A stretch of DNA of 64,000 nucleotides from assembly GCA_021464245.1 (NCBI GenBank), contig JADCRB010000006.1, positions 3,117,621-3,181,620 of the forward strand, in the 5' to 3' direction. The position numbers and the translations under genes were made by a program. A model generated the notes under the pieces. The model was given only the letters and a program-made list of their open reading frames with translations, searched no databases and was not told the DNA's origin. The stretch is from Carallia brachiata. Lineage: Eukaryota > Streptophyta > Magnoliopsida > Malpighiales > Rhizophoraceae. Shown here in pieces: positions 1-64,000 of this stretch. Within the stretch, counting starts at the first letter, position 1; every line of letters begins with the position of its first letter.

Positions 1-502
1 ATTTCGATTAATTGTTTTGTTAACTGAATTTAATAATAAAAAAATTTCAAATTATAATCTAAATGTAACAAAATATTTTTAATATGTACTTTTTTAAAAA
101 ACATTATAATTATCATGATATATATATATATAGATAAGCAATTATTTGAGATATAATAATATTTTATTAATATTTATTTATTAATAATTATTGTATTAGT
201 AATATATTTTTCTATGATTAAAAAAATTTATATAGATATATGTATATAGTATTTCACTTCAGTTTAGTTAACTAAAAATTCGATTCATTTTAGTTTAATT
301 TTCACGAAAAACTGAAATTTTTTATTTCTTTAAATACTCCTATCACGAACAAGAGATTTGGGTCAGCCCTAATTGAGACCATAACATACATCAAAAACAA
401 AAAAAAAGTTAAGACCACAACACCTTGGGAAATAATTAAACAAAAGTTGTAAGAAGGCATGTATAGTCATTGCATCGCATTTTACGCTTTTAGACAACTT
501 TA

Positions 503-1739
503 GGGCCGTTTGGAGACGCTATCAGTTTTTTGTTTTTGTTTTTCATTTTCTGTTTTTAGTTTTTACTGTTAGCTGAATTTTTGTATTTATTACTGTCAAT
601 TTTTGTTTTTTTTCTATAAGAATAAAAAAATAGATAGAAAAAGGATAGTGAGAGAAATGGTAAAAAGAATATAAATATAGAGAGAAAAAAAGGGGGAGAG
701 AGAGAGAGAAAGAGGGTAGAGAGAGAATGAGTAGAGAGAGAAAAAGGAGAGAGAAAGAGAGAAGAAAGAGAATGGGTAGAGAGAATGACAGAAAGAGAAA
801 GGGTTGAGAAAGAATGAGTAAATAGAATAGTAGAGAGAGAAAAATGAGAGAGAGAGGGTAAAGAGAGAATGAGTAGAGAAAATGGTAAAACAAGAAAAAA
901 GAGAGAGAGTCTGGATAGAGAGAGAATGACTAGAGAGAGAAAAAGGAGAGAGAGAGGGTAGAGAGATAATAGTAGAGCGAGAAAAAGAAGAGAGAATGTG
1001 GGTAGATAGAAAGGAGAGAGAATCTGGGTAGACAGAGAATGGTAGAGAGAAAAAAGAGAGAGATAGAGAGAATGATAAAGTAAGAAAAAGAAGAGAGAGG
1101 TAGAGAGAGAAAAATGAGAGAGAGAGTGGGTATAGAGAGAATGAGAAGAGAGAATGGTTGAGGGAGAAAAAGGAAAGAGAGAGAGAGAGTGGGTATAGAG
1201 AGAATGAGTAGAGGGAATGGTAGAAAGAGAAAAGGACAAAGAGGGTAGAGTAATAATGAGTAGAGAGAGAAAAGAGAGAGAGGGTAGAGAGAGAATGGTA
1301 GAGATAGAAAAAGGGGAGAGAGGATAGAGAGAGAATGATAGAGATAGAAAAAGGAGAGAGAGGGTAGAGAGAGAATGAGTAGAGAGAGAATGGTAGAGAT
1401 AAAAAAGGGAGAGAGAGTAGAGAGAGAATGAGTAGAGAGAGAAAGAGTAGTGAGAGAAAAGATACAGAGGGATAGAGAGAGGCTGAGTAAAGAGAGATAT
1501 GGTAAAGATGATAGATAGAGAAAGAAAATGTTGTAAGAGAAAATTTAGAAAAAAAAAAGTGAAAAACAAAATCAGAAAGTTAGTTTTTATTGTTTTCCCA
1601 ATTTGTTTTTTTTCTTTAAAAAACACTTTTAACTTTTCAACAAAAAACAGAAAACAAAATCAATACCAAACATGCTTTCTGTTTTTTTTTGTGAAAAATA
1701 AACAGAAAACAGAAAACAAAATTCATTCTAAACGGACCC
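503..1739. mobile_element. Non-autonomous PIF/Harbinger-like element, GA-rich
   Basis: The element starts GGGCCGTTTGG and ends AAACGGACCC, imperfect terminal inverted repeats, and is flanked by TTA at 500-502 and 1740-1742. A TTA duplication with this style of terminus is typical of the PIF/Harbinger (Tourist-like) group. The other arm of the inverted repeat preserves the unoccupied site around 3967-3969, which shows directly that this piece was inserted. The inside (about 640-1510) is nearly all purine on the + strand, an irregular GAGAGA/GTAGAGAG array; the long low-complexity frames on both strands come from it. No transposase is visible. Confidence 0.8.
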
Positions 1740-1913
1740 TTAGAAAGAATGTCCTTTTGACCTATAGTCGAAATTTTTCTGTAATGAGACTTATGTTATT
1801 GTATATATTAATAATTGACAGATTTAAACATTTTTGTTAGAAGAGTTAAATTGAATATAAAATTAAGTAGCAGCACCACTCTCTTTTTTTTTTTAAGTCA
1901 AAAGATATAAGCT

Positions 1914-2192
1914 TTATTGATCACGAAATAGTACGTACATCTTTGTCAATAAGATAAAAAAAACATCAACTAGATTGGACTTAGTCCATGTTGCTTCTTT
2001 TGCATTGGCTTGTGTAGCTTTAGATAGAGAGTGAGCTACCACGTTAGCCTCTTGACATATAAAGCTGCAAGTGACTTGAGCAAAACTTATGGCAAGAACC
2101 TTTGTGTTCTCAGCAAGTTGGCCTAGTGAAGATGTATCCTCTCCCTCTTTAAATGGCTTTGTCCACAACCAAGCAATCTGTTTCAATGACAA
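1914..2192 (-). pseudogene. RNase H-like domain fragment (LINE-type), arm 1
   Basis: The minus strand encodes about 90 residues resembling the C-terminal half of the plant RNase H-like (RVT_3-type) domain found at the ends of LINE reverse transcriptases and in free-standing plant proteins. Visible features are an LGQLAENTKVLA helix and a CQEANVVAHSLSK segment, matching the family's R-E-A-N-xx-A-H-xx-A-K signature. No ATG start, upstream catalytic Asp or Glu, or reverse transcriptase is present. A T-run on the + strand near 1880 lies where a LINE poly(A) tail would be. It pairs with the fragment at 3521-3727. Confidence 0.6.
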
Positions 2193-2213
2193 TCTTTTTA
2201 AACTAAAAGAAGC

Positions 2214-3498
2214 CTTGCCTGCTCAAGTGCCTAATGCTGCGAACAACTACTAGCAAGTGCACTAGTCGCTCAAATAATATAGATGAATAGAGTATCGTCT
2301 CATGAGGATTAAAGACAAACAAATACTGTAACACATCTTAATCCTAAGTTTATTTAGAAAATCATTTTTAATATTGCAAAACTAACCAAAAATAAATAAA
2401 CAAAAATAAACTAAATTGAATACTAAATACAATAAGATATAATTAGTCAAAAATATGCTAGGGGGTTGACCACGCCAAAGATAAACAGGATTCTCAACTA
2501 ATATGCTATTAATAAGGTAATCTATTAATGGGACAGCAAAGAATTTTTTATGTTATTAAATACTCTCTCTCGAGTTATGCTGAATTTACTTTTACCTATT
2601 AGCCTAATATATTTCTATATAGATTCAAACAGATAAAAAAAGCATCAAAATCTGTGAAAAACTCTAACTTAAGTAGATCCTTTCATAATCTACCCTTCAC
2701 TAGTATATGAATCATGTTTGTAGATCTCTGTATTTCATTCAGTTCATAATATGTATTATTTAATCTAATGTAAGGAATCTTCTTTCGGTCTTAACTATGC
2801 ATATCATATCAATTTAAAAGGTCATCAGACTTTTAAAAGTATTAAGCATAATAACACATACTCACCATAAAAAAGAAAATTCTTGAATAAAATAAAAGTA
2901 AGAAAACTACATAACTAAAGTTAAATTACCCCGTAACCCTAGCTAAGAAAGTTAGTTCATAATAAAAATAATAAAAACCAAATTAAATATTAAAGACATA
3001 AAGAGTTTTAAGATCAAAAAAGATAAAACAACTATAGGGTTTTGCCTCCGTCAGTATGTCTCTACTTTTCTCTTTTTCTCTCTTCACGTTCTTCTCTCTT
3101 TAATGCACAACTTTGCCTTTTTTTTTTTTTTACATGGTTCTCTCTCTCTTTGGATGTATTTTCGTACCCTTTAAATAGTAGAGTAGTCATTTTTCCAAAT
3201 TAGGGTTTCCTATCTCCAACAAAATACTGGACATATCCTAACATGTATATTATAGCTCAATTTTCTCCTTTCAGAAATCAAATTCGACTTCGACCAAAGC
3301 ACAAAAGTTGTATGGCTGTTTCTTAGCTTTCTTTGGGCATAAGAATCACTCAATCTTGATATTTGTAGTAAAAGTTATGCTCAAAATATCGATTAATACT
3401 TAGTTTGTGATGGGAAAGAATGCTAATTAAGATTAGTTTCCTTATTTGAGTAAAAAAATTTTCTAATAAATCTCTAAAGAAAACGAAAACTCTTCCTT
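2214..3498 (-). mobile_element. Spacer of the inverted repeat, gypsy-LTR-like remnant
   Basis: The 1.3 kb between the arms has no gene. A block at 2245-2330 (AGCAAGTGCACTAGTCG and following) resembles sequence commonly found next to the primer-binding region of plant Ty3/gypsy elements, reverse-oriented. Pyrimidine-rich tracts at 3060-3150 and a reverse TATA-like TTTAAATA near 3169 would fit LTR promoter structure. Neither LTR boundary nor target duplication was identified, so this is a tentative call. Confidence 0.35.
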
Positions 3499-3501
3499 AA
3501 T

Positions 3502-4305
3502 CTTCTTTTAGTTCAAAAGATTGCCATTGAAACAGATTGCTTGGTTGTGGACAAAGCCATTCAAGGATGAAGAGAATACACCTTCGCTTGGCCAACTTGC
3601 TGAGGACATACAGGTTCTTGCCAGAAGTTTTGCTCAAATCACTTGCAACTATATATGTCGAGAGGCTAACGTGGTAGCTCACTCTCTAGCTAAAATCACA
3701 CTTGCCAATACAGAAGAAGCAACATAGACTAGGTCCAATCTAGTTGATGTTTTTCATCTTATTGACAAAGATGTAAATACTATTTCATGATCAATAAAGG
3801 TTGCATCTTTTGACTAAAAAAAAGGTAGTGTTGCTCTCACTTAATTTTATATTCAAGTTAACTCTTCTAACAAAAATGTTTAAATCCGTAAAACTATTAA
3901 TGCGTACAACAACACAACGTCTCATTACAGAAAACTTTTGACTACAGATCAAAAGGTCATTCCTTTTAAAGTTGTCTAAAAGCGTAAAATGCGATGCAAT
4001 GGCTATATGTCTTCTTGCAACTTTTGTTTAATTATTTCCCCAGGTGCTGTGGTCTTAACTTTTTTTTTTTTTTGACATATGTTGTGGTCTTAACTGGAGC
4101 TGACCCAAATCTCCTGCTCCTGTGCTCCTGGAGTGTTCAAAAAAATCAAAAATTTCAATCGAATTTTCAGTTAACTAAACCAAACAAAAATTGAAATCCT
4201 ATATATATAAATTTTTTAAAAAATACATATCAAATTTTTTTTTTTTACATTTAGATTATAATTTGAAATTTTTGTTATTAAATTTTGTTAACTGAAACCG
4301 GACCG
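3502..4305. repeat. Right arm of large inverted repeat
   Basis: Reverse complement of 1-2212 without the Harbinger-like insertion. Alignment runs from CTTCTTTTAGTT at the inner edge to the AT-rich flank near 4300. The uninterrupted site corresponding to the insertion in arm 1 is at 3960-3975. The arm also lacks an AT-rich stretch present at about 120-300 in arm 1. Transcription through both arms would give a long hairpin. Confidence 0.85.
3521..3727 (+). pseudogene. RNase H-like domain fragment (LINE-type), arm 2
   Basis: A plus-strand fragment of about 68 residues, the inverted partner of 1914-2192, with LGQLAEDIQVLA and CREANVVAHSLAK matching the C-terminal RNase H-like signature. The frame ends at a TAG at 3725-3727, where arm 1 continues with Trp, so this copy has an extra stop. 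An A-run follows near 3815 after a TTTTGACT segment, as at the 3' end of a LINE. Confidence 0.6.
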
Positions 4306-6846
4306 AAATTTTAAATTAACCGAATTTCAGTTAATCGAAGTTTCAATTTAGAAACAATTTTTAATTTTGCATAATCAAAAATTTAGTTCATGAACAGTTA
4401 TAGTGATTCAGTTTAGTTAACTTTCTTAACTCATGGCAGCTGCAAATCTATCAAACATTTAACATTGGTTAATTTATGAAAAGAGTAAGATTGAGGCGCT
4501 CAATGAGATATGCGAAAGATATTTTGTTAATATAATAACATCGAATAATTTATTTTTTTTTTTATTTTAAAAATTTCACGATTTAAATCAGTATGTACCT
4601 ATTACGTATTTGCAACTGTGTGACTAAAAAGTTTTTTTGTTCTAGAAAATTCAAAGAAAAAGAAAGAAAAAAAAGCAGAAGAAAGGAGACGAACCCAGCA
4701 ACATTTAACAGTCAGTAAATAGTCCAAGCCAGGATTTAACATTTCACTGTTAGATGCTTAGACCGCTTACTTTACTTTTTAAGGAGTTAGTTACTAGTGG
4801 TGCTCTTCATAGATAGCGGTCTAAACATATATTAACATATTAATTTTTAAATTTTACCTTACAATAAATTATAAATTATATATATTAATCCTATAAATAT
4901 GAGTAATCTAATATATAAATATATTAATACTTATATTTTATATAACATTACATTTTATGTATTAATATTTTATTTATTGTGTATATAAATATTTAATTTT
5001 TTTATATTTATATTAAATATTAATTAAATTAATTAAATTTTAAATGTCTAAATTTTTTAATTTAATGATGGATTTAATGTTTAAAACCTTAACTAGTAAA
5101 TAACTGTTAGAAGGAACCTCTTGCCTCTCGGTGTCGCCAAAGTGTCCCATTATTCCATCCTTATCTACTTCCTGGCCTCTTATTCATTGTCACGTTCCCC
5201 GTTGCATCGACAGGCAAATTTTCGTTGGATAGTTCTTTCCCAAAAATTGTCCACTGTGACACCAAATACTTCATTTTCCTGAAATGGGTCTTTGGGATTC
5301 CCTTCTCAATTGGCTCGGAGGTAACCCTCTTCCTCTACTTTATCATTCTTTCTTTTAGTTTTTTTTTTTTTTTCGTGGGGTTTTCTCCATGTTATATTTC
5401 TCTTAATTCAGTAATTTTTTTTATTGACTCATTCATCCATTAAAAAAAAAAAAAATCCTTCTTTCTGTTTGGTTGCTGAGAAAGTTGTTGGATTGATTTG
5501 CTGGAGTTTAAGAGTCTTCCTTGTGATACAATAGTCGAAAGATGAAATTTAGCTGTGAGAAACAATTTCTAATAGGCGCATGATATAGGGTTAAAGATTT
5601 GCTGATTCTGAACCTCACACCATTCTGTTCAGTTCGTTAAAAAGCAAAGGCAATTTCTAGAGGATACTTATTATTATTCTTATTATTATTATTATTATTA
5701 TGGGCAAGGACTTTGACAATTCATTTCGTTGCTAAGCATGGTTCCGAAACTCGTTTCATTTGTGCTTTATGCTCTAGTTTCTATCTGAGAAGTAAGTTGA
5801 AGACATGTATGACTGGTGTTATTAGGATTTCTTTTCGTTTTTCCTTTGTGTGTGTGCGTGTGTGTGCGCCAGGAAGCTAGTTGGCCATGAGTTACACATC
5901 TCATAAATCTCGTACACTCAATCGAGAATTTGAACATGAGACTTCCAAGATAGATGTTTAGGCCTTTATTTATTGTAATGTCCTCTTGGGACAGTGTGAT
6001 CAGGATTCTATGCAATAAACATAGTTACTCGAAGATTTGGTTCTTGGAAGCTTCATTTAGAGTACTTTCACCAAACTTGGGCCACCTATTTCTCAATCAA
6101 ATGTATGCAGGTTTGAGTTTAAGTGGTTTTTGTAATGAATAAGGGACTTTAATGTTAATTTACTCAACTGGAGTACTGAAGCTTGCACCTTTAGCAACTT
6201 TCTGAGGTTGAGAGTACACGTTGAAAACTTCTCATTTCGATTTCTCGAATGGATTACATGCAACTTGAATGTAGCATGGCAGTGGATCTTCTGATAGATT
6301 CTGTTGCTCATCTCATTATCATTCAAGGATATTTAGATGGGATATTTGCATTTGATTTTGGTGGAAAAATGTTTTAGGTGCTTTGTTAAATGGATAGCCA
6401 AACATTTATATTTTGGTTTTGGGATTCAGCTTAAGATGATGGTAGCAGTGTGAGCAACTTTCGAATGCTTATTTTAACATAGGTACAAATACTGTAGTAT
6501 TTTCTATCTCACATCCATCCAACAGTTATGAAGCTTATACTTATGGGATTGCTTAATGAGTAAATGTTCTCTGTGTGAATCAGTTGCGAGTTTTTTGAGT
6601 TTATGTTATGTTTCTCAAACTGTTTCTAGAGGGAATTGCATGAGCTTGAGGTAAAGATGTTTTAGTCCTCAAAAAGTAAGTAATCTTTTCATTTTTTAGG
6701 AGTTTTCATCTTTTCCCTGTTTCTCTAAGTATATATTTGTTTTATCTTTTCTTTGTCCTTTTATTATCATGGCAGCAGAAAGGACATTTGAAGACAGCAA
6801 TTAAAGAAGAGTCAATTTGCCCAAAACTGCCGTCATTCTGATATCA
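4306..6846. other. Intergenic DNA and F-box gene upstream region
   Basis: 4306-5100 is AT-rich with no recognised feature. 5100-5330 is less AT-rich and ends in a good donor (CGGAG/GTAACC at about 5321), while an acceptor-like CATGGCAGCAG lies near 6778; together they could be a 5'-UTR intron of the F-box gene, but nothing coding proves it. A TTA microsatellite occupies about 5668-5701 and a TG-rich tract about 5846-5868. Small frames here lack coding character. Confidence 0.4.
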
Positions 6847-7911
6847 ATGGAGACCCGCAATGCAGATAATTTGCCTCAAGATGTTATCACTGGGATTCTC
6901 TTGAGGTTACCTGTAAAAAGTCTGGCACGGTTCAAGTGTGTTTCAAAATCTTGGTACGCTATTATCACAAGTCGCGATTTCGTTTACAAGCATCTTGGCA
7001 ACAAAAATGACGGATGTCTTATAGCTCTTTATGCTACTCCTCCATCTGACCCAAATTTAGCTGTGTGGTTCCCTGATAAGACTCTTGCCGACTCATCATA
7101 TCACGCCTTTGAGCTACCATTCTCAAGAGCCATCCTCCATGGTCCTTGTAATGGCATTTTCTTTGTAACCTTTGGTGAACAAGACTATGCTCTATGGAAC
7201 CCAGCAACCAAAGAATATTTAGATCTACCAAGTCCAGCTTTTCCAGTTGGATTTTGTTGGGATGAGTGCTGTGGATTTGGATTGGATCCTGTAACTAGTG
7301 ACTACAAGGTGATAGTCATTCAAAGACTTGAGGAAGAAGATCATTTATTGATAAAGATGCACACATTAGGCACCGATTCCTGGAAAGACTTGGAGCTAGC
7401 TCAATGTGAAAGACTATATGAAAATACATGCGACACATATCTGGACGGAAACTGCTATTGGCGGGGAAGTAAACATGATGTTACAGACATGATCGTCTCC
7501 TTTGACATGGGTAAAGACACATTTAAGGAGATAGGATTGCCGAATTATCCAAAGCCAGCAGTTGATACACTTGCAGTATACAACGACTTGATCGCTTTAT
7601 TCACCTTTCAACCCACGGAAGAACATCTTGATATTTGGGTGCTGAAGGAGGAGTGCTGGACGAAACAAATAACCGTTGGGCCTCTTCCTGGAGTTAAACA
7701 TCCTCTTGGGTATTGGAAGAACGGGGAGCCATTATTGCAGTCCAGTACTAATTGCTTACTTCTATGCGAAACTGCCACTCAAGAAATCAGGGACCTGGGA
7801 TTTCAAGGTACTGATCATTGCATGGGGATTCATGTTTATAAGGAGAGCTTGATTTCGATCAAGGATGAGTGCGAGTACAGACGGCGCAAGGAACATCAAT
7901 CAGCAACGTGA
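6847..7911 (+). CDS. F-box protein with F-box-associated C-terminal domain
   Basis: A single uninterrupted exon of 354 codons, from ATG at 6847 to TGA at 7911. The upstream in-frame extension has no ATG and no domain, so METRNADNLPQDV is taken as the start. Residues about 8-50 form the F-box (LPQDVITGILLRLPVKSL, then CVSKSWYAII), the part that binds SKP1 in SCF ubiquitin ligases. Residues about 95-330 form an F-box-associated (FBA/kelch-like) substrate domain, with GPCNGIFFV, LWNPATKEY and FGLDPVTSDYKV marking the usual blades. Length and layout match the CPR1/At3g23880-like group and the related S-locus F-box proteins; sequence alone does not separate these. The target protein is unknown. 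No lesion is seen. Confidence 0.9.
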   Translation: METRNADNLPQDVITGILLRLPVKSLARFKCVSKSWYAIITSRDFVYKHLGNKNDGCLIALYATPPSDPNLAVWFPDKTLADSSYHAFELPFSRAILHGPCNGIFFVTFGEQDYALWNPATKEYLDLPSPAFPVGFCWDECCGFGLDPVTSDYKVIVIQRLEEEDHLLIKMHTLGTDSWKDLELAQCERLYENTCDTYLDGNCYWRGSKHDVTDMIVSFDMGKDTFKEIGLPNYPKPAVDTLAVYNDLIALFTFQPTEEHLDIWVLKEECWTKQITVGPLPGVKHPLGYWKNGEPLLQSSTNCLLLCETATQEIRDLGFQGTDHCMGIHVYKESLISIKDECEYRRRKEHQSAT

Positions 7912-8191
7912 AAGAGCTGCAGGCTGTGAGTAAAAGTATTAGCTAAATTATCAATAGTTTCTGGACTTGAATAATCCATTTATGTTGTAAAATTTATGTA
8001 CTTCGTGTAACGTTCCCAGAGGCCAATACCAAGTAACTGAAGCAAACGAAGAAAGGAGTCTGGTAGTTGAATTGTGTAAATTACTGAGTCCTGGAATAAT
8101 CTTTATGGTCTTCAACGTACTATGTAATCCTGACTTTTTTCCTTTTAGTATGATGATCACCCCCATCCACGGGGCTCTACCTCTCCCGATG

Positions 8192-8223
<32 letters not shown>

Positions 8224-8821
8224 TATTATTATTATTATTAGTGATGTTACATGGCCACACTTTTATGGCCTTACGCTATCGTACTTTTTTTTTTCAATAA
8301 GTAAATCCTAACTGTATTAGTTTACCTTAAATCAAGATTTTCTTAAAATTTTTCTTTTCTTTTTTTTTTTTTTTTGGCTAATCCAGTACCCTTTTTATAT
8401 CGAGTATGAATAGTGTAAGGATGGATTTATCTCCATAGCTAACTTTTTTTCTTTTTGTTTATTCAAAAGTTTATTAGGTCATATACTACATTATGAGGAA
8501 GTTCTCATTTTTTATAAATTCAATATCCTTTCTTCTCAAATATTAGAGTCCAACAGTCTAAATAGAGGTTCTAAATTTTAATTACTTTGGTGTATTATGA
8601 GGGGCCCGATAATTATTATTTCAAAATCATCTGCTTTCAAGGTGCATCAAATACAATATTCTAAAGAAAAAGAAAAAGAAAAGTGCAGCAAATAGAAACT
8701 CTTAATTTATAGGCCATAACAGGAAACAGCCATGTGTTAAAAAAATACAGAAACAACCAGGCCAATAGATTGGACGCTATTTGTAAAATAAGATAATTTT
8801 TTTTATTATTTATTAATTTAC

Positions 8822-8861
<40 letters not shown>

Positions 8862-9538
8862 GGTAAACACTCGGTAAAATTAATGTGATATGTACTGTTA
8901 TATAATTGAAATTAAGAAAAAATAAATTTTTAGATATAGTTGGATAAACTGTATGAATATTTTAGTGTTATCTAAAATTAAGTTATATAGTGATATCATA
9001 TTATTTATAAAAAAGTACTAGATAATAATATTTAAGTAGTAATAAAGTAATAATAAAATGATATAAGTTGTTGACTAATTGTAATTAAAAAAATGAATTA
9101 ACTATTAGATACCAATGAATAAATTATATAATTATTTTATTATTATTTAAGATTAAATTGTATAGTGAAATTCTTCATAAAATTATGTCCAAATATATTA
9201 GTTAGTTTTCTCTTGATTTTATATGAATTATACAATGCATAGATATTCTTTCTAGATTCTTACGATTATAGGACTTGACATCACTTCAACGCATTCGTAA
9301 TCGTTTGTATTGGCAATGAGTTATCAAAATGAACAAGGAGCACTAATGCATGCACAGAATTTGATGTATTAATTAGTATATTGAATATAATAAAATTAAT
9401 AATTTTTATAGTAATATTAATAATTTTTATAATAAAAATTTGAAATTATTTTTTATTATAAATATTATTAATTTTATTATAAAAGTTATCAATTTTATTT
9501 GATTCAAGACTCTAATTAAGGTACTAAAATTTTGCATA

Positions 9539-9579
<41 letters not shown>

Positions 9580-10802
9580 GTATATATATTTTACAAATAC
9601 ACGTCTTAGTTTGAAGTTTTTCAGAATGCTGGCACAATTGGCCAACCGCGACACATCTACTCTGCCTCACTTTCCTTTTTCTTATCTACTGAAAGACTAC
9701 AAAAGAAGAATACAGTTATTAAAATTCAAACACAAAATAAAAAAATTTTTAAAAGAGTGTTCTAACTAATTGTAATACAAACATCACACACTTTCCATCT
9801 TTTAATGTCGGTCTCAGCTTAACAAAATGCTCTTATTATTATTTTTTTTGACAGAAAAATGCTCTTAACTATGCAACATATTTTGTGCTCGGAAAAAGTT
9901 ATATGCCAACTAAATCATGGTTTATTAAATGTCAATCGATTCATTATTGGTTAAAAAAAAGTGTATTTGTGAAATCTATTGCTACATGAAAAATTTTATT
10001 TATTGTGACCCAGATTTATAAAATTTATTATTATGCAATTTTATTTTCCCTCATAACACCGTGTGAATTTGACCTCTACAATTTTTTTGGCACATTTGCG
10101 TATTAAGATTTTCATTTTTCTTCTTGCCTGTAATTCTTTGGGAATGAAACGCATAAGTGAGGACCTCAATTTGCGTCGGCATGCACTCGTCAGAATAACC
10201 CAAGAAATTCAGTAGTAATATTGGCATTGAATTTCAATAAGTAAATTAGGAAAGAGAGAGAGAGACAGAGAGAGAAGCAAAGCTGGTCGTAGCCTTGACT
10301 TCTATTGCATATTTCATCTACAAGTGAAATATTGCTGAAAAGATGGGAAGAGAAGAAGACTTAGATTCTTTAAACTGCTTTGCTGAGAATCTTTGGTTGC
10401 TTTTTATTGACATTATCATGCTCGCATTGGGAACCGCGAAGAAAGATACAGACACGAATAGAAACTAACAACGATAGGAAGACTTTGTTGGCAATTAACT
10501 AGAAGGAAAATAAAGATAACCATAAGATTTTTGGCCATAGACTGGACAGAAACTGAGGGCAGCTGCATAACATGTAGGGTTTATATGTCAGAATTTCAAA
10601 ATTTTTTATCAAAACACGCATGATTTTGCAATGGCAATAATATAGTTTTGCAATGAACATGCTAATAATTTGCAACTAACTCATAAAAAGGTGTTTTTAA
10701 ACCTACTACAATTTGTGTCTATGTTTGCATCAAATTGCTGCAGATTAGATATTTTTAGGTGAAAAAGTCAAAATTAAAAAAAATTATTTTCTTAAGTCAG
10801 AC
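7912..10802. other. AT-rich intergenic region with microsatellites
   Basis: No gene is seen. The first 250 bases are probably the F-box 3' UTR. Microsatellites include the palindromic ATA/TAT block at 8192-8240, TTA at about 8822-8855 and TA at 9542-9573. A GA-rich stretch lies at 10253-10275. Short frames near 8072, 9427 and 9572 are products of these repeats. Confidence 0.6.
8192..8240. repeat. Palindromic ATAATA/TTATTA microsatellite
   Basis: An (ATA)n run switches at about 8220 into (ATT)n, so the two halves are exact reverse complements and can form a long hairpin or cruciform of about 24 bp per arm. Confidence 0.9.
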
Positions 10803-10807
10803 CCTAT

Positions 10808-10845
10808 TGATAGGTTCAATATTTACATAAATTTATACATAATTA

Positions 10846-10882
<37 letters not shown>

Positions 10883-12264
10883 ATATAGTTTAACTATGTA
10901 AATATTGTGAATTGTGGTAAATTCTATTTCGGCTGCTTCTTTTATACTTTGTAGGACAATTGGACATAACTGAAGTATTTGACACTTGGAAAAAGGAACC
11001 CATCCAGTTTGAAGAGTAGAAACAAGCCGAGCACCAAAGAACCGAACTAAAAGTTTGGTTGGAAAGCTAATATGTGGTCGGTTCGGGTAGAATTTCACAT
11101 CTTTGCGCACTGCTTGGTATTTCAGCCATAACTTCCTCTATACAAGTCGGAATCAGATGATTCTTAAGCCGAATCGAAGCTAAGAGATAAAGCTACAACT
11201 TTTCTGTTTTGACGAACTTCGGATTCTACGTGGAAGGGGTCGAAATTTGGGTCCGTAGATATAGGGTCAAAACTGTCTTAAAAATTTGTAAATCCTTTTC
11301 CGACTCGAATTTGGACTCTTTAGGGCTTATTTGATGGGACTATAAATACTGAAGTTACAGCAAATTTAGAGGACTTTTGGAGGCTATTTTTTTGTAGACA
11401 CAAGACAGAGAAAAAGCGTAGAGAGCGAAGAGGAGAAGATCATAAGGAAGGAACGCGAAGACGTCGGAAACAAGTTTTTCGATTCTTTTTCTTTCCCTTC
11501 TTTTTCTTTTGAACTTAATGATGTTGGATATTTGTTTATCTTTAGTTTTAGCATGAGTAGCTAGAACTCTAAATTAGGGCAAAAGGGATGTAGCCTAATT
11601 TAGGGTTGGATTATTTGATTTTGTGGATGTCTAGATGTTCTTTTGATTTTATTGCAATTATCTGTTAAGAATTTGATTTGATTTATCTATTTTATTCTTA
11701 AATATGCTTTTGTGGCGGGCCATCATGAAAGTAGTCGTAGGATTTGTGTTGAGATCGACAGATGAGACACAATCATGCACTAAATAGATAAACATATGAA
11801 CTTTGAGTTAGACATGAGATAAATTTATATGATGTCGTTAGAATTTCTATGTTCTTAATGAGTTTAATCTACTTTGTGTGAGTTCGAGAGAAGATCACAA
11901 TTAGATTGAATACGATTATAGTTGTTTGACAAAGAATACTAACTAAAGAAGAAGAATTGACATTCAATTCATTAATTCACAAAATTCATGTAATTCAGCT
12001 CTTTTAGGTGAAAACTCATAGCCCTGGTATCCTCCATCTTGTGTTCAGTTTAAATTAAATTGTCTCTGATTTTCCATTAGTTAGATTGTTTAATTTTTAA
12101 TTTAATAATTCTGCTTCTCATTAATTTTCTCAAACATAAAACTTTCAGTTTAAATAACATAAATCATAATTAATTCTTTATTCCCTTGGGTTCGACACCT
12201 AGAGTATTCACCAGGTTTTATTACTACGATCAGCCCTGTACGTTTGCATGATTTTACTCGATCA
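10808..12264 (+). repeat. 5' LTR
   Basis: 1,457 bp, TGATAGGTTC to TCGATCA, matching 16481-17911 over its whole length. It has an expanded TA run at about 10848-10880 that is short in the 3' copy, which accounts for much of the length difference. A TATA box lies at 11341-11348. Confidence 0.93.
11341..11348 (+). promoter_or_regulatory. TATA box of the 5' LTR
   Basis: GGGAC-TATAAATA-CTGAAG is identical in both LTRs (second copy at 16991-16998) and lies in a block of unusually high LTR-LTR conservation. Transcription would begin about 30 bp downstream, defining the U3/R border near 11375. Confidence 0.7.
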
Positions 12265-12270
12265 AGTTTT

Positions 12271-12290
12271 TGGTTCCGTTGCCGAGAACG
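12271..12290 (+). other. Primer-binding site, tRNA-Asp type
   Basis: TGGTTCCGTTGCCGAGAACG starts 6 bp after the 5' LTR. It resembles TGGCGCCGTTGCCGGGGA, the complement of the tRNA-Asp 3' end used by many plant gypsy elements, with a few substitutions. Confidence 0.75.
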
Positions 12291-12531
12291 GAGCATTAAT
12301 TGTGATTTTTGTTATTTTTGTTATTTTATTTTATTTTATTTTTATTTTTTTAAGATTTAGCTTAGTTTAGTTTTATTTATTTATTTTAAGTTTTAGTTTA
12401 CTTCTTTATTTCTTTTTCACGATTGTAGGTAGTGCATGCAATTGTGAGCATTTAAGAGCACTAATCTTCTTCCCTTGAACCTCGAGATTAAAAGATTTTG
12501 TCGACAGAACCAGATATTAAATTGCGTAGAG

Positions 12532-15078
12532 ATGACTGAAAGAGTTGGTGACGCGGATGGCAAAGTTATAGAAGAGCAAGTACTTATCAATGGACAAGAG
12601 GTGAGGGAGCGGGATAGAATTAGCATGAAGGACATCCAAAGGCCTGTGATTGGTCCTTCACCATCTTGCATCAGGCTGAGTACAACAGCTTGTAACTACG
12701 AGCTCAAGACCATGTTCTTTAATATATTACCATCGTTTCATGGTCTACCGAGTGAGGATCCACTTACTTTCCTTCGAGACTTCTACAACACGATAGAGAC
12801 TTTTCCTCTCGGGAGATGTTCAGAGGATGAGTTGAAGATGAGATGCTTTCTTTATACCCTCAAAGATAAGGCGAAGAGTTGGCTCATTAATTTTCCAGAG
12901 GGATCACTCATTGCATGGGAGCAAATTTATAACAAGTTTATACTGAAATTTTACTCTCCTCAAAAGACTGCAGAACTCTGAAACAAAATTTGTTCCTTTT
13001 CACAAATGGATGCTGAACCATTTCACGAGGCGTGGGAGAGGTTCAAAATACTTCTAGTGCAGTGCCCACACCATCAATTTTCCAAGCCACTCCAGATGCA
13101 GTTCTTCTACGATGATCTTGTTAGCAATTCTCAGATGTTAGTGGATTCAGCAGCCAGAGGTTATATGGGTAATAAGTCAGCAGATGAGCTGTATGATATT
13201 TATGAGTTGCTGGCAGATAACTCGCAGCAAAAAGCTATTAGAAGGCATAGAGCTGGAGCTTATGAGATATCTTAACATGTTGACGTGGCATCAAAGATAG
13301 ACGACTTGTCTCGTCAAGTACAGTTATTGTTAAGCAGAGACTTGGTAGAGAGGGAACAATGCTCTTACTGTGGACGTTTTGGACACATCGAAGCTACTTA
13401 CACAGGTAGAGACTTAGCCAAGTCAGTGGAAGAGATTAATTATGCTGAAACTTATGCTGGAGAACAGCAGAGAAATGACTCATACTCTAACACCTATAAC
13501 CTGGGATGGCGTAACCATCCAAATTTTGACTGGAAGGAGCAGGGAAATACAAGGCAAGTAATACCACCAGGGTTTCAGCAACCGAGACCCCAATTTCATA
13601 GTCAACCATCTCAACCTCAGGAGAAAAAGCCACAGATAGAAGGCATGTTCATGCAGTACATGTCAAAGATGGATGAGAGAATGACACAACAGGATGCTGA
13701 GTTGAGGAAATTGAATGTAAAAATTGATCAAGTTGCATTCACTCACCAAGCCTCGATTCATACTTTGGAAGTACAGGTGGGTCAACTTGGCAAAGCAATT
13801 TCGACTAGAAATCAAGGTCAACTCCCTAGTAATACTGAGGTGAATCCAAAGGAGAGTGTCTTAGCCATTATATTGAGAAGTGGGAACGTGGTAGGAAATC
13901 CTGACGATGTTCAACAAAATTACAAGCCCATAGAAGATGGTGGCAAAGAGGAGGAACTTATGCAAGAGAAAGCTACGGATGATGAACAAGAAGGGTAGGA
14001 CAACATTGAGGAGCTAGTGCCACCCACGCCTCCCCCACAAGTCAAACCATATGTTCTGCCAATCCCATTTCCCAACAGGCTGAAGAAGAGGAATGAGGAC
14101 AAGAACTTTCTTAAGTTTTTGGACATATTTAAGAAGATCCACATCAACATTCCTTTTGCAGAGGCAATTGCACAGATGCCAAATTATGCAAAATTCCTGA
14201 AGGAGATCATATCGAACAAGAGGAAATTTGAGGAGCACACTACAGTTACCTTAACTAAAAAGTGTAGTGCTATTCTTCAGAATAAACTATCTCTAAAGTT
14301 AAAGAATCCAGAGAGTTTTACTATCCCTTGCACCATTGGTAGTTTAGGTATTGAACATTGTTTGTGTGACTTAGGTGCAAGCATTAATTTGATGCCTTTA
14401 TCGCTTTTTAGGAGGCTGAAGATAGGAGAATTGGAGCCAACCTCAGTGTCCTTTCAACTGGCTGATCGGTCCATCAAGTATCCATATGGAAAGATTGAAG
14501 ATGTGCTAGTTAAAGTGGGAAAGTTCTATTTCCCAGCTGATTTCTTAGTTCTGGATATGGACAAAGATGTAGACATCCCAATAATCTTAGGGAAGCCATT
14601 CCTAACCACTGGTAAGACCCTCATCGATGTAAAACAAGGAAAGCTGACATTCCGGGTAGGAAAGAAAGAACATGTATTCAACGTGTTCAAAGTATTAAAG
14701 AGTTCATCACTACATGATACATGCTTAATGATGGAAACATCAAAGCCACCCAAAGAACACCCAAAGAGAATGGATATAGACTTGGGAAGTGCACTTGAGA
14801 TGTTATTTGAGCAACCTCTCCTAGCGGCAAAGTCGAGCTCAAAACTTTCCATTGCGAAGTTGGCTCCTTTTGAGCTTAAACAACCTTCTCTCCCTTTAGA
14901 GCACAATTATATGGGAAGCGACTTTAAGGAGGGAGAGAAAGTACTTCTCTATAATGCCTACAGTGGAACAATCCCGTGGAAACGAAAGAAAAAAAAAGTT
15001 ATTGGGACCATTCACAGTGCACAAAGTGTATCCTCAAGGGGCGATCGGTATTTGGAGCAAGAAGTTTGGGGTGATTAA
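12532..15078 (+). pseudogene. gag-protease polyprotein of the LTR element, three in-frame stops
   Basis: One continuous frame from ATG 12532 to TAG near 15078, broken only by stops at 12979 (TGA), 13273 (TAA) and 13996 (TAG). Residues up to about 250 are the retrotransposon gag domain (DPLTFLRDFYNTIETF, then MDAEPFHEAWERFK). A zinc knuckle follows (CSYCGRFGHIEATY) in which the last cysteine is tyrosine. A proline/glutamine-rich linker and an MDERMTQQDAELRKL helix lead to the aspartic protease with DLGASINLMP at 14368-14397 and IILGKPFL as the flap/ILG motif. Past about 14900 the frame runs into integrase-tail sequence. No frameshifts occur before that point. Each stop is one C-to-T change from Arg or Gln codons. 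Confidence 0.88.
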
Positions 15079-15106
15079 GGTTCATGGAGGCAACTTAAGG
15101 CATTAG
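14940..15106 (+). pseudogene. Integrase C-terminal (GPF/GPY) tail after a large deletion
   Basis: From about 14925 the gag-protease frame reads EGEKVLLYN, the conserved block near the end of plant gypsy integrases. The following GPF-type module, including VYPQGAI and IWSKKFGVIK, is read in a different frame after an A-run at about 14990-14998 and stops at 15104-15106. The deletion joining protease to this tail lies at about 14890-14925 and removed reverse transcriptase, RNase H and the integrase core. Confidence 0.75.
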
Positions 15107-16480
15107 CCTCTCGGAGATCATCCTCCTTAATTCAGGGAAGAACGTCTAGCTATAGACGTTAAATATAACGCTTGTTGGAAGGCAACCCAATGTTTATTTT
15201 ATATTTTAATTAGATTGATAAGTTTAATTTAGTTTGTTTTCTTTTCTTTTGTGTGTAGGAATTTGGGAAGGAAAAGCATGTTCATTTTAAAGCAACAAAT
15301 TACAAGCTGCTTGGTTCAGAGAGTTGTTTGTTCAATGATGGCGGCGCACGTGAGGGTTGCTTTTCTCCTCCGTTCTGTCCCGGTAATTTCGTCCTCTTTG
15401 TTTTCTTTTCTTTTCAGTTATGTTTTTATTGCAACATTGAGGACAATGTTGGTTAAGTGTGGGGGATAGGTGTTATTTTGAATTTTTTGCCAAAAATTTT
15501 TGCTTTTTAATGCTAATTTTTGTGTGCTTGCATGATTTTACATGAGCTTCACTTGAATTCTATTTGAGCTGAATTGTTTTGACACCGATGATAGTACTAA
15601 TGCATCAGAGGTTGGTTTTTGAGTATTATTTGACATTAACTAGTTAGAGATGGTTAGTAGCGAACTTGTTCTCCACTTGAAAAATTTTATTGTTTCTCAT
15701 TTAATTTTAAAGTTGTGCGATGATCTTTTAAAAAGAGATGCTAACTTTTAGAGATTTTCATGTAGTTTTTAATTATGTACACTCATTTAAAATAGTTGAA
15801 CAAACGTTATCTTCTCTTTTTCTAAAGAATTTTGGGGATATGATTTAGGAATTGAATTAAAAAAAAAATGAGGCTTCCAAGTTGTTAATAAGTTATTTAC
15901 TCCGCTGTTTTGAATTACTGAGTAAATGGGGGTCGGCATTACAATTCTTGGTCTTCACGTCAAAAAGTAACTTGAATTATGAGTATGCAAAGCACTCTAA
16001 AAATTTGTTTGTGAAGTAGTAATTGGGTACCGACACCACAAGTGATTGTATTCGTGTCAAAAAGCATATTAGTATTTAAGAAAGAGTATTAAAGCCTCTG
16101 GTACATAAAAAAAAAGTTAAAATAATTAATTTCTATTGATCCCTAGTGTGATTTTGTATTTTTAAGAGAAGATGATTTTTGTCCTTGGATTTTGGATGAG
16201 TGTGTGTGATTACTTTTTACATGACGATAGCTAAGCGTTATCATTGATTAATAAGGGGTTCTTGCATATGATTGATCAATGTAAAACATGTTTTGTGGGG
16301 AATGAGAACGTTATTGATTTTATTTGATTAGTGAAGTGTTGAGTGATACTTTTAAATTGATCTTATAATGTGTTAATGAGACACTGTTTCAAGAATTCGA
16401 TTTGAATGGAATTTTCTTGAAGTTCATGTGATATTTTTAAATTGCTTGGGGACAAGCAACAGTTCAAGTGTGGGGGAATT
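15107..16480 (+). other. 3' internal non-coding region and polypurine tract
   Basis: Non-coding. An internal purine motif AAGTGTGGGGGATAGG at about 15455-15470 is echoed by CAAGTGTGGGGGAATT at 16465-16480, which abuts the 3' LTR and is the polypurine tract for plus-strand priming. Two such motifs about 1 kb apart are common in Athila-like elements. No coding frame is supported in between. Confidence 0.7.
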
Positions 16481-17911
16481 TGATAGGTTCAATATTTACA
16501 TAGGTTTATACCTAATTTTATATATATATTTGGATAGTTTAACTATGTAAATATTGTGAATTGTAGTAAATTCTACTTCGGTTGCTTCTTTTATACTTTG
16601 TAGGACAATTGGACATAACCGAAGTATTTGACACTTGGAAAAAGGAACCTATCGGGTTTGAAGGAGTAGAAACAAGCCAAACACCAAAGAACCGATCCAA
16701 AAGTTTGGTTGGAAAGCTAATATGTGGTCGGTTCAGGTAGAATTTCACATCTTTACGTACTGTTTGGTATTTTAGCCATAACTTCCTCTATACAAGTTGG
16801 AATCAGATGATTATTAAGCCGAATCGAAGCTAAGAGATAAATTTACAACTTTTCTGTTTTGATGAACTTCAGATTCTATGTGGAAGGGGTCGAAATTTGG
16901 GTCCGTAGATATAGGATCAAAACTGTCCAGAAAATTTGTAAATACTTTTCCGACTCGAATTTGGACTCTTTAGGGCTTATTTGATGGGACTATAAATACT
17001 GAAGTCACAGCAAACTTAGAGGACTTTTGGAGGCTATTTCTTGTAGACACAAGACAGAGAAAAAGCGTAGAGAGCGAAGAGGAGAAGAGCATAAGGAAGG
17101 AACGTGAAGACGTTCGAAACGAGTTTTTTGATTCCTTTTCTTTCCCTTCTTTTTCTTTTGAACTTAATGATGTTGGATATTTGTTTATCTTTAGTTTTAG
17201 CATGAGTAGCTAGAACTCTAAACTATGGCAAAAGGGATGTAGCCTAGTTTAGGGTTGAATTATTTGATTTTGTGGATGTTTAGATGTTCTTTTGATTTTA
17301 TTGCAATTATCTGTTGAGAACTTAATTTGATTTATCTATTTTGTTCTTAAACATGCTTTTGTGCCGGGCCATCATGAAAGTAGTCATAAGATTTGTGTTG
17401 AGATCGACAGATGAAACACAATCGTGCACTAAATAGATAAACATATGAATTTTGAGTCAGACATGAGATAAATTTATATGATGTCGTCAGAAATTCTATG
17501 TTCTTAATGGTTGATCTATTTTGTGTGAGTTCGAGAGAAGATCACAATTAGATTGAATACGGTTAGAGTTGTTTGACAAAGAATACTAAATAAAGAAGAA
17601 GAATTGACATTCAATTCATTAATTCACAAAATTCATGTAATTCAGCTTTTTTAAGTGAAACCCAATAGCCCTAGTACTCTCTATCTTGTGTTCAGTTTAA
17701 ATTAAATTGTCTCTGATTTTCCATTAATTATATTGTTTAATTTTTAATTTAATAATTCTGCTTCTCATTAATTTTCTTAAACATAAAATTTTCAGTTTAA
17801 ATAATATAAATCATAATTAATTTTTTATTCCCTTAGATTCGACACCTGAAGTATTCACTAAAGTTTATTACTACGATCGGCCCTTTACGTTTGTAGGATT
17901 TTACTCGGTCA
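16481..17911 (+). repeat. 3' LTR
   Basis: 1,431 bp, TGATAGGTTC to TCGGTCA, followed directly by the CCTAT target duplication. It has the same TATA box (16991-16998) as the 5' LTR. Many differences between the LTRs are C/T or G/A transitions. Confidence 0.93.
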
Positions 17912-17916
17912 CCTAT

Positions 17917-20086
17917 ATTACACAAAAAGAACGTAATTGGTTCATTTCAAGTGGAATATTGAATTGATTTTTTTAGGAAAAAAGTTTGTTTTTCAGGAGA
18001 AATTTTTTTTTTGGTTTTATCATATATCATGTAAATTCATATTTTAAATTACAGTAATTCTTATCTGATTTTAAATTTAAATTTAATTTTTTTAATTTTT
18101 TAATGAAATTACATTAAAAAAGTATTTAATTGTACTTTATGGCGGTGTCCAGAAGCCACCTCAGGCGGAGAATCCTCGCTGTTTTGACAGCTAACTCCTA
18201 ACTGAAAACGTGACCAAGGCCACTAGGCAGGGATTGAAAAGTCTCCCGTGGGTGCATGTGGGGGTTAAAAAACCAACGTAAGTAAGTTACCTCAATTTTA
18301 AAAAAAAAAAAATGAAAATACGCATTGACTATATGAGAAATTAGAATTACAAGTGAAAATCACGATGTTAATTTTGTTAGAATATCATAGATTCATAATC
18401 CTAAAAGGATGATCTGCATTTTACACGATCAAGGACATGAATTTTAGTCGAGCTGGCTGTAATATTGAGACCGAATTCCTTACCGACCGTGAAAGTAACT
18501 TCAATTTGGAATTGAATGCAAACTACAATGGTGTGAAAGAAAGAAAATTCTGGCATGAGAACATGACATTTGCTCCCAAATTCAACGTCTAAATTGAAAT
18601 TTTGTTATTGACCAAATCCAATTAAGCAATTAGACTTGTGGATGTCTTTCTAGATTGTGGCTGTTTTTAATTGCGATTTGCGTGTACAAGTTAAGGGGTG
18701 ATTGTGTTAAGGTAAATACGTACGTAAGACATCGCAAACTGACTGCTGCACAAATCATCCGTCTAAAAAAAAGTCATTTTGATTGGTGACGGCTATCAAC
18801 TACTTTACTTGGTGAATAATATACTTTCTCCGTCCCAAAAAAAAAAAAAAAAAAACCACAGCCTTTTTTAAAAATTATAATTTATCGAATCTTACATTCT
18901 TTTTTGATGAATCAAATAATTTTTTTTGGAGACTTCGTCAAATAAGATACTGATAGAATGGCGTATAATTTAATCAAATTAATCAATGTACGAGTACTGA
19001 CTACTAAGCTAGTTGGTCCAAATTTATCTACACATTGGCTACTGAATATGCAGTCCAATTTGCGCAAATTTCTGACTTCAAGTGATGAGCTTTGAACAAT
19101 CAAAATTCTAGATTGCATACGATAGAGGCTCTACGTATACGTGTGGGGACACACGGGTTTAAAGGCTTTGATTTCTCCAGTGTTTGACATATCAAATCAA
19201 TTAAAAATGTGTCTGAAAGATATTATTATAATTTGTAGTTTAAAAATTTTATTTGATATAGTATTAAAATTTAATTTACCTTTTGTTTACATTCAAATTT
19301 GATCATTTATATATGAACTTAGTCCGTTTCAATTTAGTTTTCTTTTATAACATAATAAACGAGTTTAATACATGTTAAGAGGTATATTAAGGAATATAAT
19401 ATTTTATATTGATAGATTATAAAGATTTGATATGAATTATAATACTAATAAATTTTTTTTTATATTGCTTAAACTTTTAGGTATTTTATAGATTTACTTA
19501 TCTATTTATATCTGTTGTTTTCTGAAGACGTACAATTTGCATTCCTGTGCCTACGTGGCGGTGTTGTTTTAGTTTTACTTTTACTTCTAAGTTGTCTCCC
19601 TTGCCGATGTGTATTTTGAGTCCGAGAGTAATATAGAGTAGTTAATTATCCTCAAATATAAACGCATGCTGCGAATTCAAGCAAAGAAAGGGTTGATGAG
19701 GTGGGGCTTTCTGACTGGCACTGTCGCACGTGTGATTCTGTGTCCCTTGCTGCAATTTGCACTTGTACACAGCAAGCAAAGTTTTTTTTTTCATAGATTA
19801 AAAAAAAAAATCTCCAATATCCATGTATACATCTCCAAAAGAAAAAAAAAGAAAAAAAATATATAAATATATATGCTAGAGGTAGGTCCACACTCCACAC
19901 AATGGCTTCCAATTATAATTATCTAATAATAATACTATATATATAACATAGAAGCTGAATTAAAATTAAAATAATTATATAATGGGTTATGACAAAGTCT
20001 AGATAGGGTTTTTTTTCTTTTTTTCTTTTTTAGATAAGCTTGATAGGGGGTTGAGTTTTTTTTCTCAAAAAAAAAGGGGGTTGATT
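17917..20086. other. Intergenic region, Stowaway-like terminus
   Basis: No gene is seen. At about 18822-18845 CTTTCTCCGTCCCAAAA follows a TA and looks like a Stowaway/Mariner MITE terminus (consensus CTCCCTCCGTCCCA), but no matching right end was found. A GC-richer block at 18140-18260 is unexplained. 19650-20086 is the MYB promoter region. Confidence 0.4.
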
Positions 20087-20095
20087 TATATATAA
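20087..20095 (+). promoter_or_regulatory. TATA box of the MYB gene
   Basis: TATATATAA lies 178 bp before the MYB start codon, giving a 5' UTR of about 150 nt. Confidence 0.5.
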
Positions 20096-20272
20096 GTAGG
20101 TAAGCTAGTGACCAGATTTTAAAGCCCCCCGTGTTATTATTTTATGGGTGCCTGCCAAGAAAGAGTTTCTCAAAATTAGCTCTTTTGTGCATCTTTATCC
20201 CTTGGATATTAATCTCTGTAAGTCTAGTTAGCTTGAAGTTGGTTTAAAATTTTTGTTCCGTGGCTGTGGAAG

Positions 20273-22224
20273 ATGGGGAGAAAGCCGTGTTGTGACAAAG
20301 TTGGGTTGAAGAAAGGGCCGTGGACAGCAGATGAGGATAGGAAACTCATCAACTTCATCCTGACTAACGGCCAATGCTGCTGGAGAGCTCTTCCTAAACT
20401 TGCAGGTCTCCACATCATCCATTTCCATTTCTCTCATTACATTTCAAAGAAGAGAGAAATTTTTGAGACTACCTTTGGCTAAGATGTATATCTGCAGTCT
20501 TAATTAGTCTGCTCTGTCCTTCTCTAGTTGATCTTCTCTTTTCTTGAAGTTTAAGAGACTTAAATTGTTTAAGAGTTGATTTTTTCTTTTCCATAACAAT
20601 CATTAAGGGGGAATGCCTGAAAGGTCACTAAATGTGAATTGCAAGAGATCATAATGGGCATCCATTTTTTTGCTTATTTGGCAAATATGACCAAAGAAAA
20701 TTGCAGGCTTCTATCTTAAAAATATTTTGTTCTTCGAATCTTTTCCCTTTGATTTGTTTGTGACTGGGGCGATGGTGGCTGTCACTGCAGGATTGTTAAG
20801 ATGTGGGAAGAGTTGCAGGCTGAGATGGACAAACTATCTAAGGCCAGATTTGAAGAGAGGTCTTTTAACAGAAAATGAAGAGAAAACGGTCATTGATCTC
20901 CACGCCCGACATGGCAACAGGTTGCTTACCTTCTTCATTCTGCACCATATTTGGTCACTGTCTATGTCTCTGTCTCTCCCTTTTTCAAGTTTATTAATTC
21001 TTCCGTACTAAGCATCTTCCATTTACTTGATCCGGTTACAAAAAAAGTTTAAGAGCCTCCGACAAATGTCTTGACAAATGTCTCAATTTTTATAAAAAAA
21101 TAATTAATTATTAAATTTTTATAATTATCGTGATAAAAAAATAATAAAAAATAAAATAATAATTTATATTTTAATTATTTTGTTATTCTTTTTATTAATA
21201 AAATTATAAAAATTAATAATTAATTATTTTTTATATCCATGTCGAGATAAAACTTGGGGACTATTGTTTGGGGCGCCTAAACCAGGTTACAAAAAAAACC
21301 ATCTCCTTTGGAGTGGTCCCACGTACTCTCATTTTGAAATGAGAAATATTTGGTAGAATCAAAGTAATAGTTGTTGAATGATTAAATTTAGAAAAAAATA
21401 ATAATAATTGGATGTTATATTTTAGTATTATTTAATGTATAATTATGTAGTAAAATTCTTTTGAAAATTTACAACATGTTTTTCATCATTACTTTTTTAA
21501 TCAATCAATTTGTTAAAGTCTATGTACGAGCATTACATTGTTAATTGACAGATGGTCTAAGATAGCATCTCATCTCCCTGGAAGAACTGATAATGAAATC
21601 AAGAACCATTGGAACACTCACATCAAGAAAAAGCTAAGAAAAATGGGCATTGATCCTCTCACCCACCAGCCACTATCCACTTCTGAAGGGTCATCACCTC
21701 CACAAGAACAAGTGGAAAATCAAGCAGAGGATGAACAGGGACAAAAGCAATATTGTTCGGCTAATGCCATCTCTGATCAATTGGACCAAACTAAGGAAAT
21801 TGAACTTGTACTTGAAGCATCTTCAAAATCAACTATCAATGAGGGCAAAGAGGAAGACAATAGCTTGACAAGCACACTTGAAAAAATTGAGCTAATGAAT
21901 GAGTTTAGCATAGATGATGTGCCATTAATTGAACTACATGAAGTGTTGGTCCCCAGTGAACCTTCCTCATCAACCTGTCCATCTTCTTCTTCTTCTTCTT
22001 ATGGCTTAAACAATGTCGTTGAGCTTGAAGACTTGCAATTCCCAGATTTGGAGTGGCCTAACCATGACATTGACCTCTGGGCTGATGACTTGAGTAGTTG
22101 GGATTTGCTAATCAATGGTGCTGATAGTGACAGAAAGATGGCAACTACTTTTAATCCTGTTTTAACAGGTCAGAGCCCAAGAATGGCTTTGGATGAAGAT
22201 TCTTGGGCATATGGGTTATTGTGA
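20273..22224 (+). CDS. R2R3-MYB transcription factor, MYB20/43/85 type
   Basis: Three exons: 20273-20405, 20791-20920 and 21552-22224, with GT-AG introns at the positions conserved in R2R3-MYB genes (after LPKLAG and within GNR/W). The product is 311 residues. It starts [18 protein letters not shown]2 spans about 13-63 with its three regular tryptophans, and R3 about 64-116 ending [16 protein letters not shown]. The next segment, KMGIDPLTH, is typical of the Arabidopsis MYB20/42/43/85 group, which activates secondary-wall, lignin and phenylalanine pathway genes (family knowledge; its role here is inferred). The bHLH-binding signature of anthocyanin MYBs is absent. The C-terminal half is acidic with a serine run at about 225-240 and a final acidic/tryptophan motif. 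No lesion is seen. Confidence 0.93.
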
Positions 22225-24349
22225 TTGGAAGTATTTTACATGGGGGTCCATATTTATTATTCGGTTGTTAATAGTTTTCACAGAGGAGATAGTAAGTCAA
22301 TCATCAGGAAAAATCCTTTCATCGATTTTAGCTTCTTCACTTGTCTTCAGTATTTTGAGAAAGCAAAACTGGGTTAATTTTCACCATATGCCACGTTGAA
22401 GCTTTTTTTTTAATAAAAAAATATATTGCTGATACTTAAATTATCACACTTGTAAATTAAAACTAAGAGATATCTGTTGTTATTCTTATTCAATTATATC
22501 TAATAAGATAGATTTATCACCTAAGTACTAAGTACTGATAATACCAAACAAGACTTTGTCTTAAAATACCATATCAATTGTTAAATTTGGAACCTGCCAC
22601 CGCCCTGCAACCTACTAGACACTTGTTTGTTAGGGGAGAGTGCAAAGATAAAAATTTGAACCTGAATTCTATGCACGGAGACACATTGAGTTTGCAAACA
22701 GGCCTTGTTTTATCAAAGTGGACTACATGTTTTTTTTTTTTTTTTCTTATATGCGCTCCAATTTTAAAGCAAGTTCAATACCATAATGTTGGGCTAAATT
22801 ACCAATTATTTTCACCTTTTGCATTAAGCTGCGGAATAAGATTGATATTTTACTGAAATAAAGTTAATCGCCTTTCATATTTAGCCAACCACGGTTACAC
22901 CTTTTGGGAAGTGGATGGAATAATAGTTTAGACAAACTCTCAATTTTTTTTTAGCTAAAAAAAATCACTTTATAGATATGACAGTTATCGGATTCTCCCA
23001 AAGGAAAGACTTACTACTAAAGCATTACTGAATCTAAAACGGGTATTCCTTAAACCCAATCACAATATTAACGAATTTGGAATCCAACGCCGTGCTGAAT
23101 TCTTTCGTAACGTCATGATGCGGCTACCCAACTTCAAATGCTAGGAGAACACGGCACGGGAACTCAAACTCGAGTTAATACTGGAGACAAACTCTCAGCT
23201 AAACACGTTATTTTTGGAGTTTTACAAGATCTTGTGGATTATTAACGGTAAATAAGATTTTTTTAGCATAGCATCTCTTGTCAATGACAATAAGGAAAAA
23301 TTAGGAAGACATAGAATATAATTATAGAGTAGTTATAGGCCAGAGAAAGTTTTTTTTTAGCAAAAAAAATTAAAATCAACACTTAGAATAATATTAAGCA
23401 AATTTGAAATAGCACTAAATACGTTTAGGATTTAGTTTTAAAAAAAAATTTGTTATTACATTTTAAATGTTAAACTCATTTTTATAATAGCTTGATGGTT
23501 ATTTTCTATCTTTCTAACGAGACTCATGACAATAATAGCTCAACATCTCATCACTGGACCATGTAAGTGGCTTCTAGGTTGAAAATTATAATATAAAAAG
23601 GGAGGACCCATTTCAGGTAACTGAAGTTTTCAATTAAATGATAGGAGGTTGAATTGTTAGTTCTTTTTCTTACTAGTCATATTTTTTATAATTGTAGATC
23701 ATTTTCACTAAGGACAAAAAAAAAAAACGAAGTATCAAGTCTTTTCTTTTCGGCATTTGTCTTGGAAATTAGCAAGAATTGTATGCTTGGAGTCATGGCG
23801 AAATAAACAAATTGCGTTAATTATGACTTTCATCAAGGGACCCTATCATCTAGAAGTATACAAAAAGAATAAATTAACAATAATTGTATGCATGTAGGAA
23901 GAAACAAAGGGATTAATTTTGACTTCCAAGAAAGGACTGTTATTATCTAGAAAGTATATAAAAATAATTTCTCATCTGGTCAAACATGTTGGCAATTTGA
24001 TGTCGTATTTTTCTATTGTTAATTTATTCGACTTTTACATACACATGCATTTTTTTTTTCCCTATAGACAAATAATTTATCCGGTGACCCAACAGAAAAA
24101 AATTCTGTCCAATTTGAGAAAACCGCGTGAATAAATATACAAAACAAATGACTTTATTTCGCCGTGGATGGACGAAAAGATGTGCGACGTTTGCATTACC
24201 AGTATCTTACGTGAGATGCTGCTATTTCATATTGGGCCTGATTAGATGAACGCGCAAATGCCATGCATCGCCGACGCTCCAGCATGGCAAAATGTGTTAG
24301 GTAAGCCTTTGTCAATTGAGCAGTGTTATGTGGATGTTGACTTTTTCAA
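22225..24349. other. Intergenic region downstream of MYB
   Basis: Contains the MYB 3' UTR, AT-rich spacer, and a diverged tandem duplication at 23777-23970. No coding sequence is supported; frames near 22193, 22578 and 23919 have no recognisable domain and start in low-complexity sequence. Confidence 0.5.
23777..23970. repeat. Diverged tandem duplication, about 105 bp
   Basis: AATTGTATGC..TTAATTATGACTT..ATCTAGAAGTATA at 23777-23870 recurs from 23882 with the same order of blocks (TTAATTTTGACTT, ATCTAGAAAGTATA). Identity is about 70-75% by eye. Confidence 0.6.
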
Positions 24350-24415
24350 TTTGCAGGAAGACCCATTTTTATAATTTTTTTCACAATTTTAGCTATAATT
24401 TTTACAATTCTACTT

Positions 24416-24625
24416 TCATGGTGTACCATATACATATTTTGCATAAAACCTTTTCAAATGCTTATGGATTCTCAATTCAGTATTTAACAGATTCTTTACA
24501 TAAGAATTTTTTATTACAATAGGTTCTTTAATAATTTTTTCAAGCCTTCTTATTTCTCTCTGATTTTTCCTATATTGTTTTTCAAAATATCTTATATCTT
24601 CTCTAATTTCTTTAGGACATATCAT
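24416..24625 (-). pseudogene. Short coding remnant after second primer-binding site
   Basis: A 69-codon frame with strongly helical, basic character (YFEKQYRKNQREIRRLEKII), following the second primer-binding site. It is probably the N-terminal part of a viral protein; no family was recognised. The sequence beyond 24360 no longer looks viral. Confidence 0.35.
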
Positions 24626-24849
24626 TTTGCCAACCTTATTCAGGATATACCATGTACACAGTTTTCATAATATCTTATCATTCGTTTATGTATTATATAC
24701 TTTTCATTCAAATCCCCTTACATAAAGATCCTTTATTTTATCAATTTTCTTAATTTCTCTTTTATGCCATCATAATTTTTTATTAACTTATCCCATATAT
24801 TCTCTTAAATCAGTTGGATATGACATTAAAATTCTTTCAATTTCGTTGT

Positions 24850-24862
24850 GGCACTAATACCA
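24850..24862 (-). other. Pararetroviral primer-binding site, unit 2
   Basis: Minus-strand TGGTATTAGTGCC differs from the tRNA-Met complement at only a few bases and lies about 1 kb downstream of the 35S-like promoter, a normal caulimovirid leader length. Confidence 0.55.
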
Positions 24863-25885
24863 AATTCATTTACAATTTCTTTCAAGTTCAAGTTCAAGTT
24901 CTTATTCAAAAGAAGAGCTATGTTCTTGTTAATGCATATTAATTTCTTAGATCAAATATCTTTGAGTATCATTGTATGTACTTCGTTATCCTCTGCCTTC
25001 ATAGTATAATTGCACTAATTCTTGCCTTAAGTTGTTGATAATTACCTTAATAAAATTCTAACAGTTTTTTTTCTATCAAATATTATTCTCTATAATACTT
25101 CTAAAGGATGTCTTATTGCTACTTTCTCTAATTCTCTTATGTATTTTGCTTCAGCATTCATCTCATTTCTCTACACTTCCATCCATTCTACTAAGTCTTT
25201 ATTTTTTCTTTACAATGTTTTGGGAACATTTGATATTGTGATCTTAGACAAGTTTTAATATGCTTCTAACTTTCGCCACACTAGTTATAGAATCACCTAT
25301 TTTTAGGTTATGGGTCCACTGCGCTTTCTATATGTTTATTAATTTAGTTTTTGAGCCATTATGTGTCAGTTACTTGTTAGCGAAATAGTTTTCATTTTAG
25401 AAATACCTCTGTCTTTTGGTATATTCTTTCTCTTCTCCTAGTCTATTTATGTTATCTTAATCTTATGAAGATCCTGACAACTAATAGATGCGTTTGGAGT
25501 TCTAACAAATACTTCAATACATATGACTATAGCCTAGTTCTGTTTCCTACGTTAGGTGTACACTGAACTTATAAACACAAGCAAGACATCAACAGATAAA
25601 CAACTATGAACATATGAATATATTCATGCATAAAGTACTGTGTGCTATCTTTAACTAGTTTCTGGTTACTCCCCATAAACTAGTGAGTACGTTACTCAGA
25701 CATACCTGCAAATGCATTTTGCTTGAATACTTCAAAGATTTTAAAGAGATTTTACATCTGAAAATTCAGATCAAAAGACCCTAAAGACTTTGAAAGAGTT
25801 CACAAATGAGAGAACACTCTTCAAAGACTTTAGAATTTTTTTTCTTTAATTGAATACTTTGTTTCTCACAAGTTGAGGGCTAACA

Positions 25886-25933
25886 TATTTATAGATACAA
25901 AAAGTTTAATTACTTACATACTTCCTTACGTCA
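25886..25933 (-). promoter_or_regulatory. 35S-like pararetroviral promoter
   Basis: On the minus strand, TGACGTAAGG (25924-25933), the as-1-type element of caulimovirid promoters, precedes a TATA box TATAAATA (25886-25893) by about 30 bp. The predicted transcript runs toward lower coordinates through a leader of about 1 kb to the second primer-binding site. Confidence 0.6.
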
Positions 25934-26454
25934 TATCTCAATTATTCATGTCTTATTCAGATACTACCACCTTTTTTTGTCTTCAATTACTTGGGCATAA
26001 CCACATATTTATTATCTTCATTGGATTCCTCTTGTCTTTTTCCTTCACAGTATAGGCATGAGTGGTCCTCTACTCGCGTCATCCATGTGCAATAAAGTTC
26101 TGCAGCTTCTACTGGCATTGTCATCTGGCCATCTCTCATATTCTCTCACCACTTGATCATTTCTTTTTTATGGTTGGTTAAACTCTCTTGGATATGGAAT
26201 ATATTAACAAATTATCTTGTTTACTTTGAGATATTAACAAGTTATCTTTTCGATAAAGACAATTTTTAAGCTCATTATACATAATTATGAATCCTTGAGT
26301 TCATTTTTTAGGCATCATTTGGATCTACTCAGCTTCTTTAAAATTTTGAATGTTGGACTCTGGATAAATATTTGTTAAGTTAGTCCAATTTTTACCACAT
26401 GCATTGGTCCAAAAAATTCTTTACTTAATCTTTCTGGTGTCGTAGAATAAAATC

Positions 26455-26649
26455 TCATAAAAATTCTTTGAGCTTTGTAATTCCAAAATACGTTTTAACT
26501 GCATCATAGATGGCTCTTGGCAGTTTCTCAAGTTCTTTACAGTCAAGTCCTGAATAAATGCAATAAAGTAGGTCATAATTGAATAAGTTCGTTACAAATC
26601 CTACTTTTCCTCCAGGCAAAAAAATTGCTTTATTCAGTCCCTTCCACAT
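26455..26649 (-). pseudogene. Frame downstream of RNase H, unknown viral protein
   Basis: A 64-codon minus-strand frame rich in hydrophobic and charged residues (for example DLLYCIYSGLDCKELEKLP) followed by further coding-like sequence in shifted frames. Its position after the polyprotein and before the promoter would suit a second open reading frame as in florendoviruses, or the C-terminal frame of other caulimovirids. No named domain was recognised. Confidence 0.4.
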
Positions 26650-27056
26650 TATTGTTTTTATCCAATTTTAAAGTCCGTTTTCCTATTCAAATATTCCACA
26701 ACTTTCAAATAAATTTTCAATTACTTATCACATTCTTCCTATAACTTTTGTTCCTTTTCCTAGTATGTTAACAGATGGATTATCGCTTCTTTGTAATTAG
26801 GGAAAACTTTTGGTGAAATTTCCATTTGCTTAGTTTTGATATCAATTTCTGTGCCAAATACTTCGCCAAATACTTTCATATGTGGAGTTTTCGAAGTTTC
26901 TCCAACAGTTTCTTTATCAAATTCTTTAGCAAATACTTTATCTTTTACATTCTTTCCTCAAGCCGTGCAGCAGTTTGAAGTATGTTTGATGGTTCTAAAA
27001 CATTCAATCCAAACTTTTGAATGTTAGATTTTGCTTCATATACATCCACTTTCACT

Positions 27057-27880
27057 GCATTTACTTCTCTAGACAGATCCTCCATATCTAGACAAGAAAT
27101 CTACTAAATTATTATAAGTTCCTTTAATATGGACAATTTTAAAATAATAATTAGATAATAAACTCTACCATCTAAGTACTCTTTTATTTCCAATGTTATT
27201 ATTTATTTTTCCAGTCAACCAATATTTAACTTGAGTATTATTAATTCTAATTATAAACTTAGTTTGAATGATAAACAACTCAAAATGTTCAATTGCTCTT
27301 TTTATTGCTAACAATTCCTTTTTATTAGAATGATAATTTACTTCACGTCTTTTAAACGTACTACTGGTATATCTGCAAATTCTTTTCTTATTTTCATCAA
27401 TCGGTAAATATTTCAATACAGCTCTCAAATATTTATCAGATGCATCACTTTTTATAATCAAATACATGCCTTAGTTGGTAATTCTAATTTAGGCAAATTC
27501 TTACTTTTTTCTTTTATTTTTTGTATTAATTGTTTATCCTTTTCTATCCAATTTCAACAATTCCTTTCTTAAGTTTACTTTGTAAAGATATCAAATTTTA
27601 AGCTACATTTGGAATATTATCTCTTACTTGATTAATTAAACCTAAAAAAGGATTGCAATTGCTTTACTGTTTCAATTTCTTCTCCAAATTCTAATATTTT
27701 CTTTATTATATGATCAAGTATTTTTATTCTTTCTTCACTACTAACTACTCTAAATATTCTATTCTTCTTTGTCCTATTTCTATCTTATTTTTAGGTAATA
27801 TGCATCCAACATTATTTACTATATTATAAAAATATCTAAGTGTTTTTCATATTTAGCTTCATCATTATTTAGTCTATTAT
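27057..27880 (-). pseudogene. Reverse transcriptase C-terminus and RNase H of pararetrovirus
   Basis: The clearest piece is the frame at 27165-27467, an RNase H domain: IIKSDASDKYL with its catalytic Asp, NYHSNKKELLAI with the catalytic Glu, and an RINNTQVKYW segment with Asn where the third catalytic Asp is expected. Upstream (to 27880), frames broken by shifts give the reverse transcriptase thumb/connection, including FLGLINQVRDNIP. Downstream an in-frame TAG follows the RW near 27168, after which HIKGTYNN and DFLSRYGG close the domain, with the final stop near 27057. The spacing and motifs are those of Caulimoviridae rather than LTR elements. Confidence 0.8.
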
Positions 27881-27899
27881 ATATTTCTATTATATTCTT

Positions 27900-28320
27900 A
27901 TTTATTGTTCTCATTCTTTCTTAGATTCTTTAATATGCTGAATAATATTCATATCATCTTCTTCCACTAAGTCTTTTAATAATTCAATTACATTTATTGA
28001 AATCCTTCTAGGCGGTTCAGCTCTATATTTTTAATTATTTCTAAAGAATTTCTAATATCTATTAACAATTGTTCTTCTCAAAGTTTCTTCGAAAGTTTCA
28101 AGAATTCCTTAATGTATTTGATTATCATAATTAGCTCTAATTTGATCACTAATTTCTTGCATAATTCTATTTATGTGTTGTTCACTTGTCAGATTCTATA
28201 GTGATAGATATTCTCCAAATTTCTCAATTATTGTCATTTTCAAAATTTTTGTCAAAATCTTGACTCAACTCTCGTTCTCTTTCTCCATTCTTTTCCTTTT
28301 TTTTTTTTTTTGGTTTATAA
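27900..28320 (-). pseudogene. Decayed N-terminal polyprotein region of pararetrovirus
   Basis: The minus strand has dense coding-like segments spread over three frames with several stops; a charged, helical stretch with an arginine-rich patch is visible. Its place between primer-binding site and reverse transcriptase remnants suggests the start of the polyprotein. It is joined to late reverse transcriptase sequence near 27890, so several kilobases of viral coding sequence are missing. Confidence 0.4.
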
Positions 28321-28411
28321 AAATTTTGTCCATGTTGGCACATCTTAACTCATGTGGCTCCATAGTTTTTCCATTTTATATTTCACCTCCTTATTTATTA
28401 ACCCCCTCTAT

Positions 28412-28425
28412 TGTCTAAGATACCA
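28412..28425 (-). other. Pararetroviral primer-binding site, unit 1
   Basis: Read on the minus strand, TGGTATCTTAGACA resembles TGGTATCAGAGC, the complement of initiator tRNA-Met used by caulimovirids, with a few changes. It lies directly upstream of the polyprotein remnants. Confidence 0.55.
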
Positions 28426-28888
28426 ATATTAAAGAATCGTTGCCATCACCACTTGTAAAATTTAACTAATTAAAAAGATTTAGATTTTTGTAAAAGATCA
28501 TGGTTGGTGAGATTAATTTAAAGTTCACCGCCTAATACAAATAATGTCATAGCTATTTAGTCACTTTGCATCCTCATGAATACAAAGTTATAATATTTCT
28601 TGACAGAATCATAAGACACTACCAATACTTTCTCATATTTTATAAAAAGAAAATCATTACCATTAAAAGGAAAAAAATTTCTTAAAATTGTAATTTAGTT
28701 GTCATTCAACATTTTCGTAAATTGGACGAAAAATCATCAAATATTCCGTAGAGCTTGCAAGAAACATGATGCTGCCTATTGTAACTGAAATTATAGCACG
28801 AAACATGCTATCGAGTCAATATTATAACAAATAAATAAAAAATTTGAATAATGAGAATTAAGTGTTTAGTTTGAAATGAAATGCCAAC

Positions 28889-28960
28889 TAAGCTTAGCTT
28901 AGTTGGTAAGAGAGCTTGGCTTTCTTAGAGTAGTGAATGGTTTGATCTTTCCAACTCTCA
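28889..28960 (+). mobile_element. tRNA-derived SINE-like sequence
   Basis: A pol III A-box-like TAGCTTAGTTGG (28895-28906) and a B-box-like GGTTTGATC (28939-28947) are separated by 32 bp, as in tRNA-derived plant SINEs. The 3' end is unclear. A third B-box-like GGTTTGATCC sits near 29250. Confidence 0.45.
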
Positions 28961-29594
28961 AATCTTTTATATGAAAATTAGCTACCTATGCAGGTAGGGG
29001 TTTTTATATTTTGTGTAATATTGTTTGACCAGCTTTCTCTTATTCTCTCTGTCAATTAATTGACTAGCAATTAACAATACTGTGATTAAAAACGAACAAA
29101 AAGATTGAAATGACATGTACTGCTGGATATGGGAGCTTAAATAGTGATTTGGTGTGCATTTCACATAGCCGACTTAAGTTTGAATTTTCATACCTACACT
29201 CCCCTCAGAGTTACAAAATACTTGGGTGTTCTTCCTGCTAGGCTTGAAGGTTTGATCCAAGTGCGGTGTGAGGTTTCAATCAGCAATCTTTGTAGTCTAC
29301 TGTGCAAACACGCTTAAACCCATCAGTGCTTAGATGGTCGATTCTCTCTAAGAGAAAAGTCAAATAATGATGTCAATGGATAACCTCCAATCTCGACTCA
29401 CAGTTGCAATGACTAACATTCTTGTAGTGTACTTTATTTTTAGGTTAAAAGAATGCTTGAAATGAACTGATTTATAATATTAATATTTGGCAGTCGTAAC
29501 TGTACATCACAAACATTTGAAGTGGCCATCCGGGAGTAGATAAAGATTCGAACTGTGAATATTAATAAATATATATCTATGAAATCATAGTTTG

Positions 29595-29739
29595 TAATCG
29601 GTTGGTTGGTATTATCTAGTTGGTTATTGAGCAATACGACCAAATGGAAGCTAGGGTTCAAATCTTATCTCATATTAATCTTTCTCTTATAAATATATTA
29701 TGGGCTACGAGTCTCTTTTAAGACAAAAAAAAAAAAAAA
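29595..29739 (+). mobile_element. SINE with poly(A) tail
   Basis: A-box-like TATCTAGTTGG (from about 29614), B-box GGTTCAAATC (29655-29664), and an A15 tail at 29725-29739. This is the standard layout of a tRNA-type SINE; target duplications were not resolved. Confidence 0.55.
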
Positions 29740-32700
29740 TGATTGTTTGGGAATATATATAGATACACACTTCTAGCATAGGATTTCTTGTGGCAACCAC
29801 ATTATACGCAAAATATTGTATGTTATGAGACAAAACTTCTCATACTCTGCTTATGTCACTAGCGTCGACAAGGATTTTAACGATTGCTTTGCCTTGTAAG
29901 CGAAAACTGTAGCCTACTAGTAACAATGACATGGATCCAACCTTGTATATATATAGTTGTGAGCCAATGTCGTTCGAGATTTGAATAAAACGCCAGTATT
30001 GTTTTCTGCTTTTGTAAGGTGAAAGGTGAACTTACAATCTCCCAATCTTAATTTTAACTATGGAGAATTCATCCAATGTGAAAATTTAATTTGTAGGGTA
30101 CAACTTGAGGATTAATCATACAATTAACTCCAAAACATCCCTTCGAGCTCAAATCTATTGAGATAAAATTGTTGACAGAGTGCACATATTCCTCACTTTA
30201 TGAAAAAATTCACAATTTAATTGGAAGAAATATTCAACACAAACTTTTAAGCAATTAGATGTGACCAAAAAATTTATCGAATGTTAACTCCAACATAAAC
30301 ATTTAAGTTAACGTTTTGATTCAATATAAAAAAAAAAACCTGGACAATTTATCTAACAATTTTAGCTACTACATTGTCGTATTATGCCTTTTATAGCTAT
30401 AGACATAGGTGGTTTACAAATGACTGAATGAGTTAATTCTGCCAATTTATTTCTCGACATGAGATCTCTATCTACTATGTGACTTACAGTGTTAAAAATT
30501 AATCTTTGTTTGATACATTAAATTGGTTTTTTTTTCCCCCCTTATCCTTTGTAAAGCTTAAATTTTGCTGGATCTGGAGCATTAACATTTTCCGCACTCT
30601 GAAAGTTTAAAATGTGTAATTCGTACGGAAGCATGAGTTTGGGACTATATATCTTTTTTTTTTTAATTTTTTTATCTATAAAAATAATATTCGCAAGTAT
30701 ATTAGTCATAGCGCTTATGGCTGAGTCTAGTGTTTACACAATTGACATCCTCATTAAGCTATCTTCTGTAGGGTGAACCTACCAATCGAGTATTAAAGGA
30801 CTCGAGCACAACTCTTCTATGGTTCATCCAATGATTGTCGAATCTGAAATCTAACATGTACCTCAACTAGATTTTTGAGCATATTTTTGGAACAAGGACA
30901 CACAGTATTTTGGCAAGGGGAGAGTGACCGAGCGCATACAAACTTGAATATAAACTTATTAATTATTAAAAATTTAAATCAAACTTATTTTGTATTCTAA
31001 AAATTCTAAAAATTTATTTTTTAAATTATAGTTTAATTTTTAACAATTAAAGAAATATTCATGGTCCCTTCTTAGTTGGAAGAACTAAAATGAGACTAAA
31101 ACAAAGATTCCAATTTATATCCAATCTTTGACAATTATAGAAATATTTGCGGGAAAATATTAGCTGGAAGAACTAAAAAGAGACTTTGATTAAAAAGATA
31201 AAAAAAAAAAAAAAAATGAGACCAAATTACATTACAAAAAGGTGAAAAATAAAAACCTATTTGTTTGCCCTTGAATTCGTAAGTGGCCGCATGCCTTTTT
31301 CCTTAATGGTGTGGCTACTCCCATTAGCTTTTTGTCATTTGTGGATTATTAATGGCGTGGCTACAATTTTTCCACTTTATATGCTACTGTTCATCAATCA
31401 GATGCTTACACTTGGGAAACGAATTACATTGGACCTAAAGATTCCGAATTCCTACATCTTGCATGCATACGAATGGGGATGTTCTGGGTGTGGTTTGGCT
31501 GGTTCCATGTATGGATGTATGGATAACCGAAATTGAGTGTCAATTGTAAGGCCTCGCATCCTGTTTTCTTTGAATTTATGAAGCAATGATCCTTCCACTC
31601 TCCAAACAGTGTCACTGTGGTGGCAGTGATGTGTCATACTGTTTGCTTGTTGTCATCATCCTCGTCCGTCCTCCGTCCCACGTTTTAATCAATAAAATTA
31701 GGGTTTCAATACATAATTAAAAAAAAATCACTTAAAAAAATACCTGTCATACAATAAATTTAAAATTTTTTATAACCATATTAATAAAATATATAAAAAA
31801 ATTATTATTTTTTTATTTTATATATTATTATTATAATTACGTAAATTATAATATTTATTACATTACAGATATTTACCGAGACGTATAATCTCTTAATACG
31901 TACATTTTTCTACAAAATTATGTTCATCTAATTCGGGACTTGTTGACAGCAATAACAGCTGTCAAGTTGCGGATACCGGATTTGACGATGCATGGTAGGC
32001 ACTCAAATGTCTCCAACTTGGCCGTTGGTTTTTATTATTTTTATTATTATTTAAAAAAAAATATTATGAGTATATAAGTTACCATTATAAGTTGAGGTAA
32101 GAGATCATTTATTAGAGTCCTCATTCAATTTCTCTTACCAAAAAAATCAGTCATTCAAATGCTATTAAACTTCAGTGAGACTTTTCAAAATCGACTATAG
32201 TATTAACGAGTTTAAAATTAATACTACATAAACACGCTATAAATATAACAAGTAAAAGAGAACATTATCTTTAAAATATAAATTATAAGATTCGAACTCA
32301 AATTAAATGTAAAAAAAATATGCCAAATCCATCACCTTGGAGTGATATTTTTATAACTGTCTTCATGCTAGGAGTTGGGACAAATAAATTAATAGTGCAC
32401 TCATATTTTTGCGTCTCATGATCACAAGGTACAAATATTTTTTCGAGGGACATCTTAACGCTTAACGCTGAAAATTTTTATTTTTAAAATTTTAAATTCT
32501 AATATTAAGATGGGTAGTAAGATTTATAAGATCTATGAGAATAAAAAGAATTATGTCATAATATAATTTATTAATCTAATAAGTTTGTTAACATTTTTTT
32601 TTTTTATAAAAAAAACAAAGCCTTTTCTAGCAGTATAAGAGCACTGTCATGTTGCAACAAGAACACATGTATACATATGCCATGGAAGTGGAGTACATAC

Positions 32701-32928
32701 AAATATGCTGTTCCGATTATTGTGACTAATACTAATCCAATCCGATTTTGAGGAAGGGGAAGGGGAAGGGGAAGGAATTCTCCGACTTGCAACAGATAAA
32801 GGAGGATTTATGCAAGCACAATATTTGAGCTCCAAAAATACGACACATCAATTTGGAGAATAATCAACCAAAAAAAAAAAAATGTAAAGTGTTCAATTGG
32901 AACATGAAAACGGAAGTGCGTTAAACGC

Positions 32929-35900
32929 TTAGCTTGACCTGACGATAATTTCTTGTTTCATGGCAAGGGACAGAGCACCAAGATTGCCTCCGCTCTCCAC
33001 TCTAACTCCAGGCATCGCAGTAGCTCTGCTCCCAACAAACCCACCTTCCCCAACTTTTTATTTTCCCAAACTTCACTTTCCTTCCTTCGCCCTCATATAT
33101 ATGTCCAAACAGCAGAGCCTCTCTTCCCACGCACCCACCTCCCTCAATCTCCACCATCTCCGGATAGAGCTCCCGTGCTATCTACGTAAGTCCCTCGCTC
33201 CAAATCAACGTTTGATCCCATCAGTTTTATCCACAACATAAATAACACAGATCCGCTCGTCATCTCCATGAAATATTCACCAACCAATGTTCTAAAAGCC
33301 TGCCGCACTGTGTCCAAGAAGACCTCTTTGCTCCAAATCATTGCCGTCTCGCCTTCCTTCTTCTTTCCCACGAGGACCCATTTGGCCACAACACAGGCTA
33401 AGGCAGCTAGAATCCCGGAAGACAACCACCACAGAGGAAGCAACCAATATATAGTGGCACTGGCAATTCATCAATATTCCTGCTTTCCTTTAAGGAAAGA
33501 ACCCAATTCAGTGGAGCAATGATTGACAAACCCGTGAGAAAATATGGAATCAGTGTTTGAAGCAGTGGCTGAACAAAAATGGCCCAGAAGGTCTGTTTCC
33601 AAGTCCTTGCTAGAGTCACTTTTCCTCCCGAGTCGTTTTTCCCCATTGGAGGAGCCGCGGCCATTGGACAGCCAGAGAGGTCCACCTTAACGTCTGATTG
33701 CTCTATGAACATTCTCCAGGCCTCCGGAAGCGGCTTCCCATTTCTCAAGTGCTGACAAATCTCATAGATCAAGGAACGACCGTGATCAATGGAAGCACTC
33801 TGGGAGCATGATGTTGCCCGAATAACATCCACCTCTTGGCACCGTCTATACAGATTGAAGTCTAATCCTTCTGCCTCTTTGCTGCTGAGATTTTCATCTA
33901 TTACTATCTCTCCTATGTCAATGTAAGGAAATTCAGCCTCATCCCACGCTTTTGAGCAGTCAAGCGCAGCATCACAAGCAGACTCATCGCTGGGAACCGG
34001 GCGGAATTGTAGTTGGAAGATGTAGCGAACCCCTCCGGGAGAACTTACACGGTGTTGGAAGTCTTCAGCGAGGAATAATAAGGGGCGAGTGTCTTTATCA
34101 TCCCTCGGAATTGCACCTGTCTCTGGCGGCAGAATTCCAACAGGTTCCACCTTACCAGAATCCTCGCTGATGTTAGCATCATAAGGCCGCGGCTTGAATT
34201 TCACATACATCTCCCGTCCGTCAGTGAAGCGGAGAAGCCTACAAATATTTGAGTAGTAATGTAGTTCTGCATAACAGTCAGCATTGCGTAGAGACGTCCA
34301 AACTGCATCGCGTATATGTGGGGCTCGCTTCACCTGATCCTCCCTTGCAGGAAGCCCACATACTAGCCATGTTGCGAAGTCTGCAATTGTGCGGGCGTAG
34401 AATGCTTTGCCTGTTTTCAGTGTGAGGTCAAGGAGTGGAGACAATTCATTTGAGAGTATTCTTATAGATGCGCCGCGTGCATCTATCCTTGCATCATCAT
34501 CGGCACTTAAGTTGTTGCTATGTCTAATTAACAAAGGATACTGCTTCCCAGCACAAAAGATTTTGTGCTCCGGAAATCCATTGATGTTGTCAAATATTTT
34601 CAGGTATCCCTTCCCAGCAACACCAATTCGATGGAAGTACCTTGATTTCACGTTCAAAGTAGTGGCAGCCAAACTTGCAGCCAGGTTGCCAACGATCTTC
34701 TTGTACTTGATGTCCATCTCTTCTATCCTGTCATCCAGAGCATTCATGGTGTTCTTAATCATGATTGGATTTTGGGATCCAATGTAGACGCCGCCCTTTC
34801 TAAGAATTGAATTCACTGGAGCGACTGAAAGAGCCCCAAGTATTGCATCTTTTTCAAGAACTGAACCAGGAAGGACAAGACTTTGACTTCCAAGCACCGA
34901 ATTATCCTGCACCTCTACTTTACCCCGAGTGAACCCACTGGATGAATAGAACCCTGCAATTATCCTGCTGAAATCACCAAGGCGAACTCCATTCCCAATT
35001 GTGATCAATTTTGGATCTGAAACGGGGATAATGGCCCTGATAGAACAATGTTTCTTGACGTTTGCTCCCAAAAGCGCAAGTAAATGCAGAAGGCTTCTGT
35101 TCCAGACAAGAATTTGGCAAACCTGAGATGGCAGGCAATGGTAATCCAGTAGCGAAGCCATGCTTTTAGATGTAACTGCTTTTCCTCTTTGTCATCAGCA
35201 AGAAAATGGGACAATGTGCAGGTAAAGAAGCAGAATATCAGACCATGAGCTAAATAAGCAGCCGCAACAAAGATTGCAAAGCTAGCTGGGTTTGATGGGG
35301 CAGTTGCACATGCTGTGGCATATGCAATGATTGCCAGTGGCATCCAATGGAAGGCTCCAGAGATGCAAAGGAATGAGAAGTTTTTTTATGGAAGCACTTT
35401 CTTGAAATAGCCAAAGGTAAAGGGCGTAGACAATGGCTGCCGATAGACTACTGAGGAGACCAACCATGTAAATGCCCATAAAATGGCAACCAGCCCTTTT
35501 CCCTGTTATCTTACTACTTGGTAGGACACTACCCTGCAAAAATTGTGGAGTACAAACACATCACACATCAAGTTAAAAATTTCTTAGATGTATGGTAAAA
35601 TTTATACAGTCAATGCAAGTGTTGCAGTCATTGCCAATTATGCAAAGGTTGCACACTCAAAATTAATGTTAACACATTTGTCTGACACAAATTTTCTCAT
35701 AGATAGATTCTTGTTTCACTTGCAACCAATACTTCTTTACTAGAATCTTCTTTGCCAAATGAATAAGAGCTCAGTGCTTGGTGCAGTTTAAAGTTTGTGA
35801 ATGGATAAATTAACAATACCAATCATATCATTGTGGCAAAATACCAGTGGTGGATCATATGAATTGGAAACTCTAAAGGACTTGCTTGTGATAACTGTGA

Positions 35901-38900
35901 ATCTTGCTGCATTTGAATACGGGGTTGCGTTCTGCACTCTTCTGCAAGGATGCTACATCAGCCTCTTCTCCAATTATGCTCCCTTTCTGGACTACAGCAT
36001 ATGGGCCAATTGAAGAATTGCGGCCAATCCTAATAGGGAGGAAGCTCAAAATTCCATTTCTCATCTCATGACCTTGGATCAATGGCCCTTCTGCAATCAC
36101 AGCTCCATCTCCAATTGAAACTAGATATGGGCCTGTAATATTAACAGTATCGAGCAAAACTGATGATCCAATCCTGGCTCCAAACATCTCGAACCAGTAA
36201 TTAAGAAACACAGTTCCTTTCAAATGCTCTGCAAAAACTTTGGAAGAAATGTCTTGGCCCTTGTAGAGTGCCCACCACCTAACAAAATCCATAGACCAGA
36301 TGGAGATTTTGGGGGTCAGTCCATAGTTTGGCCTCAAGAAAGATTTTCCAAAGAAAGCAATGCAAATACATGTAGAAGCCATGCAAAGAACCCAAGCAAG
36401 AGGAGCGAAGGCCAAGGAAGCCACACATTCCATCCATGGAATTCCCCTTGTGAAGAAATGACTGGCCGAGACCAGGCTTGCAAAAGCAGAAACTGACATA
36501 TAAGCTGGAAAGATGAGCATGCTGCAGACACAAATGACTGCAAGAAGATGGCAAAGCCGTATTTGCATTTGGTGGATCCTGGAAATTTCTGTCACCAACT
36601 CCACCGTTGTGTCCATATTTGTTTCGGGAAGATAGGAGGTAGAATTCAAGGTCTGAGGTTGAGACTTCATTGCAAGATTCTCTGAGAAGCTTGCCACATC
36701 TGAGATGCAGGTTGCAGTGAAGATATCCACTGCTCCAACTGGCACTCCAAGAAAATCTGAAAGTTTTTGCGCTGCTCTGACTACGCCGATGGAGTCAGTT
36801 CCATATGAAACTAGATTCTCGGTGGCAGAGATATTCTTGACAGGGATTCCTGTTTGCCCGGAAACAAGCCCCCTTAGGAACTCCACAATTTCTTGATAAC
36901 TAAATCTGGAATTTGGTGAAAGAGAGTTCATAGGCTGAGGTTGTGGTGTGCTTCTCTCCTTATAGGTTCCAGTGGTGAACGACCTGAACAATTTGCGCTT
37001 ATTGGGCAAAACTGGATTTGGGACTATGTTCAAAGTTCCATCTATAAAATTTTTCAGGCACTCGAATCACTTGATTTTACCGGATGTTGTTTTACTAAAA
37101 GTCCTGGGCTTGATCAGCTTGACACAAGCCACTGTAACACCATGTTCTTCAACAACATGGTTCTTAATTTGATCAACAATATCCTTGTCAACATGCTTAT
37201 CGTCTCTAACCTCTGCAATTACGACCAGGCCAACTTGGTCAGAACCATCTGGAACTGAAATCCCTTTTGCTGACAAGACTTCTTCTGGAACACCAATGAC
37301 TGCACAACAACCTGGACTTAGAAGTTCAGATGAACTCTCGACTGTCTTTTCAACATCAGCTGAGTAGATGTTCTTTCCTGCCAGTATGATCAGATCCTTA
37401 ATTCTGCCAGTGATAAACAATTTCCCATCAATAACTCGTCCCAAATCTCCAGTTCTAGTGTATGTTCTTCCAGGGTAATCTTGGAGCACATTTCCAAAAG
37501 TTTTATGGGCGAGTTCTTCTCTACCCCAATACCCAATTCCGGAGCTTGGGCCGCTTATCCATATCTCTCCTTCTTTTCCCTCTTCTTTAAGCTCTTTCAC
37601 CAGCCTCTGGATCCACTATTCTGATGTCAACATCTGCATTGTCTGGATTCACGTATCCACAACATACTCGGCTTTGCCAATCAATCAAGATTGGCTTACC
37701 CTCTCCATATGCACAGCTGACAAACACACAGTCCTCGGCCAAACCGTAGCCAGGAGCCATCACCTCTTGAGAGAGGCCAAAGGGACGAGTAAGCTCAATG
37801 AATTTTTTCAGTGTTTTCTGCCTCACTGGTTCAGCAGCAACCATGAGGAAAATCATGGATGAGAGGTCGTAATTTTGAGTCTTTTCCTTGTTAGCCTCTA
37901 GTCTTCGAACAACTAGCTCAAAAGCAAAGTTGGGGCCAGCACTGTGAGTATCCTGGTATTTGCTTATAGTCTCTAGCCATAATAGAGGGTTCTTGATAAA
38001 AGTCATCGGGGAAAACAAAATTGCCGAGCCACCACTAACAAGAGCGGTAAAAAGTCCACCAATTAGGCCCATATCGTGGTACTGAGGAAGCCAGCTTACC
38101 AGTACTGTATTTGAGGTGCTTCTATATCTCCTCCTCATCAGCTTCACATTGTGAACGAGGCCACCATGGGTTATCATGACACCTTTAGCATCACCAGTTG
38201 AGCCTGATGTAAATTGCAGAAAGCATAAATCATTAGGCAAAGCTTCACATTCATAATCTACGGAGTCTGGAAGCAATTCTTTGCAGTTCTTGGTCCATGA
38301 ATCTGTATGTAGCCACGGAAGATTAGGCCAGCGAGCTGAAATTTTCCCCTTTTTGCTATTCAACGGTAACAAATTCTTCAAAGAACCAGCCCGAACTGCT
38401 GAATGATAAATGGTGGTTGATAGAATAGCAACTGCATTACAAGATTTAGCAATATTTTCAATCTTCATAAGGGCTTGGTGGCTTCTTTGCAAAGGATCCG
38501 GTGCAAGTACAGGGACTGGTAAGACTTTGGCTCTCAAGCACCCAAAGAATGCATCAATGAATTCCAGACCAGGTCCATGGACTAGAAGGACCCTGTCGCC
38601 AGGCTTGATAACTGGCTTTTGGCTTGTCAAGAGCTTATGAACAATGCAAGAAGCATTGGCATGAAGGTCTTTGTACGTCCTGTGGCACACTACTGACCCT
38701 CCCTCATTGATCCAAGTGTAGAGTGTTTTGTTATGTGTTGCTCTATGAGTTCCCCAGTACTTCAAATAACCGTCGAGAGTGGACAGATCTGCAAACTCCA
38801 CTCCTGGCATTTCTCCAAGTTCATTCGGACTTCTGTCCCAGGATTTTGAATGAAATGAAAACAAATTCTGCAATACCGTATCCCACAATTAAGTGCAGTT

Positions 38901-40778
38901 TTAACTTTTAAGCTGCTAACATTAACCCATCTAATTCAAGCATTATTTTTGTAACAGACGAATAATTAACGTGCCAAATTACCTTTACATATGGAAATGT
39001 TGGGGAAGAATTGTTATTTGAAAAGTGCTTGCAAATCAGAGCCATGGCATACGATGAGATTCTCTCTGTGAGCTCAAATGCCATAAGCCCACCAACGTAG
39101 TAAGTGTTATTCTGACCTTGAAGTTTAGACTCCAATCTCTCGAAGAATCCACCTTTCATATCTTTATCATATGTTTTCCAAAGAAGAAATTTAAAATTAT
39201 TTTTGAAAAAAAAAGAAAAAAAAAACACAGATTAAGATCCTTCAGTTATTGGGTTCAGTGTTGGAAAAGTATATTTGGGGCATACCTTGGCTACCAACAT
39301 GAGGAAAGTATTTGAATTTTCGTTGAAAGACCACCTTTTCAACTTCTGCCCCCATATTCTTAACTGCTTTGATCGCAAGCTCAGTAATTGTTGGTCCCCT
39401 TATATTGGTAGAGTTCCCGAATGACCAGAACAAGAAGATGTTAGTATCAACATAAAATAGATGTTAGTATCAACATAAAATATGTGCATTACAATTGGAT
39501 GTCCCATTTTTGCAGGATCATCCATATGTTCACCAAAGTAATAAAAGCCTATTGGCATGCCATCTAGCCCTTTAATCTGCAAGACCGTAGTGTAGTAGTC
39601 AATTGTTTGAACTTTACTGAACAATTCTCTTTCAAGCTCAGTGAGGTTGATTACCTCCACCTCAGTTTCTGCAATAAGAATGGCACGTTGGATACCTCTC
39701 TGATATGGCTGGGAGGGAAAATGAAAAAGGTTCAACGTCTGGAGCAAAACAATAAAGAAACCTGTAGAAGTTGCATCTAGTGATCCGTAAGTTCGTCCAT
39801 TCTTGAAAGGTAAGGCACCAGAGATGATTATTTTATCGAACTCCATAGCTTCAACTTCTCCCCTACTATTTCTGATATCAACACTAACAGCCGCAGAATC
39901 GCGTCTGACTGCCAGAACTTCAGTTTTGCAATGAACTTTGATGGAAGTGATTCTGCAATCTTCTGCCAAACACTAGCATATCCGCCCTTGAAGCGTCCTA
40001 TCTTTCCCGCCATGGAAGTCCTAGTAAACTCATGAGTGTAGGCATAAGGCATGTCTTGGACAAATCCATAACCATAAGCAGTGTATCCATAAGCCACAGA
40101 TTTGGGAACAGATTTGACCCCATGATTCTCAAGATAAGCAGGAGCTAAGTCTGAAGCAAGTTCGCTCACAGCATGGACTCCAATTCGACCTGAATTCTTT
40201 GCTTGATCCTGCAAACAGCAACATGGAAAAATTTGAATTGATAAGCAAGGCTGAGGCTTCCAGAAAATGTAAAGGGGATAATAAAAACTAGACCTGAAGT
40301 TCTAAGGTCAATGAGATTATAGATAGATAATCTTCTACAACTTTGAGGTCCTCATATTTTCCTGTTGAGCTATCAAGCAGGGCAAGCTTGTACGAGTTTA
40401 CTTCCTCCAATTCTGATCGAGCAATCCTTTGCTAAGTGAAAGATGACTGGTGCACTGTTCTCGGCAAGAACTTGAGCACCGACATCATAAATTCTTCCTA
40501 TAGATATTTGGAAATTTTTTAGGAATCTTGGCATCGCAAAGCTCATAAGAAGACGCATACAAGGTGTATTTTGTACCTTCGATTTCAACTGATACACACA
40601 TGCCGCCGACAGTATGACACTTCTCGAATACGGTCACATTATGGTAACCAAGCTTAGCCAGTGCATAAGCAGCAGATAAGCCACTTGGACCTGCTCCAAC
40701 TATCGCGATTCTTGTGTTCACAGGGAGGCAAGGATGTAGGTTGTAAAATTGATCCTCCACTGGAATTGTTGTGTCCAT
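32929..40778 (-). pseudogene. FAD oxidoreductase / FAAL adenylation / carrier / acyltransferase-like fusion gene, disrupted
   Basis: Seven exons on the minus strand: 40778-40577, 40497-40294, 40208-39762, 39668-39286, 39161-38983, 38867-35882 and 35533-32929, all with GT-AG borders, about 2,330 codons. Residues 1 to about 440 are an FAD/NAD(P)-binding amine-oxidase-like domain (VGAGPSGLSAAYAL near the start). Next comes an acyl/aminoacyl adenylation domain of FAAL type: FTSGSTGDAKGVMITHGG, YGLAEDC, then TGDLGRV and GRIKDLIILAGKN. A carrier domain follows with YGTDSIGVV, whose Ser would take phosphopantetheine. The rest has about six membrane spans and hexapeptide-rich beta-helix segments (IGDGAVIAEGPLI, IGNGVRLGDFS), like the terminal domain of bacterial non-ribosomal peptide synthetases. 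Such a protein could activate a fatty or amino acid, load it on a carrier, oxidise it and transfer it; the product is unknown. Lesions: shifts near 40415, 39935, 37594, 35384, 35072, 33450, 33165 and 33055, a 23-bp duplication, and TGA at 37067-37069. Confidence 0.82.
39436..39481. repeat. 23-bp tandem duplication in exon 4 of the fusion gene
   Basis: Two exact copies of a 23-bp unit (AGATGTTAGTATCAAC...) lie back to back inside the FAD-domain coding sequence. 23 is not a multiple of three, so the frame shifts; coding resumes in the expected frame on the far side when one copy is disregarded. Confidence 0.92.
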
Positions 40779-41033
40779 TTTTTTCCGCGCTTAGGTCCTC
40801 CTGTTAGCAGTGTCTGTCAAAAAAGAGTGAAAGCTGAGTCAAATTTCCATCAACTTCTAACCCCTCAAATTCTACAAAAGACCAATGTGGCCGAGAAAAT
40901 CTATGAATTGTATAAGTTGTTGTTGAAGAACATGGTGCTGCAGTTTTGCATTGAAGTTGAAAGTTCAGCTCCCTTGTTACTTGTTTTCCTTCAATGCACA
41001 ATTGTTGCGCATGACAGTTAATAGACTTGTTGC

Positions 41034-41418
41034 TGATATGTTACAGCACATATTTGGGGCTTCTATTGTTGTATTTACATGCTAAGTTTAGATATTTTGA
41101 TGTGAAATGATGTTTGGTTAGTCAAATAATCATTCTATGTTTGAAAGCTCATGTAAGTTTAAATTTGAAAACTCAAAAAAATTGTCATATAACAGCTACT
41201 TGATTTGGAGTCCTTATTTGAATTTTGAATGTAAATTTGCTGCTATATATTGATGTTTGTTGATTAATAGAAAATGAGAGAAGTCAGTTTCTTTCTCTTC
41301 TCCTTGCTACAATGCAGCATGTTTCTTTCTTCTCTTCTTATCTACTACATTTTTAACTTTCTAGTTTAGTTTGGTTCTAGATCAGTCCCAAAATACTATC
41401 AGTGGTATCAGAGCAGTG
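41034..41418 (+). mobile_element. Copia-type LTR end with tRNA-Met primer-binding site
   Basis: A candidate LTR of 368 bp begins TGATA (41034) and ends TATCA (41401), short inverted termini. One base later comes TGGTATCAGAGCAGTG (41403-41418), the classic initiator-tRNA-Met primer-binding site of plant Copia elements. No coding domains or second LTR follow, so this is a truncated copy or TRIM-like element. A different start nearer 40921 is possible. It sits 255 bp upstream of the start codon of the disrupted fusion gene and points away from it. Confidence 0.6.
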
Positions 41419-42184
41419 TTGCATCCTTGTAACCTGTGTTGTATAGTAGAGAGAAGAGAATGATCTAAACAAGTAAGTGAGTAGTGTAAAACCAAAGGGT
41501 GTCTCCCACCAAGCCAAAGAAAAATCAAAAGATGATCCCTGCATTTTTCAGGTTCTGTTTTTTAGATATTACAGTTTTCAAACACTTGTTTGTGAGTGGA
41601 AATCAGAAAATTTCCACACCAAATCAAGAGTTTCTTTGTAACGCTCTGTCTTCTTATTCTGTCTTCTTCTGGCACGAACTGAACAAGGGAATTAGACTAA
41701 GATGCAAGGTTCGTGATTCTTGCTATTATATTTAATTATTTTCACTTTTTTTTTTTTTTTGTGGATATTCAGACAGACTTATGTTCGGTTCTCCTATGTT
41801 TGTCGATGTCATTTTAATGGGTACCAAGAGAATTGCTTAGGTTCAAATCATCTTCAATTGCAGATGGTGGGGCACTACAGCTATATTGATATTCAGCTCA
41901 ATTGTCAATTTCCTTTTTCTATTTATTGATGAATGACAGAAAATTTCTTTACATCACGTTCACTATTGCTCCAAGCTTTTTAAGCTATTCATCCAAAGCA
42001 CGCCAGCGATGGGTTGTTCGCAACATCGCAGGCGAAAACCGGAGATTGCCTAAGAACCCGGTTTGTGTGGTGAAACAATGAGAAACAAGAGAAGTTGTGG
42101 AAAAAGAAGCAAAGGAGAACCGACGCATTGGGTGTTGCTCTGTTTTGAAAAACAGAGGCCATTTTGAAAGATGTGTATCGGAGA
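41419..42184. other. Non-coding region after the Copia LTR
   Basis: Possibly the 5' leader of the truncated Copia element (41419 to about 41930), then unassigned sequence. No coding capacity is recognised. Confidence 0.35.
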
Positions 42185-42186
42185 CA

Positions 42187-42384
<198 letters not shown>

Positions 42385-44452
42385 AAGGGAAAAAGGAAAA
42401 GAGAGAAGAGTTTCTCAGAAGAAAATGTGTTTAAATTATTATTTGAATATAATTAGAATTTAATGTACAATTGATTGAAATGTACGTGTAATTAAATATA
42501 AAAAATAATTTTTTTTTTAAATTAGTTGTACGTGTAATTTGGTCGATTGCACGTTAAATCCGTTTAATTGCATTCGGATAGTAATTCAGGCACTTCTTCT
42601 TCTAGAAATGTAATTTTTTCCAAGAGAAAAATAGAAAAGGGGCGATGAAAGGGAAAAGTAAAAGGAAAAAACAAGAAAGGGAAGGTGCCGCTGGCCGTGG
42701 CGCTATCGTCCTAGAAATTACTCTTTGGGTAGGCAATTTGCAGGACTTTGTTGCATAATCTCTATAGAAAGGGCAGAGGAACAAAAGAGCTACATTTATT
42801 TATTTGTTTAAATAAATAAGAAGACGGAGCTTTGCTTTTTTAGCTTTGGCACGGAGGAAGATGGGTTAAATTTGGGATTCTGATTTGATATTTTAATTAG
42901 GTTTTAAAGAGGCTGAGGTAGAAAAACAGAATTATTAAATGATTTTTATAATTTTGGTTCTTTTTTAAAAAAAATTTGCAAAACGAGTATTTTTGGCTAA
43001 TTGAATTAACAGAATTTTAAGTAAGAGTGTTAATCGCTAAAATTAGAAATTACAAAGGTATTAATAGTCTAAATTAAAATAATAAAAAGATAAACTGCAA
43101 AACCAGCAAACCACAAGATGATTAGATGCGTTTAACTCAAAATTTAAAGAAAGTTACTATCGCGTGGTAAAATTACAAAATTTTCTTCTAATTCTTTATG
43201 TTTTTAAAATTATTTTAAATTATAATAGAATATAAATATGACATAAATACAATTAATATTTCACTCTCATTAATTATTATTTTATCAATTATATTTAATA
43301 TAATATAAATATAACATAAATATAATATAAATTTTTTAACGCCCTATAATTATAATTGAGTGTCATTAATTACAATTTATAATTTTTCAATTACAATTAA
43401 GAACTATTAATTACTAGAATTAAGAGCTTTTCTTTTTTTCAATATGTTAAAAAAGTTTACAAAAAATCTCCCCAAAATTGTTTATTTAACGTGACAAAAC
43501 CACAGAATTTTCTTTTAGTTCTTTACTATTTTTAAAATTATTTTAAATTAGACAACCTACTCAACGACACTTCATCCTACTTATATTCCACGTCAACCTC
43601 TCCACCAAATAGGCCATGTCAACATTAATTGATAATGTGGCAATTTACCTTTTTTCATTTTTTTCAATTATGTTTTTTATTAATGAAAGACTAACAGTTA
43701 AAATTTTGTATGTATGTATATATTTATCAAATATGATAAATATAAAAAAATAAGAATAGATAACTATATAAAAAAACAATGTAAAATAAATATAAAGTAA
43801 CTAAAAATTTACATTTGCTAAATGTAACATATGTTTAAATAACGCATAGAAACAAAGTAACAATCATATATAATATGTACATGTTAGAATATATAACGTA
43901 CAGGTATAATTAAAAAAATAATTAAAAATAAAAAGAAAACATTAAATTATAAACTTATTTGTTTTTTTCAAAAAGAAAAAAAAGACTAAGATTTATAGTT
44001 GAAACAGTTAAAAACTATGTACTTTTTTGGTACAAACATGCATGCCATTTAACTTCTATTCCCCAGCCAAACCCACAACCCCCCGAGGGCCGAAAACAAC
44101 TCAAACCTAAAAGAGCTCCATTAGGTAGTCAGACTCAAGTGACTATACAGCATTCAAATACTATTTAATTTGTGCAACAGGACATACATTTTGTGCAATT
44201 GTAATTAAAAAATATGACTAAAAAAAATAAGAACAATTTTTTGTATTACTTTTTATTAATACTATTGCACAAATATACCTCTTATTGCACAAAATACGAG
44301 TTTGGACATTATTTGGCCACCAACATGTATACCTTTTCCGAACCTAAAATTTACAAGTTGTCCAGGTGAAAAGAACGAGTCCTTGTCAGAATTTTTGAGC
44401 GGGTTCAGGTCGGATTGCAATTTGACAACTCTAGCCGGGATTATGCTATTGA
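42385..44452. other. AT-rich intergenic region
   Basis: Non-coding, with a truncated copy of the fold-back MITE at 42456-42587. 43200-43950 is very AT-rich. No gene is seen. Confidence 0.5.
42456..42587. mobile_element. Truncated copy of fold-back MITE
   Basis: The right arm (42525-42587, 63 nt) matches the right arm of the complete element at 61493-61555 (GGTCGATTGCACGTTAAATC core) and also pairs with the partial left arm at 42456-42492. The outer part of the left arm is missing. Similarity to the 61.5-kb copy continues about 35 bp beyond the right arm. Confidence 0.6.
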
Positions 44453-47400
44453 TCAACAGAGCTCCGTCTTGATCTCTGAACTCTGATCGCCACTATATTC
44501 TATACCATTTATCTGGTTATTAGTTGAAGAAGAAATAGTTCCCCCATTGTAGCCATCCATTAGCAACTTCCTTATCTTTGATCTCCACTCCGACCGTTCC
44601 TTTTCATTCTTCCTGTCATGCACAACTCTATCACGATAGTTTAGCATAGATCCTAAACCAGTATTGGGTGTCCAACCATACATCGTCAACACCTGTGCTT
44701 CGCCTTCACTTAAGTCTTCTCCAACCTGGCCAGACAACCAAAAATGCATTAGATGCAAAAATAGACTGGTCAAAAGGCAATGAAGAAAATTATCACATTC
44801 AGGGAGCAAGTAATCGATATACAAAGAGAAATTAAAATTCTATTGTTCCAAAACATGCAGAAATCACAATCATATGTAGGAAAATCTAACGGATATCAAG
44901 AGTGTTCAGAGAGACCTATCATATGCAGTGCATGATCATATGACATAATCAAGGCAACAACAAAATTAAAATTGAAAAGATATCCTGGATTATGTAGCAT
45001 GAAATTAAAATCTATCCAAAATTACTTCCAAGCATATCCTCATTGTACAGAAGCATTCAAAATGGAATTGCTTTTGCAAAAATGATTTAATAATTTCCTG
45101 ACAACAAAAGATCACCAATTGCATTCATGGTTACTGACTAAGTAGGTAAACAAGATCAAATAGATACCGTTACTTAACCTCTTTCAACGGAAGGTGAGCC
45201 ATGGTGAAATGGTAAGGGTTACTCCATTGTGACCCAGAGGCAGCTTTTTTGCAAAAACAAAGATAAGATTGCGTACAATTAGTCATTTCCTAGAACCTAC
45301 CATGCACTAGTACTCAACCTGTTCCCATCGTTTATTATTCTTTGATTCATTTCAACTTTGGAATATCACAGAAGAGGCAATCATCATTACATTGACATGG
45401 TTTGTTAAGTCGGTGCTTCTTCATTGGAAACCCAAACTAAACAGAACCTTCTTCGAAGTTGGTATGTGTAAACATGCATGGCTCTATTGATACAGATAAT
45501 CAAGCGCACTGCTCAGTTGCAGCTCAAGCTGGTTAACTTGTTAATATACTTATCAACATCATTCATCAGCTCCAGACACTGAAATATATATATCTGAACA
45601 GTTTAATTTTAGATGGGATTCTATGCATGTACATTAAACTTAGAAATGGGCATAAATCATGTTAAAAAGTACTCCAACAAAAGTTTGAAACCTTGACCCT
45701 TGACCGGAGATATGAAAATGCAAGAATTTTTGACCAACATAAAAAGCAATAAAAACCAAAGCAAACAAATTTTGTTCTATTTCATTGGCTTAATTGAAGA
45801 ACAATAATGTGGTTTGCTGTAGACTCTTTTCAAAATAACCTCCAGTTGAAAGTTTGGATTCTTGAAAATGGACCATGCCGATCCTGAAATTGTTTATTCG
45901 GCTCATGCACAGGCATGTTATGGGTACTATGGAAAACACTCATGCAGCAATGCAGGAAGTCAATCAGCAAGATAAACATGTATAAAGCTTTAAGATAATG
46001 AAGGGATGCAATTGTTCTAATCTACCTAACAGCACCCCTCAAACACAATAAGTTAAATCATTACCAATAAAGCTTTGTTCTCAATGATGGAAATCCTGCC
46101 ACAGCTAGTAAGTTTCATGGCAGTCATCAAACGCTTGATCTGCCAGTTAATGGGTAAGGAATCCAGCAGCTCAAAGAAATATGTTGCATACCCATATTCA
46201 GGACGTTCCAGTACTATTCTGCATTTAGGTTAAACTACATATCACTTCTTTTCTGGCAAAGCGCAAAAAATCTGAAACTAAAAGGACTAGTTCTTTTCAA
46301 GAAAGCACCTATTATGCCTTTCGAAGACAAATATAAACGATTGGAGATCTCGGCACCAACCCCATTCAGCAGGCCAGTTACGAAACTGCAGATATCTTGT
46401 CTGAAGAAGACGAGGAATTAACAAATCATAATTATGGAACTTCAGAGCGAATGCAATGATACAGAGAAACTTCTTAAAACACTATTGAATTTATTTAAAA
46501 ATAATGAAAAATAGATACCATACTTAAAATTTATAAACTCATTCTTGAGCTTCCAAACTCAGGTCATAAATCAAGTGGAAAACCTATTTTTTCGGTTACC
46601 TAGAATATCATAGTAGTCAAATCTAATTCACAAATCCACTTTACTATATCAAAGTACAAAGTCACATTGAACTTGTTACCTGCTCCACCAATGAGAACAG
46701 ACAATCCAAGCAATAATTGGGCTTTGAAGCCTTCGTACACCGCATAGGAGCAAGCTTCAGTATGGCGCTACGCTGGGCAAAAAGCTGTGCTAGAAAGACA
46801 GAAACATGCTGACATCACATAAAGCTGTTCATTTGCAAAGCACAGCATGTCTTCCAAAACTTTTACAAAAAAAAAAAAAAGAGTGTAATGATAATTCATG
46901 CTAATAAATCTTGCAAACAAAAACCCAAAGACAATTTTTTGAACCATCACAACATCTTATATAGAATGTACTTGTGAGACCTGCTACAATGACAAAATTC
47001 ATAGGTTGCGTGTGTTGTAAGCATTGTTTGCAAATATATCATTTTCAAATGGAAACATGTTTTCCATCCAAAACTGTGATTTTTGGGAGTCTCCAGTGAC
47101 CAAAGAATTTTTAATTGATTATGTAATGAAAGTGCTAGATAAAAGGATCAGGTATTGTTCGAGTTAAAAGAAGATGATACCATTGTCAACAGAATCCAAA
47201 ATTGGACCACAGATGAACAAAATTATCAAATATTGGACACCAGGGTGCCAGAAACCGTAGCTGACCTTTGACATTATTGCTTCAAGCTCTGTAAAGCTGT
47301 CTTCGATGAATGATTCATCTATGGCTTCATCAATCTCTGTCTCTCCATAAAGTTTGATTTCATTTAACACTACACCTTGTTCAATTAAGACCTAATAACA

Positions 47401-50400
47401 GACATTTTCACAAGAAATTTCAATAGAATTTCTTAGCAAAGAGAAGCGCAAACATATAGGTTACCTGCAGAAGTCCAGGAGCATCTTCCTGCAGTGCTGT
47501 TTCAACTGAATCACTGCAATTTATTTCAACAAGCAAGAGATCTCAGAAACAGTGTAAATGAACAAACAGAAATGTCAGTGGAAAATGAAGCAGAAAGAGG
47601 AACTCTTGCAGGGATAAAAGAGGGAAAACACGAATTTACGTGGCAGTCTTTCTCCTTTTCCTTGGTCGGCCTGTCCTGATTGGTGGAACTTCTAAAGATG
47701 CAGCGCCATGAACAACAGCAGAAGTCACACCATCGCTCGAGCATTCAAATTTTTCTGAAATGTCAATTTCAGGATCTTCTGTCACCGGCAGCTTCATTCT
47801 GTCTTGCAATTGCATATGATCTATCTGGTCTTCATAAAGTTTGCCGGGTTTTCTAGCTCACCCTTCACCGGTAGTACATCTAGGATTTTACCAACAGCAC
47901 TACTGAGTGAGTGTGCAATCCATTGTTTTCGACTGGTTCATCCTTGACTTTGGCAGTTCCAATGGATTTGAACCAGTAATGCTTTTCAAAGTTGTGGGTG
48001 CGTTATCCAATCTAGCACATGAGTTCATCTCCATGAACATTCCCTGAGAGAAGTAAAATCACTTGGTTTCAGAAACCATGGCAAGAATATGTTATGCTTA
48101 GAAACAAAAATAAGTTGCATATTGAACCCTTAAGTTTGAAACTCATGTGTTGGACCAAAAAAATGAGATATCTTTTGTTCATTTTGATCATGTGGAACTG
48201 AATTTTTGTGGAAAGTCATCACAAGCACACAGTGTAGAGACTAAACTTTCTCATGGGAGAGGCAGGGGTTAAAGAATCGATCCATATCAAAACATTTAAC
48301 CCAATCTTCAATATTTGACAAAACAATTTGAATTTGGAATTCAAATTAAATGATCAAGTCTATTTTGAAAAGTTAATAAAGCTGAATTGCGAAATGAACC
48401 TTCTCAAGTCAAAAATTTGAATAAAGCTACCATACCAATTGCCATGTGGCAAGCACGCATGAGCAAGGATAACCATAAAAGTAGACGAAAATATGATTCA
48501 CTTTCAAGCGTAACTTACCCAGGTTTTCTAAATTAAATAAAAATCAATATTGTGCAATCAGATCTTAACCTTATAAAAATAGAAGATGGTCAAAGGCTCA
48601 CCCCTCAGGAAATCTAAATTATAATGTTGCATGATTATCACTGAAACTAAAGCATTTAAAATACCTGCAGTTCTGGCTTAGTGGACTTTATAATTCTCCT
48701 GTACAAAAAAAAAAAAAAAAAACAAAAAAAAAGTTAAAATTATGTTAATAATTCCACCATAAAAAAATCCATCCTGCAAAGGATTGTTAATATCCTGAAA
48801 TAATTAATTGAATTACAACCACCTAAACTAATAGAATTGTTAAGGACGCTATGACTGCCTGGATACAACGTACTTTTTTCTTTCCTCCCGTTCCAAAAGA
48901 AAAGTGGTCATTAATTACTAGTTAAGTTAACAGGGATAAGTCTCAATTTTCTTGTAAAAAAAAAAATGTTGCGGAGACGGGATTTGAACCCGTGACCTCA
49001 AGGTTATGAGCCTTGCGAGCTACCAAGCTGCTCTACCCCGCGTGCTGAAGAGAAGAACTGAGAACTAACGTACGAACAAGAATTGAATGTGCCCCTCTAC
49101 CATATCTGTACAAATAGAATAGTACATTTATACAGAATGGTAAATACGCTCCTTTCTTTGGGGAGAATTGAATACACCCCGCTTGGGCTGTGTTTCAAGT
49201 TCATTATCCAATCGTTTCTGCACCACGATTTTGAGTAAGAAGAGATATCTCAAAAAACAATTCGATATCCTAATCAAAAATTAATCACATCCGAGCATTT
49301 CTGCAGAGGATAGGACTAGGACTACTGAAAAGAGGCAGATTGAAGGGGAATCTAGGGTTCCCAATAGCAATAGTCTTAGAGCAATCGGTTAATCCCCAAC
49401 TACCCATGCTATGCAGTAATAATTACAGAACTAATAACCCAACTCATCACAACATAGTAGTAAATAAAACACATACATATCTTGTCTCCACATCAGTTTG
49501 AGAACAAGGGGTTGGGGGTGTAAATTCAAACCCATCAGGTCAAATAAGAACAGCCCCTAGAGATATAGTGTTTTTTGAATAATTTATATTTAGATTTAGG
49601 TTAGAAATTTAGATACTGGTCCAACAGTTATTCATTCTCAGAATGAGTGATATCACAAAAGATAATTTCACCTTGCTAGGAACATCTTTTGTCGTTCTTT
49701 TAGGGCCATGAGGTCGAGATCGTCTGCAACGTCGTTGGGAATGTTATCCTTGAGATTTGGCGCTTGCTCATCAGCACTAGAAGAACCACTACTGTTATCC
49801 CCTAATGAACTCTGTAAATTGTCAAAATGCCTGAACTTTAGGTAGGTTGCACCAAGCCCACAAGACTTGAGGAAAAGTAATAGCACTGATGCTGAATTTC
49901 ACCAAACCCTACAAATTCACCTTCATGGTGATGCTACCTGATATGAAGTAATGATTAAGTTTTCTTTGGTGCTCTGACTGTTGCAATCTTCATGCGTAAC
50001 CAAGTCTTGGCCAATTGAAATTTCAGAACAACGATGAACTGCACCAGAATCCACCAGACTTTCATGTGCATCTTCAGAAACATCCACCAGGGAAATTTCA
50101 TTCTCGCAAGTTTGCTGCTGTATCAATTTCTGAGGTCTCCTTTCACTAATAGCAGAAGTAGGATTCAGTGAAGGAAGGACCTGCATGATACAGAGCTACA
50201 TAAACATGGGAAAAGAGTTACAAAAGGAAGACAAAATATCCCTTTCAAGTTGACAATATATCTTTCCTTGAGAATAACATTTAATTTCAACCGCTCATTT
50301 CAACAACATGCAAGGATAGTTTTGCCATTAGATGCAAAGTCAAATCCTTTATCAATCAGAGGTTTACTATCCCATATAATCAATCGATTCTCAGATCGCA

Positions 50401-51076
50401 TCTAAAATCATAAAATTTGAAGAGCTAGCTTCCAGGAGTCATAAGAATTAAAGCACCTTGGCTATATGCAAAAGTGCAAGTACGCATGCTTATATGCGCC
50501 TAACTCTGTAAATCCATGCGCTTTTTTTCATATATTAATATGTTCCATCTGGCCGAAAGAATCAGTGAGATCAAAAAAATTCTCCGAGAAAAAAAAAATT
50601 ATGCATATTAACACCATTTTAGCAACCTCAGTCGAACAAATACAGCTTAAGAAAATGATCCAGAATTACAATATTGATGCAACTGAAATACCTGTGAATC
50701 ATAAATCCCATCTTCACTTTTAACAATGGCATTACCCTTTGGCCTGCTTAAAAAAGAAAAAAAAAAAAAAAAAACTCATATACCAGAAATAATCACGATA
50801 ATCCAAAAACTAAAACACACACACACACACACAAAAGCACAATTATAAACATAATCCCGAAAAAAAATAAAAGAACAAAAATTATGCAGGAAACAAAAAG
50901 GCTTGAATAACGGTGGTGGTGCCTAACGTTGGTACAATCCGGTTCTTCGTTTCCAGTAACAATTTTCGACGGCGGATAAGAGGAACATGGTCAAGCTCAG
51001 CAGACCAAACAATATCGGAGCATTCGCCCTCGGTTTTGACGGAAACTACACCAGGAAGACCGCACAATTGAGCCAT
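44453..51076 (-). CDS. Twelve-exon nuclear-type protein of unknown function
   Basis: Exons (minus strand): 51076-50928, 50743-50692, 50180-49938, 49865-49672, 48698-48665, 48043-47640, 47513-47465, 47391-47266, 46784-46680, 46400-46309, 46218-46065 and 44725-44453. Every junction keeps phase, and the total is 1,875 nt (624 residues, or 607 if a 51-nt block in exon 6 is removed). The start MAQLCGLPGVVSV is the first ATG in frame. Residues 60-330 are acidic and serine-rich; the basic run GRPRKRRK (near 47660) looks like a nuclear localisation signal. The C-terminal 270 residues look like an ordered helical domain (FRNWPAEWGWCRDLQSF, YFFELLDSLPINWQIKRL, LTMYGWTPNTGL). I do not recognise the family and propose no function. 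Donors after exon 1 (AC/GTTAGG) and exon 6 (AC/GTAAAT) are weak. Confidence 0.75.
45190..45282 (+). mobile_element. SINE fragment in last intron of the unknown gene
   Basis: GAGCCATGGTGAAATGGTAAGG followed by ACTCCATTGTGACC and, after a missing B-box segment, TTTTTGCAAAAAC..AAGATTGCGTACAAT. This matches the familiar plant tRNA-derived SINE body and tail (AAGxCTGCGTACAAT) with an internal deletion. It is antisense to the host gene. Confidence 0.55.
47853..47903 (-). other. 51-nt stop-containing block within exon 6
   Basis: In the frame that is open on both sides, this block holds TAG, TAA and TGA. It begins GTAGTG and ends GAGCTAG, so it has GT-AG borders, and its 51 nt keep the frame if removed. 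In another frame it reads as plausible protein (VGKILDVLPVKGEL), which would mean two compensating 1-nt indels instead. Which is right cannot be told from sequence alone. Confidence 0.6.
48969..49042 (-). tRNA. trnfM-CAU: Plastid-type initiator tRNA-fMet (CAU), nuclear copy
   Basis: The minus strand gives a complete 74-nt cloverleaf: CGCGGGG acceptor strand, D-loop AGCTTGGTAGCTCG, anticodon arm AGGCTCATAACCTT with CAU, T-arm CGGGTTCAAATCCCG and 3' CTCCGCAA with no encoded CCA. The C1-A mismatch at the top of the acceptor stem marks a bacterial/plastid initiator. It is nearly identical to chloroplast trnfM. Sequence on the high-coordinate side (to about 49150) may belong to the same plastid insertion, but the limits are not clear. 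It lies in the intron between exons 4 and 5 of the unknown gene, same strand. Confidence 0.88.
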
Positions 51077-52129
51077 TCTCGAGATTTCAAAATCAACAGC
51101 CAGCCAGTCCAATGCATTCCTTCTCCTCCTACCTATTGACCTCCCACCGATTAAATTAGAAAGAACCTTAGTTAGTTATTAGTTCAAGAGAAGCAAAAAG
51201 GAGTTTCTAAATCACAAGTCAGGTCTAGTCCACCAATCCAAACCAGCAGGAGCAATAACAAAGTCTTCTCAAGGCCTAGGGGTTTTAGAAAATAAAATAA
51301 ACAGAGAAACAATTGAAAATGGATTTTGTGCTTTTTTCTGAGAAAAGATTGATTGACACTTTAATTTAGACAGACAAAGAACGAAATAGCTTTGAACCTG
51401 TGATGCGAAGAGCGCGAGAGCGGGAGGCCTGGCTTCGGCGCGATTTGAAGATGACAACCCGACGAGAGGGGAGAGAGAGAGAGAGAGAGAGTCGCTTGCG
51501 GACGCTAGTTTTCATTTTTCAATGCTTTTTTTTTTCCATTTATTTTTACAAGAGAAAAAAATTATTTTTAAAAAATTTGTTGTTTTAAAATAATAATAAA
51601 AATAATTTAAATTAAAAAACAAAATTTATTAAAATAATAAAAATAAATAAAATTAAAATATATAATTACTTTGAGATTATTTAAATAAAGTTGTATGATA
51701 TTATTTTTTTATTTGATTCTGAATTTTGTTTTTTAATGATTTTGAGTGGTATTGAATTGGAGAACCGCTCTGGAGAATTGTAATATTAATAAAGTATACC
51801 GTAAGTGGTTAAAACTCATTCAACCACAATTCCACTGGCTATTATGCCAAATTGTCAACCATTATGAAATGAAAGGTTCCTGAGTTTTTCTCAAATAAAG
51901 TTGTTAAAATTGAATTAATTATTAAATTAAAAAAATTTTTAGTAGTTCAATATTAAATATATTTAATTAGTTAGACCAGTAATTAAATCAATTGAATTGG
52001 TATTTAAAAATTAGTTTACGAAAAATAAACTGTTAATTCAAAATATAAGGAGAAAATAATTGAAAAAAAACATGAGAAAAAAATAGTACAATTTATAATT
52101 AAAAAAATATATTTAGAGAAGTTTATTTT
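51077..52129. other. 5' region of the unknown gene and AT-rich spacer
   Basis: 51077-51500 is likely promoter and 5' UTR of the minus-strand gene and includes a GA tract at about 51471-51491. 51530-52129 is AT-rich with nothing recognised. Confidence 0.45.
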
Positions 52130-52830
52130 GCAAAGTGCTGTGGATATGCAGTTTGTGCTTCACAATGAGTCCTTGGGCGTTCGATAAATCTTGAAAGAGA
52201 TACCCAACAATGAACAACCCTCTACGTGGACATGGCTCAAACGAAAGTAAAACGACCTCTAGCTCATAGACCTTTGCTAGGTACCGTTTTGGATTCGAGC
52301 ATGCGATTTACCCTTTAATGCTGTGATAGAAAGAACGACTGAGGCTCTTGGAAATTGAGTGGGGAAATTGCTAGGCATTGACAAATCAGAATTATGTTCC
52401 GAAGGTCGGTTTCCACGTTTCAGGATTTTATTCCATGTTCAAAACCCGCTGGTTAGAGAAACTTAAATACGACGAAAGGATGATGCCAAGGTTTCGATCT
52501 ATTTTAAGTATGAAAAGCTCCCTACCTTTTGTTATGTTTGTGGTTGCTTGAGACATCTTAACAGGGAATGTGAGTTTGTTGGTTCAGATGAGGAAGAGAC
52601 ACCACAACTATTGACAAATCCTTTTTTTTGGGAGATCATATGCGGACATCTCCAAACAAGAGGATGACTCTTAAAACGAAGACGGCGAATTTCACACAAG
52701 CTCGTAGTTCCTCAATCCTGTCAAGTTCGTCAGCTGGGGATGTCTTAGGACGCTCGTCGGCGATAGCGCCTAGGCCTATGCAGGTTTCGGATTCGGAGCT
52801 GGAGGTTCAGGAATCACAGAAAACATTTTA
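52130..52830 (+). pseudogene. LINE ORF1 (DUF4283 / zinc knuckle) fragment
   Basis: Broken frames resemble the ORF1 protein of plant LINEs: a decayed N-terminal domain, then YEKLPTFCYVCGCLRHLNREC at 52510-52575, a CX2CX4HX4C zinc knuckle of the LINE type, and a downstream serine-rich tail to about 52830. Several stops and shifts interrupt it. No endonuclease or reverse transcriptase follows. Confidence 0.65.
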
Positions 52831-53601
52831 GGCGGATGTGGTTGGTAGATAGACGCTCGTGAACAGATGCTAGATACTGATTTGTGTAATTATAAATATA
52901 TTTTGTATAACTGTAATAATAATAAATAATATAAAAAAATATTACTATTTTTTTGTTTTATATTTTTTAATTATGGTCACACTAAATACACTCACGATTG
53001 CACAAATTAGTGTCTGTCTACGAGTGTTTGCCCACATTACAGTGCCCCCTTTTTTTTTTTTTTTAACCAGAAGGGCCGCATCAATTTTTAGCAGAAAGTA
53101 TTTTATGCCCAAAAAAAGTAAGTTTATGCTCCGACTTCGTGGCCAAATTCCTTTCATGTTGTATAAGTTTTTTTTGTTTCTTTTTTTAAAATTATAATTT
53201 AAGATAATATTAAATATATTTAAAATATTACTCATTACATTTAAAATTTATTTTTTAAAAAATGATAAGAGGATGGGATGGGTGTCGCACTAGAGAGAGA
53301 AAAAAAAAGAGAGATGGTGAGACCATAGTAGGTCCCACTAATTTTTTATTATTTTTTTAAAAATAATTTTTATGTATAAGAAATAAAATTAATGTTAAAT
53401 AAATATAAGAATTTAGAATCCTTAAGATCATATACAAGAGGACTACATAAGTATAAGATTTAAGATTGATATGTAACAAATTCAAAATCAATACGAAACA
53501 AACTAAGATAAAATGCGAAAAAAAAAATCAAGAGAAAGTCACAAAATGACCACATTAAACTGACGCAGCCATTTGACCACGTCGGTGTAGCAAAACTCTT
53601 A
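52831..53601. other. AT-rich spacer
   Basis: AT-rich, with poly-T and short GA tracts near 53290. No feature is recognised. Confidence 0.45.
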
Positions 53602-55227
53602 TAGCTTGTTTGGAGTGCAAAAAGGAGTGAGATAGAAACAGGAGAGAGAGAAAATAGAGAGAAAGAAAGTAAGAAGAGAGAATGCAATTTTTTTATATTG
53701 TTTGGAGAGGTAAGAGAAAGGTAAAGAAAGAAAGTAGTGAAAACAAATTGATTTGTTTGAATATAAGAAGAAAGTGGATAGACAAAAAACTTTTTTTCTT
53801 AAAAATGACAATTATGCCCCCAACCTAATTAATATATAGTTAGAAAGAATTTTACATTTTGTTAATTATGTACAAGAAAGTCAATCCAATTAATATCTAT
53901 GGTTGAATTATAGAAAAAGAAAATAGAAAACACATGTATTATCAACTGTTCACTTATTACATTTTTTTTAACAAAAAGAACACAACTGGCGCCCTCCGCT
54001 TCGGCTTCCGCCATTGCCAAAATTCATACTCTCTTGTATTTTTTTCTTTGTTTTTTTTTTATTCTCCCCACCATTAAAAAAGGCTACAAAGAAATTATCG
54101 GGTGAAATCGGAGAAGTCGGGCCATCTCTGTGAGAGCTGTGCCAAGTGCGCCGAGAGAGAAATTGGAGCTTTAATGGCAACGTCGGACAACAATCGGTAA
54201 TAAGTGATGCAAAACCTTTTGTAATTTAGAACAGCGGGTCAAATGGTGAAGGACCCGAGATGCAAGGCGGAAGACAACGATCGGTTCATTGCCTTCTTCT
54301 CAAATCTGATGGCAACGTTTGGCGATTCCCTTCTCCTTTTTTTATAATTCAGAACTTTTTGGTGAAGGTATTTTAATAATCTTACTTAAAGTTGGCAAAT
54401 GAGCGGGTTGGATCGGTTTTAGGTCGGATTATTTCAATTTCGAGTTATTCGAGTCTCAGACTTATCGGGTCTCGGATATTTCGGTTTTCTGGTTATTTAA
54501 GATCAGGTTAATTCAGTTTTCGAATTTGATTCAAGCGGGTCTCAGATTAATCCATTGTAATATTTTTATTTTTTACCTGACTCAAAAATTATTTTTATAT
54601 ATTTTACCATAATACTTAAAATAATTAATTAAAAAGTGAATAATTTAAATTTTAATTATTTAAAAATATCAAATGATATAATCCACCTAATAATATTTAT
54701 AGTTAATATAATATACAATTAATTAGTAAGAAACACATTATAATTAAGTGAATAAATTGTTGGAAATATGGGTTTGGATTAATCGAGTTACATAGGTTTC
54801 TGGTTGCTCGGGTTTCAGGCCTTCTGGGTTTTGGATTACTCAGATTTCGGGTCATTTGGGTTTCGGGTTATTCGGTTTCGGGTTGTTTCGGTTTCGGGTT
54901 CTTCGGATTACAGGTCATTGACTTTTTTAGTCAAAATAAGTCGGGTCGAGTTGAATTTCAATCGGGTTAAATCGAGTGATTTCAGTCAGGTCAACTTTTG
55001 CTACATCTAATTTTACTGCAGCAATAGTTCTATCAGCACCACTTTGTACCCAATTTAGAAAGAAAATAAATATAATACGGACGCAATACTTTTTCTCCTC
55101 ACTTTTGCCATCATTTCTCTCTGTGGTAACAGTCCATGCCCTCCAAACAACTGAAAATCTTCTTCTACCCAGCTTTTCTTTCTTTTCCATTTCTTTCTCT
55201 TCCTTTCTCTCCATTCCAAACAAGCTG
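53602..55227. mobile_element. Second PIF/Harbinger-like non-autonomous element
   Basis: Termini TAGCTTGTTTGGAGTG and CATTCCAAACAAGCTG are inverted repeats, flanked by TTA at 53599-53601 and 55228-55230. Subterminal GA-rich (53640-53750) and TC-rich (55160-55215) tracts mirror each other. No transposase is seen. The centre carries a degenerate tandem repeat (54390-54980). The TTA duplication and GTTTGGA terminus make it a relative of the 503-1739 element. Confidence 0.7.
54390..54980. repeat. Degenerate short tandem repeats (GGGTTTCGGGTTATTCGG type)
   Basis: Dozens of imperfect units of about 8-16 bp built on GGTTTCGG, CGGGTTAT and TCGGATT occur in two clusters (54400-54560 and 54770-54980), separated by an AT-rich insert. 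They translate in all frames without coding sense. Confidence 0.65.
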
Positions 55228-56419
55228 TTAATCTTTAATTAAAAAAAAAAAGAAAAAAGCAAACAAACAAGATAAATTTTAAAGCAAATATAACCGTGAG
55301 AGTACGGTCATATACTACAACCCTTTTATGTCAAGATGGAAATCCTGTGACGGGTCCCTCTACAAATCTTCCATATGATCCCCTGCCAGCCATGCCTTCC
55401 AGAAGACGTGATGGAGGGCCAATGAGACTTGCACAAGGGGGTTTTCCAAAACAGCTGGGTCTAGTACAGTTGTTAAGCCGAAGAAAGGCAGAGGACGACC
55501 AACGGTCCAGGGCTTTTACAAGAGCGGACAGATGTAGGGCAGTTAGGATGTTAAGTTTAAAGTTTAAAAGGAATGTTGAGAATATTAATTAACAATTTCT
55601 CTTTTTAGAGTTATTTGAGGGACTCGTTTTAATGTTAATCGTTAGGATTAAACGCTCGTCGTCATACTAAAAATTTAAATTGTATTGATTGAAGTGTAAC
55701 TTTGTTGTCATAAACCTTTTCAGAGCTACGTCTAGCATCAGGGATGACACTCTTTACAAGAGCCATAGTCTGGGATATTAAATCTTGAATTCAAAAAGAA
55801 CACTAACAATATCAGCCAATATTAACATGCTGGAGCTGCAACAAAAAGAAAAAAAAAACAAAACATAACAAACGAAAAAAGATATATAAAATGATCGTCG
55901 CTAATGCTGACTGATATAATGATAATGGTACGATAACGAAAAAGAAATCATGACCCGAGTGAAGATGTAAGAGCAAAGAAAGGAGCAATTTTTAATGAAA
56001 ATTAAACCGGTATTTTTGAAGTATAGGACCTTCTCAAGAGCAAATAATTTTTTTTATTGAGTTAAGAATCGAGATCAACAATTATTTTGTGATAATATTA
56101 ATTTCTTTTCATAATCATAAATTGCTTACAATAAAGTTGTAAGAGCAAAATAAATTTTTATCGGGATCAAAACTAGAATTGGAGTGGGGCAATAATATAA
56201 GATTTAGCTAAACTCTTTATAATTTCTTTTTTTGGTTGAAAAAATATATAATTTTTTTTTTCCTATTAGGTGGCTCACAACAACAAAATATATAATTTCT
56301 TACTTCTTAATAGGGGCAAGTGGCCCTGAGAACTCAACATGGATCGGCTGATGCATCATAGCCTAATAAACTAATACAAAAAAGCGTTAAAAAAAAAAAA
56401 AAAAAAAGAAACTTCTAAT
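55228..56419. other. Intergenic region
   Basis: A frame of 98 codons from 55296 lacks any domain and has no ATG start; it is not called as a gene. The rest is AT-rich and featureless. Confidence 0.4.
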
Positions 56420-58240
56420 TGGAGGAAACATTCAGGAACGATGTAAACAGAATAATATGCTTTCTACGTTAAGATAATATCGAGGTTGAATCAATGAATT
56501 GCAAAAAATTAAAATGTTGAGAAAGAGCATTGAAAAAGCATTGCAATGGCTTTCACATGTAGATTCTATATATTTTTAATTTGCAAAAAGATGGTTCATA
56601 ATGCTTTTGCATTGCATGAGTTTAGAAATTTAGATAAGGTCTATTTTATCAATATTACACTGTTGATTTCATTATCACACTAAAATCTCAGCAAAGAAGT
56701 TTTGTTTTTTCTGTTGCGTTTTTTGTCCGAAGCTTCTGTTTCATTCAACGATGTACAGCCTCTCTTCAGATCCTTTGCTATTGCACTCTATCACAAATTT
56801 TGGCTTGATTTGTTCTTACAAGAGAGAAGACGGCTTGTGTATCATCTAAACAATTGGATGCCAACGTATATATATATATTCTAGTGAGTTTTAGCCGTAC
56901 TAAACTCTTGGCAGCAAACAAAAAAAAAAAAAAAGGAAAAAACTCTTGGCAGTTGGCAGCTATTTGCATATCATGTATTAAAATTGTTCTATATAAACTA
57001 ACATCACCCGCGTTAGTAGTTCGAGGTGAACTAATGTGCCCCTCTCATAGATCCAAATTTGAGTTTTCTCACCGTCATTCGCCTGCAAATAAAAAAATTA
57101 TATTCAAGAGCGCAGTATTATATTTTAGACTCGTAAACATTACAGTCGGATGAGGAGGATGCCCACTTAGGCCAAATGGAAGGTCCTCTGTACAGGAAGG
57201 TTGAGTGAGAATATTAATGAGTGACTTTCTGTCTCAATTCATAAGTGTAATGACCAAAACAACTGTAATGTACTTTTTCTAGGGGTTAAAAAGAAACACT
57301 AACTCTAATCTATAAACTTTCTTATATTAAGATTGCTATATATAAATTAGAATTATTAATAGTAATATATAAAGTTAAATTCTTTTATATTTATTTCATG
57401 ATACAAGATTTTCGATAACTATTAATTGATTAGATAGAATTTTACTTGATTAAAATTTTCTTTTTGAATTTTTTTTAATTTGTAGGTGAAGGGGCTAAGT
57501 CCTTTGGGGGAGGGGGTAAGGGAGGAGACAGTGATTTGTACCCCAATTATTCTTTTTGAAATTTTAATTCTATTCAAATACTAACATGAGACTACAAATT
57601 TCTACTAATTAACTAAATGTCAAATATTAGGAAGCGCACTAAATTAATTATTAGACCCACAATATGTGCATGTTTATCATATTTATTGAGCAAGTGAATT
57701 TCTGTTCGTGTCATTTCTGCCATCCAATTAAAGGAACCATTCCGGAAAGATGTAGTCCGAATACTGCTTTCCAGGTTCTACAAATATCGAGATCGAATCA
57801 ATGAATTGCAGGTTATTAAAGTGTTGAGAAAGAGCATTGAAGGAGCATATTGCAATGGTTCATAATGCTTTTGCATTGCATGATTCTAGAAATTTAAACA
57901 GTCTTTTTTGTCAAGATTACACTGTTAATTTGAATATCACTTGCAAGTCTCAGCCGGCTTGGACTCAAATGTTGTCGATTAGCTAGTAAGTTCTTGTGGC
58001 TTAGCACGGCTATATAAGCATAGTAATCAGTAAGATTTTTTTCTTTTTTATTTAATTGGCTCAGACTAGAGCTTAACTGCAAAATCTTCAATTTTAAATA
58101 CGAATTCAGTACTGATTGAATTATATCTCTTTAATGCCAAAATATTAAGATTGTATTCGTTTTAGTGAGTTTTAGCCGTACTAAACTCTTGGCGGCAAAG
58201 TCCACATAATGCATTAAAATTGTTCTATATAAACTGACTC
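56420..58240 (+). repeat. Tandem duplication of the p12-like gene promoter
   Basis: Blocks at 56440-56690 recur at 57735-57940 (GAATCAATGAATTGCA, GAGAAAGAGCATTGAA, TTCATAATGCTTTTGCATTGCATGA), and 56883-57000 recurs at 58165-58240 (GAGTTTTAGCCGTACTAAACTCTTGGC and TTGTTCTATATAAACT). The offset is about 1.24-1.30 kb throughout. Each copy ends in the same TATA box (56990-56997 and 58226-58233). Only the second is followed by the gene; the first promoter is an orphan. Confidence 0.8.
58226..58233 (+). promoter_or_regulatory. TATA box of p12-like gene
   Basis: TATATAAA in the context TTGTTC-TATATAAA-CTGACT, 124 bp before the start codon, and conserved in the duplicated upstream copy. Confidence 0.65.
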
Positions 58241-58356
58241 AAACTTCAGAACTTTCGTATATCTAAACAACTTCAGGTTCAAAATTTCCTATCGATTTCT
58301 CCTCGCTGACCAGCTTGCTTGACAACTGGTAGAAATAATCCGTTTAGAATTTCAAT

Positions 58357-60199
58357 ATGAAAGCTGTCGCAGTGCTTATTCAATATGCCTTTGCCATTCT
58401 TCCGATGATTTTTGATGATTGCTTCGGGCCCAGTGTCTGCTCAATCTCCGGGTTTTAAAATTGGGACTGCATCCTTTAAAAAGGGTGCCTTGAATTGTAA
58501 GTATTAATGTTCATTTCCATCACTTCTTCTTTTTTTTTTTTTTTTTTTTTTTTTAAATAGCATTGTCTCGGTTCCATTCTTCCCAGAATTAAACTCATGA
58601 TTTACATGGTAAACGATTAAATTCACTAGAGAATGCCCAAAATAATGGAAACAGTTTTCTATTAGGAGCAATCTGAAAAAAAAAAAAAAAAAGGAAAAAA
58701 CAAGAAACATCGTATAAATAAGGATTGATATACAAAAATATTACCAACTTGATTTAAAATAATAAATGTAACACACAAATTTTAAAAAGTAACAAATCTA
58801 ATATTAACTTTACTTAATGTAACAAATTTAGCACGCTGTGAAATTTCTTAAATAGAATTTATTTATTTCGATAATGTAGTAATAACTTATATAATTATCA
58901 TATTATTGAAATAAATATGTAGTACTAACTTTGTCTAATGTAACAAATTTAATATACTGTGAAATTTATTGAATAGAATTTATATATTTTGATAATATAA
59001 TATTAATTTATATGATTATCATATTATTAAAATAAATATATTTTATAAATCTGTTAGTAAAACTGATAGATTCTGTTCATGTAAAACTATTACGTACTAA
59101 ATTTATTATTTTAAATAAAATTAATACTAAATTTTTTATTATAAATAAAATTAGTGATGTTTTTGTATATTAACTCCATAAATAAAAATTCTTTTTCGCT
59201 GCAGCTCCTGCATGTGGAGGCGCTTACTCAAACGGATTTGTTGCTGGAGTACCGAAAGAAATTTTCCAAGATGGTGCTGCTTGTGGTCACACCTACGATT
59301 TATACTGCATTAATGATGCCAATACTGTATATCCTTGTACGATTGCAGGGGCAAAAGCAACGGTAAGAATTGTGGATTTGTGCGTTGATGACAAGCAAGG
59401 TAAATGCACAACATTTGTCTTGCCACGACAAGCATTTGCACAAATTGCAAAACCTGGAGCCGGTATCGTTAAAGTCTCTTACCAACCTGTATGTTACTCA
59501 CTTCTCATCTGAAGGTTCCTAAATATTTCCTCAGATCTTTTAGCTCATTAATCTCCCCGGTTTGCTTCGGTGGCCACTGGGTCTTTTTGGCCAGAGAAGA
59601 GGTGACGAGTTTGAATCTCATCACCTCCGTTCCCCTCTCTTTGGACAATAACTCTCCAATGGACGAAAAAAAAACCAAGAAAAGCACTTTTAGGTTGTTA
59701 TTTATGATGACTAGGTCAGGGAGGCTCCCGGCCAGGGAGAGGGTTGGGTCGAAGAATGGATTAAGATTTACTAGACTCACTTGCAATGATAATTTAGACT
59801 CACATCTCAATCGTACAAAAAGGAAAAAAAATTAAATCATGCAGCAAAATTTAATTATATTTTTAAGTTATAGTCCAGACATAATTTTTTAGCTATATTA
59901 TTTATAGCTTTTAAATTATTTCAACACTTTTGTCACTGTAAAATCTAACTTTAAGTCATTGATGTCCATCAGTTGACTACATATTGTGCGTTATATCACT
60001 GACGTCACTGCTGTTTCTATATGTGCATATATGAGCAAATCAGTAGACGCTTGCTTTTATTTTGAAAGTTGTGGCCCCATTCCGAAGAATTTCGACCAGT
60101 GCTTACGGTTTATTTATTAGTTCTGTGTACACGTTTGACTTGAAATTTCTATTTTTAAAATTTTAATTGGTCAAAATGATTATGCAGGTTCAAGGTTGA
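58357..60199 (+). CDS. EG45-like / blight-associated p12 / plant natriuretic peptide-type protein, frameshifted signal peptide
   Basis: Three exons: 58357-58496, 59205-59488 and 60188-60199 (stop TGA). Exon 2 gives most of the double-psi beta-barrel domain shared with the N-terminal half of expansins: PACGGGAYSNGFVAGV, AACGHTYDLYC, ATVRIVDLC, FAQIAKPGAGIVKVSYQP. Six cysteines are visible and the catalytic-like HFD of expansins is absent, as in plant natriuretic peptides and citrus blight-associated protein p12: small, secreted, stress-linked apoplastic proteins (family knowledge). Exon 1 should encode a signal peptide, but an extra T in the T5 at 58409-58413 shifts the frame after about codon 18; without it the protein would be 144 residues. 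The next in-frame ATG (58415) would make a product without most of the signal peptide. Introns are GT-AG (709 and 699 nt). Confidence 0.75.
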
Positions 60200-61396
60200 G
60201 ATCACCATTTGAAAAGGATCATCGAATATGGAAGGATTGCCCTCCTGTTAAAGGCCACCAAATGACTAGTTTTATTCTACAAGGATTTCTTTATGTTTTG
60301 TGGTACTTATGTTATATGTTGTTTTCACAAGTATGCAGCTGTATACTTCATGATATATCCATTTATATGTTGTTTTCACAAGAAGAACGTTTTTAGTTCG
60401 CAAGGATCAATTATCCCGACCTTGAAATGTTCCCATTTAAATATCCTACTTATATACCAATTGAGTTGGATTTGTGTTGATTTTTGAGTCCAGAATTATA
60501 TGAATGTTTGGTTTAGCATTTAGGAGATATATTTGTATTTTATTTTTAAAAATAGAGAAATAAATGTTTGGTTCATATTTTTTAAAGGTTGCTGTTTATT
60601 GAAAATTAACTCAATCAGTTACCAATCCAAAAAGCATTTTGGACTTACTTTTTGAAAAAATCATTTACTGATAAATATGTTTGGAATTAAAACACCTCCT
60701 GTATTACCATAATTCCTTTTTCTTTAATATATTTATTGTAATAAAATAAAAATATAATATACTGAATAGTCATTTTAATATTTAAACAATAATAACAATA
60801 ATAATTTCATTTTGGTCATCAACAGCAGTAATCAATAATAAGTAATAACAATTAACAATGAACAACATCAACAGTTAAATAAAACAAGGTGTATGTATCA
60901 ATTGGCCGACCTGATAAGCCAAATTAATAAAATAAATAAGTGAACGGTTAAAAATAAATTTGCTCACTGTTACTAACTAATCTCTCCTATATAATCTCCC
61001 CACTCTTTCAATCTGAAAGGATGTACAAATTTAATCTAAACCAACAAAACAAGCGAAAAGAATGTAAGACACGGGATCTATGGTTTCTCACATTATGAGG
61101 CATTTGGACGGTGTCAAATGCATGAATATTTTTTAGGGGTTAATAATTAATATACAAAAATTTTGTCACCTTTGCATTCTTTGATAAATTAATCCCGACT
61201 TTTAAAAACCATTAAAATTTTTTTTCGCAATATATATATACCAGCGTCAACCACGTTTAACGAAATCTGTTAGACTTGCGTACGTGGGTCAAAGTGTGCA
61301 GTCTTTGACAAATAAAAAATGCTCAATCGTTGGAACAATCTTAATCGTAGCAATAAATGGGGGAGTACTGTTACGTTTTCATAAGATAATGTGATT
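60200..61396. other. Intergenic region
   Basis: The first part is probably 3' UTR of the p12-like gene; it includes a repeated ATATGTTGTTTTCACAAG at about 60312 and 60365. The rest is AT-rich with no recognised feature. Confidence 0.45.
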
Positions 61397-61555
61397 GAAT
61401 TACTATCCGAATGCAACCAATCGGATTTAATATGCGATCGATCGAGTTGCATGTGCAACTAAATATAAGAAGTAATTTTTTTCTTATAAATGGTTACATA
61501 TGTCATTCGGTCGATTGTACATTAAATCCGTCTAATTGCACTCGGACAGTTATTC
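61397..61555. mobile_element. Fold-back MITE
   Basis: Two 63-nt arms, 61397-61459 and 61493-61555, are about 80% complementary around a 33-nt AT-rich loop. Arm ends are GAATTACTATCCGA and CTCGGACAGTTATTC. A related truncated copy is at 42456-42587. The superfamily was not determined because target duplications are not evident. Confidence 0.7.
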
Positions 61556-64000
61556 GGACGCTTCTTTTTCCGGAAATATAGTTTTTTCCTAATTGGGGGG
61601 GGGGGGGGGCGGGAGATCACATCTATGAATGGGTAATTCTTGGCTTTCTTTTTCTTGTTTTTGTTCCATATAGAAATCCAAGAAAGACGGATACAATTGT
61701 TGGTAGGGATGGTTGAATCGGGGAATCCTAACAAGTATGCCAAATGGTACAAATGCAAAAGACAGTTCTGGCGAAGTTGCCAGCAAGTCTAAAAATAGAG
61801 TCACTCAAAGTTGCTAATTCTTTGGTAACAGAGATGAAAGCAGTATAAGGAAAATTCAAACAAGTTTAAATATTTAGTTAAAATATTGTTAGAATAATTG
61901 TTAGTAGATAAAATGATCATAAAAGACACCATTAATAATTTATTTTACTCTTAAAAGCCTAACTACTAATTTTACATTTCAATTTGTATATTTAAAATTG
62001 AACAAACTACATATGACTTGTAATATTCTTTTTCTTTCCATTATATATATATATATTAGCAAAAAAAAATGTATTGTCATCATGCTTATGGTCCACAAAA
62101 AATAAATTTCATAATTCATGTAATGCAAAATCTTGCTAAAATAGCTGCGACAGTAGGCAACATTGCCAGATGCATGACTTTTTTAGTTTTTTTTTCACCA
62201 GTAACCCATGTTTAGTTTTTCTCTTTCCAGTGTCTCTCCCTCCCTGTGATTTGTGAGATACACGGATCAACGAGAGCCTCTCCTGCTCGGTAAGAGAGTG
62301 GCGAAAGTGGCGAAAGTGGAACCTGTGAGCGTAGGGATAGATGTCACTGGCGAGGACCATCCTGCAAACCTGGTTCTTCTACCTCGAGTGCCTGATAACA
62401 TGATGCAGCTTCGTGATGCCGTGGGCAAACTGGCAATGGTTGCCAGAAGGTTGGGAAATCGGCAAACAATTGCGAACTCCTCTCTTGTGGCGGTGTGAGA
62501 ATTCCTCCACTGTCAAAGGAAAGTAAGAGTTTATATAGTGGCAAAGGATGAAAATTTTTCAAAGGGTCAAGTGTACTTTTATCCACCGAAACAAAATTAC
62601 TTATAGTGCGCTTTTCACTTTTTGGCGGATGCTTTCTCAAAAACCAAGGCTTAGGGGATAAGCTCGGTATCAAATTAGTAAATTTTTATTTAATTAAATA
62701 TAGGTTAGTAATTTAAAAAATATTTAATGTGAGTCATTTTCATTAATAAAAATTTATGCGTTGGTCAATTATTTTGTTTTCGTCAAATATTTTGTTATTT
62801 AATTACATATAAGTTGAAGTGACACTACAAGTCAACTAAAATCTATTACGTGGAAAAAAAAATTTTGCCCTTCATGATGGGGTAATTTTTTTGTCTTACA
62901 TGTTCAAAACCCTTCTCTCTCCTCCTTATTCTTTTCTCTCTCTTCAGTTAATGTTCAAATTTTTGCCTTCTTCATCGTCTATGCTGTTTCTCTTTCTCTC
63001 ATCAAAACTCATGCACTTTGAACCCACCGCCCCAAACCCCAACACCACCACCCAAACTAGCCCACTTCAACGACCACTCTCCTCCACTAGGCCACAGTCA
63101 ATGCAGTAATTGTTGTCCAAAAAAAATTATACTAGTAAAACTATTCCAAACCAAAAATTAATAGTAATTAATCTTTTTTCTTGAGTAATTAAAGAAAAAT
63201 TTTCAGCCTTTGCATAATCCATAAAATTCTCTTACCCAATAAACATATATAATTAAAGAGTAAAATCAGTAAACAAATAAGAAGGAAAAATAAAAAGATG
63301 TGCATCCTGCTAATTTTGAAGACACTTTCGAGCAATTTGAGGCTTTGGATACAAACCCACATCGAGATCCATGTTTACAAGAGAAGTATTGAATATTTAA
63401 TAATTGCAGAGCCAAAAGTATTACTTGCTAACTGAAATGCTAAACAAAGACTCATTTTAGCTATGAGGAAAAATTAGAGATTGTTATGTAATAGAAACGT
63501 AATGCGCAAGAAAGGGAGAATAGGTAAAAATGAGTGTTGATTTGGAGTTATGAGGTCTTGTTTGGACGTTGGGATTGAATTCTATTGGGAGGATTTTTTT
63601 GTATTTGTGTTAGTTGCTAACGGTGTTGGAGAAGAAAAAGAGTGGAGAAAGTTTTGTGCATGGACGAGCTCATTATGGTGCGGGGGTAGTGTTTGACGAA
63701 AGGTCAAGCCGAACTTTCTAACTCGACACCCATCCATACCCTCTAAGGTGATCGAGGAGACATGACCCATAACCAAATATATGGCTACAGTGTTGGTGGG
63801 GGCTGGTGGAAGGAAGTGGTGGCTGAGGTGGTGGAGTTTTGGGTGGCGTTGGTAGAGCTTTAAGTGGTGGAGGTTGGATGGTATATCTAAGGTGAATGAG
63901 TTTGATGTGAGGAGAAAAAAAAGAAGAAACAGAGAAGAAGAAATGGTTTTTATTTAACCGTAAAGAGAGAAAGAGACAAAAAAAAAAAAAAACCAGTCAT
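61556..64000. other. Intergenic region to window end
   Basis: A G15 homopolymer occupies 61595-61609. 62240-62500 is GC-richer and open for about 81 codons but begins with GTG and matches no family I know. A terminus-like GGTCTTGTTTGGACG at about 63552 could begin another Harbinger-like element that leaves the window. Nothing else is supported. Confidence 0.4.

What the first reader, a model, noticed from the sequence alone, without database searches (positions are those of the whole stretch)
32929..40778. NRPS/FAAL-style multidomain enzyme gene in a plant chromosome
Seven exons encode, in one chain, an FAD-dependent oxidoreductase, a fatty-acyl-AMP-ligase-like adenylation domain, a phosphopantetheine carrier domain and a membrane-spanning beta-helix terminal domain resembling the bacterial NRPS terminal domain. 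Visible motifs: GAGPSGLSAAYAL, TSGSTGDAKG, GRIKDLI, YGTDSIGVV and hexapeptide repeats. Free-standing carrier-linked assembly-line enzymes are rare in plants. The fused N-terminal oxidase suggests a lipid or acyl-amino-acid product made at a membrane. The chain could descend from ancient horizontal transfer followed by intron gain. That it is intron-containing and multi-exon rules out bacterial contamination.
Basis: partly seen in the sequence, partly recalled or inferred. Interest (0 to 1): 0.88.

Follow-up and report, generated by a model that had tools for sequence, protein, structure and literature searches.

The report
Broken copy of plant lipid megaenzyme

Summary
The seven-exon minus-strand gene (40778-32929) is real, with six GT-AG introns, but broken here: one in-frame stop, about nine frame breaks (one a 23-bp tandem duplication), and 31 of 592 otherwise invariant residues changed. 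Full-length relatives are widespread: the 120 best hits of 480, in magnoliids and eudicots where named, all match every domain. Order in the full chain: FAD domain (isomerase-like), fatty-acyl-AMP-ligase-like domain, carrier, then three membrane/beta-helix units of Pls type with the heme domain before the third. The architecture is in print (eLife 2021, function unknown) and very probably equals rice DWA1 (PNAS 2013; not held, content recalled), a wax/drought gene that a 2025 paper counts among 75 mycorrhiza-associated genes. Not met in my paper searches: the same ligase, heme, FAD and carrier domains form one set in actinobacteria, and share one chain in a metagenomic protein. The window copy groups with Erythroxylum (Malpighiales) and is probably a young pseudogene. 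Likely function of full-length members, inferred: load a fatty acid on the carrier, remodel it oxidatively, pass it to an acceptor at a membrane.

The parts
40577..40778 (-). exon 1, FAD-binding start (GAGPSGL)
   Evidence: Pfam NAD_binding_8 1.4e-12; GT-AG intron follows
40294..40497 (-). exon 2, FAD domain; frame break near 40420
   Evidence: tblastn with Hevea orthologue P0001
39762..40208 (-). exon 3, FAD domain; frame break near 39943
39286..39668 (-). exon 4, FAD domain; holds a 23-bp tandem duplication near 39458 that shifts the frame
   Evidence: seen directly in the sequence; frame change
38983..39161 (-). exon 5, end of FAD domain
   Evidence: orthologue P0001 residues 18-450 match PDB 2b9w, E 1.7e-25
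35882..38867 (-). exon 6: ligase, carrier, first membrane/beta-helix unit; frame break near 37600, in-frame stop near 37068
37020..38800 (-). fatty-acyl-AMP-ligase-like adenylation domain (ends approximate)
   Evidence: PF00501 2.2e-49; NCBIfam fatty-acid--AMP ligase models
36650..36925 (-). phosphopantetheine carrier domain, GTDSIG (ends approximate)
   Evidence: PF00550 4.2e-11
35940..36575 (-). terminal unit 1: two membrane segments + beta-helix (ends approximate)
   Evidence: TIGR02353 4.8e-21; hydropathy and repeat comparison on orthologues
32929..35533 (-). exon 7: terminal unit 2, heme domain, terminal unit 3; frame breaks near 35380, 35090, 33440, 33175, 33060
   Evidence: stop TAA at 32931-32929
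34685..35500 (-). terminal unit 2: membrane segments + beta-helix (ends approximate)
   Evidence: TIGR02353 1.2e-07
33737..34669 (-). catalase-related (coral allene-oxide-synthase-type) heme domain
   Evidence: PDB 1u5u E 9.1e-31; Pfam Catalase 4e-6
32945..33615 (-). terminal unit 3: two membrane segments + beta-helix (ends approximate)

Best explanation
The locus is a recently inactivated orthologue of an angiosperm lipid megaenzyme, very probably the family of rice DWA1. SHOWN by sequence: full-length members are single chains of about 2,300 aa in the order FAD - ligase - carrier - terminal unit 1 - unit 2 - heme domain - unit 3, with FAD motif, adenylation and carrier residues and heme ligands conserved. 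INFERRED mechanism of working members: the ligase domain adenylates a long-chain fatty acid and loads it on its own carrier arm; the FAD domain (isomerase-like) and the heme domain (allene-oxide-synthase-like) move double bonds or remodel an oxygenated chain; the membrane-embedded Pls-type units pass the acyl group from the carrier to an amine or hydroxyl acceptor, releasing a modified acyl lipid at a membrane. The window copy cannot make this protein.
For: Domains. All seven HMM segments in 120 of the 120 listed hits; the HMMs were built from 29 of these and the three terminal-unit HMMs cross-match. Key residues invariant in 29 of 29 aligned orthologues and kept in the broken copy. Heme set in the 224 of 240 proteins with a long enough match: R64 219, H67 220, R102 220, R349 222, Y353 223, R360 223. 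Model of the 433-aa plant protein P0203 (mean pLDDT 80.9) matches 1u5u and 3dy5 first, rmsd 2.9. Three terminal units alike at 95-97% hhalign probability, each after membrane segments. Bacterial co-occurrence of ligase, heme, FAD and carrier. Broken state; 31/592 changes at otherwise invariant sites against at most 16/636 in any of 29 orthologues. DWA1: passages of PMC5408081 and PMC12529035.
Against: Rice DWA1 is not named among the 120 listed hits and its paper is not held, so orthology rests on recalled domain content. [quoted passage not shown] the plant domain is also shorter where bacterial FAALs seem to carry their specific insert (35 against 50 residues; place of the insert inferred). 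Two distal residues of coral allene oxide synthase differ (T66 to F, N137 to K, each in 220 of 224), so the activity may be another or none. No lipoxygenase match in the chain. Some breaks could be assembly errors: no reads were available, and two nearby uninterrupted frames (1.8 kb together) would be expected about 8% of the time even if errors were equally dense (my arithmetic).
Confidence: 0.8

Rival explanations
1. The gene is intact and the breaks are assembly or consensus errors.
For: At least one break lies at a homopolymer run (near 35380); all key residues checked are kept; the window branch is only moderately long (0.24 against 0.18 in Erythroxylum).
Against: A 23-bp tandem duplication and a nonsense codon are not typical indel errors; substitutions at invariant sites, which indel errors do not explain, are twice the highest orthologue (5.24% against 2.52%); a 368-aa F-box frame and a 235-aa MYB frame in the same window are uninterrupted.
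Confidence: 0.15
2. Working members make acyl-CoA or a wax precursor directly, and the heme and FAD parts are structural or detoxifying (catalase-like) only.
For: A review passage reports DWA1 as forming acyl-CoAs and raising very-long-chain fatty acids; Pfam calls the domain Catalase.
Against: Carrier serine invariant in 29 of 29; heme domain far closer to allene oxide synthase than to catalases (9e-31 against about 0.1), with Thr66 and Asn137, which catalase shares, replaced; FAD, heme and carrier domains recur in one protein in bacteria, beside or fused to a ligase.
Confidence: 0.2
3. The chain is an ordinary amino-acid NRPS-like reductase or peptide synthetase.
For: Some records are named L-2-aminoadipate reductase or NRPS-like; the top NCBIfam row is an NRPS/PKS model, over its first ligase and carrier domains.
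Against: Fatty-acid--AMP ligase models score far above the amino-acid adenylation model (up to 296 against 132 bits); no condensation domain among the 14 Pfam families of P0001.
Confidence: 0.05

Closest known systems
Rice DWA1 (Zhu and Xiong, PNAS 2013; not held, content recalled; passages about it read in PMC5408081, PMC12529035, PMC5249095)
   Same: Recalled as a 2,391-aa megaenzyme with oxidoreductase-like, NRPS-like and allene-oxide-synthase-like parts; described in PMC5408081 as having an AMP-binding domain for long-chain fatty acids.
   Different: Window copy is broken and from a Malpighiales-like plant; orthology to rice not tested by sequence.
Plant FAAL-like proteins between HemY and catalase domains (eLife 2021, PMC8460268, passages read)
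   Same: Same outer architecture, function stated as unknown.
   Different: Not in the passages read: Pls-type repeats, allene-oxide-synthase affinity of the 'catalase', isomerase affinity of 'HemY', the bacterial heme-FAD counterpart. The main text does not mention DWA1.
Actinobacterial heme-FAD-carrier(-thioesterase) proteins (P0241 and relatives) and the metagenomic chain P0302
   Same: Heme, FAD, carrier and ligase domains as one set.
   Different: Other order (P0302: ligase-heme-FAD-carrier), thioesterase or thioester reductase at the end; no Pls-type unit in L036, P0302, P0312, P0241, P0284, P0261 or P0270.
Coral allene oxide synthase (Plexaura homomalla, 1u5u/3dy5)
   Same: Fold and heme ligands.
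   Different: T66 and N137 replaced; no lipoxygenase match in the plant chain.
PDB 2b9w (PDB name 'putative aminooxidase'; recalled as P. acnes polyunsaturated fatty acid isomerase)
   Same: Match over residues 18-450 of P0001, E 1.7e-25.
   Different: Free-standing; substrate of the plant domain unknown.
Pls/PosA terminal domain (TIGR02353)
   Same: Three matched stretches, repeated membrane/beta-helix units.
   Different: 179 bits against a cut-off of 423; heme domain inserted before unit 3; ligase is FAAL-like (that Pls activates lysine is recalled).

Membership tests
DWA1-type plant megaenzyme | Single chain with oxidoreductase, NRPS-like and allene-oxide-synthase-like parts (definition recalled) | tested here: met
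   All seven HMM segments in 120 of 120 listed hits; same segments in order in the window
DWA1-type plant megaenzyme | Orthology to the rice DWA1 sequence | not tested
   No rice protein named in the 120 listed hits; paper not held
DWA1-type plant megaenzyme | Open reading frame (working gene) in the window | tested here: not met
   Stop and about nine frame breaks
Fatty-acyl-AMP ligase (FAAL) | Closest to FAALs within the adenylating superfamily | tested here: met
   NCBIfam fatty-acid--AMP ligase models far above acyl-CoA and amino-acid models; PDB hits named FadD32, FadD23, FadD28 and fatty acyl-adenylate ligase among the best; the very top rows are named polyketide synthase and saframycin synthetase B (recalled as FAALs)
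Fatty-acyl-AMP ligase (FAAL) | FAAL-specific insertion of full length | tested here: inconclusive
   Spacing 35 residues in 87 of 90 plant proteins against 50 in 29 of 32 bacterial frames; 30 of 120 and 56 of 88 did not match the motif pair and were not counted
Fatty-acyl-AMP ligase (FAAL) | Rejects CoA, loads carrier | not testable with these tools
   Biochemistry needed
Catalase-related allene oxide synthase | Sequence and fold closer to it than to catalase | tested here: met
   E 9e-31 against about 0.1; Foldseek 1.7e-26 against 1.2e-17 for the best catalase
Catalase-related allene oxide synthase | Proximal Tyr353, distal His67, Arg64/102/360 | tested here: met
   219-223 of 224; 16 of 240 left out for a short or absent match; roles from passages of PMC5617202
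Catalase-related allene oxide synthase | Distal Thr66 and Asn137 | tested here: not met
   F and K in 220 of 224 each
Pls/PosA terminal domain | Curated score cut-off of TIGR02353 | tested here: not met
   179.1 bits, cut-off 423.1
Pls/PosA terminal domain | Repeated membrane + beta-helix units | tested here: met
Arbuscular-mycorrhiza-associated gene | Lost in non-host plants | not testable with these tools
   Stated for the 75-gene set that includes DWA1 (PMC12529035 passages); host status of the window's plant unknown

The most novel reading that the evidence does not exclude
The plant megaenzyme is a bacterial-type lipid assembly line (ligase + carrier + fatty-acid-isomerase-like flavoprotein + hydroperoxide-type heme enzyme + membrane acyltransferase) acquired early by plants, making one oxidised acyl lipid used both at the cuticle and in mycorrhizal symbiosis; the window shows its loss in a Malpighiales lineage (near Erythroxylum, perhaps Rhizophoraceae) that gave up the symbiosis, and the actinobacterial clusters found here hold the key to its chemistry.
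Probability: 0.2. Interest if true: 0.75.

Novelty: new member of a known kind. Interest (0 to 1): 0.4.

Why it matters
As a gene in this window it matters little: a decayed copy of a known family. What matters is the full-length family. The FAAL literature (eLife 2021) presents these plant proteins as uncharacterised and its main text does not mention DWA1, while the rice wax/drought and mycorrhiza literatures know DWA1. Beyond the acyl-CoA formation ascribed to its AMP-binding domain, no product is named in the passages I read. The domain assignments predict a carrier-bound, isomerised or oxidised fatty acyl chain handed to an acceptor at a membrane, and point to actinobacterial gene clusters in which related chemistry could be solved in an easier host.

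Tried and rejected
Rejected: amino-acid NRPS (no condensation domain in Pfam; FAAL models score better); true catalase; separate neighbouring genes; bacterial contamination (six GT-AG introns).

Led nowhere: genome scan with the heme + beta-helix part (34 pattern matches, none confirmed); protein search with the same part (152 hits, 120 listed; every listed row with an organism name is a plant, many rows have none; 32 not shown); first structure model (mean pLDDT 62.6; its fold search, ranks coral allene oxide synthase first but with poor superposition, so weak evidence); paper searches on FadD28 in crops, on the FAAL/heme pair, on Pls in plants and on catalase-related fusions gave no paper that I could tie to this gene from their listings. 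The FAAL tree with all 84 rows (plant group with the heme-FAD-linked ligases at SH-aLRT 90) warned of long branches meeting; the smaller mixture-model tree keeps the grouping at 85/80. None of the 80 bacterial loci matched a Pls-type unit, so the source of that part is open.

Conflicts: PMC5408081 says DWA1 orthologues are in all selected gymnosperms and angiosperms, whereas the mycorrhiza set is defined by absence in non-hosts; PMC12529035 also reports DWA1 kept in Sarraceniaceae, in which symbiosis genes otherwise tended to be undetected, so the symbiosis link is not tight.
Full report
1. What is in the sequence. On the minus strand, seven exons run from an ATG at 40778 to a TAA at 32929; all six introns begin GT and end AG and are 79-348 nt long. 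Pfam and NCBIfam find an FAD-binding start, an AMP-binding domain, a carrier domain and Pls/PosA-type terminal segments.

2. The copy is broken. An in-frame stop sits near 37068 and about nine frame breaks fall inside exons, one caused by a 23-bp tandem duplication and two in exon 7 compensating each other. At columns invariant in all 29 aligned orthologues the window chain differs at 31 of 592; when each orthologue is tested against the other 28, the worst is 16 of 636. All 19 key positions checked, 17 of them catalytic or cofactor positions and two (F1754, K1832) the plant-specific heme-pocket substitutions, still agree with the orthologues, so the decay looks recent. A 368-aa F-box frame and a 235-aa MYB frame in the same window are uninterrupted. 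Reads were not available, so some breaks may be errors. A tree of 28 chains (27 of the 120 listed hits plus the window) puts the window beside Erythroxylum (SH-aLRT 99), in a group of nine rows made of eight Malpighiales and the window. Rhizophoraceae lies in the same order, its nearness to Erythroxylaceae is recalled; it and other families were not sampled.

3. Full-length relatives. The read-through found 480 proteins at E <= 1e-3; the 120 listed are 2,018-2,483 aa and 64-74% identical, and 120 of 120 match FAD, ligase, carrier, three terminal and heme HMMs built here from 29 of them; the three terminal HMMs cross-match one another. Four (P0029, P0051, P0052, P0093; 2306-2323 aa) are on contigs of at most 7.3-7.6 kb, so without room for introns, probably transcripts (inference).

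4. Each part. (a) FAD domain, residues 18-450 of Hevea P0001: best solved structure 2b9w (E 1.7e-25), named 'putative aminooxidase'; that this is the P. acnes polyunsaturated fatty acid isomerase is recalled. (b) Ligase: NCBIfam fatty-acid--AMP ligase models and PDB entries named FadD32, FadD23 and FadD28 are among the best matches; the top rows are an NRPS/PKS model (NCBIfam) and chains named polyketide synthase and saframycin synthetase B (PDB), recalled as FAALs. The stretch between the GYGxAE and VDP motifs is 35 residues in 87 of 90 matching plant proteins against 50 in 29 of 32 matching bacterial frames (30 of 120 and 56 of 88 did not match the motif pair). (c) Carrier serine invariant, 29 of 29. 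(d) Terminal units: averaged hydropathy shows membrane segments before each of three beta-helix units (two, three and two; the same threshold also flags a few stretches inside the ligase, carrier and unit 2), and the units resemble each other at 95-97% probability; TIGR02353 matches in three stretches but below its cut-off. (e) Heme domain, inserted before unit 3: of the 240 proteins listed (plants or unnamed), 224 had a long enough match; proximal Tyr353 223, distal His67 220, Arg64 219, Arg102 220, Arg349 222, Arg360 223, but Thr66 is Phe in 220 and Asn137 is Lys in 220. Residue roles come from passages of PMC5617202 (that of Arg349 is recalled), which also say that Asn137 supports binding more than catalysis, that coral allene oxide synthase does not scavenge hydrogen peroxide, and yet that the Capnella enzyme showed marked catalase activity. 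A model of the 433-aa plant protein P0203 (mean pLDDT 80.9; mostly 85-98 over residues 11-360) matches 1u5u at rmsd 2.9 and ranks it first, above all catalases.

5. A bacterial counterpart. A scan of genome contigs with the plant ligase-carrier part gave 177 relatives, of which 80 loci were kept. By the HMMs made here only one of the 80, Streptomyces phyllanthi L036, carries more of the set: a 654-aa ligase gene followed by a protein with heme (own HMM, 20 + 117 bits; Pfam does not call it), FAD, carrier and thioesterase domains, then a gene with NMO and FabD-insert matches, which I read as PfaD-like. A protein search with its heme-FAD part found 72 relatives; every row with an organism name is an actinobacterium. 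56 of 72 had a long enough heme match: the residue before the distal histidine is Phe in 40 of 56, and Asn137 is kept in 44 of 56. P0302, an unnamed jgi protein that begins inside its ligase, has ligase, heme, FAD, carrier and thioester reductase in one chain (carrier and reductase by the precomputed Pfam list). The plant ligases group with the three ligases linked to heme-FAD pairs (L036, P0302, P0312) at support 85/80: suggestive, not shown. None of the 80 loci matched a Pls-type unit.

6. Already known. eLife 2021 (PMC8460268, passages read) reports plant FAAL-like domains between HemY and catalase domains, of unknown function, as to its knowledge the first report. Rice DWA1 (Zhu and Xiong 2013) is listed as a fatty acyl-AMP ligase in PMC5408081 (passages); I recall its abstract as a 2,391-aa protein with oxidoreductase-like, NRPS-like and allene-oxide-synthase-like parts. 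The paper is not held, so I did not see it. PMC5408081 says that its AMP-binding domain makes acyl-CoAs from long-chain fatty acids, that overexpression raises very-long-chain fatty acids and drought tolerance, and that ABA raises its expression up to 4.9-fold. PMC12529035 (passages) has DWA1 among 75 symbiosis genes taken largely from a phylogenomic study of arbuscular mycorrhiza, yet finds it kept in Sarraceniaceae, where most others were undetected. The bacterial heme-FAD-carrier set did not appear as such in the listings of my paper searches; those libraries hold open-licence papers only.

7. How it most likely works. Inferred from the parts: fatty acid activation by the ligase, loading on the carrier, isomerisation and oxidative remodelling by the FAD and heme domains, and transfer to an acceptor by the membrane units. 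Which acceptor and which chain are open. The change of both distal pocket residues makes classical allene oxide formation uncertain; hydroperoxide isomerisation, lyase or epoxide chemistry are alternatives.

8. Verdict. A real, well-read gene, but a broken copy of a known and widespread plant family. Interest is moderate and lies in the refined domain assignments, the bacterial counterpart and the link between the FAAL and DWA1 literatures.

Noticed in passing
window 6805-7911 (+): Uninterrupted 368-aa F-box frame with F-box-associated domain.
   Followed up: partly
window 21517-22224 (+): 235-aa frame with a MYB DNA-binding match, probably a last exon.
   Followed up: partly
window 12448-15078 (+): Remains of what looks like an LTR retrotransposon: weak gag and aspartyl protease matches, both below Pfam's cut-offs, in separate frames.
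   Followed up: partly
window 42190-42360: Long GA-rich dinucleotide repeat about 1.4 kb upstream of the gene's start.
   Followed up: no
window 44453-44839 (-): 128-aa frame without a Pfam match that reads like an exon of another gene.
   Followed up: no
L036:2693-10040: Streptomyces phyllanthi cluster with FAAL, heme-FAD-carrier-thioesterase protein and a PfaD-like gene; some relatives of the second protein add a cytochrome P450. Product not looked up.
   Followed up: partly
P0195, P0200, P0209 (plant proteins): Several plant heme-domain gene models are named 'linolenate 9R-lipoxygenase-like' although their listed Pfam domain is Catalase only, probably by analogy with a bacterial fusion protein (inference).
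   Followed up: no
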